Of a stretch of DNA of 55,519 nucleotides, positions 1 through 55,519 are shown piece after piece (position 1 is the first letter of the stretch; each line of letters starts with the position of its first letter). Under the pieces are notes generated by a model. The model searched no databases. It was not told the origin of the DNA and worked only from the letters and a program-made list of their open reading frames with translations. The position numbers were made by a program, and so were the translations under genes. The stretch spans positions 1 to 55,519 of the forward strand of contig JAGAWQ010000086.1 of assembly GCA_017941345.1 (NCBI GenBank), in the 5' to 3' direction. This stretch comes from Prevotella sp. Its GTDB lineage: Bacteria; Bacteroidota; Bacteroidia; Bacteroidales; Bacteroidaceae.

Positions 1-34
1 CAAAGGTAAGTAATATTTTCTATTTAACAAAAAA

Positions 35-66
35 AAGTTCCGAATTTCTTCGGAACTTCTTTTTTG
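35..66 (-). terminator. Intrinsic terminator after tRNA-Val
   Basis: A 10-bp perfect stem (AAGTTCCGAA / TTCGGAACTT, 35-44 and 49-58) with a 4-nt loop is flanked by an A-run on the left and a T-run on the right. Read on the minus strand it lies directly after the tRNA and ends in a U-run. The structure is symmetric, so it could also stop plus-strand transcripts. Confidence 0.8.
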
Positions 67-141
67 TGGGCGCTGAGGGATTCGAACCCCCGACCCTCTG
101 CTTGTAAGGCAGATGCTCTAAACCAGCTGAGCTAAGCGCCC
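67..141 (-). tRNA. tRNA-Val (anticodon UAC)
   Basis: The minus strand gives a full cloverleaf. The 7-bp acceptor stem is GGGCGCT/AGCGCCC, the D-arm is GCTC...GAGC, and the anticodon stem TCTGC/GCAGA encloses the loop CTTACAA with anticodon TAC. The T-arm contains GGTTCGAATCC. The discriminator is A and CCA is not encoded. A UAC anticodon reads GUA and other GUN valine codons. A promoter box lies about 32 bp upstream and a terminator follows immediately, so it is probably a single-gene transcript. Confidence 0.95.
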
Positions 142-172
142 CTTTGTAGGTGATTTCCTCTGAAATCGCGTG

Positions 173-180
173 CAAAGGTA
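173..180 (-). promoter_or_regulatory. -7 promoter box for tRNA-Val
   Basis: TACCTTTG on the minus strand matches the Bacteroidetes -7 consensus TAnnTTTG and sits 32 bp upstream of the tRNA 5' end. No TTG -33 is present at the 19-21 bp spacing; that position is occupied by the left heptamer array (186-220). Confidence 0.6.
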
Positions 181-185
181 CAAAG

Positions 186-344
186 AAAAATGAGAAATGA
201 GAAATGAGAAATGAGAAATGTGCGTTTTGTTAACACAGTTTAACATCACACCCTCCATTTCTCATTTCTCATTCCCCATTCCTCATTCCTCACTTCTCAT
301 TTCTTTGACCTGAAGGTCAAAGCGACTTCGTCGATTACTCATTT
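186..344. repeat. Inverted heptamer arrays with double-hairpin core (element 1)
   Basis: Five near-perfect tandem heptamers of AGAAATG type (186-220) face seven heptamers of CATTTCT/CATTCCT type in strict 7-nt phase (256-304). They are separated by about 35 nt and can pair as a long hairpin. The right array is followed by a core of two hairpins: CTTTGACC-TGAA-GGTCAAAG (303-322) and CGACTTCGTCG (323-333). The element ends at the stop codon of the minus-strand gene at 335. Nearly the same core recurs at 15262-15303. I do not recognise it as a named repeat family. Confidence 0.85.
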
Positions 345-1078
345 GGCGCCCCGCGCCTTTTTGCTTCTTCCAGTTCTTTACGCAGCTGTTCGTTCTCTGC
401 TTCCATATCAGCCAGCTGGGCATTCAGCGCATCAATCTCGCCCTGCGACAGCGATTCGATGGCATCAGCATCAGCCTTTCGCTTCGACGAGGAAGTACCG
501 AAATACCACGTCAGACCCACTTCGAAGGTGATTTGCTGCAAGCGGTCCCTCAAGGCTATGCCTCCATTTCCCTCGTAGCTGTTCCAACCCAACTCGAAAT
601 TGGCAGCCAACTTCTGATTGATGCGGAAGGTATTCAGTATTCCGAAATTAATATCACTGGTATAGCTGGCCTGTGACATGTTACGCGACAGACCTGCACC
701 GATATAGGGAATGCAGTTCCAGAACCTGTAAGCGTTATGCCCCAACAGCAGCGAGCTGATGTTGAACATCACCTGCTCGTTCAGCGTCCAGTATTTGTCA
801 GCAGACACACCGTCAGCCTTAGAACCCATCTGCCAGATATTCAACTTCGTGCGCAGCGCCAAGGCAGAGGTCATCCAGCGGCCTCCCGCCAGCGAGATAC
901 CCCATCCGGTATGTCCTTCGCCACTGGGGAATTTGTAGAAAGGAGCCGCCAGCGACTTCTCCCCTACTTGATACCATGCGTTCCATACGAAGTTGGCCTG
1001 TGTAAACCATCGTCCGTCTTGAGCCATCGTCGTCAGCGGCATCAACACGATAGCAGCAATCAATAATATTTTTCTCAT
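335..1078 (-). CDS. Outer-membrane beta-barrel protein with C-terminal coiled coil
   Basis: 247 aa. It has a signal peptide (MRKILLIAAIVLMPLTTMAQ, about residues 1-20). A region of about 170 residues rich in alternating aromatic/Gly strands follows (for example WGISLAGGRW, AANFELGWNSYEG, ITFEVGLTWYFG), as in Bacteroidetes outer-membrane barrels. After about residue 200 the chain becomes a charged heptad-like helix (LNAQLADMEAENEQLRKELEEAK), a probable coiled coil, where OmpA-family proteins would carry a peptidoglycan-binding domain. It resembles the barrel half of the OmpA protein at 3485-4690 without the OmpA domain. Function unknown; a structural envelope role is inferred. The ATG start is supported by the signal peptide and the promoter at 1108-1137. 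The stop codon abuts repeat element 1. Confidence 0.75.
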   Translation of the reverse strand: MRKILLIAAIVLMPLTTMAQDGRWFTQANFVWNAWYQVGEKSLAAPFYKFPSGEGHTGWGISLAGGRWMTSALALRTKLNIWQMGSKADGVSADKYWTLNEQVMFNISSLLLGHNAYRFWNCIPYIGAGLSRNMSQASYTSDINFGILNTFRINQKLAANFELGWNSYEGNGGIALRDRLQQITFEVGLTWYFGTSSSKRKADADAIESLSQGEIDALNAQLADMEAENEQLRKELEEAKRRGAPNE

Positions 1079-1107
1079 CGTTGTCCTGTATTCTTATAAA
1101 CCAACTG

Positions 1108-1137
1108 CAAAAATAAACAAATAATTCAGAAAAACAA
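1108..1137 (-). promoter_or_regulatory. Promoter for the barrel/coiled-coil gene
   Basis: On the minus strand, TTG (1135-1137) lies 19 bp upstream of TATTTTTG (1108-1115), matching the Bacteroidetes -33/-7 pattern. The -7 box is about 30 nt upstream of the ATG at 1078. It is divergent from the plus-strand promoter at 1147-1177. Confidence 0.65.
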
Positions 1138-1146
1138 AGTATTTTA

Positions 1147-1177
1147 TTGGATATTTCGCTTTTTTGTCCTACTTTTG
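1147..1177 (+). promoter_or_regulatory. Promoter for the outer-membrane protein gene at 1208
   Basis: TTG (1147-1149), a 20-bp spacer and TACTTTTG (1170-1177) match the Bacteroidetes -33/-7 consensus. The box ends 30 nt before the ATG at 1208. Confidence 0.75.
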
Positions 1178-1207
1178 CACGTTGACAACAAACGATAGAT
1201 TAAGAAA

Positions 1208-2158
1208 ATGAAGAAAATCCTATTTTCCCTTGCATTTGCCACCGTCACGATGGCATCGCAAGCTCAGAACATGTTCAACCATCTTGACCTGGGTGTCACC
1301 TTAGGAACAACGGGCATAGGACTGGATGCCGCCATGCCGGTAGGCGACTATGTGAAGCTGCGCACCGGCTTTGAAGTGATGCCTCGTTTCAAGTATAACA
1401 TGAACTTCGGTGTCGAGTCGTTCGACGAGGAAGGGTTACCGTCTTCATCGTCACTCGAGCGCATGTCTGAAGTGCTTTACGGGCTTACAGGCTTTAAGGT
1501 CGACCAAAATATTACCATGGAGGGCAAGCCTACGATGTGGAACTTCAAGTTCCTGGTGGATGTCTATCCTTTTAAGAACAACAAACACTGGCATGTGACA
1601 GCCGGTTTCCATTGGGGACCGTCAAAGATAGCAGAAGCCGTCAATGCCCAGGAGGATTCCCCCTCGCTGTTTGCCGTGGGTATGTACAACCACCTTTACG
1701 ACGTTTCTTATCAGGACTGGATATTAGGCGAGCCCACACCTATTATCAGTACACAAACAACAGGAGACCTCTACCTGGATCCCATGATAGAAAAAAAGAT
1801 TGCGGAGTTCGGACGGATGGGTATTCCGGTAGGAAAGTTCGATGACGGCACGACCTATTATATGCAACCTAATGAGAACAGCATGGTCTACGCTGATGCA
1901 TACGTCAACAGCTTCAAGCCTTATTTAGGCATTGGCTATGAGGGACGACTGATAAAAGGAAACGACAACTACAAGATAGGATTCGATGCCGGTCTGATGT
2001 TCTGGGGCGGCACACCTGACATCATCACTCACGATGGCACCAATTTGACAAAAGATGTCAGCGACATCAACGGTAAGGTGGGCGACTACGTCAAGTTCAT
2101 CAAGGGTGTTAAGGTTTTCCCCGTACTGAACCTTCGCATCACGCGCAGAATATTCTAA
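1208..2158 (+). CDS. Secreted outer-membrane barrel-like protein
   Basis: 316 aa. The signal peptide is MKKILFSLAFATVTMASQAQ (about 1-20). The mature part has Gly/aromatic-rich strand patterns (LDLGVTLGTTGIGLDAAMPV, HVTAGFHWGP, YLGIGYEGRL, IGFDAGLMFWGG) and a C-terminal strand ending in -RITRRIF, whose final aromatic residue is typical of integral outer-membrane barrels. I cannot assign a family or substrate. It has its own promoter and a strong hairpin terminator after it, so it is probably monocistronic. It is divergent from the barrel/coiled-coil gene. Confidence 0.7.
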   Translation: MKKILFSLAFATVTMASQAQNMFNHLDLGVTLGTTGIGLDAAMPVGDYVKLRTGFEVMPRFKYNMNFGVESFDEEGLPSSSSLERMSEVLYGLTGFKVDQNITMEGKPTMWNFKFLVDVYPFKNNKHWHVTAGFHWGPSKIAEAVNAQEDSPSLFAVGMYNHLYDVSYQDWILGEPTPIISTQTTGDLYLDPMIEKKIAEFGRMGIPVGKFDDGTTYYMQPNENSMVYADAYVNSFKPYLGIGYEGRLIKGNDNYKIGFDAGLMFWGGTPDIITHDGTNLTKDVSDINGKVGDYVKFIKGVKVFPVLNLRITRRIF

Positions 2159-2184
2159 GCAGCCAATACGCTGAAAGTAATTAA

Positions 2185-2224
2185 AATTTCTCCGAAAGAA
2201 AAAATTTTTCTTTCGGAGAAATTT
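2185..2224. terminator. Bidirectional terminator, 20-bp perfect palindrome
   Basis: The 20-nt arms at 2185-2204 and 2205-2224 are exact reverse complements, with a CTCCGAAAG core and A/T flanks. It lies between the converging genes ending at 2158 (+) and 2236 (-) and can supply a U-run in either direction. Confidence 0.85.
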
Positions 2225-2235
2225 CTTTTAGTCTG

Positions 2236-3399
2236 TTACTTAACAATAACCTTTTTGCCGTTAACAATGTAAAGGCCCTTGGTGGTAGGCTTGCTTTGCA
2301 GACGACGGCCATCCAGTGTGTACCAAATCTCCTGGGTGTTCACCTTGTCAGCCACACGGACGTCTTCAATGCCGGATAAACCCTTCTTGTAATCGTCAGC
2401 GGTGATAATCAGCAGTTCATCAGGAGCTGAAGAATATACAGGAAGATAACACTTGTTGGCTGGAATATAAGAAATATTGCTCTTCACGAAGGCTGGTCTT
2501 CCGTCCGCTGTAACGCCCAACATACGCATATTGGCAGGTCTATAAGCCGTCACATTGCGATGAGTACCTGTCACGTCGTTGCAGTAATAGTTTCCTACCA
2601 GACGGTTATCAGGAACTTCACCAGTTGCTGAGGGAGCATACAGCGTCAACTTGTTTTCCTTAGGAGTGGAGCCAGAGCAGAGAACCAGTACCGGAGTCTG
2701 CTTGGGCACAATACCCGTAATTTCTTCGACAATAGCATATCCGGCAGTGTAGTCTACATCACTGACCGTATACAACTTAGTGGTCTCAGCAGATGCCTTG
2801 AAGGGGAAACCGGCATATAGCGTAGACCAATAAAGGTTGTTGGCAGAGGCCTTAACATCGGGCTTGATACCGAAATAGCGGTCATTATCCTGGGTAACGG
2901 GATAGATTTTCCATTCACGTCCTTCTTTGGTCGTCTCCAAATTAGGACAGAAGTATTTCTCATAACCATAGTCTTCTTCACCAGAATCGTCTGCCAAATA
3001 CTTCGTAGCGGAAAGAGTACCCTTTGTGGCAGTACCATAAAGCCAGTAATAGCCATTACCACGGTCTGCATAATTCAGCAGAAGATTTGTCTGTTCGTAG
3101 AAGTCAAGCCCCTGCCCTTCCAGGTTACAAGAATTCGCACCTATCGTCTGAACATAACAAATCGTAGCCGGATTGAAAGCCACCTTGTTCTCGAAACCCT
3201 TCAGCATATACAATGCATCCAGGTCAGCGATGACGTTACCTGCCGCAGTAGCACTAATTTCGTAAGACGCCCTTGTGTCGACAATAGAAAGATAACGTTC
3301 AGTATACCTATTCTGAACACGATAATAACCTGAACCGGATAGCTGTGCATAAGCGTATAATGGCGACAGCATCAGCATCCAAAACAAAAATCTTTTCAT
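2236..3399 (-). CDS. Secreted protein with sorting-like C-terminal tail
   Basis: 387 aa. The signal peptide is MKRFLFWMLMLSPLYAYAQ (about 1-19). The N-terminal part (GSGYYRVQNRYTERYLSI) resembles the opening of secreted Prevotella proteins that start with a short beta-trefoil/ricin-like segment, but I cannot assign a family firmly. The last 35 residues (IWYTLDGRRLQSKP...GLYIVNGKKVIVK) form the beta-hairpin tail seen on many secreted Prevotella and Porphyromonas proteins, which resembles type IX secretion sorting signals. Another copy ends the protein at 53473. No clear promoter is seen in the 85 bp upstream, which hold the terminator of the OmpA operon, so it may be expressed by read-through. 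Confidence 0.65.
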   Translation of the reverse strand: MKRFLFWMLMLSPLYAYAQLSGSGYYRVQNRYTERYLSIVDTRASYEISATAAGNVIADLDALYMLKGFENKVAFNPATICYVQTIGANSCNLEGQGLDFYEQTNLLLNYADRGNGYYWLYGTATKGTLSATKYLADDSGEEDYGYEKYFCPNLETTKEGREWKIYPVTQDNDRYFGIKPDVKASANNLYWSTLYAGFPFKASAETTKLYTVSDVDYTAGYAIVEEITGIVPKQTPVLVLCSGSTPKENKLTLYAPSATGEVPDNRLVGNYYCNDVTGTHRNVTAYRPANMRMLGVTADGRPAFVKSNISYIPANKCYLPVYSSAPDELLIITADDYKKGLSGIEDVRVADKVNTQEIWYTLDGRRLQSKPTTKGLYIVNGKKVIVK

Positions 3400-3420
3400 A
3401 TAATACCTATTGTTTCAACT

Positions 3421-3465
3421 AAAAAGAGTCTGACCTACACTTCAACCATGTATGGCCAGACTCTT
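3421..3465 (-). terminator. Terminator of the lipoprotein-OmpA operon
   Basis: A 9-bp stem (AAGAGTCTG 3424-3432 / CAGACTCTT 3457-3465) with a longer loop. On the minus strand it is followed by TTTTT. It lies 20-64 nt past the OmpA stop codon. Confidence 0.7.
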
Positions 3466-3484
3466 CGTAAAATCTTATCTTTGA

Positions 3485-4690
3485 TTACTCAGCGATACAG
3501 ATAGCTACACGGTTGTCAACCTCCTTAGCGAATGGCTGGATGGTGTCACCCTTATAGTCTACCTTAATGCGAGAAGCATCAATCTTGTACTGCTTGGTCA
3601 GAGCGTTGAATACAGACTCAGCACGCAGCTTAGACAGACGGCTGTTGATGGTAGGATTACCAGTGCCGATGTCAGCATAACCTGTTACCTCAACCTTTGC
3701 ATTGGGGTTAGCGTTCAGGTAGTCAGCAACTTCCTTCACCTTGTTGGCCTCGCTCTTAGCGATGTCAGTGCGGTTAATCTGGAAGAATACGTCACGACGG
3801 AACGGCTCCTTCTTCTCAACAACAGGCTGAGCAACAACGGGTGCGGGCTTCTCAACTACGCGCTCGACAACCTTCTCTACGACACGCTCAACGGGCTTGG
3901 GAGCCTCGATGGTGCGAGTAGTGTAGGTCTTACCCAGGTTGATTTTCACACCAGCCAGTGCATTGAAGTACCAGTCCCAGTTGTTTGCCCTCTTACCGTT
4001 GTAGCGGTCAGACAGGGTGTTGGCGTTCAGCTCGAGACCCAGGCTAACAGCGTCAGAAACCTTGAAGTCAGCAGCTACACCAGCGCGACCGAACATGCGA
4101 ACCTTTGTACCATCGTTGCAGCCCTGGAAATAGTACTTCCAGTTGTCGTTACCGGCAGCCTGATGTACAATAGCCAGGTCCTTATTCTCCCAGTTGTTGT
4201 CCTTATCCATACCCCAGGCGATGTTAGCACCTGCACCAGCGAATACGCTGAAGTTGAAGATACGGTTAGGATTGTAGCCACAGAAGAGGTTTGACAGATT
4301 GAAAGTCAGGTCAATACCAGGAGCTACATACATCCACTTAACCTTAGTTGTTCCGGCAGGAATAGGAGTACCAGCAGTAACAGTACCAGTACCTGTAGCA
4401 CCCTGAACATAAGTAGCAATCTCGTTGTAGTCTACACCAGCACGGCTCTGCCAAGCGTTAACAGCCAGACGGGCACCGAATACGGGAGTGAACTGACGAC
4501 CAACAGTAACCTGTACGTTAGGCGAGATTAAGTCCTTGAAATTAATCTCACCAAGGGTGTACTGGGCACCGCCCTGAAGTTGGATGTACCAATAAGGATT
4601 GTGTACATACTCTGTCTTAGCCTCCTGAGCTGATGCGGTGAGGGCACCGCACAGCATCAGGCAAGACAACAATACATTCTTGATTTTCAT
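3485..4690 (-). CDS. OmpA-family outer-membrane protein
   Basis: 401 aa. The signal peptide ends near ALTASAQ (about 21). Residues about 25-270 form a predicted beta-barrel. A low-complexity linker of Val/Glu/Lys/Pro repeats (VERVVEKVVERVVEK) follows at about 275-310. The C-terminal OmpA peptidoglycan-binding domain (about 315-400) contains VEVTGYAD, NSRLSKLRAESV and DNRVAI, including the conserved Asp and Arg positions that bind diaminopimelate in this family. Inferred role: tethering the outer membrane to peptidoglycan. It is second in an operon, 36 nt after the lipoprotein gene at 4727. It is not the barrel/coiled-coil gene at 335, which lacks the OmpA domain. Confidence 0.92.
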   Translation of the reverse strand: MKIKNVLLSCLMLCGALTASAQEAKTEYVHNPYWYIQLQGGAQYTLGEINFKDLISPNVQVTVGRQFTPVFGARLAVNAWQSRAGVDYNEIATYVQGATGTGTVTAGTPIPAGTTKVKWMYVAPGIDLTFNLSNLFCGYNPNRIFNFSVFAGAGANIAWGMDKDNNWENKDLAIVHQAAGNDNWKYYFQGCNDGTKVRMFGRAGVAADFKVSDAVSLGLELNANTLSDRYNGKRANNWDWYFNALAGVKINLGKTYTTRTIEAPKPVERVVEKVVERVVEKPAPVVAQPVVEKKEPFRRDVFFQINRTDIAKSEANKVKEVADYLNANPNAKVEVTGYADIGTGNPTINSRLSKLRAESVFNALTKQYKIDASRIKVDYKGDTIQPFAKEVDNRVAICIAE

Positions 4691-4726
4691 AATCTTTATC
4701 TTGTTTTATTCGTTTCTTAACATGAA

Positions 4727-7099
4727 TTACTCGTAAACCTCGATGTAGTACTTCTTACCAGCAACCTTACCGTTGTAACCCAAGCACTCGTAGATAATTT
4801 CAAGAACAGTGCCTGCAGGAGCATTGACAGTGTACTCGAAAGGCTTCTGGATGTTGTAGGTGTTACCGTCAAGTACCTGGTTCATAGCACCAGTGTTGAA
4901 CTTGTTATCCACAGCCTCAGTAGGATTGTAGTTGGCATCGAACTTCCAAGCATCAACAACGGCGATGTACTTCTTGAATGCAGGAGCAACAACCTCGCCA
5001 GTCAGTGTGGTGGGGAATATCATCAGCTTAGTACCCTTCTTAATCTGAGTAGGAGCAATGTGTGTGCGGCTGATGTGGAATACATCCTTACCGTCAGCAG
5101 TAGCGAACAGAGCAGGCTGGATGAAGCGGTTGGGGTGAGAAGCAAACGAAGCTGCCTTGTTGAACACCTTATCAATACCGTTCATGAAGCGAGTCAGATA
5201 GTTGTGAATCTTAGTCTTGATAGTAGCCAGCTGACTGTCGATGTTGCCCTGAATATTGTCGAGACTCTGAACAAACTTATTCAAACCGTCAACGGCACTA
5301 TCTGTATTGCTCTTCATACTGTTAAGGAAGTCAGTCATATCTACAGTAGCAATAACTTCACCAGCAGTCCATACGCCAGATTTTGTTTCTTTTGCTACAA
5401 CATTGATAGTGTTTGTAACTTGGTCGAACTTGAAGTCAAGATTCTGCAACTCAGAAGTATCCAAACCAAGCTGGATAGCAATCATCTGCTGGAGCTCCAT
5501 GTCGAAGGCCTTAATCTTCGCGTCAATCTTGCTCTGCAGTTTTACGATAGCAGGAGAGAAGTCCATGTACTCAACATCACCAGCATTATTCTCCTTGGTC
5601 AGGAAGTCGAAGCCAAGAGGATTAACGCTGACTGCAGCGAGGTCATACTTAGATACCCAGTTCTGCCAACCGGTAACTTCATCCTTCCACTGAGCCTGAA
5701 CACCCAAGCGAGGAGCGTCAGCCTGCAGACCAGTCAGAATAGAATAGCCCAGCTTAGCAACGTCAGCAGCACGAACCTTTGACCAGTCGTTCATCATAGC
5801 CTCAATAGTAGAAGCGAGGTTAGAAACCTTGAAGGTCAGTGCAACGTCCTTCACCTGAGCCTTATCAATCGTAGCCTGAGCAGAGTAGAATCCGTTAGAA
5901 GAATTCTCGATAGCGCGCTTGTAACCCCACTTCAGCTGCTCAGTGCAAGGCTTCAGCTCAGACAGCTTAACCTTTGAAAGCTGATTGTCAGAAGAACGCA
6001 GTGAGAAGTTGTGGTTATCAGTGAAGTCGATGTTGGAAGGATTAACAGTCAGGTAGAGAACACCTGCGTTGCCTTCTTCCTCGTCCATCAGGATGTCACC
6101 CTTTTCAGCAGTGAAGTATGGACCGCTAAATACAGCCTCCAACTCATCCTTTGTGATAGGAGATTTCTTCCAAACCCAAGAAGACTCCTGAGCAAGCGTA
6201 GCGTCACTTGTCGGGAACTTCACGAGTTGAGTGGTAACAGTACCATAGTAAGCAGCCAGAATGTTGCTCTGGACATCAACAGGATATGCAAATGTACCGA
6301 AAATGGGGTTAACGGCAGCCTGAATCTCGATACCAGTTACCTCCTGACGGAGAGAAGCCTTGATGGCATCCATCTCGTCACAGAGAGAGTCAATCTGCTC
6401 CTGCAGGTTGGCAACAGCATTGTCAAAAGCAGCCTCAAATTCGCCAATAGTCTGATACTTAGAATCCTTGATGTAATCATAAGCGGCATTGGCAAGTTTG
6501 TAAGCCTTGTTCCACTGCTGGTAGTATGTAGACAGTGTGTCGTAAGCCATGTTCCACTGCTGGTAGTGTGCATACAGTGTGTCGTAAGCAAAGTTATACT
6601 TAGCAGTATCTCTCTTCAGGGCAGTCAGCAGACCAGCAGCCTCAGCGACCATGTCACCCAGCGTGCCACCGTTATCCCAACCAACCAACAAAGAACGGAG
6701 ATAAGCAGAGTCACGCTCTGCAAGACCCTTAGCCTGCTCTGCAATACCCTGAGCCGTAGCAATAGCTACGTTGTTTTCGTGGATTAACCGTGCATACTTG
6801 GGGAAGCTGTCCTCCTCCAAAGAAGTCTGATACTCCTCCAGGTCGTCCAAGCGAGCCTTGATAGTTCCCTTAGCACGGAGCTCTTCAGCACTGTAACCAG
6901 TCTCACTGTTGTAGCGTGAAGTCAGAACATAGTCCTGCATAGCCTGAACCTGCTTGTTGTAAGCATCCTTCAGGGTAGCATACTTCTCGTTCAGCTCAGC
7001 ATAGTTGTCACCTTCGTAATCCTTACAAGACACGAAAGAGCTCGTAGCAGCTACCAAAGCAACTGCGAAGAGCAAACCATTAATGATTTTCTTTTTCAT
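4727..7099 (-). CDS. Large surface lipoprotein with helical/coiled-coil regions
   Basis: 790 aa. The lipoprotein signal peptide ends FVSC, with the lipidated Cys at 25. The next residues KDYEGD are acidic, resembling the Bacteroidetes lipoprotein export signal, so surface exposure is likely. Residues about 35-260 are helical and heptad-like, including an exact-register 14-aa duplication (YDTLYAHYQQWN / YDTLSTYYQQWN). The middle is mixed, and a second helical stretch lies near 530-640. The C-terminal about 120 residues look beta-rich (IHISRTHIAPTQIKKG-type strands). I do not recognise a named domain. It is first in an operon with OmpA (gap 36 nt), behind a consensus promoter with an untranslated leader of about 120 nt, which suggests high expression and a shared structural role. 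The family may be Prevotella-restricted. Confidence 0.75.
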   Translation of the reverse strand: MKKKIINGLLFAVALVAATSSFVSCKDYEGDNYAELNEKYATLKDAYNKQVQAMQDYVLTSRYNSETGYSAEELRAKGTIKARLDDLEEYQTSLEEDSFPKYARLIHENNVAIATAQGIAEQAKGLAERDSAYLRSLLVGWDNGGTLGDMVAEAAGLLTALKRDTAKYNFAYDTLYAHYQQWNMAYDTLSTYYQQWNKAYKLANAAYDYIKDSKYQTIGEFEAAFDNAVANLQEQIDSLCDEMDAIKASLRQEVTGIEIQAAVNPIFGTFAYPVDVQSNILAAYYGTVTTQLVKFPTSDATLAQESSWVWKKSPITKDELEAVFSGPYFTAEKGDILMDEEEGNAGVLYLTVNPSNIDFTDNHNFSLRSSDNQLSKVKLSELKPCTEQLKWGYKRAIENSSNGFYSAQATIDKAQVKDVALTFKVSNLASTIEAMMNDWSKVRAADVAKLGYSILTGLQADAPRLGVQAQWKDEVTGWQNWVSKYDLAAVSVNPLGFDFLTKENNAGDVEYMDFSPAIVKLQSKIDAKIKAFDMELQQMIAIQLGLDTSELQNLDFKFDQVTNTINVVAKETKSGVWTAGEVIATVDMTDFLNSMKSNTDSAVDGLNKFVQSLDNIQGNIDSQLATIKTKIHNYLTRFMNGIDKVFNKAASFASHPNRFIQPALFATADGKDVFHISRTHIAPTQIKKGTKLMIFPTTLTGEVVAPAFKKYIAVVDAWKFDANYNPTEAVDNKFNTGAMNQVLDGNTYNIQKPFEYTVNAPAGTVLEIIYECLGYNGKVAGKKYYIEVYE
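6510..6592 (-). repeat. In-frame 42-bp tandem duplication in the lipoprotein gene
   Basis: Two adjacent 42-bp units (6510-6551 and 6552-6592) differ at only a few positions and encode the repeated 14-residue helical segment YDTL..YYQQWN.AY. The length is a multiple of three, so copy changes would keep the frame and lengthen the coiled coil by four turns. Confidence 0.8.
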
Positions 7100-7218
7100 T
7101 GAACTTTGAATTTAATTAATGTTAAAACCTTATTTGTTTCTTTTTATATCTTAGTTTATTCTCTTCTTTTTCTACTTCAAACGGCACACTTTGCGGGCTT
7201 TACCCCTACAAATCGCGA

Positions 7219-7249
7219 CAAAATTAGGAATTTTTTTTTAATTAAACAA
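7219..7249 (-). promoter_or_regulatory. Promoter of the lipoprotein-OmpA operon
   Basis: On the minus strand, TTG (7247-7249), a 20-bp spacer and TAATTTTG (7219-7226) fit the -33/-7 consensus. The start codon is about 120 nt downstream, leaving a long AT-rich leader. An A/T-only 9-bp hairpin (7248-7268), which may terminate mutL transcripts, overlaps the -33 box. Confidence 0.75.
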
Positions 7250-7268
7250 GAAAAAATTGTTTTTTCTT
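7248..7268 (-). terminator. Possible mutL terminator (A/T hairpin)
   Basis: AAGAAAAAA (7248-7256), a 3-nt loop and TTTTTTCTT (7260-7268) lie 25 nt after the mutL stop on the minus strand. The stem contains one G-C pair only, so its strength is doubtful. Confidence 0.3.
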
Positions 7269-7292
7269 AATAAATTTTGCAAATTTCTTGAT

Positions 7293-9110
7293 TCATGTCC
7301 CAGAACTGGCCCCAAGAAGGTGGTCAATATCGTGTTGAGGGAGTATACAGAGGATGGCGCGTCCGTCGGGGGTGTAGTTGACATTCTCGCAGGCAAAGAG
7401 GTCGTTGACCAGGATGTCCATCTCTTCGTTCGACAGCAGCTGACCGTAGGGAATTGCCGCATGGCGAGCCAACGATAAGGAGAGATTAGAGGTTAGAGGT
7501 AAGAGGTTAGAGGTATGACCCGAATGCTCAGCAGCATCTGTCAGGATGTCGCGCAGCAGACTATCGGGCTGTAGCCCTTCGAGTCCTGCAGGTACACCAT
7601 TGACGGCATAGGCAGTAGGGCCTATGGGCGTGAGTTCGAAGCCCAGTGCTGTCAGCGACGGCAACAGGTCAGCCATCAGCACCGCTTCAGCGGATGACAG
7701 TTCCACCATTTCCGGAAACAGCAGGCGCTGGCTCTGCGCCGGAGCCTCCGTCAGCTGATGCTGATAACGCTCGTAGCGGATACGCACATCAGCACGATGC
7801 TGGTCGATAATCATCAGTCCTGACTTCACGGCAGTCATCACATAGCGTCCTTTGTACTGATAGTGCGTGGGGGCGATATCGGTGACGGGCGACTGTTCCG
7901 GTATTTCTTTGGCCTCGGGGAAGAGCGGCGGTTCCTCAGAAGGTGTCTCCTTGGGCAGTCCTTCGTAGAGTCGCTGCCAGTCTTGCGAGGGTTTCTGGCG
8001 GAAGGGGTTGTACTGGGGGGAGGTGCTGACCTTGGGGGCAGCGATGGCGTCGCTGCCTACTGGACTATAGGCCGGAATGTCGGGGCGGCCTTCGGTATCA
8101 AAGTCTATCTGGGGTATCTCGCAGAACTGTCCGATAGCATCCTTCACCGCAGCAGCCAGGATTTGCCAGATGGCCTGTTCGTTCTCAAACTTAATCTCCG
8201 TCTTGGTAGGGTGGATATTCACATCGATATCAGCAGGGGCAACATCGAAATATATAAAATAAGGTACGTGCGTACCTAATTGCACAAGTCTGTCGTAAGC
8301 CTGTTGTACCGCCTTATGGAAATAGGCATGTTTCATGAAACGTCCGTTGACGAAGAAATACTCGTGAGCCCCCTTCTTGCGCGCAGCCTCCGGCTTACCA
8401 GTAAAGCCTGTTATCTTACACATCTCCGTATCGACGCTGACAGGCAACAGGTCCTGTCCGTAGCGGCGACCATACACATCGGTGATTCGCTGACGGAGTG
8501 AGCCGCTATGCAGATTCATGAGCTCCTGCCCATTGGAATGCAAGGTGAAACTGATGTCAGGATAGACCAGGACAATACGTTCGAAGGCCGTCAGGATATT
8601 GTTCAGCTCCGTGGCGTTGGTTTTCAGGAACTTACGACGTGCAGGGACATTAAAGAAGATATTGCTGACGGTAAAGCTGCTACCCACCGCACAGGAACAA
8701 GGCTCCTGACTCTCAACATGAGAGCCGGAAAGTCTGAGACACGTCCCCACCTCATCTTCAGCGCGCCGTGTCCTCAGCTCCACCTGAGCAACAGCCGCTA
8801 TAGAGGGTAACGCCTCACCGCGAAAGCCCATCGTATGCAGGGAGAAGAGGTCGTCAGCCTTACGAATCTTAGAGGTGGCATGACGCTCGAAAGCCAGTCG
8901 GGCATCCGTCTCTGACATCCCGCAGCCATTGTCGATGACTTGAATGGACGTGCGTCCGGCATCCACCACCAGCACGTTGATGGTCGTCGCTCCGGCATCG
9001 ACAGCATTCTCCACCAGCTCCTTGATTACAGAAGCCGGACGTTGTATGACCTCACCAGCAGCTATCTGGTTGGCAACACTATCGGGTAAGAGCTGAATCA
9101 CGTCTGTCAT
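7293..9110 (-). CDS. mutL: DNA mismatch repair protein MutL
   Basis: 605 aa, normal for the family. The N-terminal GHKL ATPase (about 1-330) carries ENAVDAGA (34-41), DNGCGM (60-65) and GFRGEAL (95-101). A short linker is followed by the C-terminal dimerisation domain (about 410-600). MutL couples MutS mismatch recognition to downstream excision. Two things are odd. First, the canonical endonuclease motif DQHA(x)2E(x)4E reads DQHRADVRIRYE near 436-447, with the first Glu replaced by Val; the late metal-site Cys motifs also read ARHAAI and TPDGRA. Second, a five-unit heptamer array (7481-7515) encodes about residues 533-544 of the C-terminal domain. The gene overlaps the 3' end of the OstA-like gene by 32 bp, so it is probably the last gene of the guaB operon. 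Confidence 0.95.
   Translation of the reverse strand: MTDVIQLLPDSVANQIAAGEVIQRPASVIKELVENAVDAGATTINVLVVDAGRTSIQVIDNGCGMSETDARLAFERHATSKIRKADDLFSLHTMGFRGEALPSIAAVAQVELRTRRAEDEVGTCLRLSGSHVESQEPCSCAVGSSFTVSNIFFNVPARRKFLKTNATELNNILTAFERIVLVYPDISFTLHSNGQELMNLHSGSLRQRITDVYGRRYGQDLLPVSVDTEMCKITGFTGKPEAARKKGAHEYFFVNGRFMKHAYFHKAVQQAYDRLVQLGTHVPYFIYFDVAPADIDVNIHPTKTEIKFENEQAIWQILAAAVKDAIGQFCEIPQIDFDTEGRPDIPAYSPVGSDAIAAPKVSTSPQYNPFRQKPSQDWQRLYEGLPKETPSEEPPLFPEAKEIPEQSPVTDIAPTHYQYKGRYVMTAVKSGLMIIDQHRADVRIRYERYQHQLTEAPAQSQRLLFPEMVELSSAEAVLMADLLPSLTALGFELTPIGPTAYAVNGVPAGLEGLQPDSLLRDILTDAAEHSGHTSNLLPLTSNLSLSLARHAAIPYGQLLSNEEMDILVNDLFACENVNYTPDGRAILCILPQHDIDHLLGASSGT
7481..7515 (-). repeat. Heptamer array inside mutL (AGAGGTT type)
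   Basis: Plus-strand units AGAGATT, AGAGGTT, AGAGGTA, AGAGGTT, AGAGGTA sit in exact 7-nt phase. On the coding strand three units make a 21-nt period read as seven residues, giving SNLLPLTSNLSL-type sequence in the MutL C-terminal domain. Similar AGAGGTT arrays occur at 33083-33108 and 40060-40075. Confidence 0.9.
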
Positions 9111-10818
9111 TCTGATTCGTACGTTTGGGAACCTCCCGACGCTTTTCCTCCTTCAGCTCGGTGCCTGCTTTCTTCGGACGCCAGTTGAAGATATCCTCCC
9201 TGTTCAGTGGGCGCACATAGTCGAACCAGGCATATTGGGGCAGGAAATACTTGTCGGGCGGTATCTGTGTCATCGGATAGAGCACACCAGAGGGCTTCTC
9301 CATCCATATCTTCTTCATCTTACGTTTCTCCAAAAACATCTTCATCAGCGGTGTTTCCGTATAGTTCAAACCAATCAGCGTGCTGTCCGACTCGTCTATC
9401 GGGTAATAGACAATGAACACGTTGTCGATGGCATGCGTCTCGCGTATCTCGCCTTTCTGGAAGAAAGCCTTCATCTCCTTTGATGCCACCTGATTGAAAT
9501 GCACCGAGTCAGCCATCTGCTCTGCTGAGAACGCCTGATTGATGACATGCGCATGGTCGATGGTGGAATCCTTCATATACACACGAATCTCCTCGCCAAA
9601 CAGCTGTTGGTTCATATTCCAGACAATAGGGTCTTTATACATCGTCATCAGCGAGTCCTTCGAGTTGTAAACCAGCGAATCGCAGACCGCCTGCACGTCC
9701 ACCCGGTACGCGCGTACCTTATTATACGCGTGTATCTTCCGATAGACAGAGTCCGTGCGGATGTTAAACGTGAAAATCTTAAACGTATCAGCATGCATAT
9801 ACAACGTGTCACGCTGAGAGTAGTCCATCACGACAGCCCGTTTAGTAGACATGGCATAGCCTGTGGAGTCGTTGTACTCACAATAGTCACCCGTCAGCAT
9901 ATTCTTGTTGAGCGAATCGGTGAAAACCACATTCCAATAGGCATAGTTGGTACCATCAGCAGCATTATGGTAAACGCTGTCACCGACGAGTGTCTTGCCG
10001 CCGTCGCGAATAACAGAGCGTCCAAACAGTTCAGACCGCTCGGTCTTCGTGTTATAATAGCCGTCTTCACTATAGATACGGCTTCCCCCGGAGGTGATGG
10101 TAGAAGGTCCCACGATATGAGCCTGTGAGGTTTGTGTGTCGTAATACAACGAGTCGGTAGTCAGAAACATCTTCTTGTCCTTCAGCTGCACATCATAATA
10201 GAAGATAGCCATCTTCGTGTCGGTATGATACTCGCCCCAGTCGGAGGTGAGCACCGACGAGCCGTCTACCAGTTTGCCGCCTTCGAAGAAGTTTCCGAAA
10301 CTATACATCCTGTCATAGTCGAGAGAGTCCGTGTACAGTGTCGACTTCCGGTGTTTCAGTATCACATTATAGCGAGCCTGTGCCAGTTGGTCGTTACCGT
10401 CATAGTAGGCATAGTCGCTCGTCAGCCGGAGCGTGTCGCCCTGTATCATCTTCACGTGTCCGAAGGCCTCAAAGGAGTTGGAGGCCTCATAGAAATGAGC
10501 GCTGTCACAATAGAGGTCCGCACCGTTATGGCGGAAATGCACGTTCCCGTGTAGCACCTGGGCGTCGCCGTTACGATACTGGTCGTAGTGCAGATTATCG
10601 GAATGTATCAGATACACCCTTTTATCCTCCGTCTTCTTACGAGGAGCACGCTTACGAGCGGGCTGGGCAGCGAAAGCGGCAAAGACGAAGAGAAATAAAA
10701 ATATAAATGAGAAATGAGAAATGAGATATGAGAAATGGAAATGAGAAATGAAGAAATGCCGATGCATCTCTAAACTCCTCCTGATATTCTCCTTATTCTT
10801 AACAACAAACTTCATCAT
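9079..10818 (-). CDS. OstA/LptA-like LPS-transport periplasmic protein
   Basis: 579 aa from the upstream ATG pair; ATG at 10767 (MHRHFF) is an alternative start. The mature part is an OstA/LptA-like beta-taco: successive units of the form 'D.L.YD......A.GNV...DGADLYCDSAHFY' (HGNVHFRHNGADLYCDSAHF, LTSDYAYYDGNDQLAQARYNV, VGDSVYHNAADGTNYAYWNV). This family bridges LPS across the periplasm between LptBFGC and LptD; the role is inferred from homology and from lptB in the same window. The hydrophobic signal region (about residues 21-38, with ISHF and LISHFSF) is encoded by CTCATTT heptamers, continuing into FIFLFLFVFAAFA. It lies 40 nt after surA and overlaps mutL by 32 bp. Confidence 0.8.
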   Translation of the reverse strand: MMKFVVKNKENIRRSLEMHRHFFISHFHFSYLISHFSFIFLFLFVFAAFAAQPARKRAPRKKTEDKRVYLIHSDNLHYDQYRNGDAQVLHGNVHFRHNGADLYCDSAHFYEASNSFEAFGHVKMIQGDTLRLTSDYAYYDGNDQLAQARYNVILKHRKSTLYTDSLDYDRMYSFGNFFEGGKLVDGSSVLTSDWGEYHTDTKMAIFYYDVQLKDKKMFLTTDSLYYDTQTSQAHIVGPSTITSGGSRIYSEDGYYNTKTERSELFGRSVIRDGGKTLVGDSVYHNAADGTNYAYWNVVFTDSLNKNMLTGDYCEYNDSTGYAMSTKRAVVMDYSQRDTLYMHADTFKIFTFNIRTDSVYRKIHAYNKVRAYRVDVQAVCDSLVYNSKDSLMTMYKDPIVWNMNQQLFGEEIRVYMKDSTIDHAHVINQAFSAEQMADSVHFNQVASKEMKAFFQKGEIRETHAIDNVFIVYYPIDESDSTLIGLNYTETPLMKMFLEKRKMKKIWMEKPSGVLYPMTQIPPDKYFLPQYAWFDYVRPLNREDIFNWRPKKAGTELKEEKRREVPKRTNQNDRRDSALTR

Positions 10819-10861
10819 TTCTCATTACTCATTACTCATTTGAGCATGAAACGCATGCTCA
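10705..10861. repeat. Inverted heptamer arrays with hairpin (element 3), overlapping the OstA-like gene
   Basis: About seven AAATGAG-type units (10705-10753, some degenerate) face CATTTCT/CATTACT units (10816-10843) across about 57 nt. The right array runs into a perfect hairpin TGAGCATG-AAACG-CATGCTCA (10841-10861) that contains the surA stop codon. The left array is translated as part of the OstA-like signal peptide. Confidence 0.8.
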
Positions 10862-12250
10862 CCTCACCCAACCTTCATATTCGAACTTACAGTCTCGATA
10901 GCGGTCGTTGATACGTACGTATGTCGACTTGATGCGCTTAACCACCCAGTCGTGCAACACCTGATTGCGGCGTTTGCTAAGCACTAGGTTCTTCATGACC
11001 TGGAAGTCCTCCGTGATGGTAGCCTTATGTCCCTCGATGCGGCTCTTCAGCTTCACAATAGCACATATCGTCTTGCCACGTTCGTTAATCATCGTGAAAG
11101 GTTTAGAGATAGCACCTACCGACAACGTGTCAATGGCTTTGGCCACTTCTGCCGGCAACTCAGCCATCTTGAATCGTGACGTACGTCCTTCCTGAGTGAC
11201 ATTGGCCATCAGACCGTGATTGTTACGTGTGTCCTTATCATCGGAGATGATTGACGCACCAGCCTCGAAGGGGAACTTCTCGTCCACGATATCCGTACGG
11301 ATAGAGTCCAGACGGAGCAGCGCCTTGTTGATGGCATCGTCGCTGACAACGGGCTTACGCAGGATATGACGCACCTTGATTTTCTCGCCACGCTTGTCGA
11401 TAAGCTGGATGATATGGAATCCGAACTCCGACTCCACAATCTTCGACACTCGCTTGGGGTCTGTCAGGCTGAATGCCACATTGGCGAAAGCAGGGTCAAG
11501 CATACCACGTCCCGTATAATCGAGTTCACCACCGCGACGAGCCGTACCCGGGTCCTCAGAGTAGAGACGGGCAAGGGTCTGGAATGTAGACTCCCCCTTA
11601 TTGATACGGTCGGTATAGTCACGCAGCTCCTCTTTCACACGGTTGATTTCCTCCTGTTCTATCCTGGGCTGCTGGGTGATAATCTGCACCTCCACCTCAG
11701 TAGGTACAAAAGGCAGACTGTCCTGAGGCATGTCCTTGAAATAGCGACGTACCTCTGCAGGTGATACCGTGATGTCCTTGGTCAGCTTCTGCTGCATACC
11801 CTGTACCATCTGGCGTTCACGATACGACTCACGCAGGTCAGCACGTATCTGACTGATATTCTTCTTATGATACTCCTCCAGTTTCTCACGGGAGCCAATC
11901 ATCGACACCATATTCTCCAGATACTGTTCCACACCTTGTGCGATTTCCGAGTCTGTCACCTGTACACTGTCGATAATGGCCTGGTTCAGATAGAGTTTCT
12001 GAACGGCTATCTGCTCAGGGATAGCACAATCGGGGTCACCCGACCAGTGAATACCTTCCTGTTGTCCTTGGATGCGCATGGCCTCCACGTCGGACTTCAA
12101 GATAGCCTCGTCGCCTACTACCCATATCACTTCGTCAACCACAGTTCCCGTAGGAGCCTGCACCTTGGCGCTGTCCGTCTGAGCGGCCAGTGGGGCCAGT
12201 TGAACGAATGAAACTAATAAGACCAGTATGACCAGAATTCTCTTATTCAT
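10859..12250 (-). CDS. SurA-like periplasmic peptidyl-prolyl isomerase/chaperone
   Basis: 463 aa. The signal peptide ends near LAPLAAQ (about 23). The N-terminal SurA chaperone module (GTVVDEVIWVVGDEAILKSDVE, about 35-185) is followed by a parvulin domain (about 187-295: VQIITQQP...GGELDYTGRGML...EFGFHIIQL). A second, more divergent parvulin domain (about 300-410: KVRHILRKP) ends the protein. SurA chaperones unfolded outer-membrane barrels across the periplasm. The start overlaps the stop of the preceding parvulin gene by 8 nt (ATGAATAA), indicating translational coupling. I omit the symbol because two paralogous parvulins lie side by side and orthology to E. coli SurA is not proved. Confidence 0.88.
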   Translation of the reverse strand: MNKRILVILVLLVSFVQLAPLAAQTDSAKVQAPTGTVVDEVIWVVGDEAILKSDVEAMRIQGQQEGIHWSGDPDCAIPEQIAVQKLYLNQAIIDSVQVTDSEIAQGVEQYLENMVSMIGSREKLEEYHKKNISQIRADLRESYRERQMVQGMQQKLTKDITVSPAEVRRYFKDMPQDSLPFVPTEVEVQIITQQPRIEQEEINRVKEELRDYTDRINKGESTFQTLARLYSEDPGTARRGGELDYTGRGMLDPAFANVAFSLTDPKRVSKIVESEFGFHIIQLIDKRGEKIKVRHILRKPVVSDDAINKALLRLDSIRTDIVDEKFPFEAGASIISDDKDTRNNHGLMANVTQEGRTSRFKMAELPAEVAKAIDTLSVGAISKPFTMINERGKTICAIVKLKSRIEGHKATITEDFQVMKNLVLSKRRNQVLHDWVVKRIKSTYVRINDRYRDCKFEYEGWVR

Positions 12251-13679
12251 GTTTATTGATTGTCGTTAATACTTCCTTATTGATGACTACAGCATACTTC
12301 TTGCGGAGTTCGCTGACCCATTGGCGCTCCATTTCCTCCTGCAAGTCAGCAGTCACCTGAACTCTCACATCAGTATAGTCCTGAGGCTTCTTGAGCAATT
12401 TGCCATAGGTCGCATCAATGGGATAGCCCTTGACGCTGTCCACCTTGGCATCGTGAACTTTGAACACCTCACGGTCGATGAGCGGATTGTCACCTTTCTT
12501 GAAGAGACCCTTCTCCACACGGATGCGCAGCACGGAGTCGTTGTTGAAGGTCGTCTTCAGGGCGCCGTTCCAGTCTTCGAACTTCAGCTTCTTCACACAC
12601 TGGGCAACCGCCTTCACGTCAGCCTGCTCCTTCACGTGGTAAGCCATACCCTTGAAGCGAGGCTCCTCCCACTTGTATTTCTTCTTGTTCTTCTTGAAAT
12701 ACTGTGCCAGCGCAGCCTCATCCTTGGCGGCCTTGTCCCAAACGGTGCGGTTGCTGATTTCATAGAGCAGCAGCCCGTCGTGATATTCCTTAATCAGATA
12801 ACGCATGTCGGTATCTACCGCTGACAGCGAGTCAGCGCGTTGCTTCAGCAGGGTCTCCTTCGTCTGTGTCCCATTGGAAGCCTTCACCATAGCGTCGAGC
12901 TTACGGTCTACCAGACTGTTACGTACGCCACGCTGCTCCAGGAACTTCAGAATATTCTCCTTGTGGAAGTCGAAGGGTTCCAGCTGCTTACGTTCCTTCA
13001 TCAGGATGATATGCCAACCAAAGGGTGACATGAAAGGCTCGCTCATCTCTCCGGGCTGCAAGGCGAACGCAGCATCCTCAAACTCCTTGACCATCTGACG
13101 GCGTGAGAACCAGCCCAGCATACCGCCTCGCTGTGCAGAACCTGGGTCCTGTGACACCTGTTTGGCCAATGTCTCGAAGTCTGCACCAGCCTTCAATGCC
13201 GTATACACTGAGTCGATGCGTCGTTTGGCTTCCTGCTGCTGAGCCTCAGTAGCCTTCTGCGGGATGAGCATCAGGATATGTCCTGCCATCACCAGTCCGT
13301 CGGGACCGATACTCTGTTTCGTCTGGTCATAGACCTGATGGGCCTCAGCCAGCATGTCATCGTCGGTGACATACGACGGACGAATCTGCTGGTCGCGATA
13401 TTGGGCGAACTCCGTCTTGAAAGCCTGTGTGGTATCCAGTCGGGCGTCTAATGCGGCCTGTACCTTCAACTTATAGTTGACGAACAAGTCAACATATTCC
13501 TCTACAGTCTTCTTGTCAATCACCCCGTCGGTATTGTTCTTGTTATAGGAATATTCGAACTCTGAACGCGGAACGGGGGTTCCTGCTATTGTCATGACGA
13601 TAGGGTCGTTCTTAGGCTGCGATAATATCGCAGCGTACGGGACAACGGCAAGGAGAAGGGTTATGATGATTTTTTTCAT
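12243..13679 (-). CDS. Periplasmic parvulin-type peptidyl-prolyl isomerase
   Basis: 478 aa from ATG 13679, chosen because MKKIIITLLLAVVPYAAILSQ is a clean signal peptide. An upstream in-frame start would add 19 polar residues and overlap guaB. The rotamase domain lies at about 110-230 (AGHILMLIPQ, GGMLGWFSRRQMV, GWHIILMKER), flanked by helical chaperone-like regions. Short SurA/PpiC-like features suggest folding of outer-membrane proteins. It begins 4 nt after guaB ends and its stop overlaps the SurA-like start, so the three are co-transcribed. Confidence 0.85.
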   Translation of the reverse strand: MKKIIITLLLAVVPYAAILSQPKNDPIVMTIAGTPVPRSEFEYSYNKNNTDGVIDKKTVEEYVDLFVNYKLKVQAALDARLDTTQAFKTEFAQYRDQQIRPSYVTDDDMLAEAHQVYDQTKQSIGPDGLVMAGHILMLIPQKATEAQQQEAKRRIDSVYTALKAGADFETLAKQVSQDPGSAQRGGMLGWFSRRQMVKEFEDAAFALQPGEMSEPFMSPFGWHIILMKERKQLEPFDFHKENILKFLEQRGVRNSLVDRKLDAMVKASNGTQTKETLLKQRADSLSAVDTDMRYLIKEYHDGLLLYEISNRTVWDKAAKDEAALAQYFKKNKKKYKWEEPRFKGMAYHVKEQADVKAVAQCVKKLKFEDWNGALKTTFNNDSVLRIRVEKGLFKKGDNPLIDREVFKVHDAKVDSVKGYPIDATYGKLLKKPQDYTDVRVQVTADLQEEMERQWVSELRKKYAVVINKEVLTTINKHE

Positions 13680-13683
13680 TTTT

Positions 13684-15177
<1,494 letters not shown>

Positions 15178-15194
15178 TTAAATTTTATTGCGTG

Positions 15195-15202
15195 CAAAGG
15201 TA
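15195..15202 (-). promoter_or_regulatory. -7 promoter box for guaB
   Basis: TACCTTTG on the minus strand, 30 nt before the guaB ATG. The expected -33 position falls inside the AGTGAAG heptamer array (15211-15231) and has no TTG. The same arrangement is seen at the tRNA-Val promoter. Confidence 0.6.
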
Positions 15203-15210
15203 CAAAAAAA

Positions 15211-15333
15211 AGTGAAGAGTGAAGAGTGAAGAATTTGCTTCCGCTATTGTTTTTTTAACCATTCTTTGACAAAAGTCAAAGCGACTTCGTCGATTACTTC
15301 ATTCTTAACTCCTCATTCTTCACTCTTCACTTA
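15211..15333. repeat. Inverted heptamer arrays with double-hairpin core (element 2)
   Basis: Three perfect AGTGAAG units (15211-15231) face ATTCTTA, ACTCCTC, ATTCTTC, ACTCTTC, ACTTAGT (15301-15335). Between them lies the core TTCTTTGAC-AAAA-GTCAAAGCGACTTCGTCGATTACTTCATT (15262-15303), which matches element 1 at 301-343 almost base for base outside the hairpin loop. The array ends on the recQ stop codon (15331-15333). It fills the recQ-guaB gap. Confidence 0.88.
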
Positions 15334-17514
15334 GTTAGCCATTTCCGATATGAACTTGATGCGAACCAGACGAATCTCATCCTCTGAGCATTCCGCACCC
15401 AGCTCGTCGATGGCGGCTTCCAGCGAATCGGTGTCGCTGTCGGCAAAATAGTCGTAGATATCGTCTACATGGTCTTCGTCCATCACCTCGTCCAGGAAAT
15501 AGTCGATATTCAGCTTCGTACCGCTATAGACGATGGCCTCCACCTCGTCCAACAGCTCTTCAAATTCCAGTCCCTGAGCCGTCGCGATGTCGTCAAGGGC
15601 TATCTGACGGTCTATCGCCTGGATAATCTTCACCTTGAGGATAGACTTCTTCGCTACCGTACGCACACGGAGGTCAGCCTGACGCACTATCTCGTTTTCC
15701 TCGCAGTAGCGTTTGATTAAGTCTACAAACTCCTTCGCATAAGACTGGCGCACCTTACCCTCGCCTACTCCCTGGATATTCTTCAGTTCCTCCAGCGTCA
15801 CCGGATAGTCGGTGGCCATCTGCTCGATGCTCACATCCTGGAAGATGACGTAAGGCGGACGCTCCAGGCGTTTGCTCACCTTCTTGCGGAGGTCTTTCAG
15901 CATCGCACTCAGCGTCGGGTCGAGTGCACTTGTCCCACCCTCATGCTCTGACGGCATGTCGTAGTCCTCAGAGAACTCGTTGTCCTCAACAATCATGAAT
16001 GAGTCGGGCTTCTTCAGGAACTTCTTACCGGCAGCAGTGAGCTTCAGCAAGCCGTAGTTCTCGACATCTTTTTTCAGATAGCCGGCAATCAGTGCCTGAC
16101 GAATCACCGGGTTCCAATGTTTCTCCTCATAGTCCTCGCCGGCACCGAACATCTCATGGTCCTGGTGCTTATGAGCCAGTATCTCCTCCGTCTCACGACC
16201 TATGACAAAGTCGATGATATAGTCTGCACGGAAGTTTTCCTTCAGCGTCTGTATCGTATTGAGCACGATGACCAGCTGCTTCTCAGCCTCTATCTTCGTC
16301 TTGGGATGCAGGCAGTTGTCGCAGTTATGGCAGTTCTCCTCATGATAGTCCTCACCAAAATAGTGCAGCAGCATCTTTCTGCGGCATACCGAGGTTTCTG
16401 CGTATGCTGCCGTCTCAGCCAGCAGCTGGCGTCCGATGTCCTGCTCAGCGACGGGCTTGCCTTCCATGAACTTATCCAGTTTCTGTAAGTCTTTCTGGGC
16501 ATAGAAGGTCACACAGAGACCCTCACCGCCATCGCGTCCGGCACGTCCCGTCTCCTGATAGTAGCCTTCCAGCGACTTGGGGATGTCATAGTGGATGACA
16601 AAACGCACGTCGGGCTTGTCGATACCCATACCGAAGGCTATCGTGGCAACAATCACATCGATGCGCTCCATCAGGAAGTCATCCTGTGTCTGTGAGCGCA
16701 GCGCAGAGTCCAGTCCGGCATGATAGGCAGCCGCCTTGATGTCGTTGGCTTTCAGGATTTCCGCCAGCTCCTCCACCTTCTTTCTCGACAGGCAGTAGAT
16801 GATACCGCTCTTGTTCGGGTGCTGCTTGATGAAGCGTGTGATGTCCTTATCCACATCATTGGTCTTCGGACGTACCTCGTAATAGAGGTTGGGACGGTTG
16901 AACGAGCTCTTGAACTCAGCGGCATCCATGATGCCCAGATTCTTCTTGATGTCCGTACGCACCTTGTCGGTAGCCGTTGCCGTCAGCGCGATAACAGGTG
17001 CCTCGCCTATCTCGCTGATAATCGGACGGATACGACGGTACTCCGGACGGAAGTCATGTCCCCACTCCGAGATACAATGGGCCTCATCTACGGCATAGAA
17101 CGATATCTTGGCCTGTTTCAGAAATTCCACATTATCCTCTTTGGTCAGCGACTCAGGAGCCACATACAACAGCTTCGTCCGTCCGGCCAGTATATCAGCT
17201 TTCACCTGGTCGATAGCTGCCTTGTTGAGCGACGAGTTCAGGTAGTGGGCCGTTCCCTCGTCACTCATCGAACTGATGACATCCACCTGGTTCTTCATCA
17301 GCGCTATCAGCGGTGAGATGACAATAGCCGTGCCCTCCATCAACAACGAGGGCAACTGGTAGCATAACGACTTGCCGCCACCCGTAGGCATCAGCACAAA
17401 GGTGTCCTTGCCGTCAAGCACGTTCTGAATGATAGCCTCCTGATCGCCTTTGAACTTGTCAAAGCCAAAATGCTTCTTCAGGGCTTCTGTGAGATTCTGT
17501 TTCTTCTTTGCCAT
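15331..17514 (-). CDS. recQ: ATP-dependent DNA helicase RecQ
   Basis: 727 aa from ATG 17514 (MAKKKQNL). An upstream in-frame TTG would translate the heptamer repeat and is unlikely. It has a Walker A (MPTGGGKS), DEAH box (AVDEAHCISEWGHDFRPEY), helicase motifs V/VI (ATIAFGMGIDKPDV, YQETGRAGRDG), a RecQ zinc site (CRRKMLLHYFG...CHNCDNC), a winged-helix region and one HRDC domain (about 560-640: YVIFQDVSIEQMA). A further acidic C-terminal extension of about 80 aa follows. RecQ unwinds DNA 3'-5' in recombination repair. It lies 41 nt after clpX. Confidence 0.96.
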   Translation of the reverse strand: MAKKKQNLTEALKKHFGFDKFKGDQEAIIQNVLDGKDTFVLMPTGGGKSLCYQLPSLLMEGTAIVISPLIALMKNQVDVISSMSDEGTAHYLNSSLNKAAIDQVKADILAGRTKLLYVAPESLTKEDNVEFLKQAKISFYAVDEAHCISEWGHDFRPEYRRIRPIISEIGEAPVIALTATATDKVRTDIKKNLGIMDAAEFKSSFNRPNLYYEVRPKTNDVDKDITRFIKQHPNKSGIIYCLSRKKVEELAEILKANDIKAAAYHAGLDSALRSQTQDDFLMERIDVIVATIAFGMGIDKPDVRFVIHYDIPKSLEGYYQETGRAGRDGGEGLCVTFYAQKDLQKLDKFMEGKPVAEQDIGRQLLAETAAYAETSVCRRKMLLHYFGEDYHEENCHNCDNCLHPKTKIEAEKQLVIVLNTIQTLKENFRADYIIDFVIGRETEEILAHKHQDHEMFGAGEDYEEKHWNPVIRQALIAGYLKKDVENYGLLKLTAAGKKFLKKPDSFMIVEDNEFSEDYDMPSEHEGGTSALDPTLSAMLKDLRKKVSKRLERPPYVIFQDVSIEQMATDYPVTLEELKNIQGVGEGKVRQSYAKEFVDLIKRYCEENEIVRQADLRVRTVAKKSILKVKIIQAIDRQIALDDIATAQGLEFEELLDEVEAIVYSGTKLNIDYFLDEVMDEDHVDDIYDYFADSDTDSLEAAIDELGAECSEDEIRLVRIKFISEMAN

Positions 17515-17523
17515 AGACTTAAA

Positions 17524-17558
17524 ATAATTGATAATTGACAATTGATAATTGACAATTA
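17524..17558. repeat. Heptamer array between clpX and recQ (ATAATTG/ACAATTG type)
   Basis: ATAATTG, ATAATTG, ACAATTG, ATAATTG, ACAATTA in exact 7-nt phase. The last unit contains the clpX stop codon (17556-17558). The array fills nearly the whole 41-nt clpX-recQ spacer. Confidence 0.9.
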
Positions 17559-18770
17559 CTGAATGTGTGACTTGTCAAGTTGTTTCTGCGCATAATCGAC
17601 AGTCACTTCAAAGGATTTTGTTCGTTTAGAGGGTATTTCAAACATCGCATCCATCATGATATTCTCCACGATGGAGCGCAGTCCGCGAGCTCCCAGTTTG
17701 TATTCCACCGCCTTGTCGACGATAAGCGCCAGCGCATCAGGCGCGAAAGTCAGCTTGATGCCATCCATCTGAAACAGTTTCTCGTACTGCTTGACGATAG
17801 CGTTCTTGGGTTCTGTCAATATTCTTGTCAACGCCTCACGGTCGAGCGGATTCAGATAGGTCAGCACGGGCAGACGACCGATAATCTCAGGAATCAGACC
17901 GAATGACTTCAAGTCTTGTGGCAGGATATACTGCATCAGGTCGTTCTTGTCAATTTTCCGCACATTCTGCACTGAGTTGTAGCCCACCACATGGGTGTTC
18001 AGACGCTGGGCTATCTTACGCTCTATACCGTCGAAGGCACCACCACATATAAATAAGATGTTATGCGTGTCTACGTGGATATATTCCTGGTCGGGGTGCT
18101 TACGGCCACCCTGTGGCGGCACGTTGACGATGGTACCCTCCAGCAGTTTCAGCAGACCCTGCTGTACGCCCTCGCCGCTCACATCGCGTGTGATGCTGGG
18201 GTTGTCCGACTTACGCGCTATCTTGTCTATCTCGTCGATGAATACGATGCCGCGCTGGGCTGCTTCGACGTTATAATCGGCCACCTGAAGCAGACGCGAC
18301 AGAATGCTCTCCACGTCCTCGCCCACATAGCCGGCCTCTGTAAACACGGTGGCGTCGACAATGGTGAACGGCACATCCAGCATCTTGGCGATGGTACGCG
18401 CCAACAGTGTCTTTCCCGTACCCGTTGAGCCCACCAGGATGATGTTCGACTTCTCAATCTCCACCCCATTATCGTCAGCAGGCTGTTTCAGACGCTTATA
18501 GTGGTTATAGACGGCTACAGCCAGGTAGCGCTTGGCCTCGTCCTGTCCAATCACATACTGGTCCAGGTGTGCTTTGATATCCTTGGGCTTAGGGACGTTC
18601 CTCAAGCTCCATCTCGAAGATGTCGGCTTGGCTTCAGGACCGAAGCCATGGGCTGTGGCCACCTGATAAGCCTGTACGGCACAGTCCTCACAGATGCAAC
18701 CATTGGCACCTGTTATCAGAAGCTTCACCTCACGCTCCGAACGTCCGCAGAAATTACATTGTTTCTTCAT
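17556..18770 (-). CDS. clpX: ClpXP protease ATPase subunit ClpX
   Basis: 404 aa. The N-terminal C4 zinc-binding domain (CNFCGRSE...CICEDC, residues about 5-35) is followed by an AAA+ module with Walker A GSTGTGKT, Walker B FIDEIDK, sensor/arginine-finger region and the family loop [12 protein letters not shown]. It unfolds tagged substrates and feeds them to ClpP in the cytoplasm. The ATG overlaps the clpP stop (ATGA), showing translational coupling. Confidence 0.97.
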
Positions 18771-19435
18771 GCCTTCCTTGCCAATACCTGATCAATCATA
18801 CCATACTCCTTAGCCTCCTCAGCCGTCATCCAGTAGTTGCGGTCCGAGTCGTTCCACACCTTATCATATGGCGTATGCGAATGCTCTGAGATAATGGTAT
18901 ACAGCTCTTTCTTGAATTTCATAATCTCCTTGGCCTCTATCTCGATATCGGAAGCCTGTCCCTGAACACCACCTAAGGGCTGGTGAATCATCACACGACT
19001 GTGGGGCAGTGCGGAGCGCTTGCCCTCCTTGCCGGCTACGAGCAGCACGGCGGCCATCGAGGCAGCCATACCTGTACAGATGGTAGCCACATCGCTGGAG
19101 ATAAACTGCATGGTGTCGTAGATACCCAGTCCTGCCGTCACACTTCCGCCAGGTGAGTTCAGATAGATGGAGATGTCTTTGCCGGAATCGACAGAGTCCA
19201 GATACAGCAACTGGGCCTGCAGCGTATTGGCGGTATAGTCGTCAATCTGCGTACCGAGGAAGATGATGCGGTCCATCATCAGACGCGAAAAAACATCCAT
19301 CTGCGTCACGTTCAGCTGACGCTCCTCCAGGATGTAGGGGTTTAAATACTGAGCCTGTGCACTCATCACTTCGTCGAGCACGAGACCGTTAATACCTAAA
19401 TGCTTGGTAGCATATTTTCTAAAATCGTTGTTCAT
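18767..19435 (-). CDS. clpP: ATP-dependent Clp protease proteolytic subunit
   Basis: 222 aa. The catalytic Ser lies in [14 protein letters not shown] and the His in [13 protein letters not shown]. The Asp follows near [12 protein letters not shown]. ClpP forms the tetradecameric peptidase chamber partnered by ClpX. It overlaps clpX by 4 nt. A TAATTTTG-like -7 box (19457-19464, minus strand) lies about 22 nt upstream, suggesting clpPX can be transcribed separately from tig. Confidence 0.97.
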
Positions 19436-19456
19436 ATTCGTTTTCTAAGCAAGAAG

Positions 19457-19464
19457 CAAAATTA
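19457..19464 (-). promoter_or_regulatory. Possible -7 box for clpPX
   Basis: TAATTTTG on the minus strand fits TAnnTTTG. The -33 position falls in the tig terminator hairpin and has no TTG, so this is tentative. Confidence 0.4.
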
Positions 19465-19466
19465 CA

Positions 19467-19507
19467 CAAAAAAAGTCGGAACGCCATACATTCCGACTAT
19501 TTTTTTG
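19467..19507. terminator. Intrinsic terminator after tig
   Basis: AGTCGGAA (19474-19481) and TTCCGACT (19491-19498) form an 8-bp stem, flanked by an A-run on the left and a T-run on the right. It serves minus-strand tig transcripts and could work both ways. Confidence 0.85.
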
Positions 19508-19530
19508 GTTAAAGAATTATAATTTGGGGG

Positions 19531-20871
19531 TTATGCCTCTAACATCTTACGGAAATCCTCCAGCGTGATGTCCTTCTCGTCGAGTTTCACCACACCCTTC
19601 AGGGCTGCTGTCAGCTTCACGTCAACGGCACGGTCAACGAGTCCGTCAACGTTCTCGCGCTTCTTCAGCATCTCTGAAGCATAGTTCTCCAGATACTCGT
19701 CGGGAATGTTCGACATGCCATACTGGGCAAACTGGGCACGAGCGGCCTCTTTGGCAACGGCCTTCAGGTCGTCGTCTTCTATCTTGATGCCCTGAGCGGC
19801 AACCAGCTGTTCCTTGATGAGGTGCCAGCCCAGCTCCTTGATGCTGGCGTCGAAGTTCTTCTCCACGAAGTCGGCACCCTTGTCCTTGTTGTTGTTCAGC
19901 ATCACGCGCTTCAGGATAGCCTCGGGGAACTCCAGTTTGCCTACCTTCTTCACCATGTGCTCACGGACATCGAGCAGGAACTTATAGTCTGCATCAGCCT
20001 TGAACTGCTGGCTAATCTGGTCAGCAATCTTCTGGCGGAACTCCTTCTCGTCCTTTACATTACCCTCACCGAACACCTGGTCGAAGAGTGTCTGGTTCAC
20101 CTCAGCCTTGACGAAGCGGCTGATTTCAGTAATCTGGAACGTGAAGTCACCCTCGTGGTCCTTCACCTCTTCCTTCTGAATCTTCATCAGCGAGCTAACC
20201 TCTACGTCGCTCTCGGGATAGGCCTTGCGGGGGTTCCAGGTGATGATGTCGCCCAGCTTGCAGCCATCAAACAGCTTCTTCTGGTCGTCCACCTTGATAT
20301 ACTGGGGCATCAGCACGGCGTCAGCCACCTCGATAGTTCCGTCAATCTCGCGCAGGTCGCCTTTCAGCATGTCGCGCTGCTCGGCATCGTACTGCTCCAC
20401 CTTCTCATACTGACCACCACGGCTCTGGTACATCTCGACCTGCTGGTCAATCAGCTTGTCGTCCACAGTGATGTTATAGAAGGGCACCTTGTCCTTACCG
20501 CTCAGCTTAGCCTCGAAGGCGGGAGCTACAGCGATGTCGAACTTGAAGATCAGGGGCTTGTCGCTCTCAAAGTCGAGCTGTTCCTGCTGCTCACTGGGCA
20601 GAGGTTCGCCCAGCATCTGGATGTTGTTCTCACGAACATACTCGTACAGCTTCTCGCCCAGCAGCTTGTTCACGGCATCCACCTTGACGGATGGACCGAA
20701 CTGACGCTTGATCATAGCCATAGGAGCCTGACCAGGACGGAAACCGGGAATATTAGCACGTTTACGATAGTCTTTCAGGGTCTTGTCAACCTCGGGCTGA
20801 TAGTCAGCCGTCTCCAGCGTAATGGTCATCAGACCATTGATTTTGTCGGGAGCTTCAAATGAAATATTCAT
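19531..20871 (-). CDS. tig: Trigger factor (ribosome-associated chaperone)
   Basis: 446 aa, close to the usual length. The N-terminal ribosome-binding domain (about 1-140) contains the GFRPGQAPMAMIKRQFG signature. The PPIase region (about 150-240) is divergent, and the C-terminal helical chaperone arms follow (about 260-446). It captures nascent chains at the ribosome exit tunnel. It has its own consensus promoter and is transcribed toward clpPX, a conserved neighbourhood for tig. Confidence 0.93.
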   Translation of the reverse strand: MNISFEAPDKINGLMTITLETADYQPEVDKTLKDYRKRANIPGFRPGQAPMAMIKRQFGPSVKVDAVNKLLGEKLYEYVRENNIQMLGEPLPSEQQEQLDFESDKPLIFKFDIAVAPAFEAKLSGKDKVPFYNITVDDKLIDQQVEMYQSRGGQYEKVEQYDAEQRDMLKGDLREIDGTIEVADAVLMPQYIKVDDQKKLFDGCKLGDIITWNPRKAYPESDVEVSSLMKIQKEEVKDHEGDFTFQITEISRFVKAEVNQTLFDQVFGEGNVKDEKEFRQKIADQISQQFKADADYKFLLDVREHMVKKVGKLEFPEAILKRVMLNNNKDKGADFVEKNFDASIKELGWHLIKEQLVAAQGIKIEDDDLKAVAKEAARAQFAQYGMSNIPDEYLENYASEMLKKRENVDGLVDRAVDVKLTAALKGVVKLDEKDITLEDFRKMLEA

Positions 20872-20915
20872 CTCTTATATACCTTATTTATATTATATAT
20901 TCGCGTTAGAGCGTG

Positions 20916-20946
20916 CAAAGGTACGAATAATTCGGCGAAAAACCAA
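20916..20946 (-). promoter_or_regulatory. Promoter of tig
   Basis: On the minus strand, TTG (20944-20946), a 20-bp spacer and TACCTTTG (20916-20923) are a full -33/-7 match, 45 nt before the tig ATG. Confidence 0.8.
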
Positions 20947-20974
20947 CTTTTTCACAACTTTTTTTAAAAGGGGG

Positions 20975-21781
20975 CTATTCCTCTTCCTCACGGTGACGCT
21001 GTTCCTCGATGGCTGAGAAGTCTTTCTGCCGCAGCACAAACGACTCGGTGAGGTAGTTCTTACGCACAACGGAATTGGCTGCCAGCTCCTCGGGGGTGCC
21101 ATGAAACAGGATGCGACCCTCGAACAACAGATAGGCACGGTCGGTGATACAGAGCGTGTCCTCTACATTATGGTCGGTAATCAGGATACCGATGTTCTTG
21201 TCTTTCAGCTTCCACACGATATACTGGATATCCTCCACCGCAATGGGGTCCACACCCGCAAACGGCTCATCGAGCATAATGAACTTCGGTTCGATGGCCA
21301 GACAGCGTGCTATCTCCGTACGACGGCGCTCACCACCCGACAGCTGGTCACCCTTGTTCCTACGTACCTTCTGCAAGCGGAACTCGTTAATCAGACTCTC
21401 CAGCTTCTCCAACTGGTATTCACGGGGCCTTCCCGTCATCTCCAGCACAGAGAGGATGTTGTCCTCCACCGACATCTTACGGAACACCGAGGCCTCCTGA
21501 GCCAGATAGCCGATACCCGAACGGGCACGCCGGTACACCGGATAGGTGGTCACCTCCTCGTCGCCCAAAAAGATATGTCCGCTGTTGGGCACAATCAGTC
21601 CCGTCGTCATATAGAACGAGGTCGTCTTGCCCGCTCCGTTAGGGCCCAGCAGTCCTACTATCTCGCCTTGCTTCACGTCGAAACTCACGTCGTTCACCAC
21701 CGTACGCTTGCCGTACCGCTTGACGAGTCCCTCCGTGCGCAGCACCATTCGCTCTTGCATATTATTCGTTTCGTCCATCAT
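20975..21781 (-). CDS. lptB: LPS export ABC transporter ATP-binding protein
   Basis: About 268 aa from ATG 21781. Walker A is GPNGAGKT, the Q-loop region is [10 protein letters not shown], the signature is LSGGERRR, Walker B is [13 protein letters not shown] and the H-loop is ITDH, all typical of LptB, which powers LPS extraction by LptFG. The longer reading frame starts with a TTG that is the -33 box itself, so the start must lie downstream. ATGs at 21781/21778 would leave almost no leader. ATG 21760 or 21748 ([13 protein letters not shown]) gives a more usual leader and matches family N-termini better. LptFG and LptC are not in this window. Confidence 0.93.
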
Positions 21782-21786
21782 GACTG

Positions 21787-21817
21787 CAAAGGTACGAATA
21801 AGTGAGCAAAATGCCAA
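21787..21817 (-). promoter_or_regulatory. Promoter of lptB
   Basis: On the minus strand, TTG (21815-21817), a 20-bp spacer and TACCTTTG (21787-21794). The predicted transcription start falls at about 21780-21784, within a few bases of the ATG pair at 21781/21778. The mRNA is therefore either leaderless or translated from a later ATG. Confidence 0.8.
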
Positions 21818-21856
21818 ATTTTCTGCGATTTATTATGTTTTTCACACATTTATCAC

Positions 21857-21864
21857 TATCTTTG
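21857..21864 (+). promoter_or_regulatory. -7 box for the HU-like gene
   Basis: TATCTTTG, 25 nt before ATG 21890. The -33 region is degenerate (no exact TTG at 19-21 bp). It is divergent from the lptB promoter. Confidence 0.6.
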
Positions 21865-21889
21865 CAAAAGAATCAAAACAATAAAGATT

Positions 21890-22513
21890 ATGCCTAAAAA
21901 GAAAGGTGGACTGCCATTCGAGGTGTTTCCCACACCAGCCAAGAGTAAAGACGGGAAGAACATCATGTATGCGAAAGTGGCTGGTGGACGAAAAATGACG
22001 ATGGAAGAGATAGACAAGTTTTGCAGCCGGGGAGGCTACGGCATGCGTGAAGGCGAACTGTCGAGGGCCTTCAGCGTGTTTATGAGTGCAGCGGCAGAGA
22101 TGATGTCAATGGGCTATCGGATTGACACCACCATAGGCTCGTTCGCTCCCAAACTCGCCTTGAAGCGTGAGATTACGGATGCCGACGAGGTCAGGAACAG
22201 CGACGTGAGGATTGACGGGGTAGACTATAATCCGGGAAAGAAATGGAGTGTGGCTATCAACCATTGGCTTGACGACGGGTTTCGCAAGGTCGACACGCCT
22301 GATGTCCAGAAAATCATGGCTGACCAGTCAGGACTTGAGAAGGTTCTCGCCAAGTGTCTGAAGCAGGGCTTCGTCACCGTGAGCCAATTTGCTTTTCATG
22401 CCAACCTGACGGAGTATTCTGCCAGAAAACAACTGAACGCATGGACGAAGGGCGAGAATCCGAAACTGATGAAAAGCAGGATGGGACAACAACATATATA
22501 CACAGAAATCTGA
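21890..22513 (+). CDS. HU-HIG family DNA-binding protein (HU domain fused to a helix-turn-helix)
   Basis: 207 aa. Residues about 1-125 resemble the divergent Bacteroidetes HU-like domain (MTMEEIDKFCSRGGYGMREGELSRAF...GYRIDTTIGSFAPKLALK). About 130-207 form a helical region with a probable winged helix-turn-helix (LKQGFVTVSQFAFHANLTEYSARKQLNAW). This fits the HU-HIG group, in which an HU fold is joined to a wHTH, Ig or Gly-rich module. A nucleoid-associated or regulatory role is inferred from family; no specific target is known. It is monocistronic and divergent from lptB. Confidence 0.7.
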   Translation: MPKKKGGLPFEVFPTPAKSKDGKNIMYAKVAGGRKMTMEEIDKFCSRGGYGMREGELSRAFSVFMSAAAEMMSMGYRIDTTIGSFAPKLALKREITDADEVRNSDVRIDGVDYNPGKKWSVAINHWLDDGFRKVDTPDVQKIMADQSGLEKVLAKCLKQGFVTVSQFAFHANLTEYSARKQLNAWTKGENPKLMKSRMGQQHIYTEI

Positions 22514-22579
22514 AAAAACATAGATATGCCTTCCACAAGTTGTCCAAACGTCATCTTCCACTCAAAGAGATTATTCCTA

Positions 22580-22857
22580 ATGGAGTACGGGAATAGAGAT
22601 CATGTTGACAAACAATCGTGGCGAGACGTTAGTATCTACAACTTCAGATTGCTTATCTTCCCGTGAACGAGCAGAAGGAGGTGCTGAACATCAAGAAGTC
22701 TGACCTGAACGAGAGGAACGAACTGGTGCTCGATCCCGATATCATCAGGCAGTTCCGACTGAAAGAATGGCCTAACAGCAGAACGGGAGATTACGCTTTT
22801 GGGGACAGTGGTGATTTCCGTGATACCAAACTCACGGACGACGGCAAGGTGCACTGA
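22580..22857 (+). pseudogene. Possible frameshifted small gene
   Basis: An ATG frame at 22580 gives 28 residues (ending YNFRLLIFP) and stops at 22664-22666. A different frame then continues from GTG 22663 for 64 residues (NEQKEVLNIKKSDLNERNEL...DDGKVH) with protein-like composition. The simplest reading is one gene of about 90 residues broken by a frameshift, or a short GTG-started gene preceded by unrelated sequence. I recognise no family. The rest of 22514-22946 holds no other gene I can support; a T-run without a clear stem lies at 22866-22876. Confidence 0.3.
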
Positions 22858-22895
22858 GACAGACGGTTTTTTTTTCTTGGGGAAATCGTGCGCGG

Positions 22896-22918
22896 TATCG
22901 GAAAAAGTTGTATCTTTG
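22896..22918 (+). promoter_or_regulatory. -7 box with upstream TATCGGAA half-site (AraC operon)
   Basis: TATCTTTG (22911-22918) lies 28 nt before ATG 22947. Just upstream, TATCGGAA (22896-22903) matches the right half of the palindrome in front of the metallophosphoesterase gene (24590-24597), at nearly the same distance from the -7 box. The -33 is weak (GTG). Confidence 0.5.
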
Positions 22919-22946
22919 CAGCGTCAAACATTAAAACGCTGAAAAT

Positions 22947-23171
22947 ATGGAAGCAACGACGACGAAAAGAAAGCCCACAAGAAGAAGCAAAGACGGATGG
23001 GTGAGAGACATCACGCTGGTGACTCCCACGGTGACGAAATCGATGGAAGAAGCGTGGAAGGCCAACATCAGGGCCAACTCCCAGAAGCCTGCCGTGAGCA
23101 AGACCATGCAGTTTGCAAGACAAAACAAAGGGGCCATCGTTGTAAAAGACCCCACATTCCTCTTGTTCTGA
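22947..23171 (+). CDS. Small basic protein of unknown function
   Basis: 74 aa. The N-terminal 20 residues are strongly basic (TTKRKPTRRSKDGW), followed by VRDITLVTPTVTKSMEEAWKAN and a hydrophobic end (DPTFLLF). There is no signal peptide or membrane segment. I do not recognise the family. It is supported by a -7 promoter box, by an intact ATG-to-TGA frame and by tight spacing, since the next gene begins 3 nt after its stop. Position suggests it acts with the two AraC-type genes that follow, perhaps as a DNA-binding partner or leader protein; that is inference only. Confidence 0.55.
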   Translation: MEATTTKRKPTRRSKDGWVRDITLVTPTVTKSMEEAWKANIRANSQKPAVSKTMQFARQNKGAIVVKDPTFLLF

Positions 23172-23174
23172 GCC

Positions 23175-23483
23175 ATGCGATACTTGTTCGACACCAACCA
23201 CGAGACGCTGGCCCGTCTGCTCGGCACCAACTATCAGTACGTGTATGCCGCCCTGCGCGAGTGTGCCGACACCACGCCCGCCGACTACCTCAACCGTCTG
23301 CGCATTCAGTATGCAGCCCAATTGTTGGAAAAGTCCGACGACCCGATAGGACTCATCATCGAGCAGAGCGGGTTTACTAACCGCACCACTTTTGCCCGTC
23401 TCTTTGCCGCCTACTACTCAATGACACCATCGGAGTACCGTAAAATAGCACATAAACAGTCATGTTCCAGTTTGCCATCATAG
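23175..23483 (+). CDS. Stand-alone AraC-type helix-turn-helix protein
   Basis: 102 aa, consisting almost only of an AraC DNA-binding domain. Its first HTH is LARLLGTNYQYVYAALRECADTTP and its second is PIGLIIEQSGFTNRTTFARLFAAYYSMTPSEYR, joined by the usual long helix (LNRLRIQYAAQLL). There is no sensor or dimerisation domain. It overlaps the start of the membrane-anchored AraC gene by 22 bp in a different frame. It could be a genuine small regulator working with its neighbours, or the surviving 3' end of a second membrane AraC regulator whose N-terminal part was lost; the HTHs of the two proteins are related. Confidence 0.6.
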   Translation: MRYLFDTNHETLARLLGTNYQYVYAALRECADTTPADYLNRLRIQYAAQLLEKSDDPIGLIIEQSGFTNRTTFARLFAAYYSMTPSEYRKIAHKQSCSSLPS

Positions 23484-24535
23484 CCACCACTATTGAGTTG
23501 ACGCTCTGTCTGGCTTGTAGTATTCTCCTATGGAGTCGTCGCAAGCAGACTGGCGACAATTCGCGCATAGTGCTTTCTGCTGTGTGCTTCACATGTGTCA
23601 TTTGGTCTGTTGGTAAGTATTTCGAGTACATCGGACATCCTGATAAGAACATATACACTGAAATTTTGTCACCGGAACATTGTTTTACGGGCTTACTGTG
23701 TTTGATACTCTATTTCTTCTACCCTGTTATCATTCTGCGACCGAAATGGTTTACTTGGCGGCGCGTACTGCTATTCATTCTGCCATGGCTACTATTGTCA
23801 TTGCCCTATATGATGCAGATGCCGTTCCGCTCACTTGCCAATGCAGGCGATGTTCTGACCTACGTGACAGAGTTCAATGTATGGTGGCGTTTACTGACCG
23901 TCGGTATCATTATTGGTTATATGGTGCTTCTGCAGATGCTCCCTTACAACTGGCGGGAGTCCAGTGCCGACAATCAGTGGGTGAGACGCTACGTTTGGGC
24001 GATAGCAGTGATGGCGGTCCTCTACTTCGGATATCAGTTGACGCTGTGGATGCCTATCCACATGGCTCATCAGGTCTATGTCGGTTTGTTCTTTGTCTAT
24101 TACACACACTTTGAACTGGAAGTCAGGCTATTGCCAGTTAGTGATAAGAAATTGGAGGAAAAGTATGAGGACTTACCTCCTTCACAAGTCGCTTCTTCTA
24201 CCTCAGCCAACAACCTGTGGCATCGCATCGTACAAGAGGTTGATAGGAAGGAAACGTGGAAGAACCCCGACTTGACTGTCACCATGCTGGCACAGATAGT
24301 GGGAAGCAACAAGACTTATGTACATAGGGCTTTTGCAGAAAATGCCGACTCGACCTATAATGACTATATCAACCGTCGCCGGGTGGAGTTCATTGCAGCT
24401 GAACTCCGTAAAAAGCCCAACCAGAATTTAGAGGATTTGTTTTATCGGGCAGGCTATCGTTCACGCACCACTGCGGGACGAAATTTCAAGGACATCATGG
24501 GTGTAACACCCTCCGACTATGCCGCCTCACTATAG
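23462..24535 (+). CDS. Membrane-anchored AraC-family transcriptional regulator
   Basis: 357 aa. Residues about 1-225 contain seven probable transmembrane helices (FAIIATTIELTLCLACSILLW, VLSAVCFTCVIWSVGKYF, FTGLLCLILYFFYPVIIL, VLLFILPWLLLSLPYMM, WRLLTVGIIIGYMVLLQML, WAIAVMAVLYFGYQLTLW and VYVGLFFVYYTHFELEV). A linker leads to an AraC DNA-binding domain (about 255-357: VTMLAQIVGSNKTYVHRAFAENADS ... DLFYRAGYRSRTTAGRNFKDIMGVTPSDY). Such regulators sense membrane or envelope state and bind DNA from the inner membrane; the signal is unknown. The next operon (24655) carries a perfect palindrome in its promoter and is the obvious candidate target. Confidence 0.85.
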   Translation: MFQFAIIATTIELTLCLACSILLWSRRKQTGDNSRIVLSAVCFTCVIWSVGKYFEYIGHPDKNIYTEILSPEHCFTGLLCLILYFFYPVIILRPKWFTWRRVLLFILPWLLLSLPYMMQMPFRSLANAGDVLTYVTEFNVWWRLLTVGIIIGYMVLLQMLPYNWRESSADNQWVRRYVWAIAVMAVLYFGYQLTLWMPIHMAHQVYVGLFFVYYTHFELEVRLLPVSDKKLEEKYEDLPPSQVASSTSANNLWHRIVQEVDRKETWKNPDLTVTMLAQIVGSNKTYVHRAFAENADSTYNDYINRRRVEFIAAELRKKPNQNLEDLFYRAGYRSRTTAGRNFKDIMGVTPSDYAASL

Positions 24536-24571
24536 TTAAAAGCAACTTTTTCCTTTTTGCACCATACATTT

Positions 24572-24597
24572 TTCCGATATGAACTGCCATATCGGAA
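24572..24597 (+). promoter_or_regulatory. Perfect 10-bp palindrome (candidate operator)
   Basis: TTCCGATATG (24572-24581), a 6-nt spacer and CATATCGGAA (24588-24597) are perfect inverted halves. The palindrome overlaps the expected -33 region and ends 9 bp before the -7 box TAACTTTG (24607-24614). It looks like an operator rather than a terminator because no U-run follows. Confidence 0.6.
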
Positions 24598-24606
24598 TGT
24601 TTGTCA

Positions 24607-24614
24607 TAACTTTG
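24607..24614 (+). promoter_or_regulatory. -7 box of the metallophosphoesterase operon
   Basis: TAACTTTG fits TAnnTTTG and lies 40 nt before ATG 24655. There is no TTG at 19-21 bp, where the palindrome sits, consistent with a promoter that needs an activator. Confidence 0.6.
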
Positions 24615-24654
24615 CGCACATGTTATTTATGAACAAACCAAAAAGACAAACGAA

Positions 24655-26175
24655 ATGAAAAAAAAGACTATTATGGCACTGATGGCATCAGCGATGCTGA
24701 CAGTATCGGCAGGATTCATGACATCCTGCACAGACAACAGTGACAATCCCACAGTAAACGACAATCCTAATGCGCAGACAGACGCACCGGCATTCGACGA
24801 GAACAACATAGTACTCGCCTTTGTCGGCATGAGCGACATCCACATTATGGAGGATCCGGCCACAAGCATGAAGGGCATTCTCGATGCCATTACGGCTATG
24901 GGGAAGACCCCTGAAGACCTTAGCGTAGACATGCAGAGACTGCTGGATACGTCGTTCAAGACCAACGAATCGTTCCAAAAGGCATTCCCCTTTCTGGCAG
25001 CCAAATCGGGGCGCGGACTCGATGCACTGGTGGTGCCGGGCGACCTGACCAACAACGGGCGGCAGGCAGAAATCGACACACTCGTGAAGTATCTCAATGC
25101 CGAACCGACCATCAATACCAAGCCCATCCTGTTCAGTTCCGGCAACCACGACCTCTTTAGCGACCCCACCGAAGGCTCGTTCACCCAGCGCATAAAGGCA
25201 ACGCTGCCCACCACGGCCTACGCTGCCGACATCAAGCCATTGGGAGCCAACGACTCGCGCCACTCGGTAGTGGGCGGCATCCATTTCATCCAGATTAATG
25301 TCGACAACTACGAATGGAGCAAGGGCGTTTATCTCGTGCCAACCCTTCGCTGGTTAGAGGCGGAGATGGCCGAGGCTGCCAAGGCAGACCCCACAAAACC
25401 CATCTTCGTGACGTCACACCTGGCCATTCCTGGCACGGTGACGGGCAGCAACTTGGTCACCAACGGGGCTGACGATGCGGTGTGGGCGTGCGACTACATC
25501 AAACCCATTCTCGACAAGTACCCACAGGCATTTCTGCTGAGCGGCCACACCCACTTCTCTATGAACGACGAGCGCGATATCGTGCAGGACAAATTTACAA
25601 TGATGAATATCGGCCCCGTGCATTACCTGATTTCCGACCTTGGCTTCTGGAACTTGAGCGAAGGCCAGGGGCAGCTGATTGACGAATATGCCGACCATCC
25701 ACAGGCCACGCTGTTCGAGGTGGACAAGAATGGCACAACACGCATCCGCTGCTACGACTGTGGGCGAGGTGAACTGATAGGCGAACCGTTCATCGTCAAT
25801 GCCCCAGGCTATCGCAACTCACTGACGACATACGGCCTCGACCGTGCCAACAAGCCTGGCCCGACATTCCCTGCCTCGGCCACTATTCAGACAACCGTCA
25901 AGGACGGTGAGGTGTTGCTCTCATTCCCCCGTGCCAACGGCAACGGCTCGCAGGTGTATTACTATCTCGTCAAAATCGACAACGGTTCAGGTACGCCCGA
26001 AGAGCGCAAATACCAAACCGACATTTTCTCCGTGGCCCAGGAAAGTGAAATGGCGGCAACCGTCAGCATCAGTCTTGGCAAGTTGGACACCGGAAAGACT
26101 TACACTGTCACCGTCACGGCCTGCAATGTGTGGGACAAGGCAGGTGACACGCTGACCACGGTTATTAACCTCTAA
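24655..26175 (+). CDS. Calcineurin-like metallophosphoesterase lipoprotein
   Basis: 506 aa. The lipoprotein signal ends GFMTSC with Cys at 25, followed by an Asn/Asp-rich linker. The metallophosphoesterase motifs are in order: SDIH (D61, H63), VVPGDLTN (D130), SGNHD (163-166), TSHL (H255) and SGHTH (297-300), so the dinuclear metal site looks complete. After about residue 385 a fibronectin-III-like beta domain follows (PTFPASATIQTTVKDGEVLLSF ... TYTVTVTACNVWDKAG). It probably hydrolyses phosphate mono- or diesters at the cell envelope; the substrate is unknown. It is first of two genes, 11 nt before the DUF3089-GDPD gene. Confidence 0.88.
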   Translation: MKKKTIMALMASAMLTVSAGFMTSCTDNSDNPTVNDNPNAQTDAPAFDENNIVLAFVGMSDIHIMEDPATSMKGILDAITAMGKTPEDLSVDMQRLLDTSFKTNESFQKAFPFLAAKSGRGLDALVVPGDLTNNGRQAEIDTLVKYLNAEPTINTKPILFSSGNHDLFSDPTEGSFTQRIKATLPTTAYAADIKPLGANDSRHSVVGGIHFIQINVDNYEWSKGVYLVPTLRWLEAEMAEAAKADPTKPIFVTSHLAIPGTVTGSNLVTNGADDAVWACDYIKPILDKYPQAFLLSGHTHFSMNDERDIVQDKFTMMNIGPVHYLISDLGFWNLSEGQGQLIDEYADHPQATLFEVDKNGTTRIRCYDCGRGELIGEPFIVNAPGYRNSLTTYGLDRANKPGPTFPASATIQTTVKDGEVLLSFPRANGNGSQVYYYLVKIDNGSGTPEERKYQTDIFSVAQESEMAATVSISLGKLDTGKTYTVTVTACNVWDKAGDTLTTVINL

Positions 26176-26186
26176 ACGACATATCC

Positions 26187-28280
26187 ATGAAACGAATGGA
26201 TAATTTCTTTGCCACTGCCGTATCAGCGATACTGGCAGTGGCAGTGTCGGCTTGTTCTGACAGCAACGATAATCCTGTGAATCCCAATCCGCAGCCTGCG
26301 GATGGGATTCCTGCTGTTGTAAAAAACTTGCCAGGATATGAAACGTGGGATTCTCCTGTTGACTACAGTAAAGCAGAAAATTGGGCAGCCTTGCCAGCTA
26401 AGGTTGACAAGGCATACGACGTGTTTTACTTGCAACCCACGTCATGGAGCGTTGCTGAGGGCGAGACCTGCCGAGTGGCAAGTCTCGACAACCAGACGAT
26501 GCGCTATGGTGGCATCATCTGTTCTGCCATACACGCCCAAGCCGTATTTGGCGATTATTGTAACGTCTACTGTCCCTATTATCGCCAAGTTGATGCTGAA
26601 TATATTGGTGAAGTGTCGTGGGAAGAGGCGCAGGAACTTTGGCAATATGAGGCAAGCAAAGATCCTATGCAAGCATTAGACTACTACTTTGAGCACTACA
26701 ATCAAGGCCGTCCTTTCTTCTTGGCAGGTCACTCGCAGGGTTCTGCCATCACCAAGGCTCTACTTGCAGGTTATTTCAAGGAGCATCCCGACTACCTGAT
26801 CCGCATGATTGCCGCCTATCCGCTGGGCTATGCCATCACTACTGATTACTTACAGAAGAATCCGCACCTGAAATTTGCTGAGGGGGCAGATGATACTGGT
26901 GTCATCGTGTCGTGGAACGTGGAGGGTGCCGAGAACAAGACGCAACGTAACATCGTTGTGGCTCCAAGCGGTTCACTTAGTATCAACCCGCTTAATTGGA
27001 AACTCGATGCTACACCCGCTTCAATCACTGAGAATAAAGGTTCGTTGCTTGTTACAGATATGGCTGATTTTGTGAATGAAATCCAGACAAGAGGAACAGA
27101 TGCTGCCATTGCTGTTCACATGACCGAGGGACTATCTGATGCCGCTATCGACACGGAACGTGGTGTCGTTGTGACTACAGCCGATGCTGCCTACCGCCAT
27201 GCAAATAATGGCATCTTCGGTACAGCCAGCTACCACTCGTTCGACTGGCTATTCTTCATAGGCAATCTGCGCGAAAATGTGGGCACTCGCATTGCTTCCT
27301 ATGAGCAGAAGCCTGTAGCCCGTATCATGGCGCATCGCGGTGCTTCTGCCTATGCACCAGAGAATACACTGTCTGCATTTCAGGCAGCCTACGATCTGGG
27401 GGCCGATGGTTTCGAGACTGACATCCACATCACCAAGGACAATCAACTTGTCGTAGCCCACAACTACAGCATAGATGGTAATTCAAACGGTACAGGCTAC
27501 ATTCAAGACCTTACCTTAGAGGAACTGCGTCAGTACGACTATGGTTCATGGTTTGACGCTAAGTTTGCTGGGGAACCTATAGCCACACTCGACGAATGTC
27601 TTGCCAAGGCAAAAGAACTTAAGCTCTTTGCTAACTTGGAAATGAAGGCTCCGTTGCATCCTGTCACTGACTATGTGCGTCTCATTGCCGAGGCTATCGA
27701 TCGCTCAGGCATTGACAAGAGCCGTGTCATGGTTTCAGCATTCAATCACTCGATGTTGAAGGAGATGAAACAGCGTCAGCCCGACATACGTGTCGGTGCC
27801 CTGATGTTACCACAGTTGTTCTACTTGCTTGTCGATTTTGATGGAATCATCATCGACCATACGAAGCCGTTGGCCGACCTTACCGTTACTGACCTGAATA
27901 TGCCAGCTAACAAGGAGGATTTCATGCTCTTTGGCATAGCAGGTGCTACACCAGAGGATGTCATTTTAGAAATTCTTCGCCAATGGGCAGGTACTTTTAA
28001 TGGAGCCAACTGGAGTGAGGTTTCCCTCCAGTTCCAGTTGCAGGCTGATGCCGCCAAATATGTCGACAGTCTCGGCTTTCAACTAGACTATCTCCATCCA
28101 GAATGGCACTCGTTACAACTCGATCCGCAACTCTGCGCCAAAATGCATGCCCGTGGCATCGGTGTGAATGTTTGGACGCCCAACGATGAAACTGACCTCA
28201 AGGCAGTGCTACAGTATAACATTGACGGCATCATCACCGATGTCCCTGACGTGGCGTTAAAACTGCAAGGAAGAATGTAA
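26187..28280 (+). CDS. Lipoprotein fusion: DUF3089 alpha/beta hydrolase + glycerophosphodiester phosphodiesterase
   Basis: 697 aa. The lipoprotein signal ends VSAC (Cys 23). Residues about 50-365 match DUF3089: DVFYLQPTSW, YCPYYRQVD, a nucleophile elbow FFLAGHSQGS (Ser 183) and a late His (YHSFDW, H350). Residues about 378-695 are a GDPD barrel: MAHRGASAYAPENT (H383, R384, E392), GFETDIHIT (E410, D412) and VVAH (H425). GDPDs cleave deacylated phospholipid head-groups, giving glycerol-3-phosphate and an alcohol. The DUF3089 half looks like an esterase/lipase. One surface lipoprotein may therefore deacylate and then cleave phospholipids (inference). It follows the phosphoesterase gene by 11 nt. 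Its base use seems more AT-rich than the preceding gene. Confidence 0.85.
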   Translation: MKRMDNFFATAVSAILAVAVSACSDSNDNPVNPNPQPADGIPAVVKNLPGYETWDSPVDYSKAENWAALPAKVDKAYDVFYLQPTSWSVAEGETCRVASLDNQTMRYGGIICSAIHAQAVFGDYCNVYCPYYRQVDAEYIGEVSWEEAQELWQYEASKDPMQALDYYFEHYNQGRPFFLAGHSQGSAITKALLAGYFKEHPDYLIRMIAAYPLGYAITTDYLQKNPHLKFAEGADDTGVIVSWNVEGAENKTQRNIVVAPSGSLSINPLNWKLDATPASITENKGSLLVTDMADFVNEIQTRGTDAAIAVHMTEGLSDAAIDTERGVVVTTADAAYRHANNGIFGTASYHSFDWLFFIGNLRENVGTRIASYEQKPVARIMAHRGASAYAPENTLSAFQAAYDLGADGFETDIHITKDNQLVVAHNYSIDGNSNGTGYIQDLTLEELRQYDYGSWFDAKFAGEPIATLDECLAKAKELKLFANLEMKAPLHPVTDYVRLIAEAIDRSGIDKSRVMVSAFNHSMLKEMKQRQPDIRVGALMLPQLFYLLVDFDGIIIDHTKPLADLTVTDLNMPANKEDFMLFGIAGATPEDVILEILRQWAGTFNGANWSEVSLQFQLQADAAKYVDSLGFQLDYLHPEWHSLQLDPQLCAKMHARGIGVNVWTPNDETDLKAVLQYNIDGIITDVPDVALKLQGRM

Positions 28281-28362
28281 TTCTTCGCCAATGCAGTGTT
28301 CTTTGCGTAGTCAGCAACCATTAAACAGTAGTTTTTCAAGGATTGTAACAAAGATTTCAAGC

Positions 28363-28392
28363 AGTGGGGAAGGCCTTTCGGTCTTTCCCACT
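28363..28392 (+). terminator. Terminator after the DUF3089-GDPD gene
   Basis: AGTGGGGAAGGCC and GGTCTTTCCCACT form a stem with a TTTC loop. The sequence after it (AATTTTG) gives only a short U-run. Confidence 0.6.
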
Positions 28393-28396
28393 AATT

Positions 28397-28470
28397 TTGC
28401 CAAAAATTTGGCGAGCCTGCTCACGCTCGGCCATTGATGCGAGCATCATGGCTCTCGCTTAATCGCAGCC
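28397..28470. other. Cluster of small hairpins, non-coding
   Basis: Successive short inverted repeats: GCCAAA-AA-TTTGGC, GAGC...GCTC within TGGCGAGCCTGCTCACGCTC, TGATGC-GA-GCATCA, and GCGAG...CTCGC. They recall the hairpin GAGCATG...CATGCTC of repeat element 3, but no heptamer array is present. Function unknown. It forms part of the gene-free stretch 28281-28761. Confidence 0.4.
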
Positions 28471-28491
28471 TTGCCGGCGAATTCATCTTAA

Positions 28492-28641
28492 CATCAAATC
28501 AAGTCTGCAAATTCGACGATGTTCCCCCACAACTTCGACGAGGGCTACGAGCAGAGCGGCTTCCACAAATACACTGGCTGGGGCAACTGGCTCCGCATGA
28601 ACGAGCAGTCACTTGCCCACAACCCGCAGTGTGGGAAATAA
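28492..28641 (+). pseudogene. Relic 3' end of an unknown gene
   Basis: An open frame of about 49 codons ends at TAA 28639-28641 and reads like a protein C-terminus (MFPHNFDEGYEQSGFHKYTG, then WGNWLRMNEQSLAHNPQCGK). It has no promoter and begins within non-coding hairpin sequence. A strong terminator follows 4 nt later, as at a real gene end. Most likely the remains of a deleted gene; I do not recognise the family. Confidence 0.45.
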
Positions 28642-28646
28642 GCAAG

Positions 28647-28673
28647 AGGGGTGGTTCAATACCACCCCTTTTT
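28647..28673 (+). terminator. Strong intrinsic terminator
   Basis: AGGGGTGGT (28647-28655), loop TCAAT, ACCACCCCT (28661-28669), then TTTT. It follows the relic gene end and isolates the ECF sigma operon. Confidence 0.85.
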
Positions 28674-28727
28674 AGTGTCCCCTATATACAGAAAATTTAA
28701 AATAACAAAAAAGTGGAGGTAGGTTTT

Positions 28728-28758
28728 AAACTTTTCAGACGTTCGGGAGTCATATAGG
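28728..28758 (+). promoter_or_regulatory. Candidate ECF-type autoregulated promoter
   Basis: AAACTTTT (28728-28735), then 13 nt, then GTCATATAGG (28749-28758), directly before the sigma gene. Bacteroidetes ECF operons often carry an aACTTTT ... cGTCtTATAgg pair at this place, so autoregulation is suggested. The housekeeping -7 pattern is absent. Confidence 0.4.
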
Positions 28759-28761
28759 TGT

Positions 28762-29316
28762 ATGGAGACAGAAATACATCAAGCACAACTGCAGGAAATG
28801 CTGAAAGACCCCAGCCAGCGCGAAAAGGGTTTCCGACTGCTGATGAAGCAATATGGCGAGACGCTATACTGGCACATACGCCGCATTGTAGTGGGTCACG
28901 ACGACGCAGAAGACGTACTGCAGGAGACGTGCATCAAGATATTCAGCAGCATCGACTCGTTCAGAGGTGACGGCAAGCTGACTACATGGATTTACAGCAT
29001 AGCGACACGCGAGGCGCTGACTCAGTTGCGAAAACAGACGCACGTATTCCAAAGCATTGACTCGCTGGGCTCGACGCTGGCAGAACGTCTGGAGGCAGAG
29101 ACCCCGATGGACGCGAACACAACGGAGGTGCTGTTCCAAAAGGCACTGCTGACACTACCCACCCAACAGCGCATCGCCTTCAACCTGCGCTACTACGACG
29201 AGATGAGTTACGACGAGATAGCCAACATCACAGGCAAGAACGTCAATACCCTAAAGGCGAACTATCACTTCGCACAAGACAAAGTTAAGAAATATATTAA
29301 AGAACATACAGCATGA
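28762..29316 (+). CDS. ECF-type RNA polymerase sigma factor
   Basis: 184 aa. The sigma-70 region 2 lies at about 25-95 (GFRLLMKQYGETLYWHIRRIVVGHDDAEDVLQETCIKIF...TTWIYSIATREAL) and region 4 at about 125-180 (ALLTLPTQQRIAFNLRYYDEMSYDEIANITGKNVNTLKANYHFAQDKV). It directs RNA polymerase to a stress or envelope regulon. Its stop overlaps the next ORF (ATGA), as sigma/anti-sigma pairs commonly do. Confidence 0.95.
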   Translation: METEIHQAQLQEMLKDPSQREKGFRLLMKQYGETLYWHIRRIVVGHDDAEDVLQETCIKIFSSIDSFRGDGKLTTWIYSIATREALTQLRKQTHVFQSIDSLGSTLAERLEAETPMDANTTEVLFQKALLTLPTQQRIAFNLRYYDEMSYDEIANITGKNVNTLKANYHFAQDKVKKYIKEHTA

Positions 29317-29645
29317 AAGAAGTACAGAACATAGGCAAACGGATGCCCTACGCTGAGAGCGAGGACTACCTGAAGGGGCTGATTAGCCAGGCTACGGAGC
29401 AGGCTATATTGCAAGGAGCAAGGGGCAAGACACGGGTGATCCGAATGTGGTTGGCGGCAGCAGCGGCAGCTCTGGTGCTGATAGCGGGGCTGACCATCAC
29501 CTACTTCCATCAGAGCAGCGCGGAGGAGTTAGTGGCTGAGCAGACGGCAAAGGGTCCGATAGACCAATTCCTGGACAACCTGACGGACGACGAGGCCCAG
29601 CAGCTGGCCTACTATGAGATAGAAGACATTCCAGAATATTATTAA
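29313..29645 (+). CDS. Single-pass membrane protein, probable anti-sigma factor
   Basis: 110 aa. Cytoplasmic N-terminus of about 45 residues (MKEVQNIGKRMPYAESEDYL), one transmembrane helix at about 46-65 (WLAAAAAALVLIAGLTITYF), and a short acidic periplasmic tail (FLDNLTDDEAQQLAYYEIEDIPEYY). The overlap with the sigma gene and this topology suggest it holds the sigma factor inactive at the membrane. No zinc-binding anti-sigma motif is visible. The assignment is by context. Confidence 0.7.
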   Translation: MKEVQNIGKRMPYAESEDYLKGLISQATEQAILQGARGKTRVIRMWLAAAAAALVLIAGLTITYFHQSSAEELVAEQTAKGPIDQFLDNLTDDEAQQLAYYEIEDIPEYY

Positions 29646-29652
29646 AATAAAA

Positions 29653-29732
29653 AACAACACAGACAACTTTAGACAACATAGGACAACCATTCCGGAAAGT
29701 TGTTATAGTTGTAATAAGTTGCCATAGTTGTC
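29653..29732. repeat. Inverted 10-bp-period array (ACAAC / GTTGT)
   Basis: ACAAC occurs at 29654, 29663, 29673 and 29683. GTTGT (one GTTGC) occurs at 29699, 29708, 29718 and 29727. The two sets face each other around the palindrome TTCCGGAA (29690-29697). The spacing of 9-10 bp equals one helix turn. It fills the gap between the anti-sigma and Spy-like genes. Confidence 0.75.
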
Positions 29733-29769
29733 TTAGATAATAAGTCAAACAAAAAAACAAACAAACAAG

Positions 29770-30240
29770 ATGAAACAACTAATGATGACGATGTTGCTGG
29801 CCATTGTAGCAATGACGGCAACTGCACAAGACAAGAAGGCTGAAGGAATCAACGAGAAGTATTTCGACGCCAGAGTAAGCGAACTGGTCTACCAACTGGA
29901 TATGACCAACGACCAGAAGACGAAGTTCGTACCCATCTACAAGCGCTACTGCGAGGAGATGAAAGCCCTCATGAGACCTGCTATGAAGCATAAGAAAGAA
30001 ATGAAGGATAAGCAAAAGGGCGAGCATAAGAAGCTGACTGACGAGGAGAAGCTGGCTCGCACCAAGAAGCGCATGGAGTGCCAGCAGCAGGCTCAGGCCA
30101 TCCGACTGAAATATCTTGACGAGTTCTCAACGGTGCTCAGTGCACATCAGGTCAACAAGTTCTTCGAAGTGGAGGGAAAAATGCAGAAGAAGCTGATGGA
30201 GCGGAGAATGCATCATAAAGGTAAAAAAGATAAAAGGTAA
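29770..30240 (+). CDS. Spy/CpxP-like periplasmic protein
   Basis: 156 aa. The signal peptide MKQLMMTMLLAIVAMTATAQ is followed by a highly charged all-helical chain with LDMTNDQKTKFVPIYKRYCEEMKAL and LSAHQVNKFFEVEGKMQKKLMERRM, two stretches like the LTxxQ motifs of the Spy/CpxP/zinc-resistance group. These proteins act as periplasmic chaperones or metal/stress sensors. Third gene of the ECF operon, consistent with a stress-response output. The last residues (KGKKDKR) are encoded by an AAAGGTA-type repeat array that continues past the stop codon. Confidence 0.75.
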   Translation: MKQLMMTMLLAIVAMTATAQDKKAEGINEKYFDARVSELVYQLDMTNDQKTKFVPIYKRYCEEMKALMRPAMKHKKEMKDKQKGEHKKLTDEEKLARTKKRMECQQQAQAIRLKYLDEFSTVLSAHQVNKFFEVEGKMQKKLMERRMHHKGKKDKR

Positions 30241-30268
30241 AAAGGTAAAAGGTAAAAAGGTAAAAAAA
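30217..30268 (+). repeat. AAAGGTA-type tandem array at the 3' end of the Spy-like gene
   Basis: Seven or so 7-9-nt units of AAAGGTA/AAAAGGTA type. The first units are translated as the Lys-rich end of the Spy-like protein and the rest lie between its stop codon and the terminator. Confidence 0.8.
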
Positions 30269-30302
30269 TGGGCTGACTTGGTGTTCAGTCCGTTTTTTTT
30301 TT
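30269..30302 (+). terminator. Terminator of the ECF operon
   Basis: GGGCTGA and TCAGTCC (one G-T pair) form a 7-bp stem with an 8-nt loop, followed by G and a run of ten T. The T-run abuts the mlaE -7 box. Confidence 0.7.
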
Positions 30303-30303
30303 G

Positions 30304-30311
30304 TACCTTTG
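30304..30311 (+). promoter_or_regulatory. -7 box for mlaEF
   Basis: TACCTTTG, beginning 2 bp after the T-run of the preceding terminator. Its TTG (30278-30280) is 23 bp away, slightly long. The predicted start site is only a few bases before ATG 30320. Confidence 0.65.
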
Positions 30312-30319
30312 CAGCCGAA

Positions 30320-31072
30320 ATGATAGACATGTTACATAATTGGCTGACGACATTCGGACGTTTCATCATGCTGATGGGACGCACGTTCAGCGTGCCTGAG
30401 CGGTTCCGTATGTTCTGGAAACAGTATGTCAAGGAGATGACTCAGTTGGGCATCGACTCGATAGGCATCGTGTTGCTCATCTCGTTCTTCATCGGTGCAG
30501 TCATCTGTATCCAGATGAAGCTGAACATCCAAAGCCCGTGGATGCCCCGCTGGGTGACGGGTTACACAACGCGTGAAATCATGCTACTGGAGTTCTCGTC
30601 GAGCATCATGTGTCTGATACTGGCGGGAAAGGTAGGTTCGAACATCGCATCGGAGATAGGTACCATGCGGGTGACACAGCAGATTGACGCACTGGACATC
30701 ATGGGTGTGAACTCAGCCTGCTACCTGATACTGCCTAAGATACTGGGCATGCTGACCATCATGCCGCTGCTGGTCATCTTCTCATCAGCGATGGGTATTG
30801 TGGGAGCCTACGGAACGGCATTCATTGCCCACATCATCGTACCCGACGACCTGACGCTGGGCCTGCAGCACTCGTTCCAGTCTTGGTTTGTGTGGATGAG
30901 CATCATCAAAAGCCTTTTCTTCGCCTTCATCATATCGGCAGTACCCTCGTACTTCGGTTATACGGTAGAAGGCGGTTCAGTGAACGTGGGCAAAGCCTCG
31001 ACCAACGCCGTCGTGTCGTCGAGTGTACTGATACTATGTAGTGACGTTTTCCTAACACAGCTGTTGTCATGA
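30320..31072 (+). CDS. mlaE: MlaE-family ABC transporter permease
   Basis: 250 aa from ATG 30320; ATG 30329 is possible and gives a longer leader. A frame from TTG 30278 would run through the terminator and promoter and is rejected. Five or so membrane helices. The MlaE signature region (TTREIMLLEFSSSIMCLILAGKVGSNIASEIGTMRVTQQIDALDIMG, about residues 85-135, in two parts) is clear. MlaE is the inner-membrane permease of the MCE phospholipid transport system, which keeps the outer membrane asymmetric. It overlaps mlaF by 4 nt. No MCE-domain (MlaD) gene follows here, although one often does. Confidence 0.93.
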   Translation: MIDMLHNWLTTFGRFIMLMGRTFSVPERFRMFWKQYVKEMTQLGIDSIGIVLLISFFIGAVICIQMKLNIQSPWMPRWVTGYTTREIMLLEFSSSIMCLILAGKVGSNIASEIGTMRVTQQIDALDIMGVNSACYLILPKILGMLTIMPLLVIFSSAMGIVGAYGTAFIAHIIVPDDLTLGLQHSFQSWFVWMSIIKSLFFAFIISAVPSYFGYTVEGGSVNVGKASTNAVVSSSVLILCSDVFLTQLLS

Positions 31073-31836
31073 TTGAAGTCAAGAACCTATACAAGAACTT
31101 TGACGGTCGCGATGTACTGAGCGATATCAACACCGTGTTCGAGGACGGCAAGACGAACCTCATCATCGGACAGAGCGGTAGCGGAAAGACGGTGCTGATG
31201 AAGAATCTGGTGGGACTGTTTGAACCCACCAGCGGACAGATTCTGTACGACGGACGTGACTTCGTGCAGATGTCGAAACAGGAAAAGGTACAAATGCGCC
31301 GCGAGATGGGAATGATTTTCCAGTCGGCAGCACTCTTCGACTCGCTGACGGTACTGGAGAACGTGATGTTCCCGTTGGACATGTTCTCACAGATGACCCT
31401 GCGCGAGCGTCAGCAACGGGCTATGGACTGTCTGGACCGCGTGAATCTGGTGGGAGCGGAAGGCAAGTATCCGGGCGAAATCAGCGGTGGTATGCAGAAA
31501 CGTGTCGCCATAGCCCGCGCCATTGCACTAAATCCCAAATACCTGTTCTGCGATGAGCCTAACTCAGGACTTGACCCTAAGACCAGTCTGGTGATTGACG
31601 ACCTGTTGCACTCCATCACCCAGGAATTCAACATGACAACCATCATCAATACCCACGACATGAACTCGGTGATGGGTATTGGCGAGAATATCATCTTCAT
31701 CTACGAAGGACATAAAGAATGGCAAGGCGTCAGCAGCCAGATTATGAACTCCACGAACAAGCGGCTGACGGACTTCATCTTCGCTAGCGACCTGCTGAAG
31801 GAGATGCGTGCAGCCGTGATGACAACTGAGAAATAA
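31069..31836 (+). CDS. mlaF: MlaF-family ABC transporter ATP-binding protein
   Basis: 255 aa. Walker A is GQSGSGKT, the Q-loop MIFQSAALFDSLTV is characteristic of MlaF, the signature is ISGGMQKR and Walker B is YLFCDEPNSGLDP, with H-loop NTHDM. It powers phospholipid movement through MlaE. It begins inside the mlaE stop codon. The 3' end overlaps the converging GH5 gene by 53 bp. Confidence 0.95.
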   Translation: MIEVKNLYKNFDGRDVLSDINTVFEDGKTNLIIGQSGSGKTVLMKNLVGLFEPTSGQILYDGRDFVQMSKQEKVQMRREMGMIFQSAALFDSLTVLENVMFPLDMFSQMTLRERQQRAMDCLDRVNLVGAEGKYPGEISGGMQKRVAIARAIALNPKYLFCDEPNSGLDPKTSLVIDDLLHSITQEFNMTTIINTHDMNSVMGIGENIIFIYEGHKEWQGVSSQIMNSTNKRLTDFIFASDLLKEMRAAVMTTEK

Positions 31837-33079
31837 TCCCTAACGTCGTGCTGTCAGAGGCAAAGACTGAGTTCAGTCCTTGCGCTTCCTGTGCGGGGTC
31901 GTTGGTATAGTCGTCGCCCACCTGCCACTGCTCATGGCGAGGCTTAGCCAAGCCGCCCCATCCCCAGAAATTACAGCCCGCAAACAGGCCACCCTGCTCA
32001 GCATGGTCAGCCACCAGCGAGAAGACGTACCTATAATAGCCGTCGCGTCCCTGTGTCGGTGTGTCGAGTGTGAACTTGAAACCATCGCGCGGATAACCGA
32101 ACTCCTCCATCACCAGGGGTTTGTTCAGGCGTTCGCAGACGGCCAGATGCTGGTCGATATACTCCTTGGTGTTCTGACAGGCACGCGGCAGATGCTCGAC
32201 GAGCGAGTCAGGATGCGCCCATCCCCAGTTGTAAGGCCACAGATGTACATTACAGTAGTCGATATTGCTATCGGCACAGATGCGCTCGTAGCTCTCAATA
32301 TCATTCTCACAGCCCCATAAGCCCTCGCTGCCTACGGAGATAAGGTGGTTAGGGTCCAGCGAACGGATGAGTGCGGAAGCCTCTGCAAGCCACTTCTCAA
32401 AGGCGGGCAGCGCCTCCTTGCTGAAAGCCCGGGGCTCGTTGCCTATCTGCCACGACATGATGGCAGGGTCGTCGGTATACTTCAGTCCGGTATAGCGGTT
32501 GGTACGGCTGATGATGAAGCGTACGTAGTCGTAGAACAGCTGGTGGGCCTTCTCGTTGGTGGCATACTTCGACATTGCTTCCATAAAGGCGGGGTAGCCC
32601 ACATCGTCAGGACGGGGCTGAGGACCCTCGCCGGCATGCTCCAGATAGAAGCCATAGCCCCCACTCCACTCCCACGAGTTGTTCAGATAGAGCACCGCTA
32701 CCATCTGGCGCTTGCCCATCTCCTGCAACAGGTAGTCGAGACCTGCCAGAATCGTGTCGTTGTATACACCGGGCTCTACCTGCAACGTGGGTTCTACCTT
32801 GGTCTTCACGCCGCGCTGGCCGTCGCTGCCCACCAGGATGCGCAGGTTGTCGATGCCCATGCGCTTCATCTCGTCGAGTTCACGACAGAGACGCTGGCGG
32901 TCACCCCCCTGCCCCTCGGAGCCGAGGATGGCCCCGTACCAGAAATTGGTGCCAACATAATAATAAGGTTTCCCACCACGCACAAAATGGCCGTTATCAA
33001 CACGCACGAAATCGGGAGCCGGCGACTGGCAAGCCCAGCACACAGCAACAACCGACAGGAGCAGGAAAATTTTCTTCAT
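31784..33079 (-). CDS. Glycoside hydrolase family 5-like lipoprotein (beta-mannanase type)
   Basis: 431 aa. Lipoprotein signal with Cys 17 (VCWAC). (beta/alpha)8-type features: GTNFWYGAILG near the start, acid/base Glu 215 in SWQIGNEPRAF, and nucleophile Glu 326 in LVMEEFGYPRDG, the pattern of GH5 endo-beta-mannanases. It probably cleaves mannan-type polysaccharide at the cell surface; the exact linkage is unproved. It is 25 nt downstream of the N-acetylglucosamine kinase gene on the same strand, so probably in one transcript. Its 3' end overlaps mlaF on the other strand. Confidence 0.85.
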   Translation of the reverse strand: MKKIFLLLSVVAVCWACQSPAPDFVRVDNGHFVRGGKPYYYVGTNFWYGAILGSEGQGGDRQRLCRELDEMKRMGIDNLRILVGSDGQRGVKTKVEPTLQVEPGVYNDTILAGLDYLLQEMGKRQMVAVLYLNNSWEWSGGYGFYLEHAGEGPQPRPDDVGYPAFMEAMSKYATNEKAHQLFYDYVRFIISRTNRYTGLKYTDDPAIMSWQIGNEPRAFSKEALPAFEKWLAEASALIRSLDPNHLISVGSEGLWGCENDIESYERICADSNIDYCNVHLWPYNWGWAHPDSLVEHLPRACQNTKEYIDQHLAVCERLNKPLVMEEFGYPRDGFKFTLDTPTQGRDGYYRYVFSLVADHAEQGGLFAGCNFWGWGGLAKPRHEQWQVGDDYTNDPAQEAQGLNSVFASDSTTLGIISQLSSRLHASPSAGR

Positions 33080-33082
33080 ATC

Positions 33083-33108
33083 CCTAACCTCTTACTTCTA
33101 ACCTCTAA
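33083..33108. repeat. Heptamer array between the kinase and GH5 genes (ACCTCTA type)
   Basis: Units CTAACCT, CTTACTT, CTAACCT, CTAAATA fill the 25-nt gap and contain the stop codon of the kinase gene (33105-33107). It is the same family as the array inside mutL. Confidence 0.75.
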
Positions 33109-34001
33109 ATACTATAATACTTAATCAGTCCCTCCATCGGACTCTTCAGAATCTGACCCAGGGTGAAGCCCTCCAGACGGGCGGCCTCTTCCAGCTGTGC
33201 ACGATAGTGGAAAGCCATAGAGCCCACAACACCTACGGACAGGTCGGTGCGGTTGTAGGGCTTCACATTGTTGCGGAAGAAAGCACGGAAGTTATCGACC
33301 ACCAGCTGACTCAACAAGGGGTTACCCAGATGCTGCTCTATAAATAAAGAGGTGGAAGCCAGGAAGCGGTTGCCCATCGGTTCGCGATATACTTTCTGGA
33401 TGACATCGTTCTGGGTAAGCTTCTGTGCTTTGAGGTATTCATCGCGGATAGCGGCATAGGCAGGATTCTTGAAGATGGCATTCATGAACATGCGTCCCAA
33501 TACGGAGCCGCTGCCCTCGTCGCCCAGGATATAGCCCAGCGCAGGGGTGTTCTGCACAATCTGTTCACCGTCATAGAGACAACTGTTCGAACCCGTGCCG
33601 AGGATACAGGCGATGCCTGCCTCGCGCTGACAGAGCGCACGTGCTGCAGCCATCAGGTCGCTATACACCTCTATCTTGTTGGCAGGAAATACCTGCGCCA
33701 GTGTCTGCTTCATCATCGGCACATGGACCGGTGTACAGCCGCTGCCGTAGAAATAGACGTCAATCTGCGACAACAGAGGGGTCTCCAGTGCCTTGGAATT
33801 GATGAGTGCTGCCCGCGAGAAGGTGGAGAGCTGCGACACCAGCTCCTGGCCGAGAATCTGCCGGATAACGTCGGGGGTCTGATGAATAGGTGTGATGCCT
33901 TGCGTCTGGAAATTAGCTATCACGTCCAGACGTGTGGGATAAGGTGAATGGAGTAGCGCCCAATCGGTCTTGGTGCTTCCGCTGTCTGCTATAAGTATCA
34001 T
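33105..34001 (-). CDS. N-acetylglucosamine kinase-like (BadF/BadG ATPase family)
   Basis: 298 aa. The actin-fold phosphate loop MILIADSGSTKTDWALL starts at residue 1. A second nucleotide motif IACILGTGSNSCLYDG lies near 135, and LGYILGDEGSGSVLGRMFM near 155-175. The family phosphorylates N-acetylglucosamine and related sugars, so a role in amino-sugar recycling or uptake is likely. A -7 box lies 32 nt upstream, divergent from the MscS promoter. Confidence 0.85.
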   Translation of the reverse strand: MILIADSGSTKTDWALLHSPYPTRLDVIANFQTQGITPIHQTPDVIRQILGQELVSQLSTFSRAALINSKALETPLLSQIDVYFYGSGCTPVHVPMMKQTLAQVFPANKIEVYSDLMAAARALCQREAGIACILGTGSNSCLYDGEQIVQNTPALGYILGDEGSGSVLGRMFMNAIFKNPAYAAIRDEYLKAQKLTQNDVIQKVYREPMGNRFLASTSLFIEQHLGNPLLSQLVVDNFRAFFRNNVKPYNRTDLSVGVVGSMAFHYRAQLEEAARLEGFTLGQILKSPMEGLIKYYSI

Positions 34002-34032
34002 GTTTCTTAATCTTTTTGTTGCGATTTTGATG

Positions 34033-34040
34033 CAAAGGTA
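34033..34040 (-). promoter_or_regulatory. -7 box for the N-acetylglucosamine kinase gene
   Basis: TACCTTTG on the minus strand, 32 nt before ATG 34001. No TTG at the right spacing. Confidence 0.55.
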
Positions 34041-34062
34041 GTGATTTATTTGAAAAAATGAC

Positions 34063-34070
34063 TATCTTTG
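34063..34070 (+). promoter_or_regulatory. -7 box for the MscS-family gene
   Basis: TATCTTTG, 24 nt before ATG 34094. The -33 is degenerate. Divergent from the kinase -7 box. Confidence 0.55.
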
Positions 34071-34093
34071 CACACAAATTTTAAGAAAAGACG

Positions 34094-36418
34094 ATGAAAA
34101 GAATCCTAACGATAGTCCTGACGCTGCTCGTCACCATCAGTACTCAAGCCGTTCTGAAAGAAAAAGACCTGCCCCAGACCCTGCAGATTCTGCGCACGGA
34201 GCTGACCAACTACCACCGCGAGCTGACCCAGCAGATAGAGATGAACAGAAAGCAGAGCGATGGCGTACGCAGCCAGCTAATGGAGACCATGCTGCGGTCG
34301 AACCAGAACTCGCTGATGCTCTACTCGCAGAAACAGGAGTACGTGTTCGACCTGACCTACGCCTGCAACCAGGCTACCGCACAGTACCGCGAATTCCAGC
34401 ATCAGCAGCTGCCCTTCAACACCTTCCTGAAAAAAGCCAACAACGACATCGCCCGCTACGACTCGCTGATAGGCAGTCTGAAGGCGATGCCCGTCAGCAT
34501 ACTGACCGACCAGGCCAAGACAGACCGTAATATCTGTCTGACGCTGGCCACCAATATCCGTAACTCGCTGGACGATAACCGCACCACCATGCAGGACTAC
34601 ATCCATTATTACGACATGACGGAGAAGCGGCTGAGCCATCTGAACGACTACGCCCAGAAGCGCTACTACGACATCCAGACCAGCATTTTCAGGAATGGCG
34701 GCGACAACTACGTCAACATCCTGAAGAACTGGAACCGCCACTGGAGCACGATGCTACAGACGGTGCGCAAGAAATACCAGCCCAACGAGAACTCGCAGTG
34801 GGACAGCCGCTGGATTTTCGGACTCCTCATATCGACCATCGTATATGCTATCGTCGCCTCGCTGCTCAACTTCCTGATGATTCGCTTCGTCGTACCCCAG
34901 CGACTACGCACCAAGGAGTTCATGAAGAAACGAACCTGCATCACAATGGCTACCACGACCATCACGTTTGCCATCATCCTGGGACTGACCATCACGCTGA
35001 CCGACCAGAACTTCATCGTCATGGCTTCCAACCTGCTGGTCGAGTTTGCATGGCTGCTGAGTGTCGTGCTGATATCGCTGTTGCTGCGTGTCAACGGTGA
35101 CCAAATCACGAGTGCCTTCCGCGTCTACACCCCGCTGCTAGCGGTCTGCTTCCTGGTGATAGCCTTTCGCATCATTCTCATACCCAGCGAACTAGTGAAC
35201 ATCATCTTCCCACCCGTGCTACTGGTATGTGCACTATGGCAGCAGAACGTGATAGGACGCCACAACAAGAACATCCCGCGCTGGGACATGTTCTACAGCT
35301 ACATCTCGCTGGTGGTATTCGTCATCTCCGTCGTCTGCTCGTGGGTAGGCTATACGCTGATGGCCGTACAGATTCTCATCTGGTGGATGATGCAGCTGGC
35401 CTGCATACTGACCATCACCTGTGTGTCACAATACATCAAGCTCTATGGCGTCAGACACCATTTCAACGAGAAACCCATCACCAAGACCTGGGGCTACCAC
35501 CTGGTCTATCAAGTACTGCTCCCCATACTGGGTGTAGGCTCGGTGATGGTCAGCATCTGGTGGGCTGCCGACGTGTTCAACCTGTCAGACCTGTGCTGGA
35601 AGATTTTCAAGACCAACTTCATCGACCTGTCGAACCTGAAGCTCAGCATCCTGACGCTGTCGATGGTCATCAACCTGTGGTTCATCTTCTCCTACGTCAA
35701 CCGCACGATACTGAAATTCATGCGCATGCACTACGAGATAAAAGACCCGTCGACGGCAGCCAGCCGCGAGGTGATGGGCAGAAACGTGATACAGGTCATT
35801 GTCTGGGGCGCCTGGTTCCTCATCACCATGACCATTCTCGGCATCTCAATGGAGTGGCTGCTGGTAGTAACGGGAGGCCTGTCGACAGGTATCGGTTTCG
35901 CCTCGAAGGATATCATCGAGAACATCTATTACGGCATATCACTCATGACGGGACGCATCAAGGTAGGCGACATGATTCAGGTCGACGGCACAATGGGCAA
36001 GGTGACCAGCATCAGCTATGTGTCAACCGTCGTAGAGTCGGTCTATGGCGAGATTATCACCTTCCAGAACTCGCAGCTGTTTGCCAAGAACTACAAGAAC
36101 CTGACGCGCAATCACGGCTATGTGCTACAAGTCATCCCCTACGGAGTAGCCTACGGCACCAATCTGCAGCAAGCCATGACGCTGGTTGACGAGGCGGTGA
36201 ACAATCTGCACCACAAGTGGACAGACCACAAGAAGAAGGCGCGCTCGGTAGTCGGTGAACTGGGCGACTCCAGCATCAACTTCAAGATGTTCGTATGGGC
36301 TGAAGCCACGAAGAAATCCGACGTCATCAGCGACGTGCTCCGCACCATCTACGACACGCTGAACCAGAACGGCATCGAGATTCCTTTCCCACAACAGGAC
36401 GTACATATTAAACAATAA
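34094..36418 (+). CDS. MscS-family mechanosensitive channel with large N-terminal domain
   Basis: 774 aa. A signal peptide (ending STQA) precedes a helical periplasmic domain (about 20-235). Then come roughly ten membrane helices (about 240-610), ending in the MscS pore and beta domain (TGGLSTGIGFASKDIIENIYYGISLMTGRIKVGDMIQVDGTMGKV, in about 595-640) and a cytoplasmic vestibule (about 640-774). The size and layout resemble MscM/MscK-type channels that release solutes on osmotic downshock. Standard ATG and a -7 box upstream. Confidence 0.92.
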   Translation: MKRILTIVLTLLVTISTQAVLKEKDLPQTLQILRTELTNYHRELTQQIEMNRKQSDGVRSQLMETMLRSNQNSLMLYSQKQEYVFDLTYACNQATAQYREFQHQQLPFNTFLKKANNDIARYDSLIGSLKAMPVSILTDQAKTDRNICLTLATNIRNSLDDNRTTMQDYIHYYDMTEKRLSHLNDYAQKRYYDIQTSIFRNGGDNYVNILKNWNRHWSTMLQTVRKKYQPNENSQWDSRWIFGLLISTIVYAIVASLLNFLMIRFVVPQRLRTKEFMKKRTCITMATTTITFAIILGLTITLTDQNFIVMASNLLVEFAWLLSVVLISLLLRVNGDQITSAFRVYTPLLAVCFLVIAFRIILIPSELVNIIFPPVLLVCALWQQNVIGRHNKNIPRWDMFYSYISLVVFVISVVCSWVGYTLMAVQILIWWMMQLACILTITCVSQYIKLYGVRHHFNEKPITKTWGYHLVYQVLLPILGVGSVMVSIWWAADVFNLSDLCWKIFKTNFIDLSNLKLSILTLSMVINLWFIFSYVNRTILKFMRMHYEIKDPSTAASREVMGRNVIQVIVWGAWFLITMTILGISMEWLLVVTGGLSTGIGFASKDIIENIYYGISLMTGRIKVGDMIQVDGTMGKVTSISYVSTVVESVYGEIITFQNSQLFAKNYKNLTRNHGYVLQVIPYGVAYGTNLQQAMTLVDEAVNNLHHKWTDHKKKARSVVGELGDSSINFKMFVWAEATKKSDVISDVLRTIYDTLNQNGIEIPFPQQDVHIKQ

Positions 36419-36475
36419 ACCCTAAAGATTCTTGTGTTTTATTTGTAGAAAATGATTATCATTGCAGCCTAAATA

Positions 36476-39178
36476 ATGAACGGTATAGTAGAAAGTTTTA
36501 CGAACAACCTGATAGCAGAAGATCGCTACAGGATGATTCTCGACGGTCTACAGGTGACGCTGCTGATTACGCTCTTCGCCGCCCTGCTGGGTACGCTGTT
36601 GGGCGGACTGGTGTGTTGGATGCGCATGAACCGTCGCAAGTGGCTGCGACAAACAGCCAAGGTGTATATCGAGTTGATGCGCGGCACACCTGTGCTGGTG
36701 CTGCTCATGTTGATGTACTATGTGGTGATGGCACCGATGGATGCTACGGGCATCGTGGTAGCCATAGTCACCTTTGCCATGAACACGGCGGCTTACATCA
36801 GCGAGATGCTGCGAACCACCATTCAGGGCATAGACCGCGGACAGACGGAGGCGGGTCTGGCATTGGGCTTTACGCAGCGACAGACGTTCTTCAAGATAGT
36901 GCTGCCACAGGTGGTGAAAGCGATAATGCCCGTCTATCAGGGCGAAGTGATTAGTCTGCTGAAGGGTACGAGCATTGTGGGCTACATCGCCGTAGCTGAC
37001 ATGACACGCGCCTCCGACCTGATACGCTCACGAACGTTCGATGCCTTCTTCCCCCTCATCGTGACAGCCGTCATCTATTTCCTCATGGCGTGGCTCATCG
37101 GGATGCTGCTCACATCGTTGGTGCAGCACCGCAGGGTGAAGGCCGCAGCCGCTGCCATATTGCTGGCGCTGCTGGGTATGGCCGGTTACATGTCGTCGCT
37201 TGCAAATGGCGATGCAGTGGCTACAGAGTCAGCAGGACAGGCGGACACGCCTGCGGTGTTTATGGCACTGCCGGGGAAGCGTGTCGGTGTGGTCATCGGC
37301 AGCATACAGGACATGGCCGTCACGCGGCTGGCTCCCGATGCCGACATCATGCGGCTGGCCAACACCACCGACATGCTGGCAGCTCTGGAGAACGGCAAAG
37401 TGGACGTGGCAGGCGAGGAGAACCTGTCGGTGACGTTCAACAAGGAGATAGCCGCCAAGGTAGACACGGTAAGTGCAGGTCTGCCACCGATGCCTATAGG
37501 AGCCTGCTTTGCCCTGGACAACACGCAGCTGAAGCAGGACTTCGACAGTTTCCTGGCCGACATACGCCGCGACGGCACCTATCAGGAGATTTACGACCGG
37601 TGGCGCCATGCCGACGACCCCTCTGACATAGCCATCCCCCAACAGCACGGCACGGGACAGACACTGCGCGTAGCCATCTACCCCGCCATGCCTCCCTTTA
37701 GCTTTATCAGTTCCGGCAAACCGTCGGGCTTGGAAATAGACATCCTGACGGAGTGGGCCAACAGGCGCAACCGCCAGCTGGAATACCTGACGATGGACTT
37801 CTCGTCGCAGATTCCTGCCGTGCAGACTGACAAAGTAGATATGGCCATGGGGTCCATCAGCATCACTGAGGAGCGACAGAAACAGGTACTCTTCTCCGAC
37901 GGCTACCTCGCGTCGCACATCATGCTGCTGACGCGAAAGGGCGAGGCCGCCATACTCTCTCATCCCACGCAGCCGTCAGCCACAGAGGATGACAGGAATT
38001 TCTGGCCTTGGGCAGTGGGTATCCTTATTATTATCATAGGTGGCGGCGCATGGTTTATCCTACGTCGCAAAAACGGCACTCGGACAGCGGAAGCAAATTA
38101 TTCACTCTTCACTCTTCACTCATCACTTAAAATCTCTCACCTCAAAAAGAGTTACGGTGAGCTCGACGTCTTGCGCGACATCAATACGGAAGTGCATCAC
38201 GGCGAGGTCATCTCCATCATCGGACCTTCAGGCACGGGAAAGAGCACTTTCCTGCGCTGCCTGAACCTGCTGGAACAGCCTACCAGTGGCAGCATCGTTG
38301 TCGACGGCAAGGACATCCTCGCCAAGGGCTATCCGGTGAACATACTGCGCCAGAAGATGGGCATGGTGTTCCAGTCGTTCAACCTCTTCGAGCATAAGAC
38401 GGTGCTGGAGAACGTCATCTTCGCACCCTGCCAGCTGCGTCATGAGCCCGAAGAAAAAGCACGCGAAGAGGGTCTGTCATTGCTGCGCAAGGTGGGACTG
38501 GCTGAGAAGGCCGACGTCTATCCGTCGAGTCTCTCCGGCGGACAGAAACAACGTGTGGCCATCGCTCGCGCCCTGGCCATGAAGCCCGACGTCATCCTCT
38601 TCGACGAACCCACATCAGCCCTCGACCCGACGATGGTGGGCGAGGTGCTCAGCGTCATACGCCAGTTGGCGAAAGAGGGCATGACCATGCTCATCGTCAC
38701 CCACGAGATGAAGTTTGCCCACGACGTAAGCACCCGTATCTTCTTCATGTACGACGGTTACATCCACGAGGACGGCTCGCCCGAGCAGGTCTTCGAGAAT
38801 CCTGTCCATAGCGCCACCAAGGCATTCATCCAGCGCATCCGCAAGGAGGTGTTCGAGATAGAGGGGCCCGACTTCGACTTCCTCGGCATGCACTCTACGA
38901 TGGGTGCCTTCTGCCACAAGTACGGCATTGCTGAGAAGCTGGAAACGGCAGAACGGCTGACGGACCTGATGCTCGATGACATGATGCCCCAATACCGTCC
39001 CATCACCGTACGCATCACCCACAGCGAGCAGTCAGGCGTCACCGCCCTCGACTTCATGGTGGAAAAGATGACCGCCACGCCACTGAGCGACACACAGCGC
39101 AGCGCGCTCTCTGCCCAGTGTCTACAGGTCATAGAAGAAACCACCAAGCGAGGCTTCCGCGTGAAGCTGCTCATATAA
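36476..39178 (+). CDS. One-chain amino-acid ABC transporter: permease + solute-binding + ATPase
   Basis: 900 aa. Residues about 1-225: polar amino-acid permease with the EAA loop (TEAGLALGFTQRQTFFKIVLPQ). About 260-375: solute-binding lobe 2 with its C-terminal tail (KRVGVVIGS ... AALENGKVDVAGEENLSV ... IYDRW). About 388-490: lobe 1 (LRVAIYPAMPPFSF ... MAMGSISITEERQKQVLFSDGY). A membrane helix (WPWAVGILIIIIGGGAWFIL) follows at about 510-530. About 553-800: ATPase with GPSGTGKS (near 583), LSGGQKQR (near 686) and FDEPTSALDP. A C-terminal domain of about 100 aa ends it. The lobes are in reversed order, as in a circular permutation. The join to the ATPase (about 543-551) is encoded by four heptamer repeats. 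Substrate is probably a polar amino acid. Confidence 0.88.
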   Translation: MNGIVESFTNNLIAEDRYRMILDGLQVTLLITLFAALLGTLLGGLVCWMRMNRRKWLRQTAKVYIELMRGTPVLVLLMLMYYVVMAPMDATGIVVAIVTFAMNTAAYISEMLRTTIQGIDRGQTEAGLALGFTQRQTFFKIVLPQVVKAIMPVYQGEVISLLKGTSIVGYIAVADMTRASDLIRSRTFDAFFPLIVTAVIYFLMAWLIGMLLTSLVQHRRVKAAAAAILLALLGMAGYMSSLANGDAVATESAGQADTPAVFMALPGKRVGVVIGSIQDMAVTRLAPDADIMRLANTTDMLAALENGKVDVAGEENLSVTFNKEIAAKVDTVSAGLPPMPIGACFALDNTQLKQDFDSFLADIRRDGTYQEIYDRWRHADDPSDIAIPQQHGTGQTLRVAIYPAMPPFSFISSGKPSGLEIDILTEWANRRNRQLEYLTMDFSSQIPAVQTDKVDMAMGSISITEERQKQVLFSDGYLASHIMLLTRKGEAAILSHPTQPSATEDDRNFWPWAVGILIIIIGGGAWFILRRKNGTRTAEANYSLFTLHSSLKISHLKKSYGELDVLRDINTEVHHGEVISIIGPSGTGKSTFLRCLNLLEQPTSGSIVVDGKDILAKGYPVNILRQKMGMVFQSFNLFEHKTVLENVIFAPCQLRHEPEEKAREEGLSLLRKVGLAEKADVYPSSLSGGQKQRVAIARALAMKPDVILFDEPTSALDPTMVGEVLSVIRQLAKEGMTMLIVTHEMKFAHDVSTRIFFMYDGYIHEDGSPEQVFENPVHSATKAFIQRIRKEVFEIEGPDFDFLGMHSTMGAFCHKYGIAEKLETAERLTDLMLDDMMPQYRPITVRITHSEQSGVTALDFMVEKMTATPLSDTQRSALSAQCLQVIEETTKRGFRVKLLI
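38101..38128 (+). repeat. Heptamer array at the ABC transporter domain junction (TTCACTC type)
   Basis: TTCACTC x3 then ATCACTT in exact 7-nt phase, translated as SLFTLHSSL-type linker immediately before the ATPase domain (KISHLKKSYGELDVL). The same sequence type forms repeat element 2 at 15211-15335. Confidence 0.9.
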
Positions 39179-39260
39179 CCAGCCCCCCACTGGCACCGAT
39201 ACTCAGGCGTTATTTTTTAGTTGTTAAATGTTGACGTGAATCAATTTTCACGCCAAATCC

Positions 39261-39291
39261 TTGCACATGTAATATAAATTGTTTACCTTTG
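39261..39291 (+). promoter_or_regulatory. Promoter of kdsA
   Basis: TTG (39261-39263), a 20-bp spacer and TACCTTTG (39284-39291): a full -33/-7 match. It lies 27 nt before ATG 39319 and rules out the longer frame that begins inside the -7 box. Confidence 0.82.
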
Positions 39292-39318
39292 CAAGGTAAT
39301 ACGCATAACGAACTCAGT

Positions 39319-40074
39319 ATGGAACAGACTTTCATTGCAGGCCCATGTGTCATTGAATCGGCTGAACTGCTGGACACCGTAGCAGCCAAACTGGTGGAAA
39401 TCAACCAGCATCAGGGGATTGACATCATATTCAAGGCATCGTTCGACAAGGCCAACCGCACGTCGATTAAGTCGTTCCGCGGACCTGGCATCGACAAGGG
39501 ACTACAGATGCTGAGTGACGTGAAAGAGAAATATGGGCTGCGTCTGCTGACGGACATCCACGAAGCGTGGCAGGCCAATCTGGCTGGACAAGTGGTCGAC
39601 GTGCTGCAGATTCCCGCCTTCCTGTGCCGTCAGACCAACCTATTGGTTGCAGCAGCCAAGACAGGACGGACGGTGAACATCAAGAAGGCCCAGTTTCTAA
39701 GTGGTCAGGACATGCGCTATCCAGTGGAGAAGGCTCGCGACGCCGGCGCCAAGGAGGTATGGCTGACGGAGCGTGGCAACATGATAGGCTACAACAACCT
39801 GGCGGTGGACTTCCGCAATATTCCCGACATGCTGGAGATTGTAGACAACGTGATTATGGACTGCACACACAGCGTACAACGCCCTGGCGGTGCCGATGGC
39901 AAGACAGGAGGCGACCGCAGATACGTGCCCATGATGGCAATGGCAGCCAAGGCCTTTGGAGCTACCGGCTGGTTCTTCGAGGTACACCCTAACCCCGACC
40001 AGGGACTCAGCGATGCTGCCAATATGCTGGAGCTGGACAAGTTGGAGGGGGTCATTGAAGAGGTTAGAGGTTAG
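39319..40074 (+). CDS. kdsA: 3-deoxy-8-phosphooctulonate synthase
   Basis: 251 aa from ATG 39319 (MEQTFIAGPCVIESAE). It condenses phosphoenolpyruvate with arabinose-5-phosphate to give Kdo-8-phosphate, the first step in making the LPS inner-core sugar Kdo. The TIM-barrel motifs are present: FKASFDKANRTSIKSFRGPG, the DVLQIPAFLCRQTNL loop, and DCTHSVQRPGG. The last residues (EEVRG) and the stop codon come from an AGAGGTT-type repeat. The next gene, kdsD, makes its substrate and starts 4 nt later, so the two steps are encoded together. Confidence 0.96.
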   Translation: MEQTFIAGPCVIESAELLDTVAAKLVEINQHQGIDIIFKASFDKANRTSIKSFRGPGIDKGLQMLSDVKEKYGLRLLTDIHEAWQANLAGQVVDVLQIPAFLCRQTNLLVAAAKTGRTVNIKKAQFLSGQDMRYPVEKARDAGAKEVWLTERGNMIGYNNLAVDFRNIPDMLEIVDNVIMDCTHSVQRPGGADGKTGGDRRYVPMMAMAAKAFGATGWFFEVHPNPDQGLSDAANMLELDKLEGVIEEVRG

Positions 40075-40075
40075 A
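40060..40075 (+). repeat. Short AGAGGTT repeat at the kdsA 3' end
   Basis: AGAGGTT AGAGGTT AG (two units), supplying the last kdsA codons and its TAG stop. Same unit as in mutL and at 33083. Confidence 0.7.
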
Positions 40076-40078
40076 GAA

Positions 40079-41026
40079 ATGACGACAAGAGAACACGCAA
40101 TACGATGTATCCAGGACGAAGCACAGGCGCTGCTTGACTTGATACCCAAGATGGACGAGAACTTCGACCGCGCCGTAGAACTGATTATACGGTGCAAGGG
40201 AAAAGTCATCGTGACGGGTGTGGGCAAAAGCGGCCACATCGGTGCCAAGATAGCAGCCACGCTGGCGTCGACAGGCACCCCGTCGTTCTTCATCAACCCG
40301 CTGGACGTGTATCACGGCGACCTCGGTGTGATGTCGAAAGGCGATGTAGTGCTGGCCATCTCGAACTCAGGACAGACCGACGAGTTGTTGCGCTTCATCC
40401 CGATGGTGCTGCACATGCAGATTCCTATCATCGCCATGAGTGGCAACCCGCAGTCGCTGCTGGCTAAATACTCGACCTGCCACCTGAACGTTAGCGTAGA
40501 GAAAGAAGCCTGTCCGCTGAACCTGGCGCCCACCAGCAGTACAACAGCTACTCTGGCGATGGGCGACGCACTGGCGGTGGCACTGATGGAGAAACGTCAC
40601 TTCCAGCCACAGGACTTCGCACAGTTCCACCCGGGTGGCGAGCTGGGCAAGCGTCTGCTGACAAAGGCTCAGGACGTGATGATTACCGAGCATCTGCCTA
40701 TCCTCACAGCCGGCATGCACCTGGGCGACGCCATCATTCTGGTGAGCAAAGGGAAGCTGGGACTGGGTGTCGCCATGAAGGACGACCGGATAGAAGGGCT
40801 CATCACCGACGGTGACATCCGTCGCGCGATGGAGAAATGGCAGGCAGAGTTCTTTAACCGCACCGTAGCCGACATCATGACCCGCACACCAAAAACGGTA
40901 GGGCCTGAAACGAAGATTTCGGAGATACAGAAGACGATGAACAAATACAAGATACACAACGTGCTGGTAGCTGACGAGGAGAACCACCTGATGGGCATCG
41001 TAGACCGCTACGCCTGTGTGTTGTAA
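40079..41026 (+). CDS. kdsD: D-arabinose-5-phosphate isomerase
   Basis: 315 aa from ATG 40079 (MTTREHAIRC). A longer frame would overlap kdsA and is rejected. The SIS domain (about 25-185: VIVTGVGKSGHIGAKIAATLASTGTPSFF, ISNSGQTDELL, SSTTATLAMGDALAVAL) is followed by two CBS domains (about 200-315). It converts ribulose-5-phosphate to arabinose-5-phosphate, the substrate of KdsA. Both enzymes are cytoplasmic. The spacer after it (41029-41048) contains two GAGTTAAG units. Confidence 0.94.
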   Translation: MTTREHAIRCIQDEAQALLDLIPKMDENFDRAVELIIRCKGKVIVTGVGKSGHIGAKIAATLASTGTPSFFINPLDVYHGDLGVMSKGDVVLAISNSGQTDELLRFIPMVLHMQIPIIAMSGNPQSLLAKYSTCHLNVSVEKEACPLNLAPTSSTTATLAMGDALAVALMEKRHFQPQDFAQFHPGGELGKRLLTKAQDVMITEHLPILTAGMHLGDAIILVSKGKLGLGVAMKDDRIEGLITDGDIRRAMEKWQAEFFNRTVADIMTRTPKTVGPETKISEIQKTMNKYKIHNVLVADEENHLMGIVDRYACVL

Positions 41027-41029
41027 TAA

Positions 41030-41047
41030 AGAGTTAAGGAGTTAAGA
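41030..41047 (+). repeat. GAGTTAAG direct repeat
   Basis: Two adjacent 8-mers GAGTTAAG fill the 24-nt gap between kdsD and the next gene. A minor relative of the heptamer arrays. Confidence 0.5.
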
Positions 41048-41050
41048 TAT

Positions 41051-44000
41051 ATGAAGACACTGAGAAAGACATTGTTAGTCCTGATGCTGGCGTTGCCATT
41101 GGCAGCAGCTGGTGTCTATCTGTTTAAGACGCTGGATGCCCGCAACGGACTCACCATCAGCCAGATTAACTGTGTGATGAAAGACTCGCGAGGATACGTG
41201 TGGTTAGGAACGCCAGCCGGACTATACCGCTTCGACGGCTACACCTTCCACAACTTCCAATGCAACTCACAAGACGGGTCTTCGCTGCCCGACAGCTACA
41301 TCATCAGCATCCAGGAGACCATGGAGGGTACGCTGCTGGTACAGACGGCAGCCGGATTCTGTCTCTATCACCCGCAGACGGAGAACTTCGAACGCGACAT
41401 GAAGCAGGCCTTCGGACGAATGGGCATCGAAGGACAGCCTAACGTGGTGTATATCGACAGCCACAAGAACGTGTGGGCGTCGATTCCCAACAAAGGAGTC
41501 GTTGCCTATAACATGCAGCAGCAGACCAGCTATGAGTTCAGCTACACGAACGATGCCCACGGTATTCCGCAGGGTACTATCTGCTCCATTGGCGAGTGTC
41601 GCGACGGTGCCGTACTGGTATACAACGACGGGAAAATCGTATGCTGCGACATCATGCACCAGCAGCACACCGTATGGCAATCCGACTTCCTGGCCCGACA
41701 GGGACTGCGTAACACCAACACGCTGAAGATGTTCGCTGACCAGATGGACAACATCTGGGTTTACGGACAAGGCACCTTGATGATATATAACAAGAACACC
41801 AACGAATGGAACACGACGGTGGGCAACCAGCTGGGACTGACGGGTGTCAGCGTAGACCACAGCGTGAACGGAATGGCGGGCGACCGCAACGGCAATATCT
41901 GGATAGGAACAGACCGTACGGGACTGATTCGAACCGACGTGAACAGCCACGAGATGGAGACGATACAGCCCTACGGTGCCAACAGCAACCAGCGGACGCA
42001 GGACGTCATTGGTATACAGAGCGTATACATCGACGACACCGACCTGCTATGGATAGGAACGGAGAAATCAGGACTGGCTTTCTACGGCAGCAATATCTAC
42101 AAGTTCCAATCGCAAATCAATGGCGACATCACAGCACTGGCACAAGACGAGAATGGCAAGATATGGTACGGAACGGGCGACAAGGGTGTCATCGACTATG
42201 ACGGTCCGCTGGCCAGCCAGAAGGTGTCGGCCATGACGACGACCACAGACGGAAGCCTATGGGTGGGCTCTAAGCAAAACGGCCTGACCCGCATCAAGGG
42301 CGGCACCAGCACATTCTACTCAGTGGCTCGCGACAGCATGAAGACACTGATTGACGACCATATCAACGCACTCTGCGGCGACCAGTCCGGCAACCTCTGG
42401 ATAGCAACCAACGGTGGTCTGCAGGTGTATAACCCGAAGATGAACACCTTCTCGTCATACACGCGTGAGAACGGCATGCTGAATACCAACAACATCACAT
42501 CGCTGTTCTATGGAAAGAACAACAAGCTGCTCATTGGTACAGCTGAGGGTCTGATTATCCTCAACCTCTCAAACCGTGAGAAGACCTTGCTGACGGGAAA
42601 CTCAACCAACTTGTCAACCTTCACCAACAACTATATCACACAGGTGTATGAGGACTCACGTGGACTGATATGGGTCGGAACACGCGAAGGCATTAATATC
42701 CTGAACATAGATAACGACGAGTTGAGCTATATCACTGAGAAAGACGGGCTGTGCAACAACTCCGTATGCGGTATCGCAGAAGACAAGAACCACAGCATCT
42801 GGATAACGACCAGCAATGGGGTGAGCCGTGTAGTGGTTCAGCGTAACCACGAGGACGGCACTTTCAACTACGGACTATACAACTATGACATCAGCGACGG
42901 TCTGCAGAGCAATGAGTTTAACATGGGAGCCATCCTGACGAAGAAAGACGGCAACGTGCTGTTTGGCGGTCTTTACGGTGTCAACTGGGTACGCCGGGAC
43001 AACAAAGACGACCAGGAGGCACTGCCTCGCGTCATGCTGACCCAGCTGTTTGTCGGTGAGGAAGAGATACTGACGGGTATAGAGTACGACGGCAACACCA
43101 TTCTGCCTCAGGCGCTCAACGAAAGCAACAGGATAGAGCTGAACAACAACCAGAGCAGCTTTACCATTAAGTTTGCAGCAGGTAACTATAATCAAGGGGA
43201 GCGTCTGCAGTTCATGTACTGGATGGAGGGACTAGATAACGACTGGCGTAATGGTGACGCACTGCTCCACGGTGTGAAGTTCCACAACCTGGGCAGCGGG
43301 ACATACACGCTGCACGTGAAGGCTGTCAGTGCCGATGGTGCCGTGAGCAACCAGGAGCGTACGCTGGAAATCACCATCGACCGACCCTGGTGGCTGTCAT
43401 GGTGGATGCTGAGTGTCTACGTCATCATTGCCATCATCATACTCGTCGTCTGGCGTTATGGCGTCAAGAAGTTCAAGGCCGTCTGGAAGAGCAAGAAGAC
43501 CATCATCGAGGAGCTAAAGCGACAGCGCGAGGAAATCAAACTGACCAGCGACGAGCTGCGTCAGCCAATGGCCCGCATGACAACCATCATCGGTAACATG
43601 GCTGAGAAAGAACAGTCGCTGGAGGGCCGCGAGCAGCTTAACTCGCTCCACTTCCAGATGCTACAGGTCATCACCCGCATCTCTGAGATGCAGAGCACGC
43701 TGGAGAATCCGGAGAAGAAAGCCGAGTCTACTGCCAAGGATAAGCTGGAGCTGAATGACCGCGGCGAGGTGGCCCTGACGGCTGCCAGCACAAGAGAGTT
43801 CGCTGTCGATGTGCGTTCGCTGAAGGTTGACGAGCAGTCGAAGAAGTTCAGCGTCATCCTCATCGACAACAATCATGAGTTCCTGAACTTCATGGACATC
43901 CACCTGCACGACGTATACAATTTCCATACCTACGATAACATCAAGGATGCACTGCCTGATATCGAAACGCTGAATGCCGACCTTGTCATCTGCAAACAGG

Positions 44001-44800
44001 ACATGGGAACAATGACGGGTAGCGAGCTCTGTAACCAGTTCAAGACTGATGTGCGCAGGAGCAAGACCAAGTTCGTGCTGCTGACAGACAGCGTGCTCAC
44101 GGAACAGGATATGACCGATTTGAACATCACGCTGGCTGCTGACGACTATCTGGCCAAGCCTTTCAACATGCAAGAGGCTGTCATGCGCTTCAACAAATTG
44201 CTGGGTCTGGCACCTATTGAGTTCAACCAGAACGTCATAGAAGGCAAGGAAACACGTATGCTGGAAGGTCAGAACGCCAGCATGACGACGTCTACAATGG
44301 TCTACGACGACATGGGCAGCATCAATGTCACTCCTGATGACACCACACAGGAACAGCCAGCCACCGAGGAACAACCGATGGAGAACACCACGGCGACGAT
44401 GGGCGGAGGAGCCGTGCTGGCTAAGTACTACGAAGGCAACACCATTGGCGACTACTCGATGAGCAACTTCATGGACCAGCAGCTGATGCGTAACGTAGAG
44501 CAGTTTGTGCTGCAGAACATGAGTCGTGGACAAATCAGCCTCGACGAGATGGCATCAGCAATGGGTATGGGACGCGTTCCCTTCTTCCATAAGGTACGCA
44601 GCATCACCACCAAGACGCCGGCTGAAATTGTTCGCGAACTGCGACTGAAGCATGCCTGCACACTGTTGGTGACCACCAATATCAACATCAGCGAGCTGGC
44701 CATCAATGTGGGATTCATGACGGCAGAGAACTTCACCAACATCTTCCGTGAGAAGTTTGGCATGTCACCGCTGGAGTACAGAATGAAGAATAAGAAATGA
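41051..44800 (+). CDS. Kinase-less two-component-propeller AraC regulator with pseudo-receiver
   Basis: 1249 aa, laid out like a hybrid two-component regulator but without the kinase. N-terminal signal/anchor. Residues about 30-690 are two-component propeller repeats (DSRGYVWLGTPAGLYRFDG, DQSGNLWIATNGGLQVYNP). A Y_Y_Y domain lies at about 695-775. One membrane helix (about 781-802) leads to a helix with SDELRQPM, in which Asp 834 replaces the phospho-accepting His. No HATPase domain follows. The receiver (about 933-1055) has LIDNN instead of LVDDN, and Lys 982 in place of the phospho-accepting Asp (ICKQDM); the late Lys (AKPF) remains. An acidic linker and an AraC DNA-binding domain (about 1150-1249) complete it. 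It is probably a phosphorylation-independent membrane regulator. Signal and targets unknown. Confidence 0.88.
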   Translation: MKTLRKTLLVLMLALPLAAAGVYLFKTLDARNGLTISQINCVMKDSRGYVWLGTPAGLYRFDGYTFHNFQCNSQDGSSLPDSYIISIQETMEGTLLVQTAAGFCLYHPQTENFERDMKQAFGRMGIEGQPNVVYIDSHKNVWASIPNKGVVAYNMQQQTSYEFSYTNDAHGIPQGTICSIGECRDGAVLVYNDGKIVCCDIMHQQHTVWQSDFLARQGLRNTNTLKMFADQMDNIWVYGQGTLMIYNKNTNEWNTTVGNQLGLTGVSVDHSVNGMAGDRNGNIWIGTDRTGLIRTDVNSHEMETIQPYGANSNQRTQDVIGIQSVYIDDTDLLWIGTEKSGLAFYGSNIYKFQSQINGDITALAQDENGKIWYGTGDKGVIDYDGPLASQKVSAMTTTTDGSLWVGSKQNGLTRIKGGTSTFYSVARDSMKTLIDDHINALCGDQSGNLWIATNGGLQVYNPKMNTFSSYTRENGMLNTNNITSLFYGKNNKLLIGTAEGLIILNLSNREKTLLTGNSTNLSTFTNNYITQVYEDSRGLIWVGTREGINILNIDNDELSYITEKDGLCNNSVCGIAEDKNHSIWITTSNGVSRVVVQRNHEDGTFNYGLYNYDISDGLQSNEFNMGAILTKKDGNVLFGGLYGVNWVRRDNKDDQEALPRVMLTQLFVGEEEILTGIEYDGNTILPQALNESNRIELNNNQSSFTIKFAAGNYNQGERLQFMYWMEGLDNDWRNGDALLHGVKFHNLGSGTYTLHVKAVSADGAVSNQERTLEITIDRPWWLSWWMLSVYVIIAIIILVVWRYGVKKFKAVWKSKKTIIEELKRQREEIKLTSDELRQPMARMTTIIGNMAEKEQSLEGREQLNSLHFQMLQVITRISEMQSTLENPEKKAESTAKDKLELNDRGEVALTAASTREFAVDVRSLKVDEQSKKFSVILIDNNHEFLNFMDIHLHDVYNFHTYDNIKDALPDIETLNADLVICKQDMGTMTGSELCNQFKTDVRRSKTKFVLLTDSVLTEQDMTDLNITLAADDYLAKPFNMQEAVMRFNKLLGLAPIEFNQNVIEGKETRMLEGQNASMTTSTMVYDDMGSINVTPDDTTQEQPATEEQPMENTTATMGGGAVLAKYYEGNTIGDYSMSNFMDQQLMRNVEQFVLQNMSRGQISLDEMASAMGMGRVPFFHKVRSITTKTPAEIVRELRLKHACTLLVTTNINISELAINVGFMTAENFTNIFREKFGMSPLEYRMKNKK

Positions 44801-44835
44801 AAGGAATGAAAGGAATGAAAGAAATGAAAGGGATG
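44797..44835 (+). repeat. 9-bp tandem repeat encoding the MKG start of the HKD protein
   Basis: Four units of ATGAAAGGA type followed by ATG, read as MKGMKGMKEMKGM. Each unit contains an ATG, so several in-frame starts are available. The first overlaps the stop of the preceding gene (ATGA). Confidence 0.8.
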
Positions 44836-46110
44836 AGCCGTAGCGCATTTCTTCATTTGACATTTACATTGCTCATTTCTCATTTCTCATTGCTCATTTC
44901 TGTTGCACAGACCAGCGACTCGCTGATAGTACAGACACTGCGCCAGAGCAATGTTCGTTTCTCTCACGACAACAGCGTGACGCTATTGCTGTCGGGTCAG
45001 GAGAAGTTCGATGACATGTTCCGTGCCATCCGACAGGCCAAAAGCAGCATCCACCTGGAATATTTCAACTTCCGAAACGACTCGATAGCATCGCTGCTGT
45101 TTGACATCCTACGTGAGAAGCGTCGCGAGGGCATCGAGGTTCGTGCGATGTTCGACGGATTTGGCAACGACTCCAACAACCAGCCGCTGAAGAAACGTCA
45201 CCTTGTGTCGCTACGTGCTGACAGCATCGACATTGTGGAATACTCGCCCATCCGTTTTCCTTGGGTCAACCATATCTTTGGGCGTGACCACCGTAAGATT
45301 GTCGTCATCGACGGACAGATAGGCTATACCGGTGGGATGAACGTAGCTGACTATTATATTAAAGGTACGGAGCAGGTTGGCGAGTGGCGCGATATGCACT
45401 GTCGCATAGAGGGCGATGCCGTCAACGAGCTACAAGCTATTTTCTTGCGGATATGGAACCGCACTACAGGCCAGCATGTCAGCGGTGCGAAGTATTTTCG
45501 CGGAGGCACACTGACACGATTCGAAGGACTGAAGCCCGACACCACCTATACCCGAGGGCGCAAGATGGTGGGCATCATCAACCGCGAGCCTGGCATCACG
45601 CCAAAAATTATGCGGAAATTCTACGTGAATGCCATCAACCAGGCTCGTGACTCCATCCATATCATCAACCCCTACTTTACCCTGATACCCACTGTCACAC
45701 GAGCGCTGACACGCGCCATCCGTCGGGGTGTGAAGGTAGAGATTATGCTGTCGTCGAAGAGTGATATCCCACTGACACCCGACTGTGCCCTCTACCAAGC
45801 CCGGAAGCTGATGAAGCGTGGCGCACGGGTATGGCTCTATAAGCCCGGATTCCATCACTCCAAGATTATGATGGTCGACGGACTGTACTGCACGGTGGGC
45901 AGCACCAATCTCGATGCACGTAGCCTGAAATGTGATTTCGAAGAGAATGCGGTGATTATCGACAAGGCAACCACACGCGAACTGGATGATATGTTCTGGC
46001 GCGACAAGCAGAAGAGCTTTGAGATGACCGATGAGACATGGGACGAGTTTCGCACAGGGTGGCAGAAATTTCGCGGATGGTTCTCACACCTGTTGCAGCC
46101 TTTCCTCTAA
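44797..46110 (+). CDS. Secreted phospholipase D / cardiolipin synthase-like protein
   Basis: 437 aa. Two HKD motifs: HRKIVVIDG (H165, K167, D172) within FGRDHRK...GGMNVADYY, and HSKIMMVDG near 354-362 within GFHHSK...GSTNLDARS, both complete. The family makes cardiolipin from phosphatidylglycerol or hydrolyses phospholipids. It lacks the two N-terminal membrane helices usual for ClsA and has a signal peptide instead (about 17-38, ending ISVAQTS), so the enzyme is probably periplasmic. That hydrophobic segment is encoded by CTCATT heptamers, and the preceding MKG repeat by a 9-bp tandem repeat. It overlaps the propeller regulator by 4 nt. Confidence 0.88.
   Translation: MKGMKGMKEMKGMSRSAFLHLTFTLLISHFSLLISVAQTSDSLIVQTLRQSNVRFSHDNSVTLLLSGQEKFDDMFRAIRQAKSSIHLEYFNFRNDSIASLLFDILREKRREGIEVRAMFDGFGNDSNNQPLKKRHLVSLRADSIDIVEYSPIRFPWVNHIFGRDHRKIVVIDGQIGYTGGMNVADYYIKGTEQVGEWRDMHCRIEGDAVNELQAIFLRIWNRTTGQHVSGAKYFRGGTLTRFEGLKPDTTYTRGRKMVGIINREPGITPKIMRKFYVNAINQARDSIHIINPYFTLIPTVTRALTRAIRRGVKVEIMLSSKSDIPLTPDCALYQARKLMKRGARVWLYKPGFHHSKIMMVDGLYCTVGSTNLDARSLKCDFEENAVIIDKATTRELDDMFWRDKQKSFEMTDETWDEFRTGWQKFRGWFSHLLQPFL
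44846..44901 (+). repeat. Heptamer array encoding the HKD protein signal peptide (TCTCATT type)
   Basis: GCTCATT, TCTCATT, TCTCATT, GCTCATT (44871-44898) in exact 7-nt phase, preceded by looser CATTT units. Translated as LLISHFSLLIS, the hydrophobic core of the signal peptide. The unit is the same as in elements 1 and 3. Confidence 0.9.
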
Positions 46111-48260
46111 CTGCCCAGTCCTATCAGGTCTTCCATCATGTTGATTTCTGTATCGCTGATGCCGTGGTGCTTCAGCCAATCCTCGTCCATCTGATACAAT
46201 TTGTAGCCGTCATTCCCAGCTTCATGCTTCTCATAGTATCTCCTCAACTTGGCGGCACCCTCAGTGAGATGGCCCTGCAACCATAGACAATAGCCGTAGT
46301 TCAGGTTGTCCTGGTCGGTAAGTGCCTCATCAGCTTCCAGCTGTTGGAATATCCGCACGGCCTGCTCGAGTTTGTCATCACAGGTCAGCGCCCAAGCCAA
46401 CGCCCGTTGTACACCTTGGTCATCAGGTTGTTCATAGTTCAGCTGATAAAGGGCCTTTAGTGCTTCCTCGTAGTCCGACAGATTGACCTGACAGATAGCT
46501 CTGTTCAACATATACGACCGCTTATCAGGGTGGAGCAACAGTAGTTTCTCATATACTTCCTCTGCCTGGCTGTATTCATCATTGTCAAACAACTGGCGCG
46601 CATAGGCTGTCAGCGCTCTCTCGTTATCGGGGTCCTGACGTACCGCAAGCTCAGGCTTACCCATCCAGAGCCAATACTGCACATCATGCATATCACTTGG
46701 AAACACATACAACAGTTCTTTGGCAGCCCTCATCATCTTCTTTTTTCTCAGCAAGACGACAATCTCCCGTTTTCGTTCATCCAACGGCGTTTGCTTAAAG
46801 ACATCCGAAGCAAAGAACAGACACATGCCCCACTCCACTTTTGATGTATCGAAGGGGTTACACAATGCCGTACGGTTAGGGAACAGCTTGAAAAAGCGGT
46901 ACATATCCATCAGATAGCTGCGACGCATATACGCTGCCGACTGCTGGTCTTCATCGGAGACCTCAGCCATCATAGCCTCTCCGCGATTCATCATCTGCCG
47001 CACGTTTTCGGGCAATCCAGCGAACACCTGCTGAAAAGCGATGACAAACGAGTATTTGTCGCTGTCGCAGAAAGGTCCCTTCTGCATCACGGCCTCCAGG
47101 AACTTGTTACCCTCCAAACGCTCCATAAACTGACTGATATCCGGGTGCTGCATATAGAAAGGTACAAACCAGTTGCTGACGTCATAGAAGAATGGGGAAC
47201 GCTTCATCTGCGAGAATCCTCCGTAATAGATGTCTGTGCCCTGCTTCTGCATATCCATCATCCGGTTGAACGTAGCTTCCAGGCGCTCCATACGCTCTTC
47301 AGCAGCATCAGGGTGCAGCACATCCTCCAACGGGTCTTCCTTCACCTCCTCTATGCCACTATGCGTCACACGCAGCGAGTTGTTCTTCAGCAGGTCAGGA
47401 ACAATCTCATTCTGTACCACTGCGGAGTCCTCATCAGCAGTAAGCGTGTATATGAGCTGTATCTGCAGCTCGGTCAGCTCACGGCAGGTGCGCTTCGACT
47501 TCAGCATCTCACTGATGATTTCGCGCTGTTCGGGATATACAATGAGCCAGCTGTCGTTGATGGACAGAACCCAGCCCACCAGCGCACGTTGTCTCACATG
47601 TTCGTCTTGCGACTGCTGGTACACATCAGTCAGCATACGGAACTTCACGACATCGAAACAGTTCATCAGCGACAGCGTGACCGCTGACACCAATAGCTGC
47701 TGGTCGTTGCCATCTACCGTTGGCGACAGCAATATCTTCTCCATCTCGCTACCCACACCTTCCGTCCATACATGCGAGGTCAGGATATAGTTGAACAAGG
47801 CGTTCATCTGCTGTTGGTGCTGCTTGTACAGCGCCAGACTCTTCTCCTTTCGCGTGTGTTCTGGTTCCAGCTGTAGCATGGCCGTCTCGCTGACAAAGTT
47901 CTCCATCTCCTGACGGATATTGCTGATAGACCATCTGTGCCCAGCCTGTCGCACACCCTTATAAAGCCCTTGCAGATAGGACGATGCATTCACATTCTTA
48001 TGTATCGCTATGTTTGCACACAACACGTACAAGCGCTGCAACAACCGCTGATACTGCTCTGCCAACTGGGGGTCTTTCACTCCCCGTTGCCAGTAGTCCG
48101 ACATCAGCTGGTATTCCCTTTTCAGCACACCCAACTTTTCCATCGACTGCGGATTAGGCCAAGCCGTCAGGTAGGTCTCCGTCTCCTGGATAGCCAGTCC
48201 TAACTGACCGGAAGTCAATCGTGAGTAGATAAGCCTCAGCGAAACATCTATAGTCCTCAT
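46107..48260 (-). CDS. TPR-containing protein of unknown function
   Basis: 717 aa, cytoplasmic by sequence (no signal peptide). Helical throughout. The last 220 residues contain recognisable tetratricopeptide repeats (ALTAYARQLFDNDEYSQAEEVYEKLLLLHPD, NLSDYEEALKALYQLNYEQPDD, DKLEQAVRIFQQLEADEAL). The N-terminal 450 residues are helical with no family I recognise. It probably acts as a protein-interaction scaffold. It starts 10 nt after the SBP-like lipoprotein gene, so the two are likely co-transcribed. Its stop overlaps the converging HKD gene by 4 bp. Confidence 0.75.
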   Translation of the reverse strand: MRTIDVSLRLIYSRLTSGQLGLAIQETETYLTAWPNPQSMEKLGVLKREYQLMSDYWQRGVKDPQLAEQYQRLLQRLYVLCANIAIHKNVNASSYLQGLYKGVRQAGHRWSISNIRQEMENFVSETAMLQLEPEHTRKEKSLALYKQHQQQMNALFNYILTSHVWTEGVGSEMEKILLSPTVDGNDQQLLVSAVTLSLMNCFDVVKFRMLTDVYQQSQDEHVRQRALVGWVLSINDSWLIVYPEQREIISEMLKSKRTCRELTELQIQLIYTLTADEDSAVVQNEIVPDLLKNNSLRVTHSGIEEVKEDPLEDVLHPDAAEERMERLEATFNRMMDMQKQGTDIYYGGFSQMKRSPFFYDVSNWFVPFYMQHPDISQFMERLEGNKFLEAVMQKGPFCDSDKYSFVIAFQQVFAGLPENVRQMMNRGEAMMAEVSDEDQQSAAYMRRSYLMDMYRFFKLFPNRTALCNPFDTSKVEWGMCLFFASDVFKQTPLDERKREIVVLLRKKKMMRAAKELLYVFPSDMHDVQYWLWMGKPELAVRQDPDNERALTAYARQLFDNDEYSQAEEVYEKLLLLHPDKRSYMLNRAICQVNLSDYEEALKALYQLNYEQPDDQGVQRALAWALTCDDKLEQAVRIFQQLEADEALTDQDNLNYGYCLWLQGHLTEGAAKLRRYYEKHEAGNDGYKLYQMDEDWLKHHGISDTEINMMEDLIGLGS

Positions 48261-48270
48261 CCCACTTCTC

Positions 48271-49191
48271 CTATTTCTTTTCCAGCCATTTCGTCACGAT
48301 GTCTATATCGTGCTGACGAGGTCCCTTCGCACGAGGGAACTTCAGGTCCTTAGGCAACGCATCAACCTGTTCATCTTTCAGCTGACAACGTTTCTTGATG
48401 ATGCTGCGATAGTGAAGCACACCATATCGATTCAGCGAGTCACAAGCCTGATTATATGCCTTCACAAACAATGCCAACTGCTTCGAGCGTCCCTGACGAC
48501 GCATCTCATGCTCACGGAAGGCTATCACACCCATCTGCCAATTCTGCGAACGGGTGTCCAGCACTACAGGATTTTTCATCTGGCGGGCCTGCGATGCCTG
48601 CGGCTCGGTCAGACAGAGGGCATCCATGATGTTGTTTTGTAGCATCAGCACCCTGACAAACACATCGTTCACCTGCACCTTAAAAACATGGTCTTTATCC
48701 AGCTTCGACGAGTCAACAGCGCAGTCAGCCAACATGTCAGTCACCGAATAGCGCGTCATCGCCACCATCTTGTCCTCCAGCTGTTTCAGCTTCTTGATAC
48801 GGGCGTTTCGGTTCGTCACCAACTGCCAATAGGCATTCGTAGCAGCCACATAACGCATCTTCGTACCCTTGCGGTCCATATTCATCGCTCTCACCAAATC
48901 GGTGACGGCACCTTCTACCCTGCCCCGTTCCAACGCTGAGTCGCAGTCCATCTGAGCTTTAAAGTATTTCAGACGCACCCCACCATATAAGGTATCAAAC
49001 AGCTGGTAGTGCTGTGCCACATACAAGGGCATACAGTCCAGTGTGGGCATCACGGCAATCTTCAGCGCCGCAGAGTCCTTTCGGGCTGCTTCCTTACGCT
49101 GCTCACGCGTAATGCGTTTCGTCTCCTCATAGCTTTGTCCACAGGCTATCAGGAGCAGGCATGCCAATATTGTTAATGCTATCTTCTTCAT
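48271..49191 (-). CDS. Solute-binding-protein-like lipoprotein
   Basis: 306 aa. Lipoprotein signal MKKIALTILACLLLIAC (Cys 17). After a charged linker, the fold resembles SsuA/NMT1-type periplasmic binding proteins (ALKIAVMPTLDCMPLYVAQHY ... LFDTLYGGVRLKYFKAQMDCDSALERGRVEGAVTDLVRA ... VAMTRYSVTDMLADCA). No permease or ATPase gene is adjacent, so it may serve a transporter elsewhere or a non-transport role with the TPR protein. The upstream -7 (TACCTTCG, 49201-49208) is imperfect. Confidence 0.7.
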   Translation of the reverse strand: MKKIALTILACLLLIACGQSYEETKRITREQRKEAARKDSAALKIAVMPTLDCMPLYVAQHYQLFDTLYGGVRLKYFKAQMDCDSALERGRVEGAVTDLVRAMNMDRKGTKMRYVAATNAYWQLVTNRNARIKKLKQLEDKMVAMTRYSVTDMLADCAVDSSKLDKDHVFKVQVNDVFVRVLMLQNNIMDALCLTEPQASQARQMKNPVVLDTRSQNWQMGVIAFREHEMRRQGRSKQLALFVKAYNQACDSLNRYGVLHYRSIIKKRCQLKDEQVDALPKDLKFPRAKGPRQHDIDIVTKWLEKK

Positions 49192-49211
49192 AAACCGCTG
49201 CGAAGGTACAA

Positions 49212-49251
49212 AAAAAAATGCTTATACCATCGTTGTAATCAGCATTTTTTT
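49212..49251. repeat. Inverted repeat between divergent genes
   Basis: AAAAAAATGCT (49212-49222) and AGCATTTTTTT (49241-49251) are perfect 11-bp inverted arms with an 18-nt loop. It looks like a bidirectional terminator but lies between two divergent gene starts, where a terminator is not needed. It may be an operator or mRNA-leader structure. Confidence 0.6.
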
Positions 49252-49252
49252 G

Positions 49253-49260
49253 TATTTTTG
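49253..49260 (+). promoter_or_regulatory. -7 box of the GH35 gene
   Basis: TATTTTTG, 28 nt before ATG 49289. The nearest TTG (49233-49235) leaves a short 17-bp spacer within the hairpin loop. Confidence 0.55.
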
Positions 49261-49288
49261 CATCAAAATCAATAAGTCGCATAGAAAA

Positions 49289-51604
49289 ATGAAAAGATTA
49301 TTCTTCGTCTGTCTGCTTTTACTGAGTGTAATGGTCGGTTATTCTGCCAACGGAACTTTTAAGGTTGGCAGCGGAACGTTTTTACTGAGTGGCAAGCCTT
49401 TCGTGGTAAAGGCTGCTGAGTTGCATTACCCCCGCATTCCTCAGCCCTATTGGGAACATCGCATCAAGATGTGCAAGGCTTTGGGCATGAACACCATCTG
49501 CCTGTATGTGTTCTGGAATATCCATGAGCAGCAGGAAGGGGTGTTCGATTTTTCCGGCCAGAACGATGTGGCTGCATTCTGCCGGCTTTGCCAGAAGAAT
49601 GGGATGTATGTCATTGTCAGGCCCGGCCCTTACGTGTGTGCTGAGTGGGATATGGGAGGTCTGCCTTGGTGGCTCTTGAAAAAGAAGGATATCCGTCTGC
49701 GCGAGCAAGACCCGTATTTCATGGAGCGTGTACGCATCTTTGAGCAGAAAGTGGGTGAACAGCTGGCTTCGCTGACGATTCAGCGCGGCGGACCTATCAT
49801 CATGATACAGGTGGAGAACGAATATGGCTCGTATGGCACCGACAAGCCTTACGTCAGCGAGATTCGCGACTGCCTGCGCAGCATCTACGGAGCGGAGATG
49901 ACCCTCTTCCAATGCGACTGGGCTTCAAACTTCGAGAACAATGGGCTAAGCGACCTTGTGTGGACGATGAACTTCGGAACAGGTGCCAATATCGACGAGC
50001 AGTTCAAACGGTTGGGTGAGCTTCGCCCTGATGCGCCTAAGATGTGTTCTGAGTTTTGGAGCGGTTGGTTCGATAAATGGGGAGCCCGCCATGAGACTCG
50101 CCCTGCTGCCGACATGGTGGCAGGCATCGACAGGATGCTGTCAAAAGGTATCAGTTTCTCTCTTTACATGACTCATGGCGGTACGTCGTTTGGTCACTGG
50201 GCTGGTGCAAACTCTCCTGGCTTTGCCCCTGATGTGACTTCCTACGACTACGATGCCCCCATCAATGAATATGGTTTGGCAACGCCCAAGTTTGACGAGT
50301 TGCGCAAGATGATGGCCAAATATACTGACGGACGGAAACTGCCTGCTGTTCCCAAAGCTCCGATGCCCATTATTGCCGTACCCGAGTTTGAACTGACAGA
50401 GTTTGCACCGCTTGAGGCTGGAGTTACAGGACAGAAAGAAGGAACACTGATGACTTTCGAAGAGATGGATATGGGATGGGGTACAATGGTCTACACCACC
50501 CATCTGCCGGAGATACCTGTGAAGAGCGTACTGACAGCTGACTGCCACGACTTTGCCCAGGTGTTTGTTGACGGAAAATTGGTTGGCAAGATTGACCGTG
50601 TGAAGAATGAACGGTCGCTCGTATTGCCTGCCGTGAAGGAAAAGGCAGAGTTGAAAATCGTTGTCGAGGCGATGGGGCGCATCAACTTCGGGCGAGGCAT
50701 CAAGGACTTCAAGGGCATCGTCAGCGAGGTCACCATTACGGCAGACATCGATGACTGTGAAACGGTTTGGAAACCAAGGAGATGGACCAATGCCACCATC
50801 CCTGATGACTATGCCACAGCACAGAAAGCGCTTGCTACGCATCACGATGCACCTGCCTCCCAGCCAGGATACTATCGTGGCTATTTCCAGCTCTCGAAGG
50901 TTGGTGACACCTTCTTGAACTTTGAGCATTGGGGCAAGGGCCAGGTTTATGTAAACGGACATGCTATGGGCCGCATCTGGAGCATCGGTCCTCAGCAGAC
51001 GCTCTACGTGCCTGGCTGTTGGCTGAAGAAGGGGCGCAACGAAGTGGTGGTACTCGACGTTGTAGGTCCCAAGCAGACCACAGTGTGGGGACAGAAAGAA
51101 CCGGAGTTGAACAAACTGCAGTTGGAGAAGCCGGACAAGCACAACAATATCAGCGACAAGCCTGATTTGAATGCTGCAAACCCCATTGCCAAAGGTACTT
51201 TCCAAAGCGGCAACGGTTGGCAGACTATCCGTTTCCCCCACCCACAGAAAGGCCGCTATCTCGCCATAGAATGTCTGTCGACCCATCAAGATGCATCACA
51301 GGTTGCTATTGCTGAAATTTACTTGCGAGGCACCAATGGACAACGATTAAGTCGAGAGCTGTGGACAGCCAAGTATGCCAGTTCCGAGAATGAGAACGGC
51401 AACCATATGCTCGACAAGACGTTCGACCTGCAAGAGTCCACTTTCTGGCAGACAGAACGGAAAGCCGCCTTCCCTCATCTGCTGGTCATCGACCTTGGCA
51501 GCGAGCAGACCGTCAGCGCATTGGAATATCTGCCTCGTGCCGAACAAGGCGCACCAGGCAGCGTGAAAGATTATCGGATTTTCCTGCTCGCATCTTTGCC
51601 GTGA
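49289..51604 (+). CDS. Glycoside hydrolase family 35 beta-galactosidase
   Basis: 771 aa from ATG 49289 (MKRLFFVCLLLLSVMVGYS signal peptide). A 13-residue upstream extension would overlap the promoter and is rejected. The GH35 catalytic barrel (about 20-335) has WNIHEQQEGVFDFSG, RPGPYVCAEWDMGGLPWWL, acid/base Glu in VENEYGSYG (about 175) and nucleophile Glu in CSEFWSGWFDKWG (about 255). Beta-sandwich domains follow (about 370-600). The C-terminal part (about 640-771) resembles an F5/8 type C carbohydrate-binding domain. It probably removes terminal beta-galactose from host or plant glycans in the periplasm or at the surface. It is divergent from the SBP-like lipoprotein. Confidence 0.93.
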   Translation: MKRLFFVCLLLLSVMVGYSANGTFKVGSGTFLLSGKPFVVKAAELHYPRIPQPYWEHRIKMCKALGMNTICLYVFWNIHEQQEGVFDFSGQNDVAAFCRLCQKNGMYVIVRPGPYVCAEWDMGGLPWWLLKKKDIRLREQDPYFMERVRIFEQKVGEQLASLTIQRGGPIIMIQVENEYGSYGTDKPYVSEIRDCLRSIYGAEMTLFQCDWASNFENNGLSDLVWTMNFGTGANIDEQFKRLGELRPDAPKMCSEFWSGWFDKWGARHETRPAADMVAGIDRMLSKGISFSLYMTHGGTSFGHWAGANSPGFAPDVTSYDYDAPINEYGLATPKFDELRKMMAKYTDGRKLPAVPKAPMPIIAVPEFELTEFAPLEAGVTGQKEGTLMTFEEMDMGWGTMVYTTHLPEIPVKSVLTADCHDFAQVFVDGKLVGKIDRVKNERSLVLPAVKEKAELKIVVEAMGRINFGRGIKDFKGIVSEVTITADIDDCETVWKPRRWTNATIPDDYATAQKALATHHDAPASQPGYYRGYFQLSKVGDTFLNFEHWGKGQVYVNGHAMGRIWSIGPQQTLYVPGCWLKKGRNEVVVLDVVGPKQTTVWGQKEPELNKLQLEKPDKHNNISDKPDLNAANPIAKGTFQSGNGWQTIRFPHPQKGRYLAIECLSTHQDASQVAIAEIYLRGTNGQRLSRELWTAKYASSENENGNHMLDKTFDLQESTFWQTERKAAFPHLLVIDLGSEQTVSALEYLPRAEQGAPGSVKDYRIFLLASLP

Positions 51605-51643
51605 TTTTAAACAATAAAGGGACGGCAGACGAAATTTCATTCG

Positions 51644-51809
51644 CTCTACCCATAGTGCAGCCAGCGCCTAAGCAGCTTCTACCCATACTCTACCCAGCCT
51701 TTTGACCTTGGCTATACCTTGGGTAGACCTTGGGTAGGGCCGTCCGAACTTTGTCTCCGAGCCGTTGGAAGAATTTCTTCGAACTGCCCAAAGAATATCT
51801 CCGGACGGC
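51644..51809. repeat. 11-bp inverted arrays followed by a 71-nt imperfect hairpin
   Basis: TCTACCC units at 51646, 51678 and 51689 face three tandem 11-mers ACCTTGGCTAT, ACCTTGGGTAG, ACCTTGGGTAG (51705-51737). Directly after, GCCGTCCG (51739-51746) pairs with CGGACGGC (51802-51809), and inner arms GTTGGAAGAA / TTCTTCGAAC pair with one mismatch. It occupies the converging 3' gap 51605-51880, which holds no gene I can support. Confidence 0.75.
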
Positions 51810-51880
51810 TCTTCATCAGGCCGAGTCTGGGTGCACACGGGAACAAAGTACCGATGTGTACTTTCTTCACTGTTATGTTG

Positions 51881-52537
51881 TTAACTTGGAGGGAGATTGT
51901 CGTCTGAACCTGGTTGATGTGCATCACCAGAGTCTTGAGAGACATTTATTATTATAGCATCTACGCCGTCACCTTTGATTAATATCTGACCAGACCGCTG
52001 CTCTGTAATCGGATTCTCATTAACTGACACGGAAATCGTTGCGTTACCACTTCCTGAAGAGACGGAAAGTGAGCACCACTCAGGACAGGAAATACTCCAG
52101 CTGACATTACTTGAAATAATAAAGGTCTGTGTTCCCCCTTTTTTGTCATAATGTATCGACTCTTTATTGGCAGACATTACTCCCGTTGCCTTCAACTGGG
52201 TTACAGTAATCATTCTAACAGGAAGAGATCCCCCTTGTATGCTGATTACGGCTGTTCTATTTTGCCTATCAGGATTCTTTGTAGCAGAAATGATAACGTT
52301 GCGCGTATTTGAACCAGACATGGGGCTAACAGTTAGCCAATCGGCATTTTTGCTTATAGTCCAGTTACAATTAGAGGAAATGGTAAACTCTTTCGTTTCA
52401 CCATCCCCCAATAATTCAATATTCGGAGTTACACTAAGATAGTCTCTGTTAACTTCTGGGGTATCGCCGCCATCACCGCCTCCTCCACAAGCCGAGACGA
52501 TGATAAACATCATTAATAACCATATATTCTTTTTCAT
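51881..52537 (-). CDS. BACON-domain lipoprotein
   Basis: 218 aa. Lipoprotein signal MKKNIWLLMMFIIVSAC (Cys 17) followed by GGGGDGGDTPE. Two BACON-type beta-sandwich domains: about 35-115 (EFTISSNCNWTISKNADWLTVSPMSGS) and about 120-205 (TFIISSNVSWSISCPEWCSLSVSSGSG), each with the W..S-W-L pattern. BACON domains occur on Bacteroidetes surface proteins and are thought to bind carbohydrate or mucin, but here there is no enzyme domain. First gene listed of three on this strand; it lies downstream of the barrel protein (gap 14 nt). Confidence 0.85.
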   Translation of the reverse strand: MKKNIWLLMMFIIVSACGGGGDGGDTPEVNRDYLSVTPNIELLGDGETKEFTISSNCNWTISKNADWLTVSPMSGSNTRNVIISATKNPDRQNRTAVISIQGGSLPVRMITVTQLKATGVMSANKESIHYDKKGGTQTFIISSNVSWSISCPEWCSLSVSSGSGNATISVSVNENPITEQRSGQILIKGDGVDAIIINVSQDSGDAHQPGSDDNLPPS

Positions 52538-52551
52538 ACTTCTCTACGTTT

Positions 52552-53466
52552 TTAGAAGAAATAAACCAATCCGATGTTTAGGTTAAAGCCATCTGTCCAA
52601 CTTTTGAAAGTAGTGTCGTTGTTGGATATCATATCACAATTATTGTCTTTATAAATACCAAAATCATATTCTGGTGTGATATGCAATTTCAATCGGTCAT
52701 TGAAAGAAGCCACCAACCTGACTGCTCCAAACAACGACATCGAATGTCCTGTACTATAGTCTACATTTGCCTTTACCACTTCTGTTCCAGACATGATATT
52801 GTATGCTCCACCAGCTTGTGGCATAATACTAAAGAAATCTGTAATTTTGAAATCATAGCCATATCTCAATTGAATTCTGATAGCATGATAGTTAAATGCG
52901 GCTCTGAGACTACCATCAGATCCATAGAAGTACAAATCGTCCGTTTTGTTCACTCCATAAACAGCTCCCAACTCTATATTGTGATGGTTGATATCAAATC
53001 CCAGTGATAATGACGGGCCTGAAACAGACATGACATTATAACCGGCACTAACATACACATTGTGATTCTTATTGGCCTTGCTACGTCGTAATGCCTCATC
53101 TGTAATAGAAATCTCAGCCTCGTATGTCACCTTAGGCTCTATCACGACAGGTATCTCGTAGCCTGTCAGTGGCATCCAATTGGTATTCCTGATAGTCAAT
53201 CGCTTAGTTCCCTTAGGAACCCATATCCTGATTTCTCCAGGCTTCGACTCTTGTTTCATCATACCCATATTAGGCTCGATGATAAACCCGTCGTCTCTCA
53301 CAAAGAATCTGATGACAGCACAAGCCTCGCCTGTATTGTCATAGACAGGATTTGTACTGGCTATTAAACTGGTGTAGTTACGCTCGAAACGAGTCATTTG
53401 AATGTCCTGAGCGTACATCTCGCTCACTGCCGTAAAGAGCAGCAGTCCTATTAAAATCTTCTTCAT
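52552..53466 (-). CDS. Secreted protein, N-terminal beta domain plus barrel-like C-terminus
   Basis: 304 aa. Signal peptide MKKILIGLLLFTAVSEMYAQ (about 1-20). Residues about 25-125 are beta-rich and resemble a PEGA-like or carboxypeptidase-like segment (VWVPKGTKRLTIRN, YEIPVVIEPKVTYEAEI). Residues about 135-304 alternate aromatic/Gly strands (YVSAGYNVMSVSGPSLSLGF, IQLRYGYDF, LHITPEYDFGIY) and end with VYFF, suggesting an outer-membrane barrel. It starts 6 nt after the repeat protein ends and 14 nt before the BACON lipoprotein, so the three form one operon. Function unknown. Confidence 0.7.
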   Translation of the reverse strand: MKKILIGLLLFTAVSEMYAQDIQMTRFERNYTSLIASTNPVYDNTGEACAVIRFFVRDDGFIIEPNMGMMKQESKPGEIRIWVPKGTKRLTIRNTNWMPLTGYEIPVVIEPKVTYEAEISITDEALRRSKANKNHNVYVSAGYNVMSVSGPSLSLGFDINHHNIELGAVYGVNKTDDLYFYGSDGSLRAAFNYHAIRIQLRYGYDFKITDFFSIMPQAGGAYNIMSGTEVVKANVDYSTGHSMSLFGAVRLVASFNDRLKLHITPEYDFGIYKDNNCDMISNNDTTFKSWTDGFNLNIGLVYFF

Positions 53467-53472
53467 ATTGTC

Positions 53473-55519
53473 TTATTTAATAATTACTTTTTTCCTATTC
53501 TTAATATAGAGGCCCTTCTTGGGATTCATCACCCTGCGTCCTTGTAAGTCGTAGACATCATTGCTGATAGTACATACTCCATGATCAATAGTCTGGATAC
53601 TTGTAGTCATTCCTTCAAAGACCCCTATTGCATATCGAGCATTAGACGATGTCGTCATATACGCCTCAAAAGGATGGATTTGCCGCATATTCAGCACAAA
53701 CTTGCTGCCCTCGACCATACCGCTGCTGTTAGTAATATAGTCGTTATTGACATTTAGTGCATACAGGCCTTCATTAGCCTGCTTATCACTAAAGCTGGGG
53801 ACAAATGTCCTGTCACCGTACTGCACAGAATGCAGGTCTTCAGTCTTTTGTATGGTGACGTTAGATGCCGAGAAAGTTACCGTCCCTCTTAAAATCCATT
53901 CGTCATCATATCCTGAGTTATTGGGCATACTTATGATATAAGGTGTATAAGCCTTTATGGCTCCTGACTCGACAAAGCCTGTACCCGTCATTTCGTATAA
54001 CCAGAAAGGTCTTGTGGCATCTCCATTCCTCCAATTAGCAAAAGGTACAATATCCCCCTTACTTGAATGGGTATAACTCTGAACATCAAAGGGCAGAGCT
54101 ATCGTTTCCCAGCCTTGCGACGTTCCTTTTCCTGTAGTCATATTGTAATGATGCTGATAGCTGATGCTTCTTGCAGTAAATGCCTGAGGACAGAAGAAAC
54201 TATTCCCGCTTCCTGCATCTACCAGAGTGATACTATTTGCTGTTCCGTTCACCACAACATTCTTAATGGTTGATGGTGCATATTGTTCACCCATTACATA
54301 TAGCAGCAAGTTCGGATTGGTTACGTTTGCTGTGAATGCCACTTCTGGATTCCAGACGATTGCTGCAAGTTCTGCATTATCTTTCAATGCATCATTATCA
54401 ATGCCTGTCACTTGCCACGTTTTATTATTTGCTGTCACCGAAGAAGGAACTGTCAACACCTGGCCATAATCGCCTCCCGCTAAGATAACTGTCCTTTCTG
54501 ATTGGGAAGTCACAGTGAAGTTAAGTCCATCAGTTGTGATGGCATTAATGTCTTCTTCGAAGGAAACCTCCAAAGTGACATCTGCCTTAACATTACTGAT
54601 TGTATAGCGGTTTCCCGTTACATTTGAAGTTACATCTTGGTTGTCCGCTATCACACTGCTTACCCTGTTTCCATTGTCCGGACTGAAAGTGATGGTCGCA
54701 TCATTTCCTTCCTCAACAGTGAATGCTCGGGTTTGGTTTCTGACTACATGGTCACCATAGTTAGCACTACCATTCCCAGAAGAACTGATACTAAGCGAAT
54801 AAGTTATAGCTTCGAATTCCACTTCTACTGAAGTATTCCCACCTATATTATCAACCGTATAGCTGCTATTACTTATGCTTGAGGTAACATTGGTATTATT
54901 TACTTTCAGACTCTTAATCTTATGACCAGAATCAGGAGATAATGATATCGTGGCAGAAACACCAGCATTTAATGTAAATGTGCTCGTATTATTGCGAACA
55001 GTTGTGCCGCTATATTCAGCACTACCATTGCCTGAGGCTGTGATACTGAGCGTGTATGTCGTGGGAGGGATTGCTTCAAATTCCACTTCCATCGTCGTAT
55101 TTGCAGAAATGCTACTGATGGTATATGAGTTGTTCGTGACACTTGATGTGACGTCTGCGTTGTTTAACCTAACACTCTTAATCCTATATCCATTGTCAGG
55201 TGTGAAAGAGATGGCTGCCGCTGTCCCTTCATTCACTGTAAATGTACTTGTCTTACTGCGAATAGTCGTTCCACTATACGATGCAGAGCCATTACCAGAT
55301 GCAGTAATGGACAATGTGTAGGTCGTTGGAGGGATAGCCTCAAAAGTTACAGAAAAAGTAGTATTGGCAGAAATGCTGCTGATCGTATACTGATTGTTTG
55401 ATACACCCGAAGTCACATCCGTATTGTTCAGCTTCACGCTGGCTATGCGATAGCCGCTGTCTGGAGTGAATGAAACTGTGGCTGATGTTCCTTCATTGAC
55501 GGTAAACGACTGGGTAGTA
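53473..55519 (-). CDS. Large repeat surface protein (5' end outside the window)
   Basis: At least 681 codons; the frame stays open through the right edge, so the N-terminus is missing. The visible N-terminal part has four units of about 88 residues of an InlB/List-Bact-type beta-grasp repeat (for example TYTLSITASGNGSASYSGTT, GYRIKSVRLNNADVTSSVTN, YTISSISANTTMEVEFEAI), the first one partial. The C-terminal 350 residues form a module often found in Prevotella LRR/BspA-like surface proteins (GWETIALPFDVQSY, FWLYEMTGTGF). It ends with the sorting-like tail VYDLQGRRVMNP..GLYIKNRKKVIIK, resembling a type IX secretion signal. Probably an adhesin-like secreted protein. It is followed by the barrel and BACON genes. 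Confidence 0.8.
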   Translation of the reverse strand, partial: TTQSFTVNEGTSATVSFTPDSGYRIASVKLNNTDVTSGVSNNQYTISSISANTTFSVTFEAIPPTTYTLSITASGNGSASYSGTTIRSKTSTFTVNEGTAAAISFTPDNGYRIKSVRLNNADVTSSVTNNSYTISSISANTTMEVEFEAIPPTTYTLSITASGNGSAEYSGTTVRNNTSTFTLNAGVSATISLSPDSGHKIKSLKVNNTNVTSSISNSSYTVDNIGGNTSVEVEFEAITYSLSISSSGNGSANYGDHVVRNQTRAFTVEEGNDATITFSPDNGNRVSSVIADNQDVTSNVTGNRYTISNVKADVTLEVSFEEDINAITTDGLNFTVTSQSERTVILAGGDYGQVLTVPSSVTANNKTWQVTGIDNDALKDNAELAAIVWNPEVAFTANVTNPNLLLYVMGEQYAPSTIKNVVVNGTANSITLVDAGSGNSFFCPQAFTARSISYQHHYNMTTGKGTSQGWETIALPFDVQSYTHSSKGDIVPFANWRNGDATRPFWLYEMTGTGFVESGAIKAYTPYIISMPNNSGYDDEWILRGTVTFSASNVTIQKTEDLHSVQYGDRTFVPSFSDKQANEGLYALNVNNDYITNSSGMVEGSKFVLNMRQIHPFEAYMTTSSNARYAIGVFEGMTTSIQTIDHGVCTISNDVYDLQGRRVMNPKKGLYIKNRKKVIIK

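Follow-up and report, generated by a model that had tools for sequence, protein, structure and literature searches.

Two sites of a Prevotella genome, 15 kb apart, carry the same short palindromic core between heptamer arrays that face each other, and the question is whether core and arrays form one repeat or are separate things that meet at the same places. The first-pass annotation had read them as a single composite, a conserved core with exchangeable arms. The window, that is the whole stretch of 55,519 nucleotides that was analysed, contains both sites, and unprefixed coordinates refer to it.

Two copies of one core

An exact copy of the core GTCAAAGCGACTTCGTCGATTACT stands at 316-339 and another at 15275-15298, and 100 shuffles of the window gave zero matches to it at three or fewer mismatches; the core first noticed at these two loci is thus confirmed as common to both. 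Its loop differs between the copies (TGAA versus AAAA) and its stems are the same, as had been described, and the facing arrays at both cores do have differing units, given by TRF as AAATGAG and AGTGAAG. The features of the two sites are as follows.

66 to 141, minus strand: tRNA-Val (tac), by ARAGORN and the Rfam tRNA model
172 to 184, minus strand: promoter-like TTTGTACCTTTGC upstream of tRNA-Val, from the sequence
188 to 220, no strand: left heptamer array of site 1, AAATGAG x 4.7 (TRF), which pairs with the right array
256 to 304, no strand: right heptamer array of site 1, CATTTCT-like (TRF)
303 to 337, plus strand: element copy 1, 35 nt, with exact core and a DNA fold of both hairpins (target TT 301-302; hairpin 1 303-322; hairpin 2 323-333; tail ATTA 334-337)
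335 to 1078, minus strand: 247-aa ORF, without Pfam match
13684 to 15165, minus strand: guaB, IMP dehydrogenase (Pfam IMPDH)
15194 to 15206, minus strand: promoter-like TTTGTACCTTTGC upstream of guaB, from the sequence
15211 to 15232, no strand: left heptamer array of site 2, AGTGAAG x 3.1 (TRF)
15264 to 15296, plus strand: element copy 2, 33 nt, with exact core (target TT 15262-15263; hairpin 1 15264-15281; hairpin 2 15282-15292; tail ATTA 15293-15296)
15297 to 15331, no strand: right heptamer array of site 2 (TRF)
15331 to 17541, minus strand: recQ-type helicase (Pfam DEAD, RQC, RecQ_Zn_bind, HRDC)

A covariance model run on the window places copy 1 at 301-337 (E 1.6e-12) and copy 2 at 15262-15296 (E 6.5e-13), and the boundary of copy 1 is ambiguous by one C, which may be counted at 303 or at 338. 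Copy 1 splits the right array of its site, one more unit of which lies beyond the element. It stands with the 247-aa ORF on one side and tRNA-Val on the other, and copy 2 with recQ on one side and guaB on the other, all of these genes being on the minus strand. The letters GCAAAGGTACAAA at 172-184 and 15194-15206, which read TTTGTACCTTTGC on the minus strand, are presumably a Bacteroidetes promoter. When the window was searched with Rfam at E up to 1, the gathering score was passed by the tRNA only, and matches of miRNA families over the arrays stayed below theirs.

Both copies had been said to sit exactly on the stop codon of a minus-strand gene. At site 1 the ATTA tail does hold the stop codon of the ORF (335-337), and at site 2 the right array reaches the stop codon of recQ (15331-15333), but this does not extend to a rule for the family. 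In the copy-rich genome G027, 8 of the 37 copies lie within predicted ORFs, and the nearest gene end to the 29 intergenic ones is a 3′ end in 18 cases and a 5′ end in 11.

Anatomy of the element and paired changes in its stems

On one strand the element follows a constant plan: a target TT, a first hairpin opened by CTT and closed by AAG, a second hairpin opened and closed by CG, and a tail RTNA. Its length is mostly 27-45 nt, with a range of 26 to 52 in a set of sites from 100 genomes, the extremes of which are possibly misparsed. This anatomy was read from 121 distinct sites with the 17-mer GCGACTTCGTCGATTAC, 108 of which could be parsed as hairpin 1 followed by the 17-mer, with TTC at the left in 98; the parsed sites were preselected for a stem of at least 4, and the C found after RTNA at most of those listed is partly a product of the search pattern. 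The 13 unparsed sites include some that resemble decayed copies and some that resemble chance matches in coding DNA. TTC together with a stem of at least 4 beside the 17-mer was thus present at 98 of 121 sites, as against 0.25 in shuffled flanks (maximum 4).

Within this frame the stem letters covary in pairs, and CTT, AAGCG and the tail stay constant. Hairpin 1 occurs as CTTTGAC/GTCAAAG, CTTCG/CGAAG, CTTGC/GCAAG, CTTGG/CCAAG, CTTTTA/TAAAAG, CTTTCA/TGAAAG and further variants, and hairpin 2 as CGAC/GTCG, CGC/GCG, CGGC/GCCG and CGAGT/ACTCG. A search of 398 kb of G027 with the anchors only, in which neither pairing nor a stem length was required, returned 37 matches versus 0.2 in shuffles; three variable pairs were formed in 37, 36 and 35 of the 37, compared with means of 12.7, 14.5 and 21.3 after the partners had been dealt anew. 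The compensatory stem changes between copies that were looked for are therefore present. An alignment without gaps, made from 14 typed variants, agrees with this, in that three pairs vary on both sides and every cell pairs; no shuffle reached its covariation score, the rows having been picked by hand. When four genomes (G069, G426, G027 and G167) were scanned for structure only, TTC preceded hairpin 1 in 53 of 59 matches whose hairpin 1 ended in AAG and in none of the remaining 30, and the shuffled control of G069 gave two AAG matches in one shuffle. A subfamily in which AGCG replaces ATTA and both hairpins are kept was also seen (L115:5581-5609, L110:2428-2458, L108:3524-3554 and L078:1340-1368).

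Distribution among genomes

Searching for the core at three or fewer mismatches, as had been suggested, yielded five places in the window's own genome (2.05 Mb, 60% complete), so it is not confined to the two loci, and positive results in 8 of 150 genomes of the genus. A structure scan over 376 kb of the own genome found four elements. The shorter 17-mer at one mismatch or less reached 45 of 398 genus genomes, compared with seven matches in all for the reversed pattern, and the covariance model had a match in 107 of 150 at E<=0.1 and in 72 of 150 at E<=1e-4, where the best 48 candidates per genome were scored under stricter filters and some of the matches belong to the AGCG-tailed subfamily. 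At the level of the order, 8 of 295 genomes matched, the own genome included. One of these, G426 from another family of the order, has ten matches of the same architecture, and six others have single matches in which no hairpin 1 was visible by eye. Among named genomes the exact 24-mer was found on 13 contigs, which belong to five Prevotella or Prevotellaceae MAGs. The 37 copies of G027 come from 398 kb of a genome of about 2300 kb; the tiles of G027, G167, G069 and G426 were taken from contigs with 17-mer matches, and densities in them are biased upward. We conclude that a real family of double-hairpin nano-elements exists in Prevotella and in at least one other family of the order. In the open-licence PMC literature the letters of the element had no match, and no account of it turned up under Prevotella or under heptamer repeats. 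A phage origin was considered and set aside, since neither the exact 24-mer nor an 18-mer was found in viral contigs.

Insertion sites and empty sites

Interrupted and intact forms of the same sequence show how the element sits in its targets. G138 has a transposase element in two copies, one with an insert of 29 nt at GACGGTTC|TCTGATC and the other intact; the intact form of this site recurs in G095 and, if one gap is allowed, in G082. A single locus of G097 holds both an interrupted repeat and an intact one, differing by 30 nt, and G034 has the intact form. The insertion is precise and leaves no target duplication, apart from one ambiguous C. TT stands at the left of the element at 86 of 100 non-redundant sites. 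Where the element interrupts arrays with a junction base other than C, the base after it is the array's own at three of four informative sites, the rival boundary scoring 0/4, and for this reason the element is placed as C...A after TT.

Presence and absence at orthologous sites was the other comparison called for at the outset. Copy 2 is absent from all 29 loci of relatives, and in 27 of these the guaB start still lies beside recQ; in G226 the surroundings are similar to those of copy 2 and the element is absent by eye, though its place was not cleanly resolved by automatic alignment. For copy 1 there is a counterpart in G282, displaced by two heptamers within the same array, a shift which turnover of the array could explain as well as movement. 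The tandem copies in G027 fit repeated insertion at the same TT. In G081 (L013:1430-1720), three elements stand in a row, separated by heptamers of the TTCAATCC type.

Six genomes have a second copy of a tmRNA-like 3′ end, the tmRNA being read by eye, with the element in its T-loop (GGGTTC|GACTCCC; L024, L125, L130, L140, L173 and L219). From this T-loop, a site like a tRNA T-arm and the site GGTCG-TTC-CGACC came the idea that hairpin loops are the preferred target. It was rejected: counting loops up to 10 only, a stem of at least 4 was found at 13 of 54 non-redundant TTC sites, versus 22% of 1843 control TTC sites.

Heptamer arrays as host repeats

Of the 127 tandem arrays found in 376 kb of the own genome, 40 have period 7, the commonest one, and many of these touch stop or start codons. 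The same stretch contains 52 merged arrays of period 7, 14 or 21 and only four elements. Conversely there are cores that have no array, such as those at L010, L011, L024 and L131, and arrays occur without the core at orthologous sites. At the recQ-guaB site, some relatives have facing arrays, of the AATTAAG or the AGTGAAA type, others a single array, and others none. Even so, the element is in phase within 7-bp arrays at 21 of the 100 non-redundant sites, compared with 64 of 4046 control TT|C sites. The arrays are regarded as fast-changing host repeats that are independent of the element.

Transcribed in the sense of the genes, the facing arrays fold into long RNA hairpins at both sites, with z -5.5 and U8 after the stem at site 2, and z -9.2 and U5 only at site 1. 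A stable stem with a U tract on the sense strand, the feature of an intrinsic terminator, is thus present, and the predicted fold suggests that the facing arrays terminate transcription. A simple terminator scan reported none at site 2 because it covers loops of 3-8 only.

Within the window, pairs of facing heptamer arrays without the element are seen at 10690-10840 and 44783-44904, one of which overlaps the end of a predicted ORF. The array at 38101-38127, inside the ORF at 36476-39178 on the plus strand, and the left arm of site 2 (15211-15245) have extra letters AGCGGAAGCAAATT in common, beyond the heptamers. Relatives that lack arrays in the recQ-guaB spacer (L045, L048, L069 and L073) have a different large hairpin around the guaB promoter, TTGCGTGCAAA...TTTGCACGCAA.

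Candidate transposases

Y1_Tnp (PF01797) was not detected in five copy-bearing genomes (G000, G027, G035, G162 and G226), all of which are incomplete. Its presence shows no association with the 17-mer subtype (11 of 19 carriers versus 76 of 131 others, p = 1). For the wider family it is found in 52 of 72 carriers and 35 of 78 others, and a long class of Y1_Tnp, defined from open-frame lengths (~280 aa, with a few of 203-239 aa), in 23 of 72 and 7 of 78, both uncorrected for kinship; other Y1_Tnp is found in 29 of 72 and 28 of 78. Elements inside the ends of long-class transposases could themselves produce this association. The covariance model gave 8 matches in 24 long-class loci versus one in 33 other Y1_Tnp loci, which is suggestive of a RAYT-like partnership, some of the loci having been picked by hand.

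The G138 locus L104 bears two nearly identical genes for a tyrosine transposase of 289 aa (555-1424 and 2949-3818) with GGGGACGG ends, and the end of one gene is interrupted by the element. These ends fit the GGGGWSAS motif of tyrosine transposases flanked by TIRs, as reported in PMC3733652, and the motifs NHVH and YIHQNP were read by eye in the protein. A RAYT partner was rejected at this locus, where the element copies near Y1_Tnp genes turned out to be one insertion into a transposase end and one copy 8 kb off. The sole candidate for an autonomous version with the common hairpin 2, L126, was also discarded; it has no transposase in 3 kb and lies beside a tRNA-like 3′ end. A transposase of the IS91 type was dropped as well, since the 23 genus genomes searched, 11 of which carry the 17-mer subtype, gave no match to Y2_Tnp; a single match is present in G426.

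A possible mechanism and its alternatives

Precise joins, a short retained target and terminal hairpins characterise single-strand transposition of the IS608 kind (PMC5934647). Lack of duplication is a further such mark, IS608 reportedly inserting without one. The reading preferred here, which we hold with somewhat better than even confidence, is that the core is a non-autonomous mobile nano-element transposed as single strand in trans, and that the facing arrays are independent host repeats on which it lands. The element would move as folded single-stranded DNA, and an HUH single-strand transposase of the IS200/IS605 or REP type would cut and join it in trans; tandem copies would arise by repeated insertions into one TT. 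Transcripts of the arrays would form long terminator-like hairpins between the stop of one gene and the promoter of the next. Core and arrays would be found together because the arrays are TT-rich and tolerant landing sites. An IS608-style guide, AAG recognising a target TTC, was initially preferred and is now no more than a possibility, since the phase of the arrays suggests a C that is part of the element: the boundary favours TT over TTC as target (4 informative sites only), and the AAG that stands before hairpin 2 equally forms the 3′ side of hairpin 1. A bolder version is offered tentatively, as a possibility that we rate below even: that this is a bacterial mobile element of near-minimum size, recognised mainly by its shape, in which a few letters are fixed and those of the two hairpins vary freely as long as they pair, with a TT target, tens of copies or more, no dedicated transposase found in G027, and a preference for heptamer terminators that evolve fast.

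That core and arms are a single regulatory or mobile unit, the layout first proposed, now seems very improbable. Both window copies do lie between facing arrays, and a fifth of the sites (21 of 100) are in phase with such arrays, but the other 79 are not, arrays are abundant without elements, cores exist without arrays, orthologous sites hold arrays without the core, and the arrays lie outside the unit that is repeated. A more serious contender, although still an unlikely one, makes the element the cognate repeat of TnpA-Y1 subclass 2.6 of Bacteroidetes, a REP in the wide sense with an "atypical secondary structure", and takes the ~280-aa class as its enzyme. The NHVH and YIHQNP motifs of the G138 protein and the excess of the long class among carriers speak for it; the long proteins, however, exceed the 179 aa listed for the subclass, their gene ends bear other, GGGGACGG-like sequences into which the element is inserted in the loci read, and copy-rich G027 has no Y1_Tnp match.

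Movement without any transposase is conceivable too, if polymerase errors during replication copied hairpins from place to place by template switching. Hairpins and arrays favour slippage, and no enzyme was found; constant ends, a constant TT target and precise joins across many genomes nevertheless make this improbable. Recombination at structure-specific sites, as by an integron integrase on folded attC-type sites, would suit a shape that is conserved more than its sequence and the missing target duplication, but no gene cassette lies between copies in the loci read, and we give it very little credence. The other single-strand route, by Y2_Tnp, is opposed by its absence from the 23 genus genomes mentioned, G426 being the one with a match.

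If single-strand transposition in trans is the right reading, the element is among the smallest bacterial mobile elements, and the natural diversity of its stems already supplies a mutational scan of the features that a single-strand transposase reads. With a copy-rich genome that has no Y1_Tnp match on one hand and genomes with a candidate enzyme class on the other, the long-standing question of how palindromic repeats without a known transposase spread becomes testable. Element and heptamer terminator, which would otherwise count as one feature, are now separated.

Comparison with known systems

IS608 inserts precisely 3′ of a short motif that is kept at its left end, and its ends are hairpins (PMC5934647). 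The element resembles the IS200/IS605 family in that it lacks a target-site duplication, lies 3′ of a fixed left TT and has terminal or subterminal hairpins, and differs from it in having no gene, a length of mostly 27-45 nt, two adjacent hairpins and TT as target.

GTAG REPs with their RAYT or TnpA-REP (PMC3733652, PMC6006769, PMC8266576) are likewise short, mostly intergenic, palindromic and multi-copy, and, as with them, a Y1 enzyme acting in trans may move the element; TnpA-REP acts on folded single-strand substrates (PMC8266576). In contrast, the element has no GTAG tag, its two hairpins both covary freely, and in the loci read no enzyme is flanked by it as its own repeat. There is no unpaired GTAG or GTGG foot, and the opposite strand starts TAAY or TCAT in the variants read. 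TIRs and target-site duplication, the features of a MITE, are also lacking, so that the impression that the core is neither MITE nor GTAG REP holds by the features tested. CGTC REPs, defined by a single stem of 8-9 bp with an unpaired CGTC tag and a tail resembling CCA, are reported in Bacteroidetes too (PMC3733652); together with RPEs they set a precedent for short palindromic repeats without a known dedicated transposase. The element has two stems, with the letters CGTC paired inside a stem, and falls outside the definition of CGTC REPs. For TnpA-Y1 subclass 2.6, copies of "atypical structures" are described elsewhere in Bacteroidetes genomes (PMC6006769), and the long Y1 class has the two motifs NHVH and YIHQNP in common with this subclass.

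The double-hairpin or repetitive hairpin elements of mitochondria (PMC2800124) also consist of adjacent hairpins with compensating stems in intergenic copies, their mechanism being unknown; genome and sequences are different, and the resemblance is in layout alone. As for the arrays, Xanthomonas has convergent GGGAATC heptamer arrays between genes (70 and 75 convergent pairs; PMC4692102), and arrays of TAACTGA have been described, as have heptamer arrays in some Bacteroidetes (PMC4679880). These are intergenic 7-bp arrays like those described here; they have one main unit each, whereas the arrays of Prevotella have many A/T-rich units, which vary between species at one and the same site.
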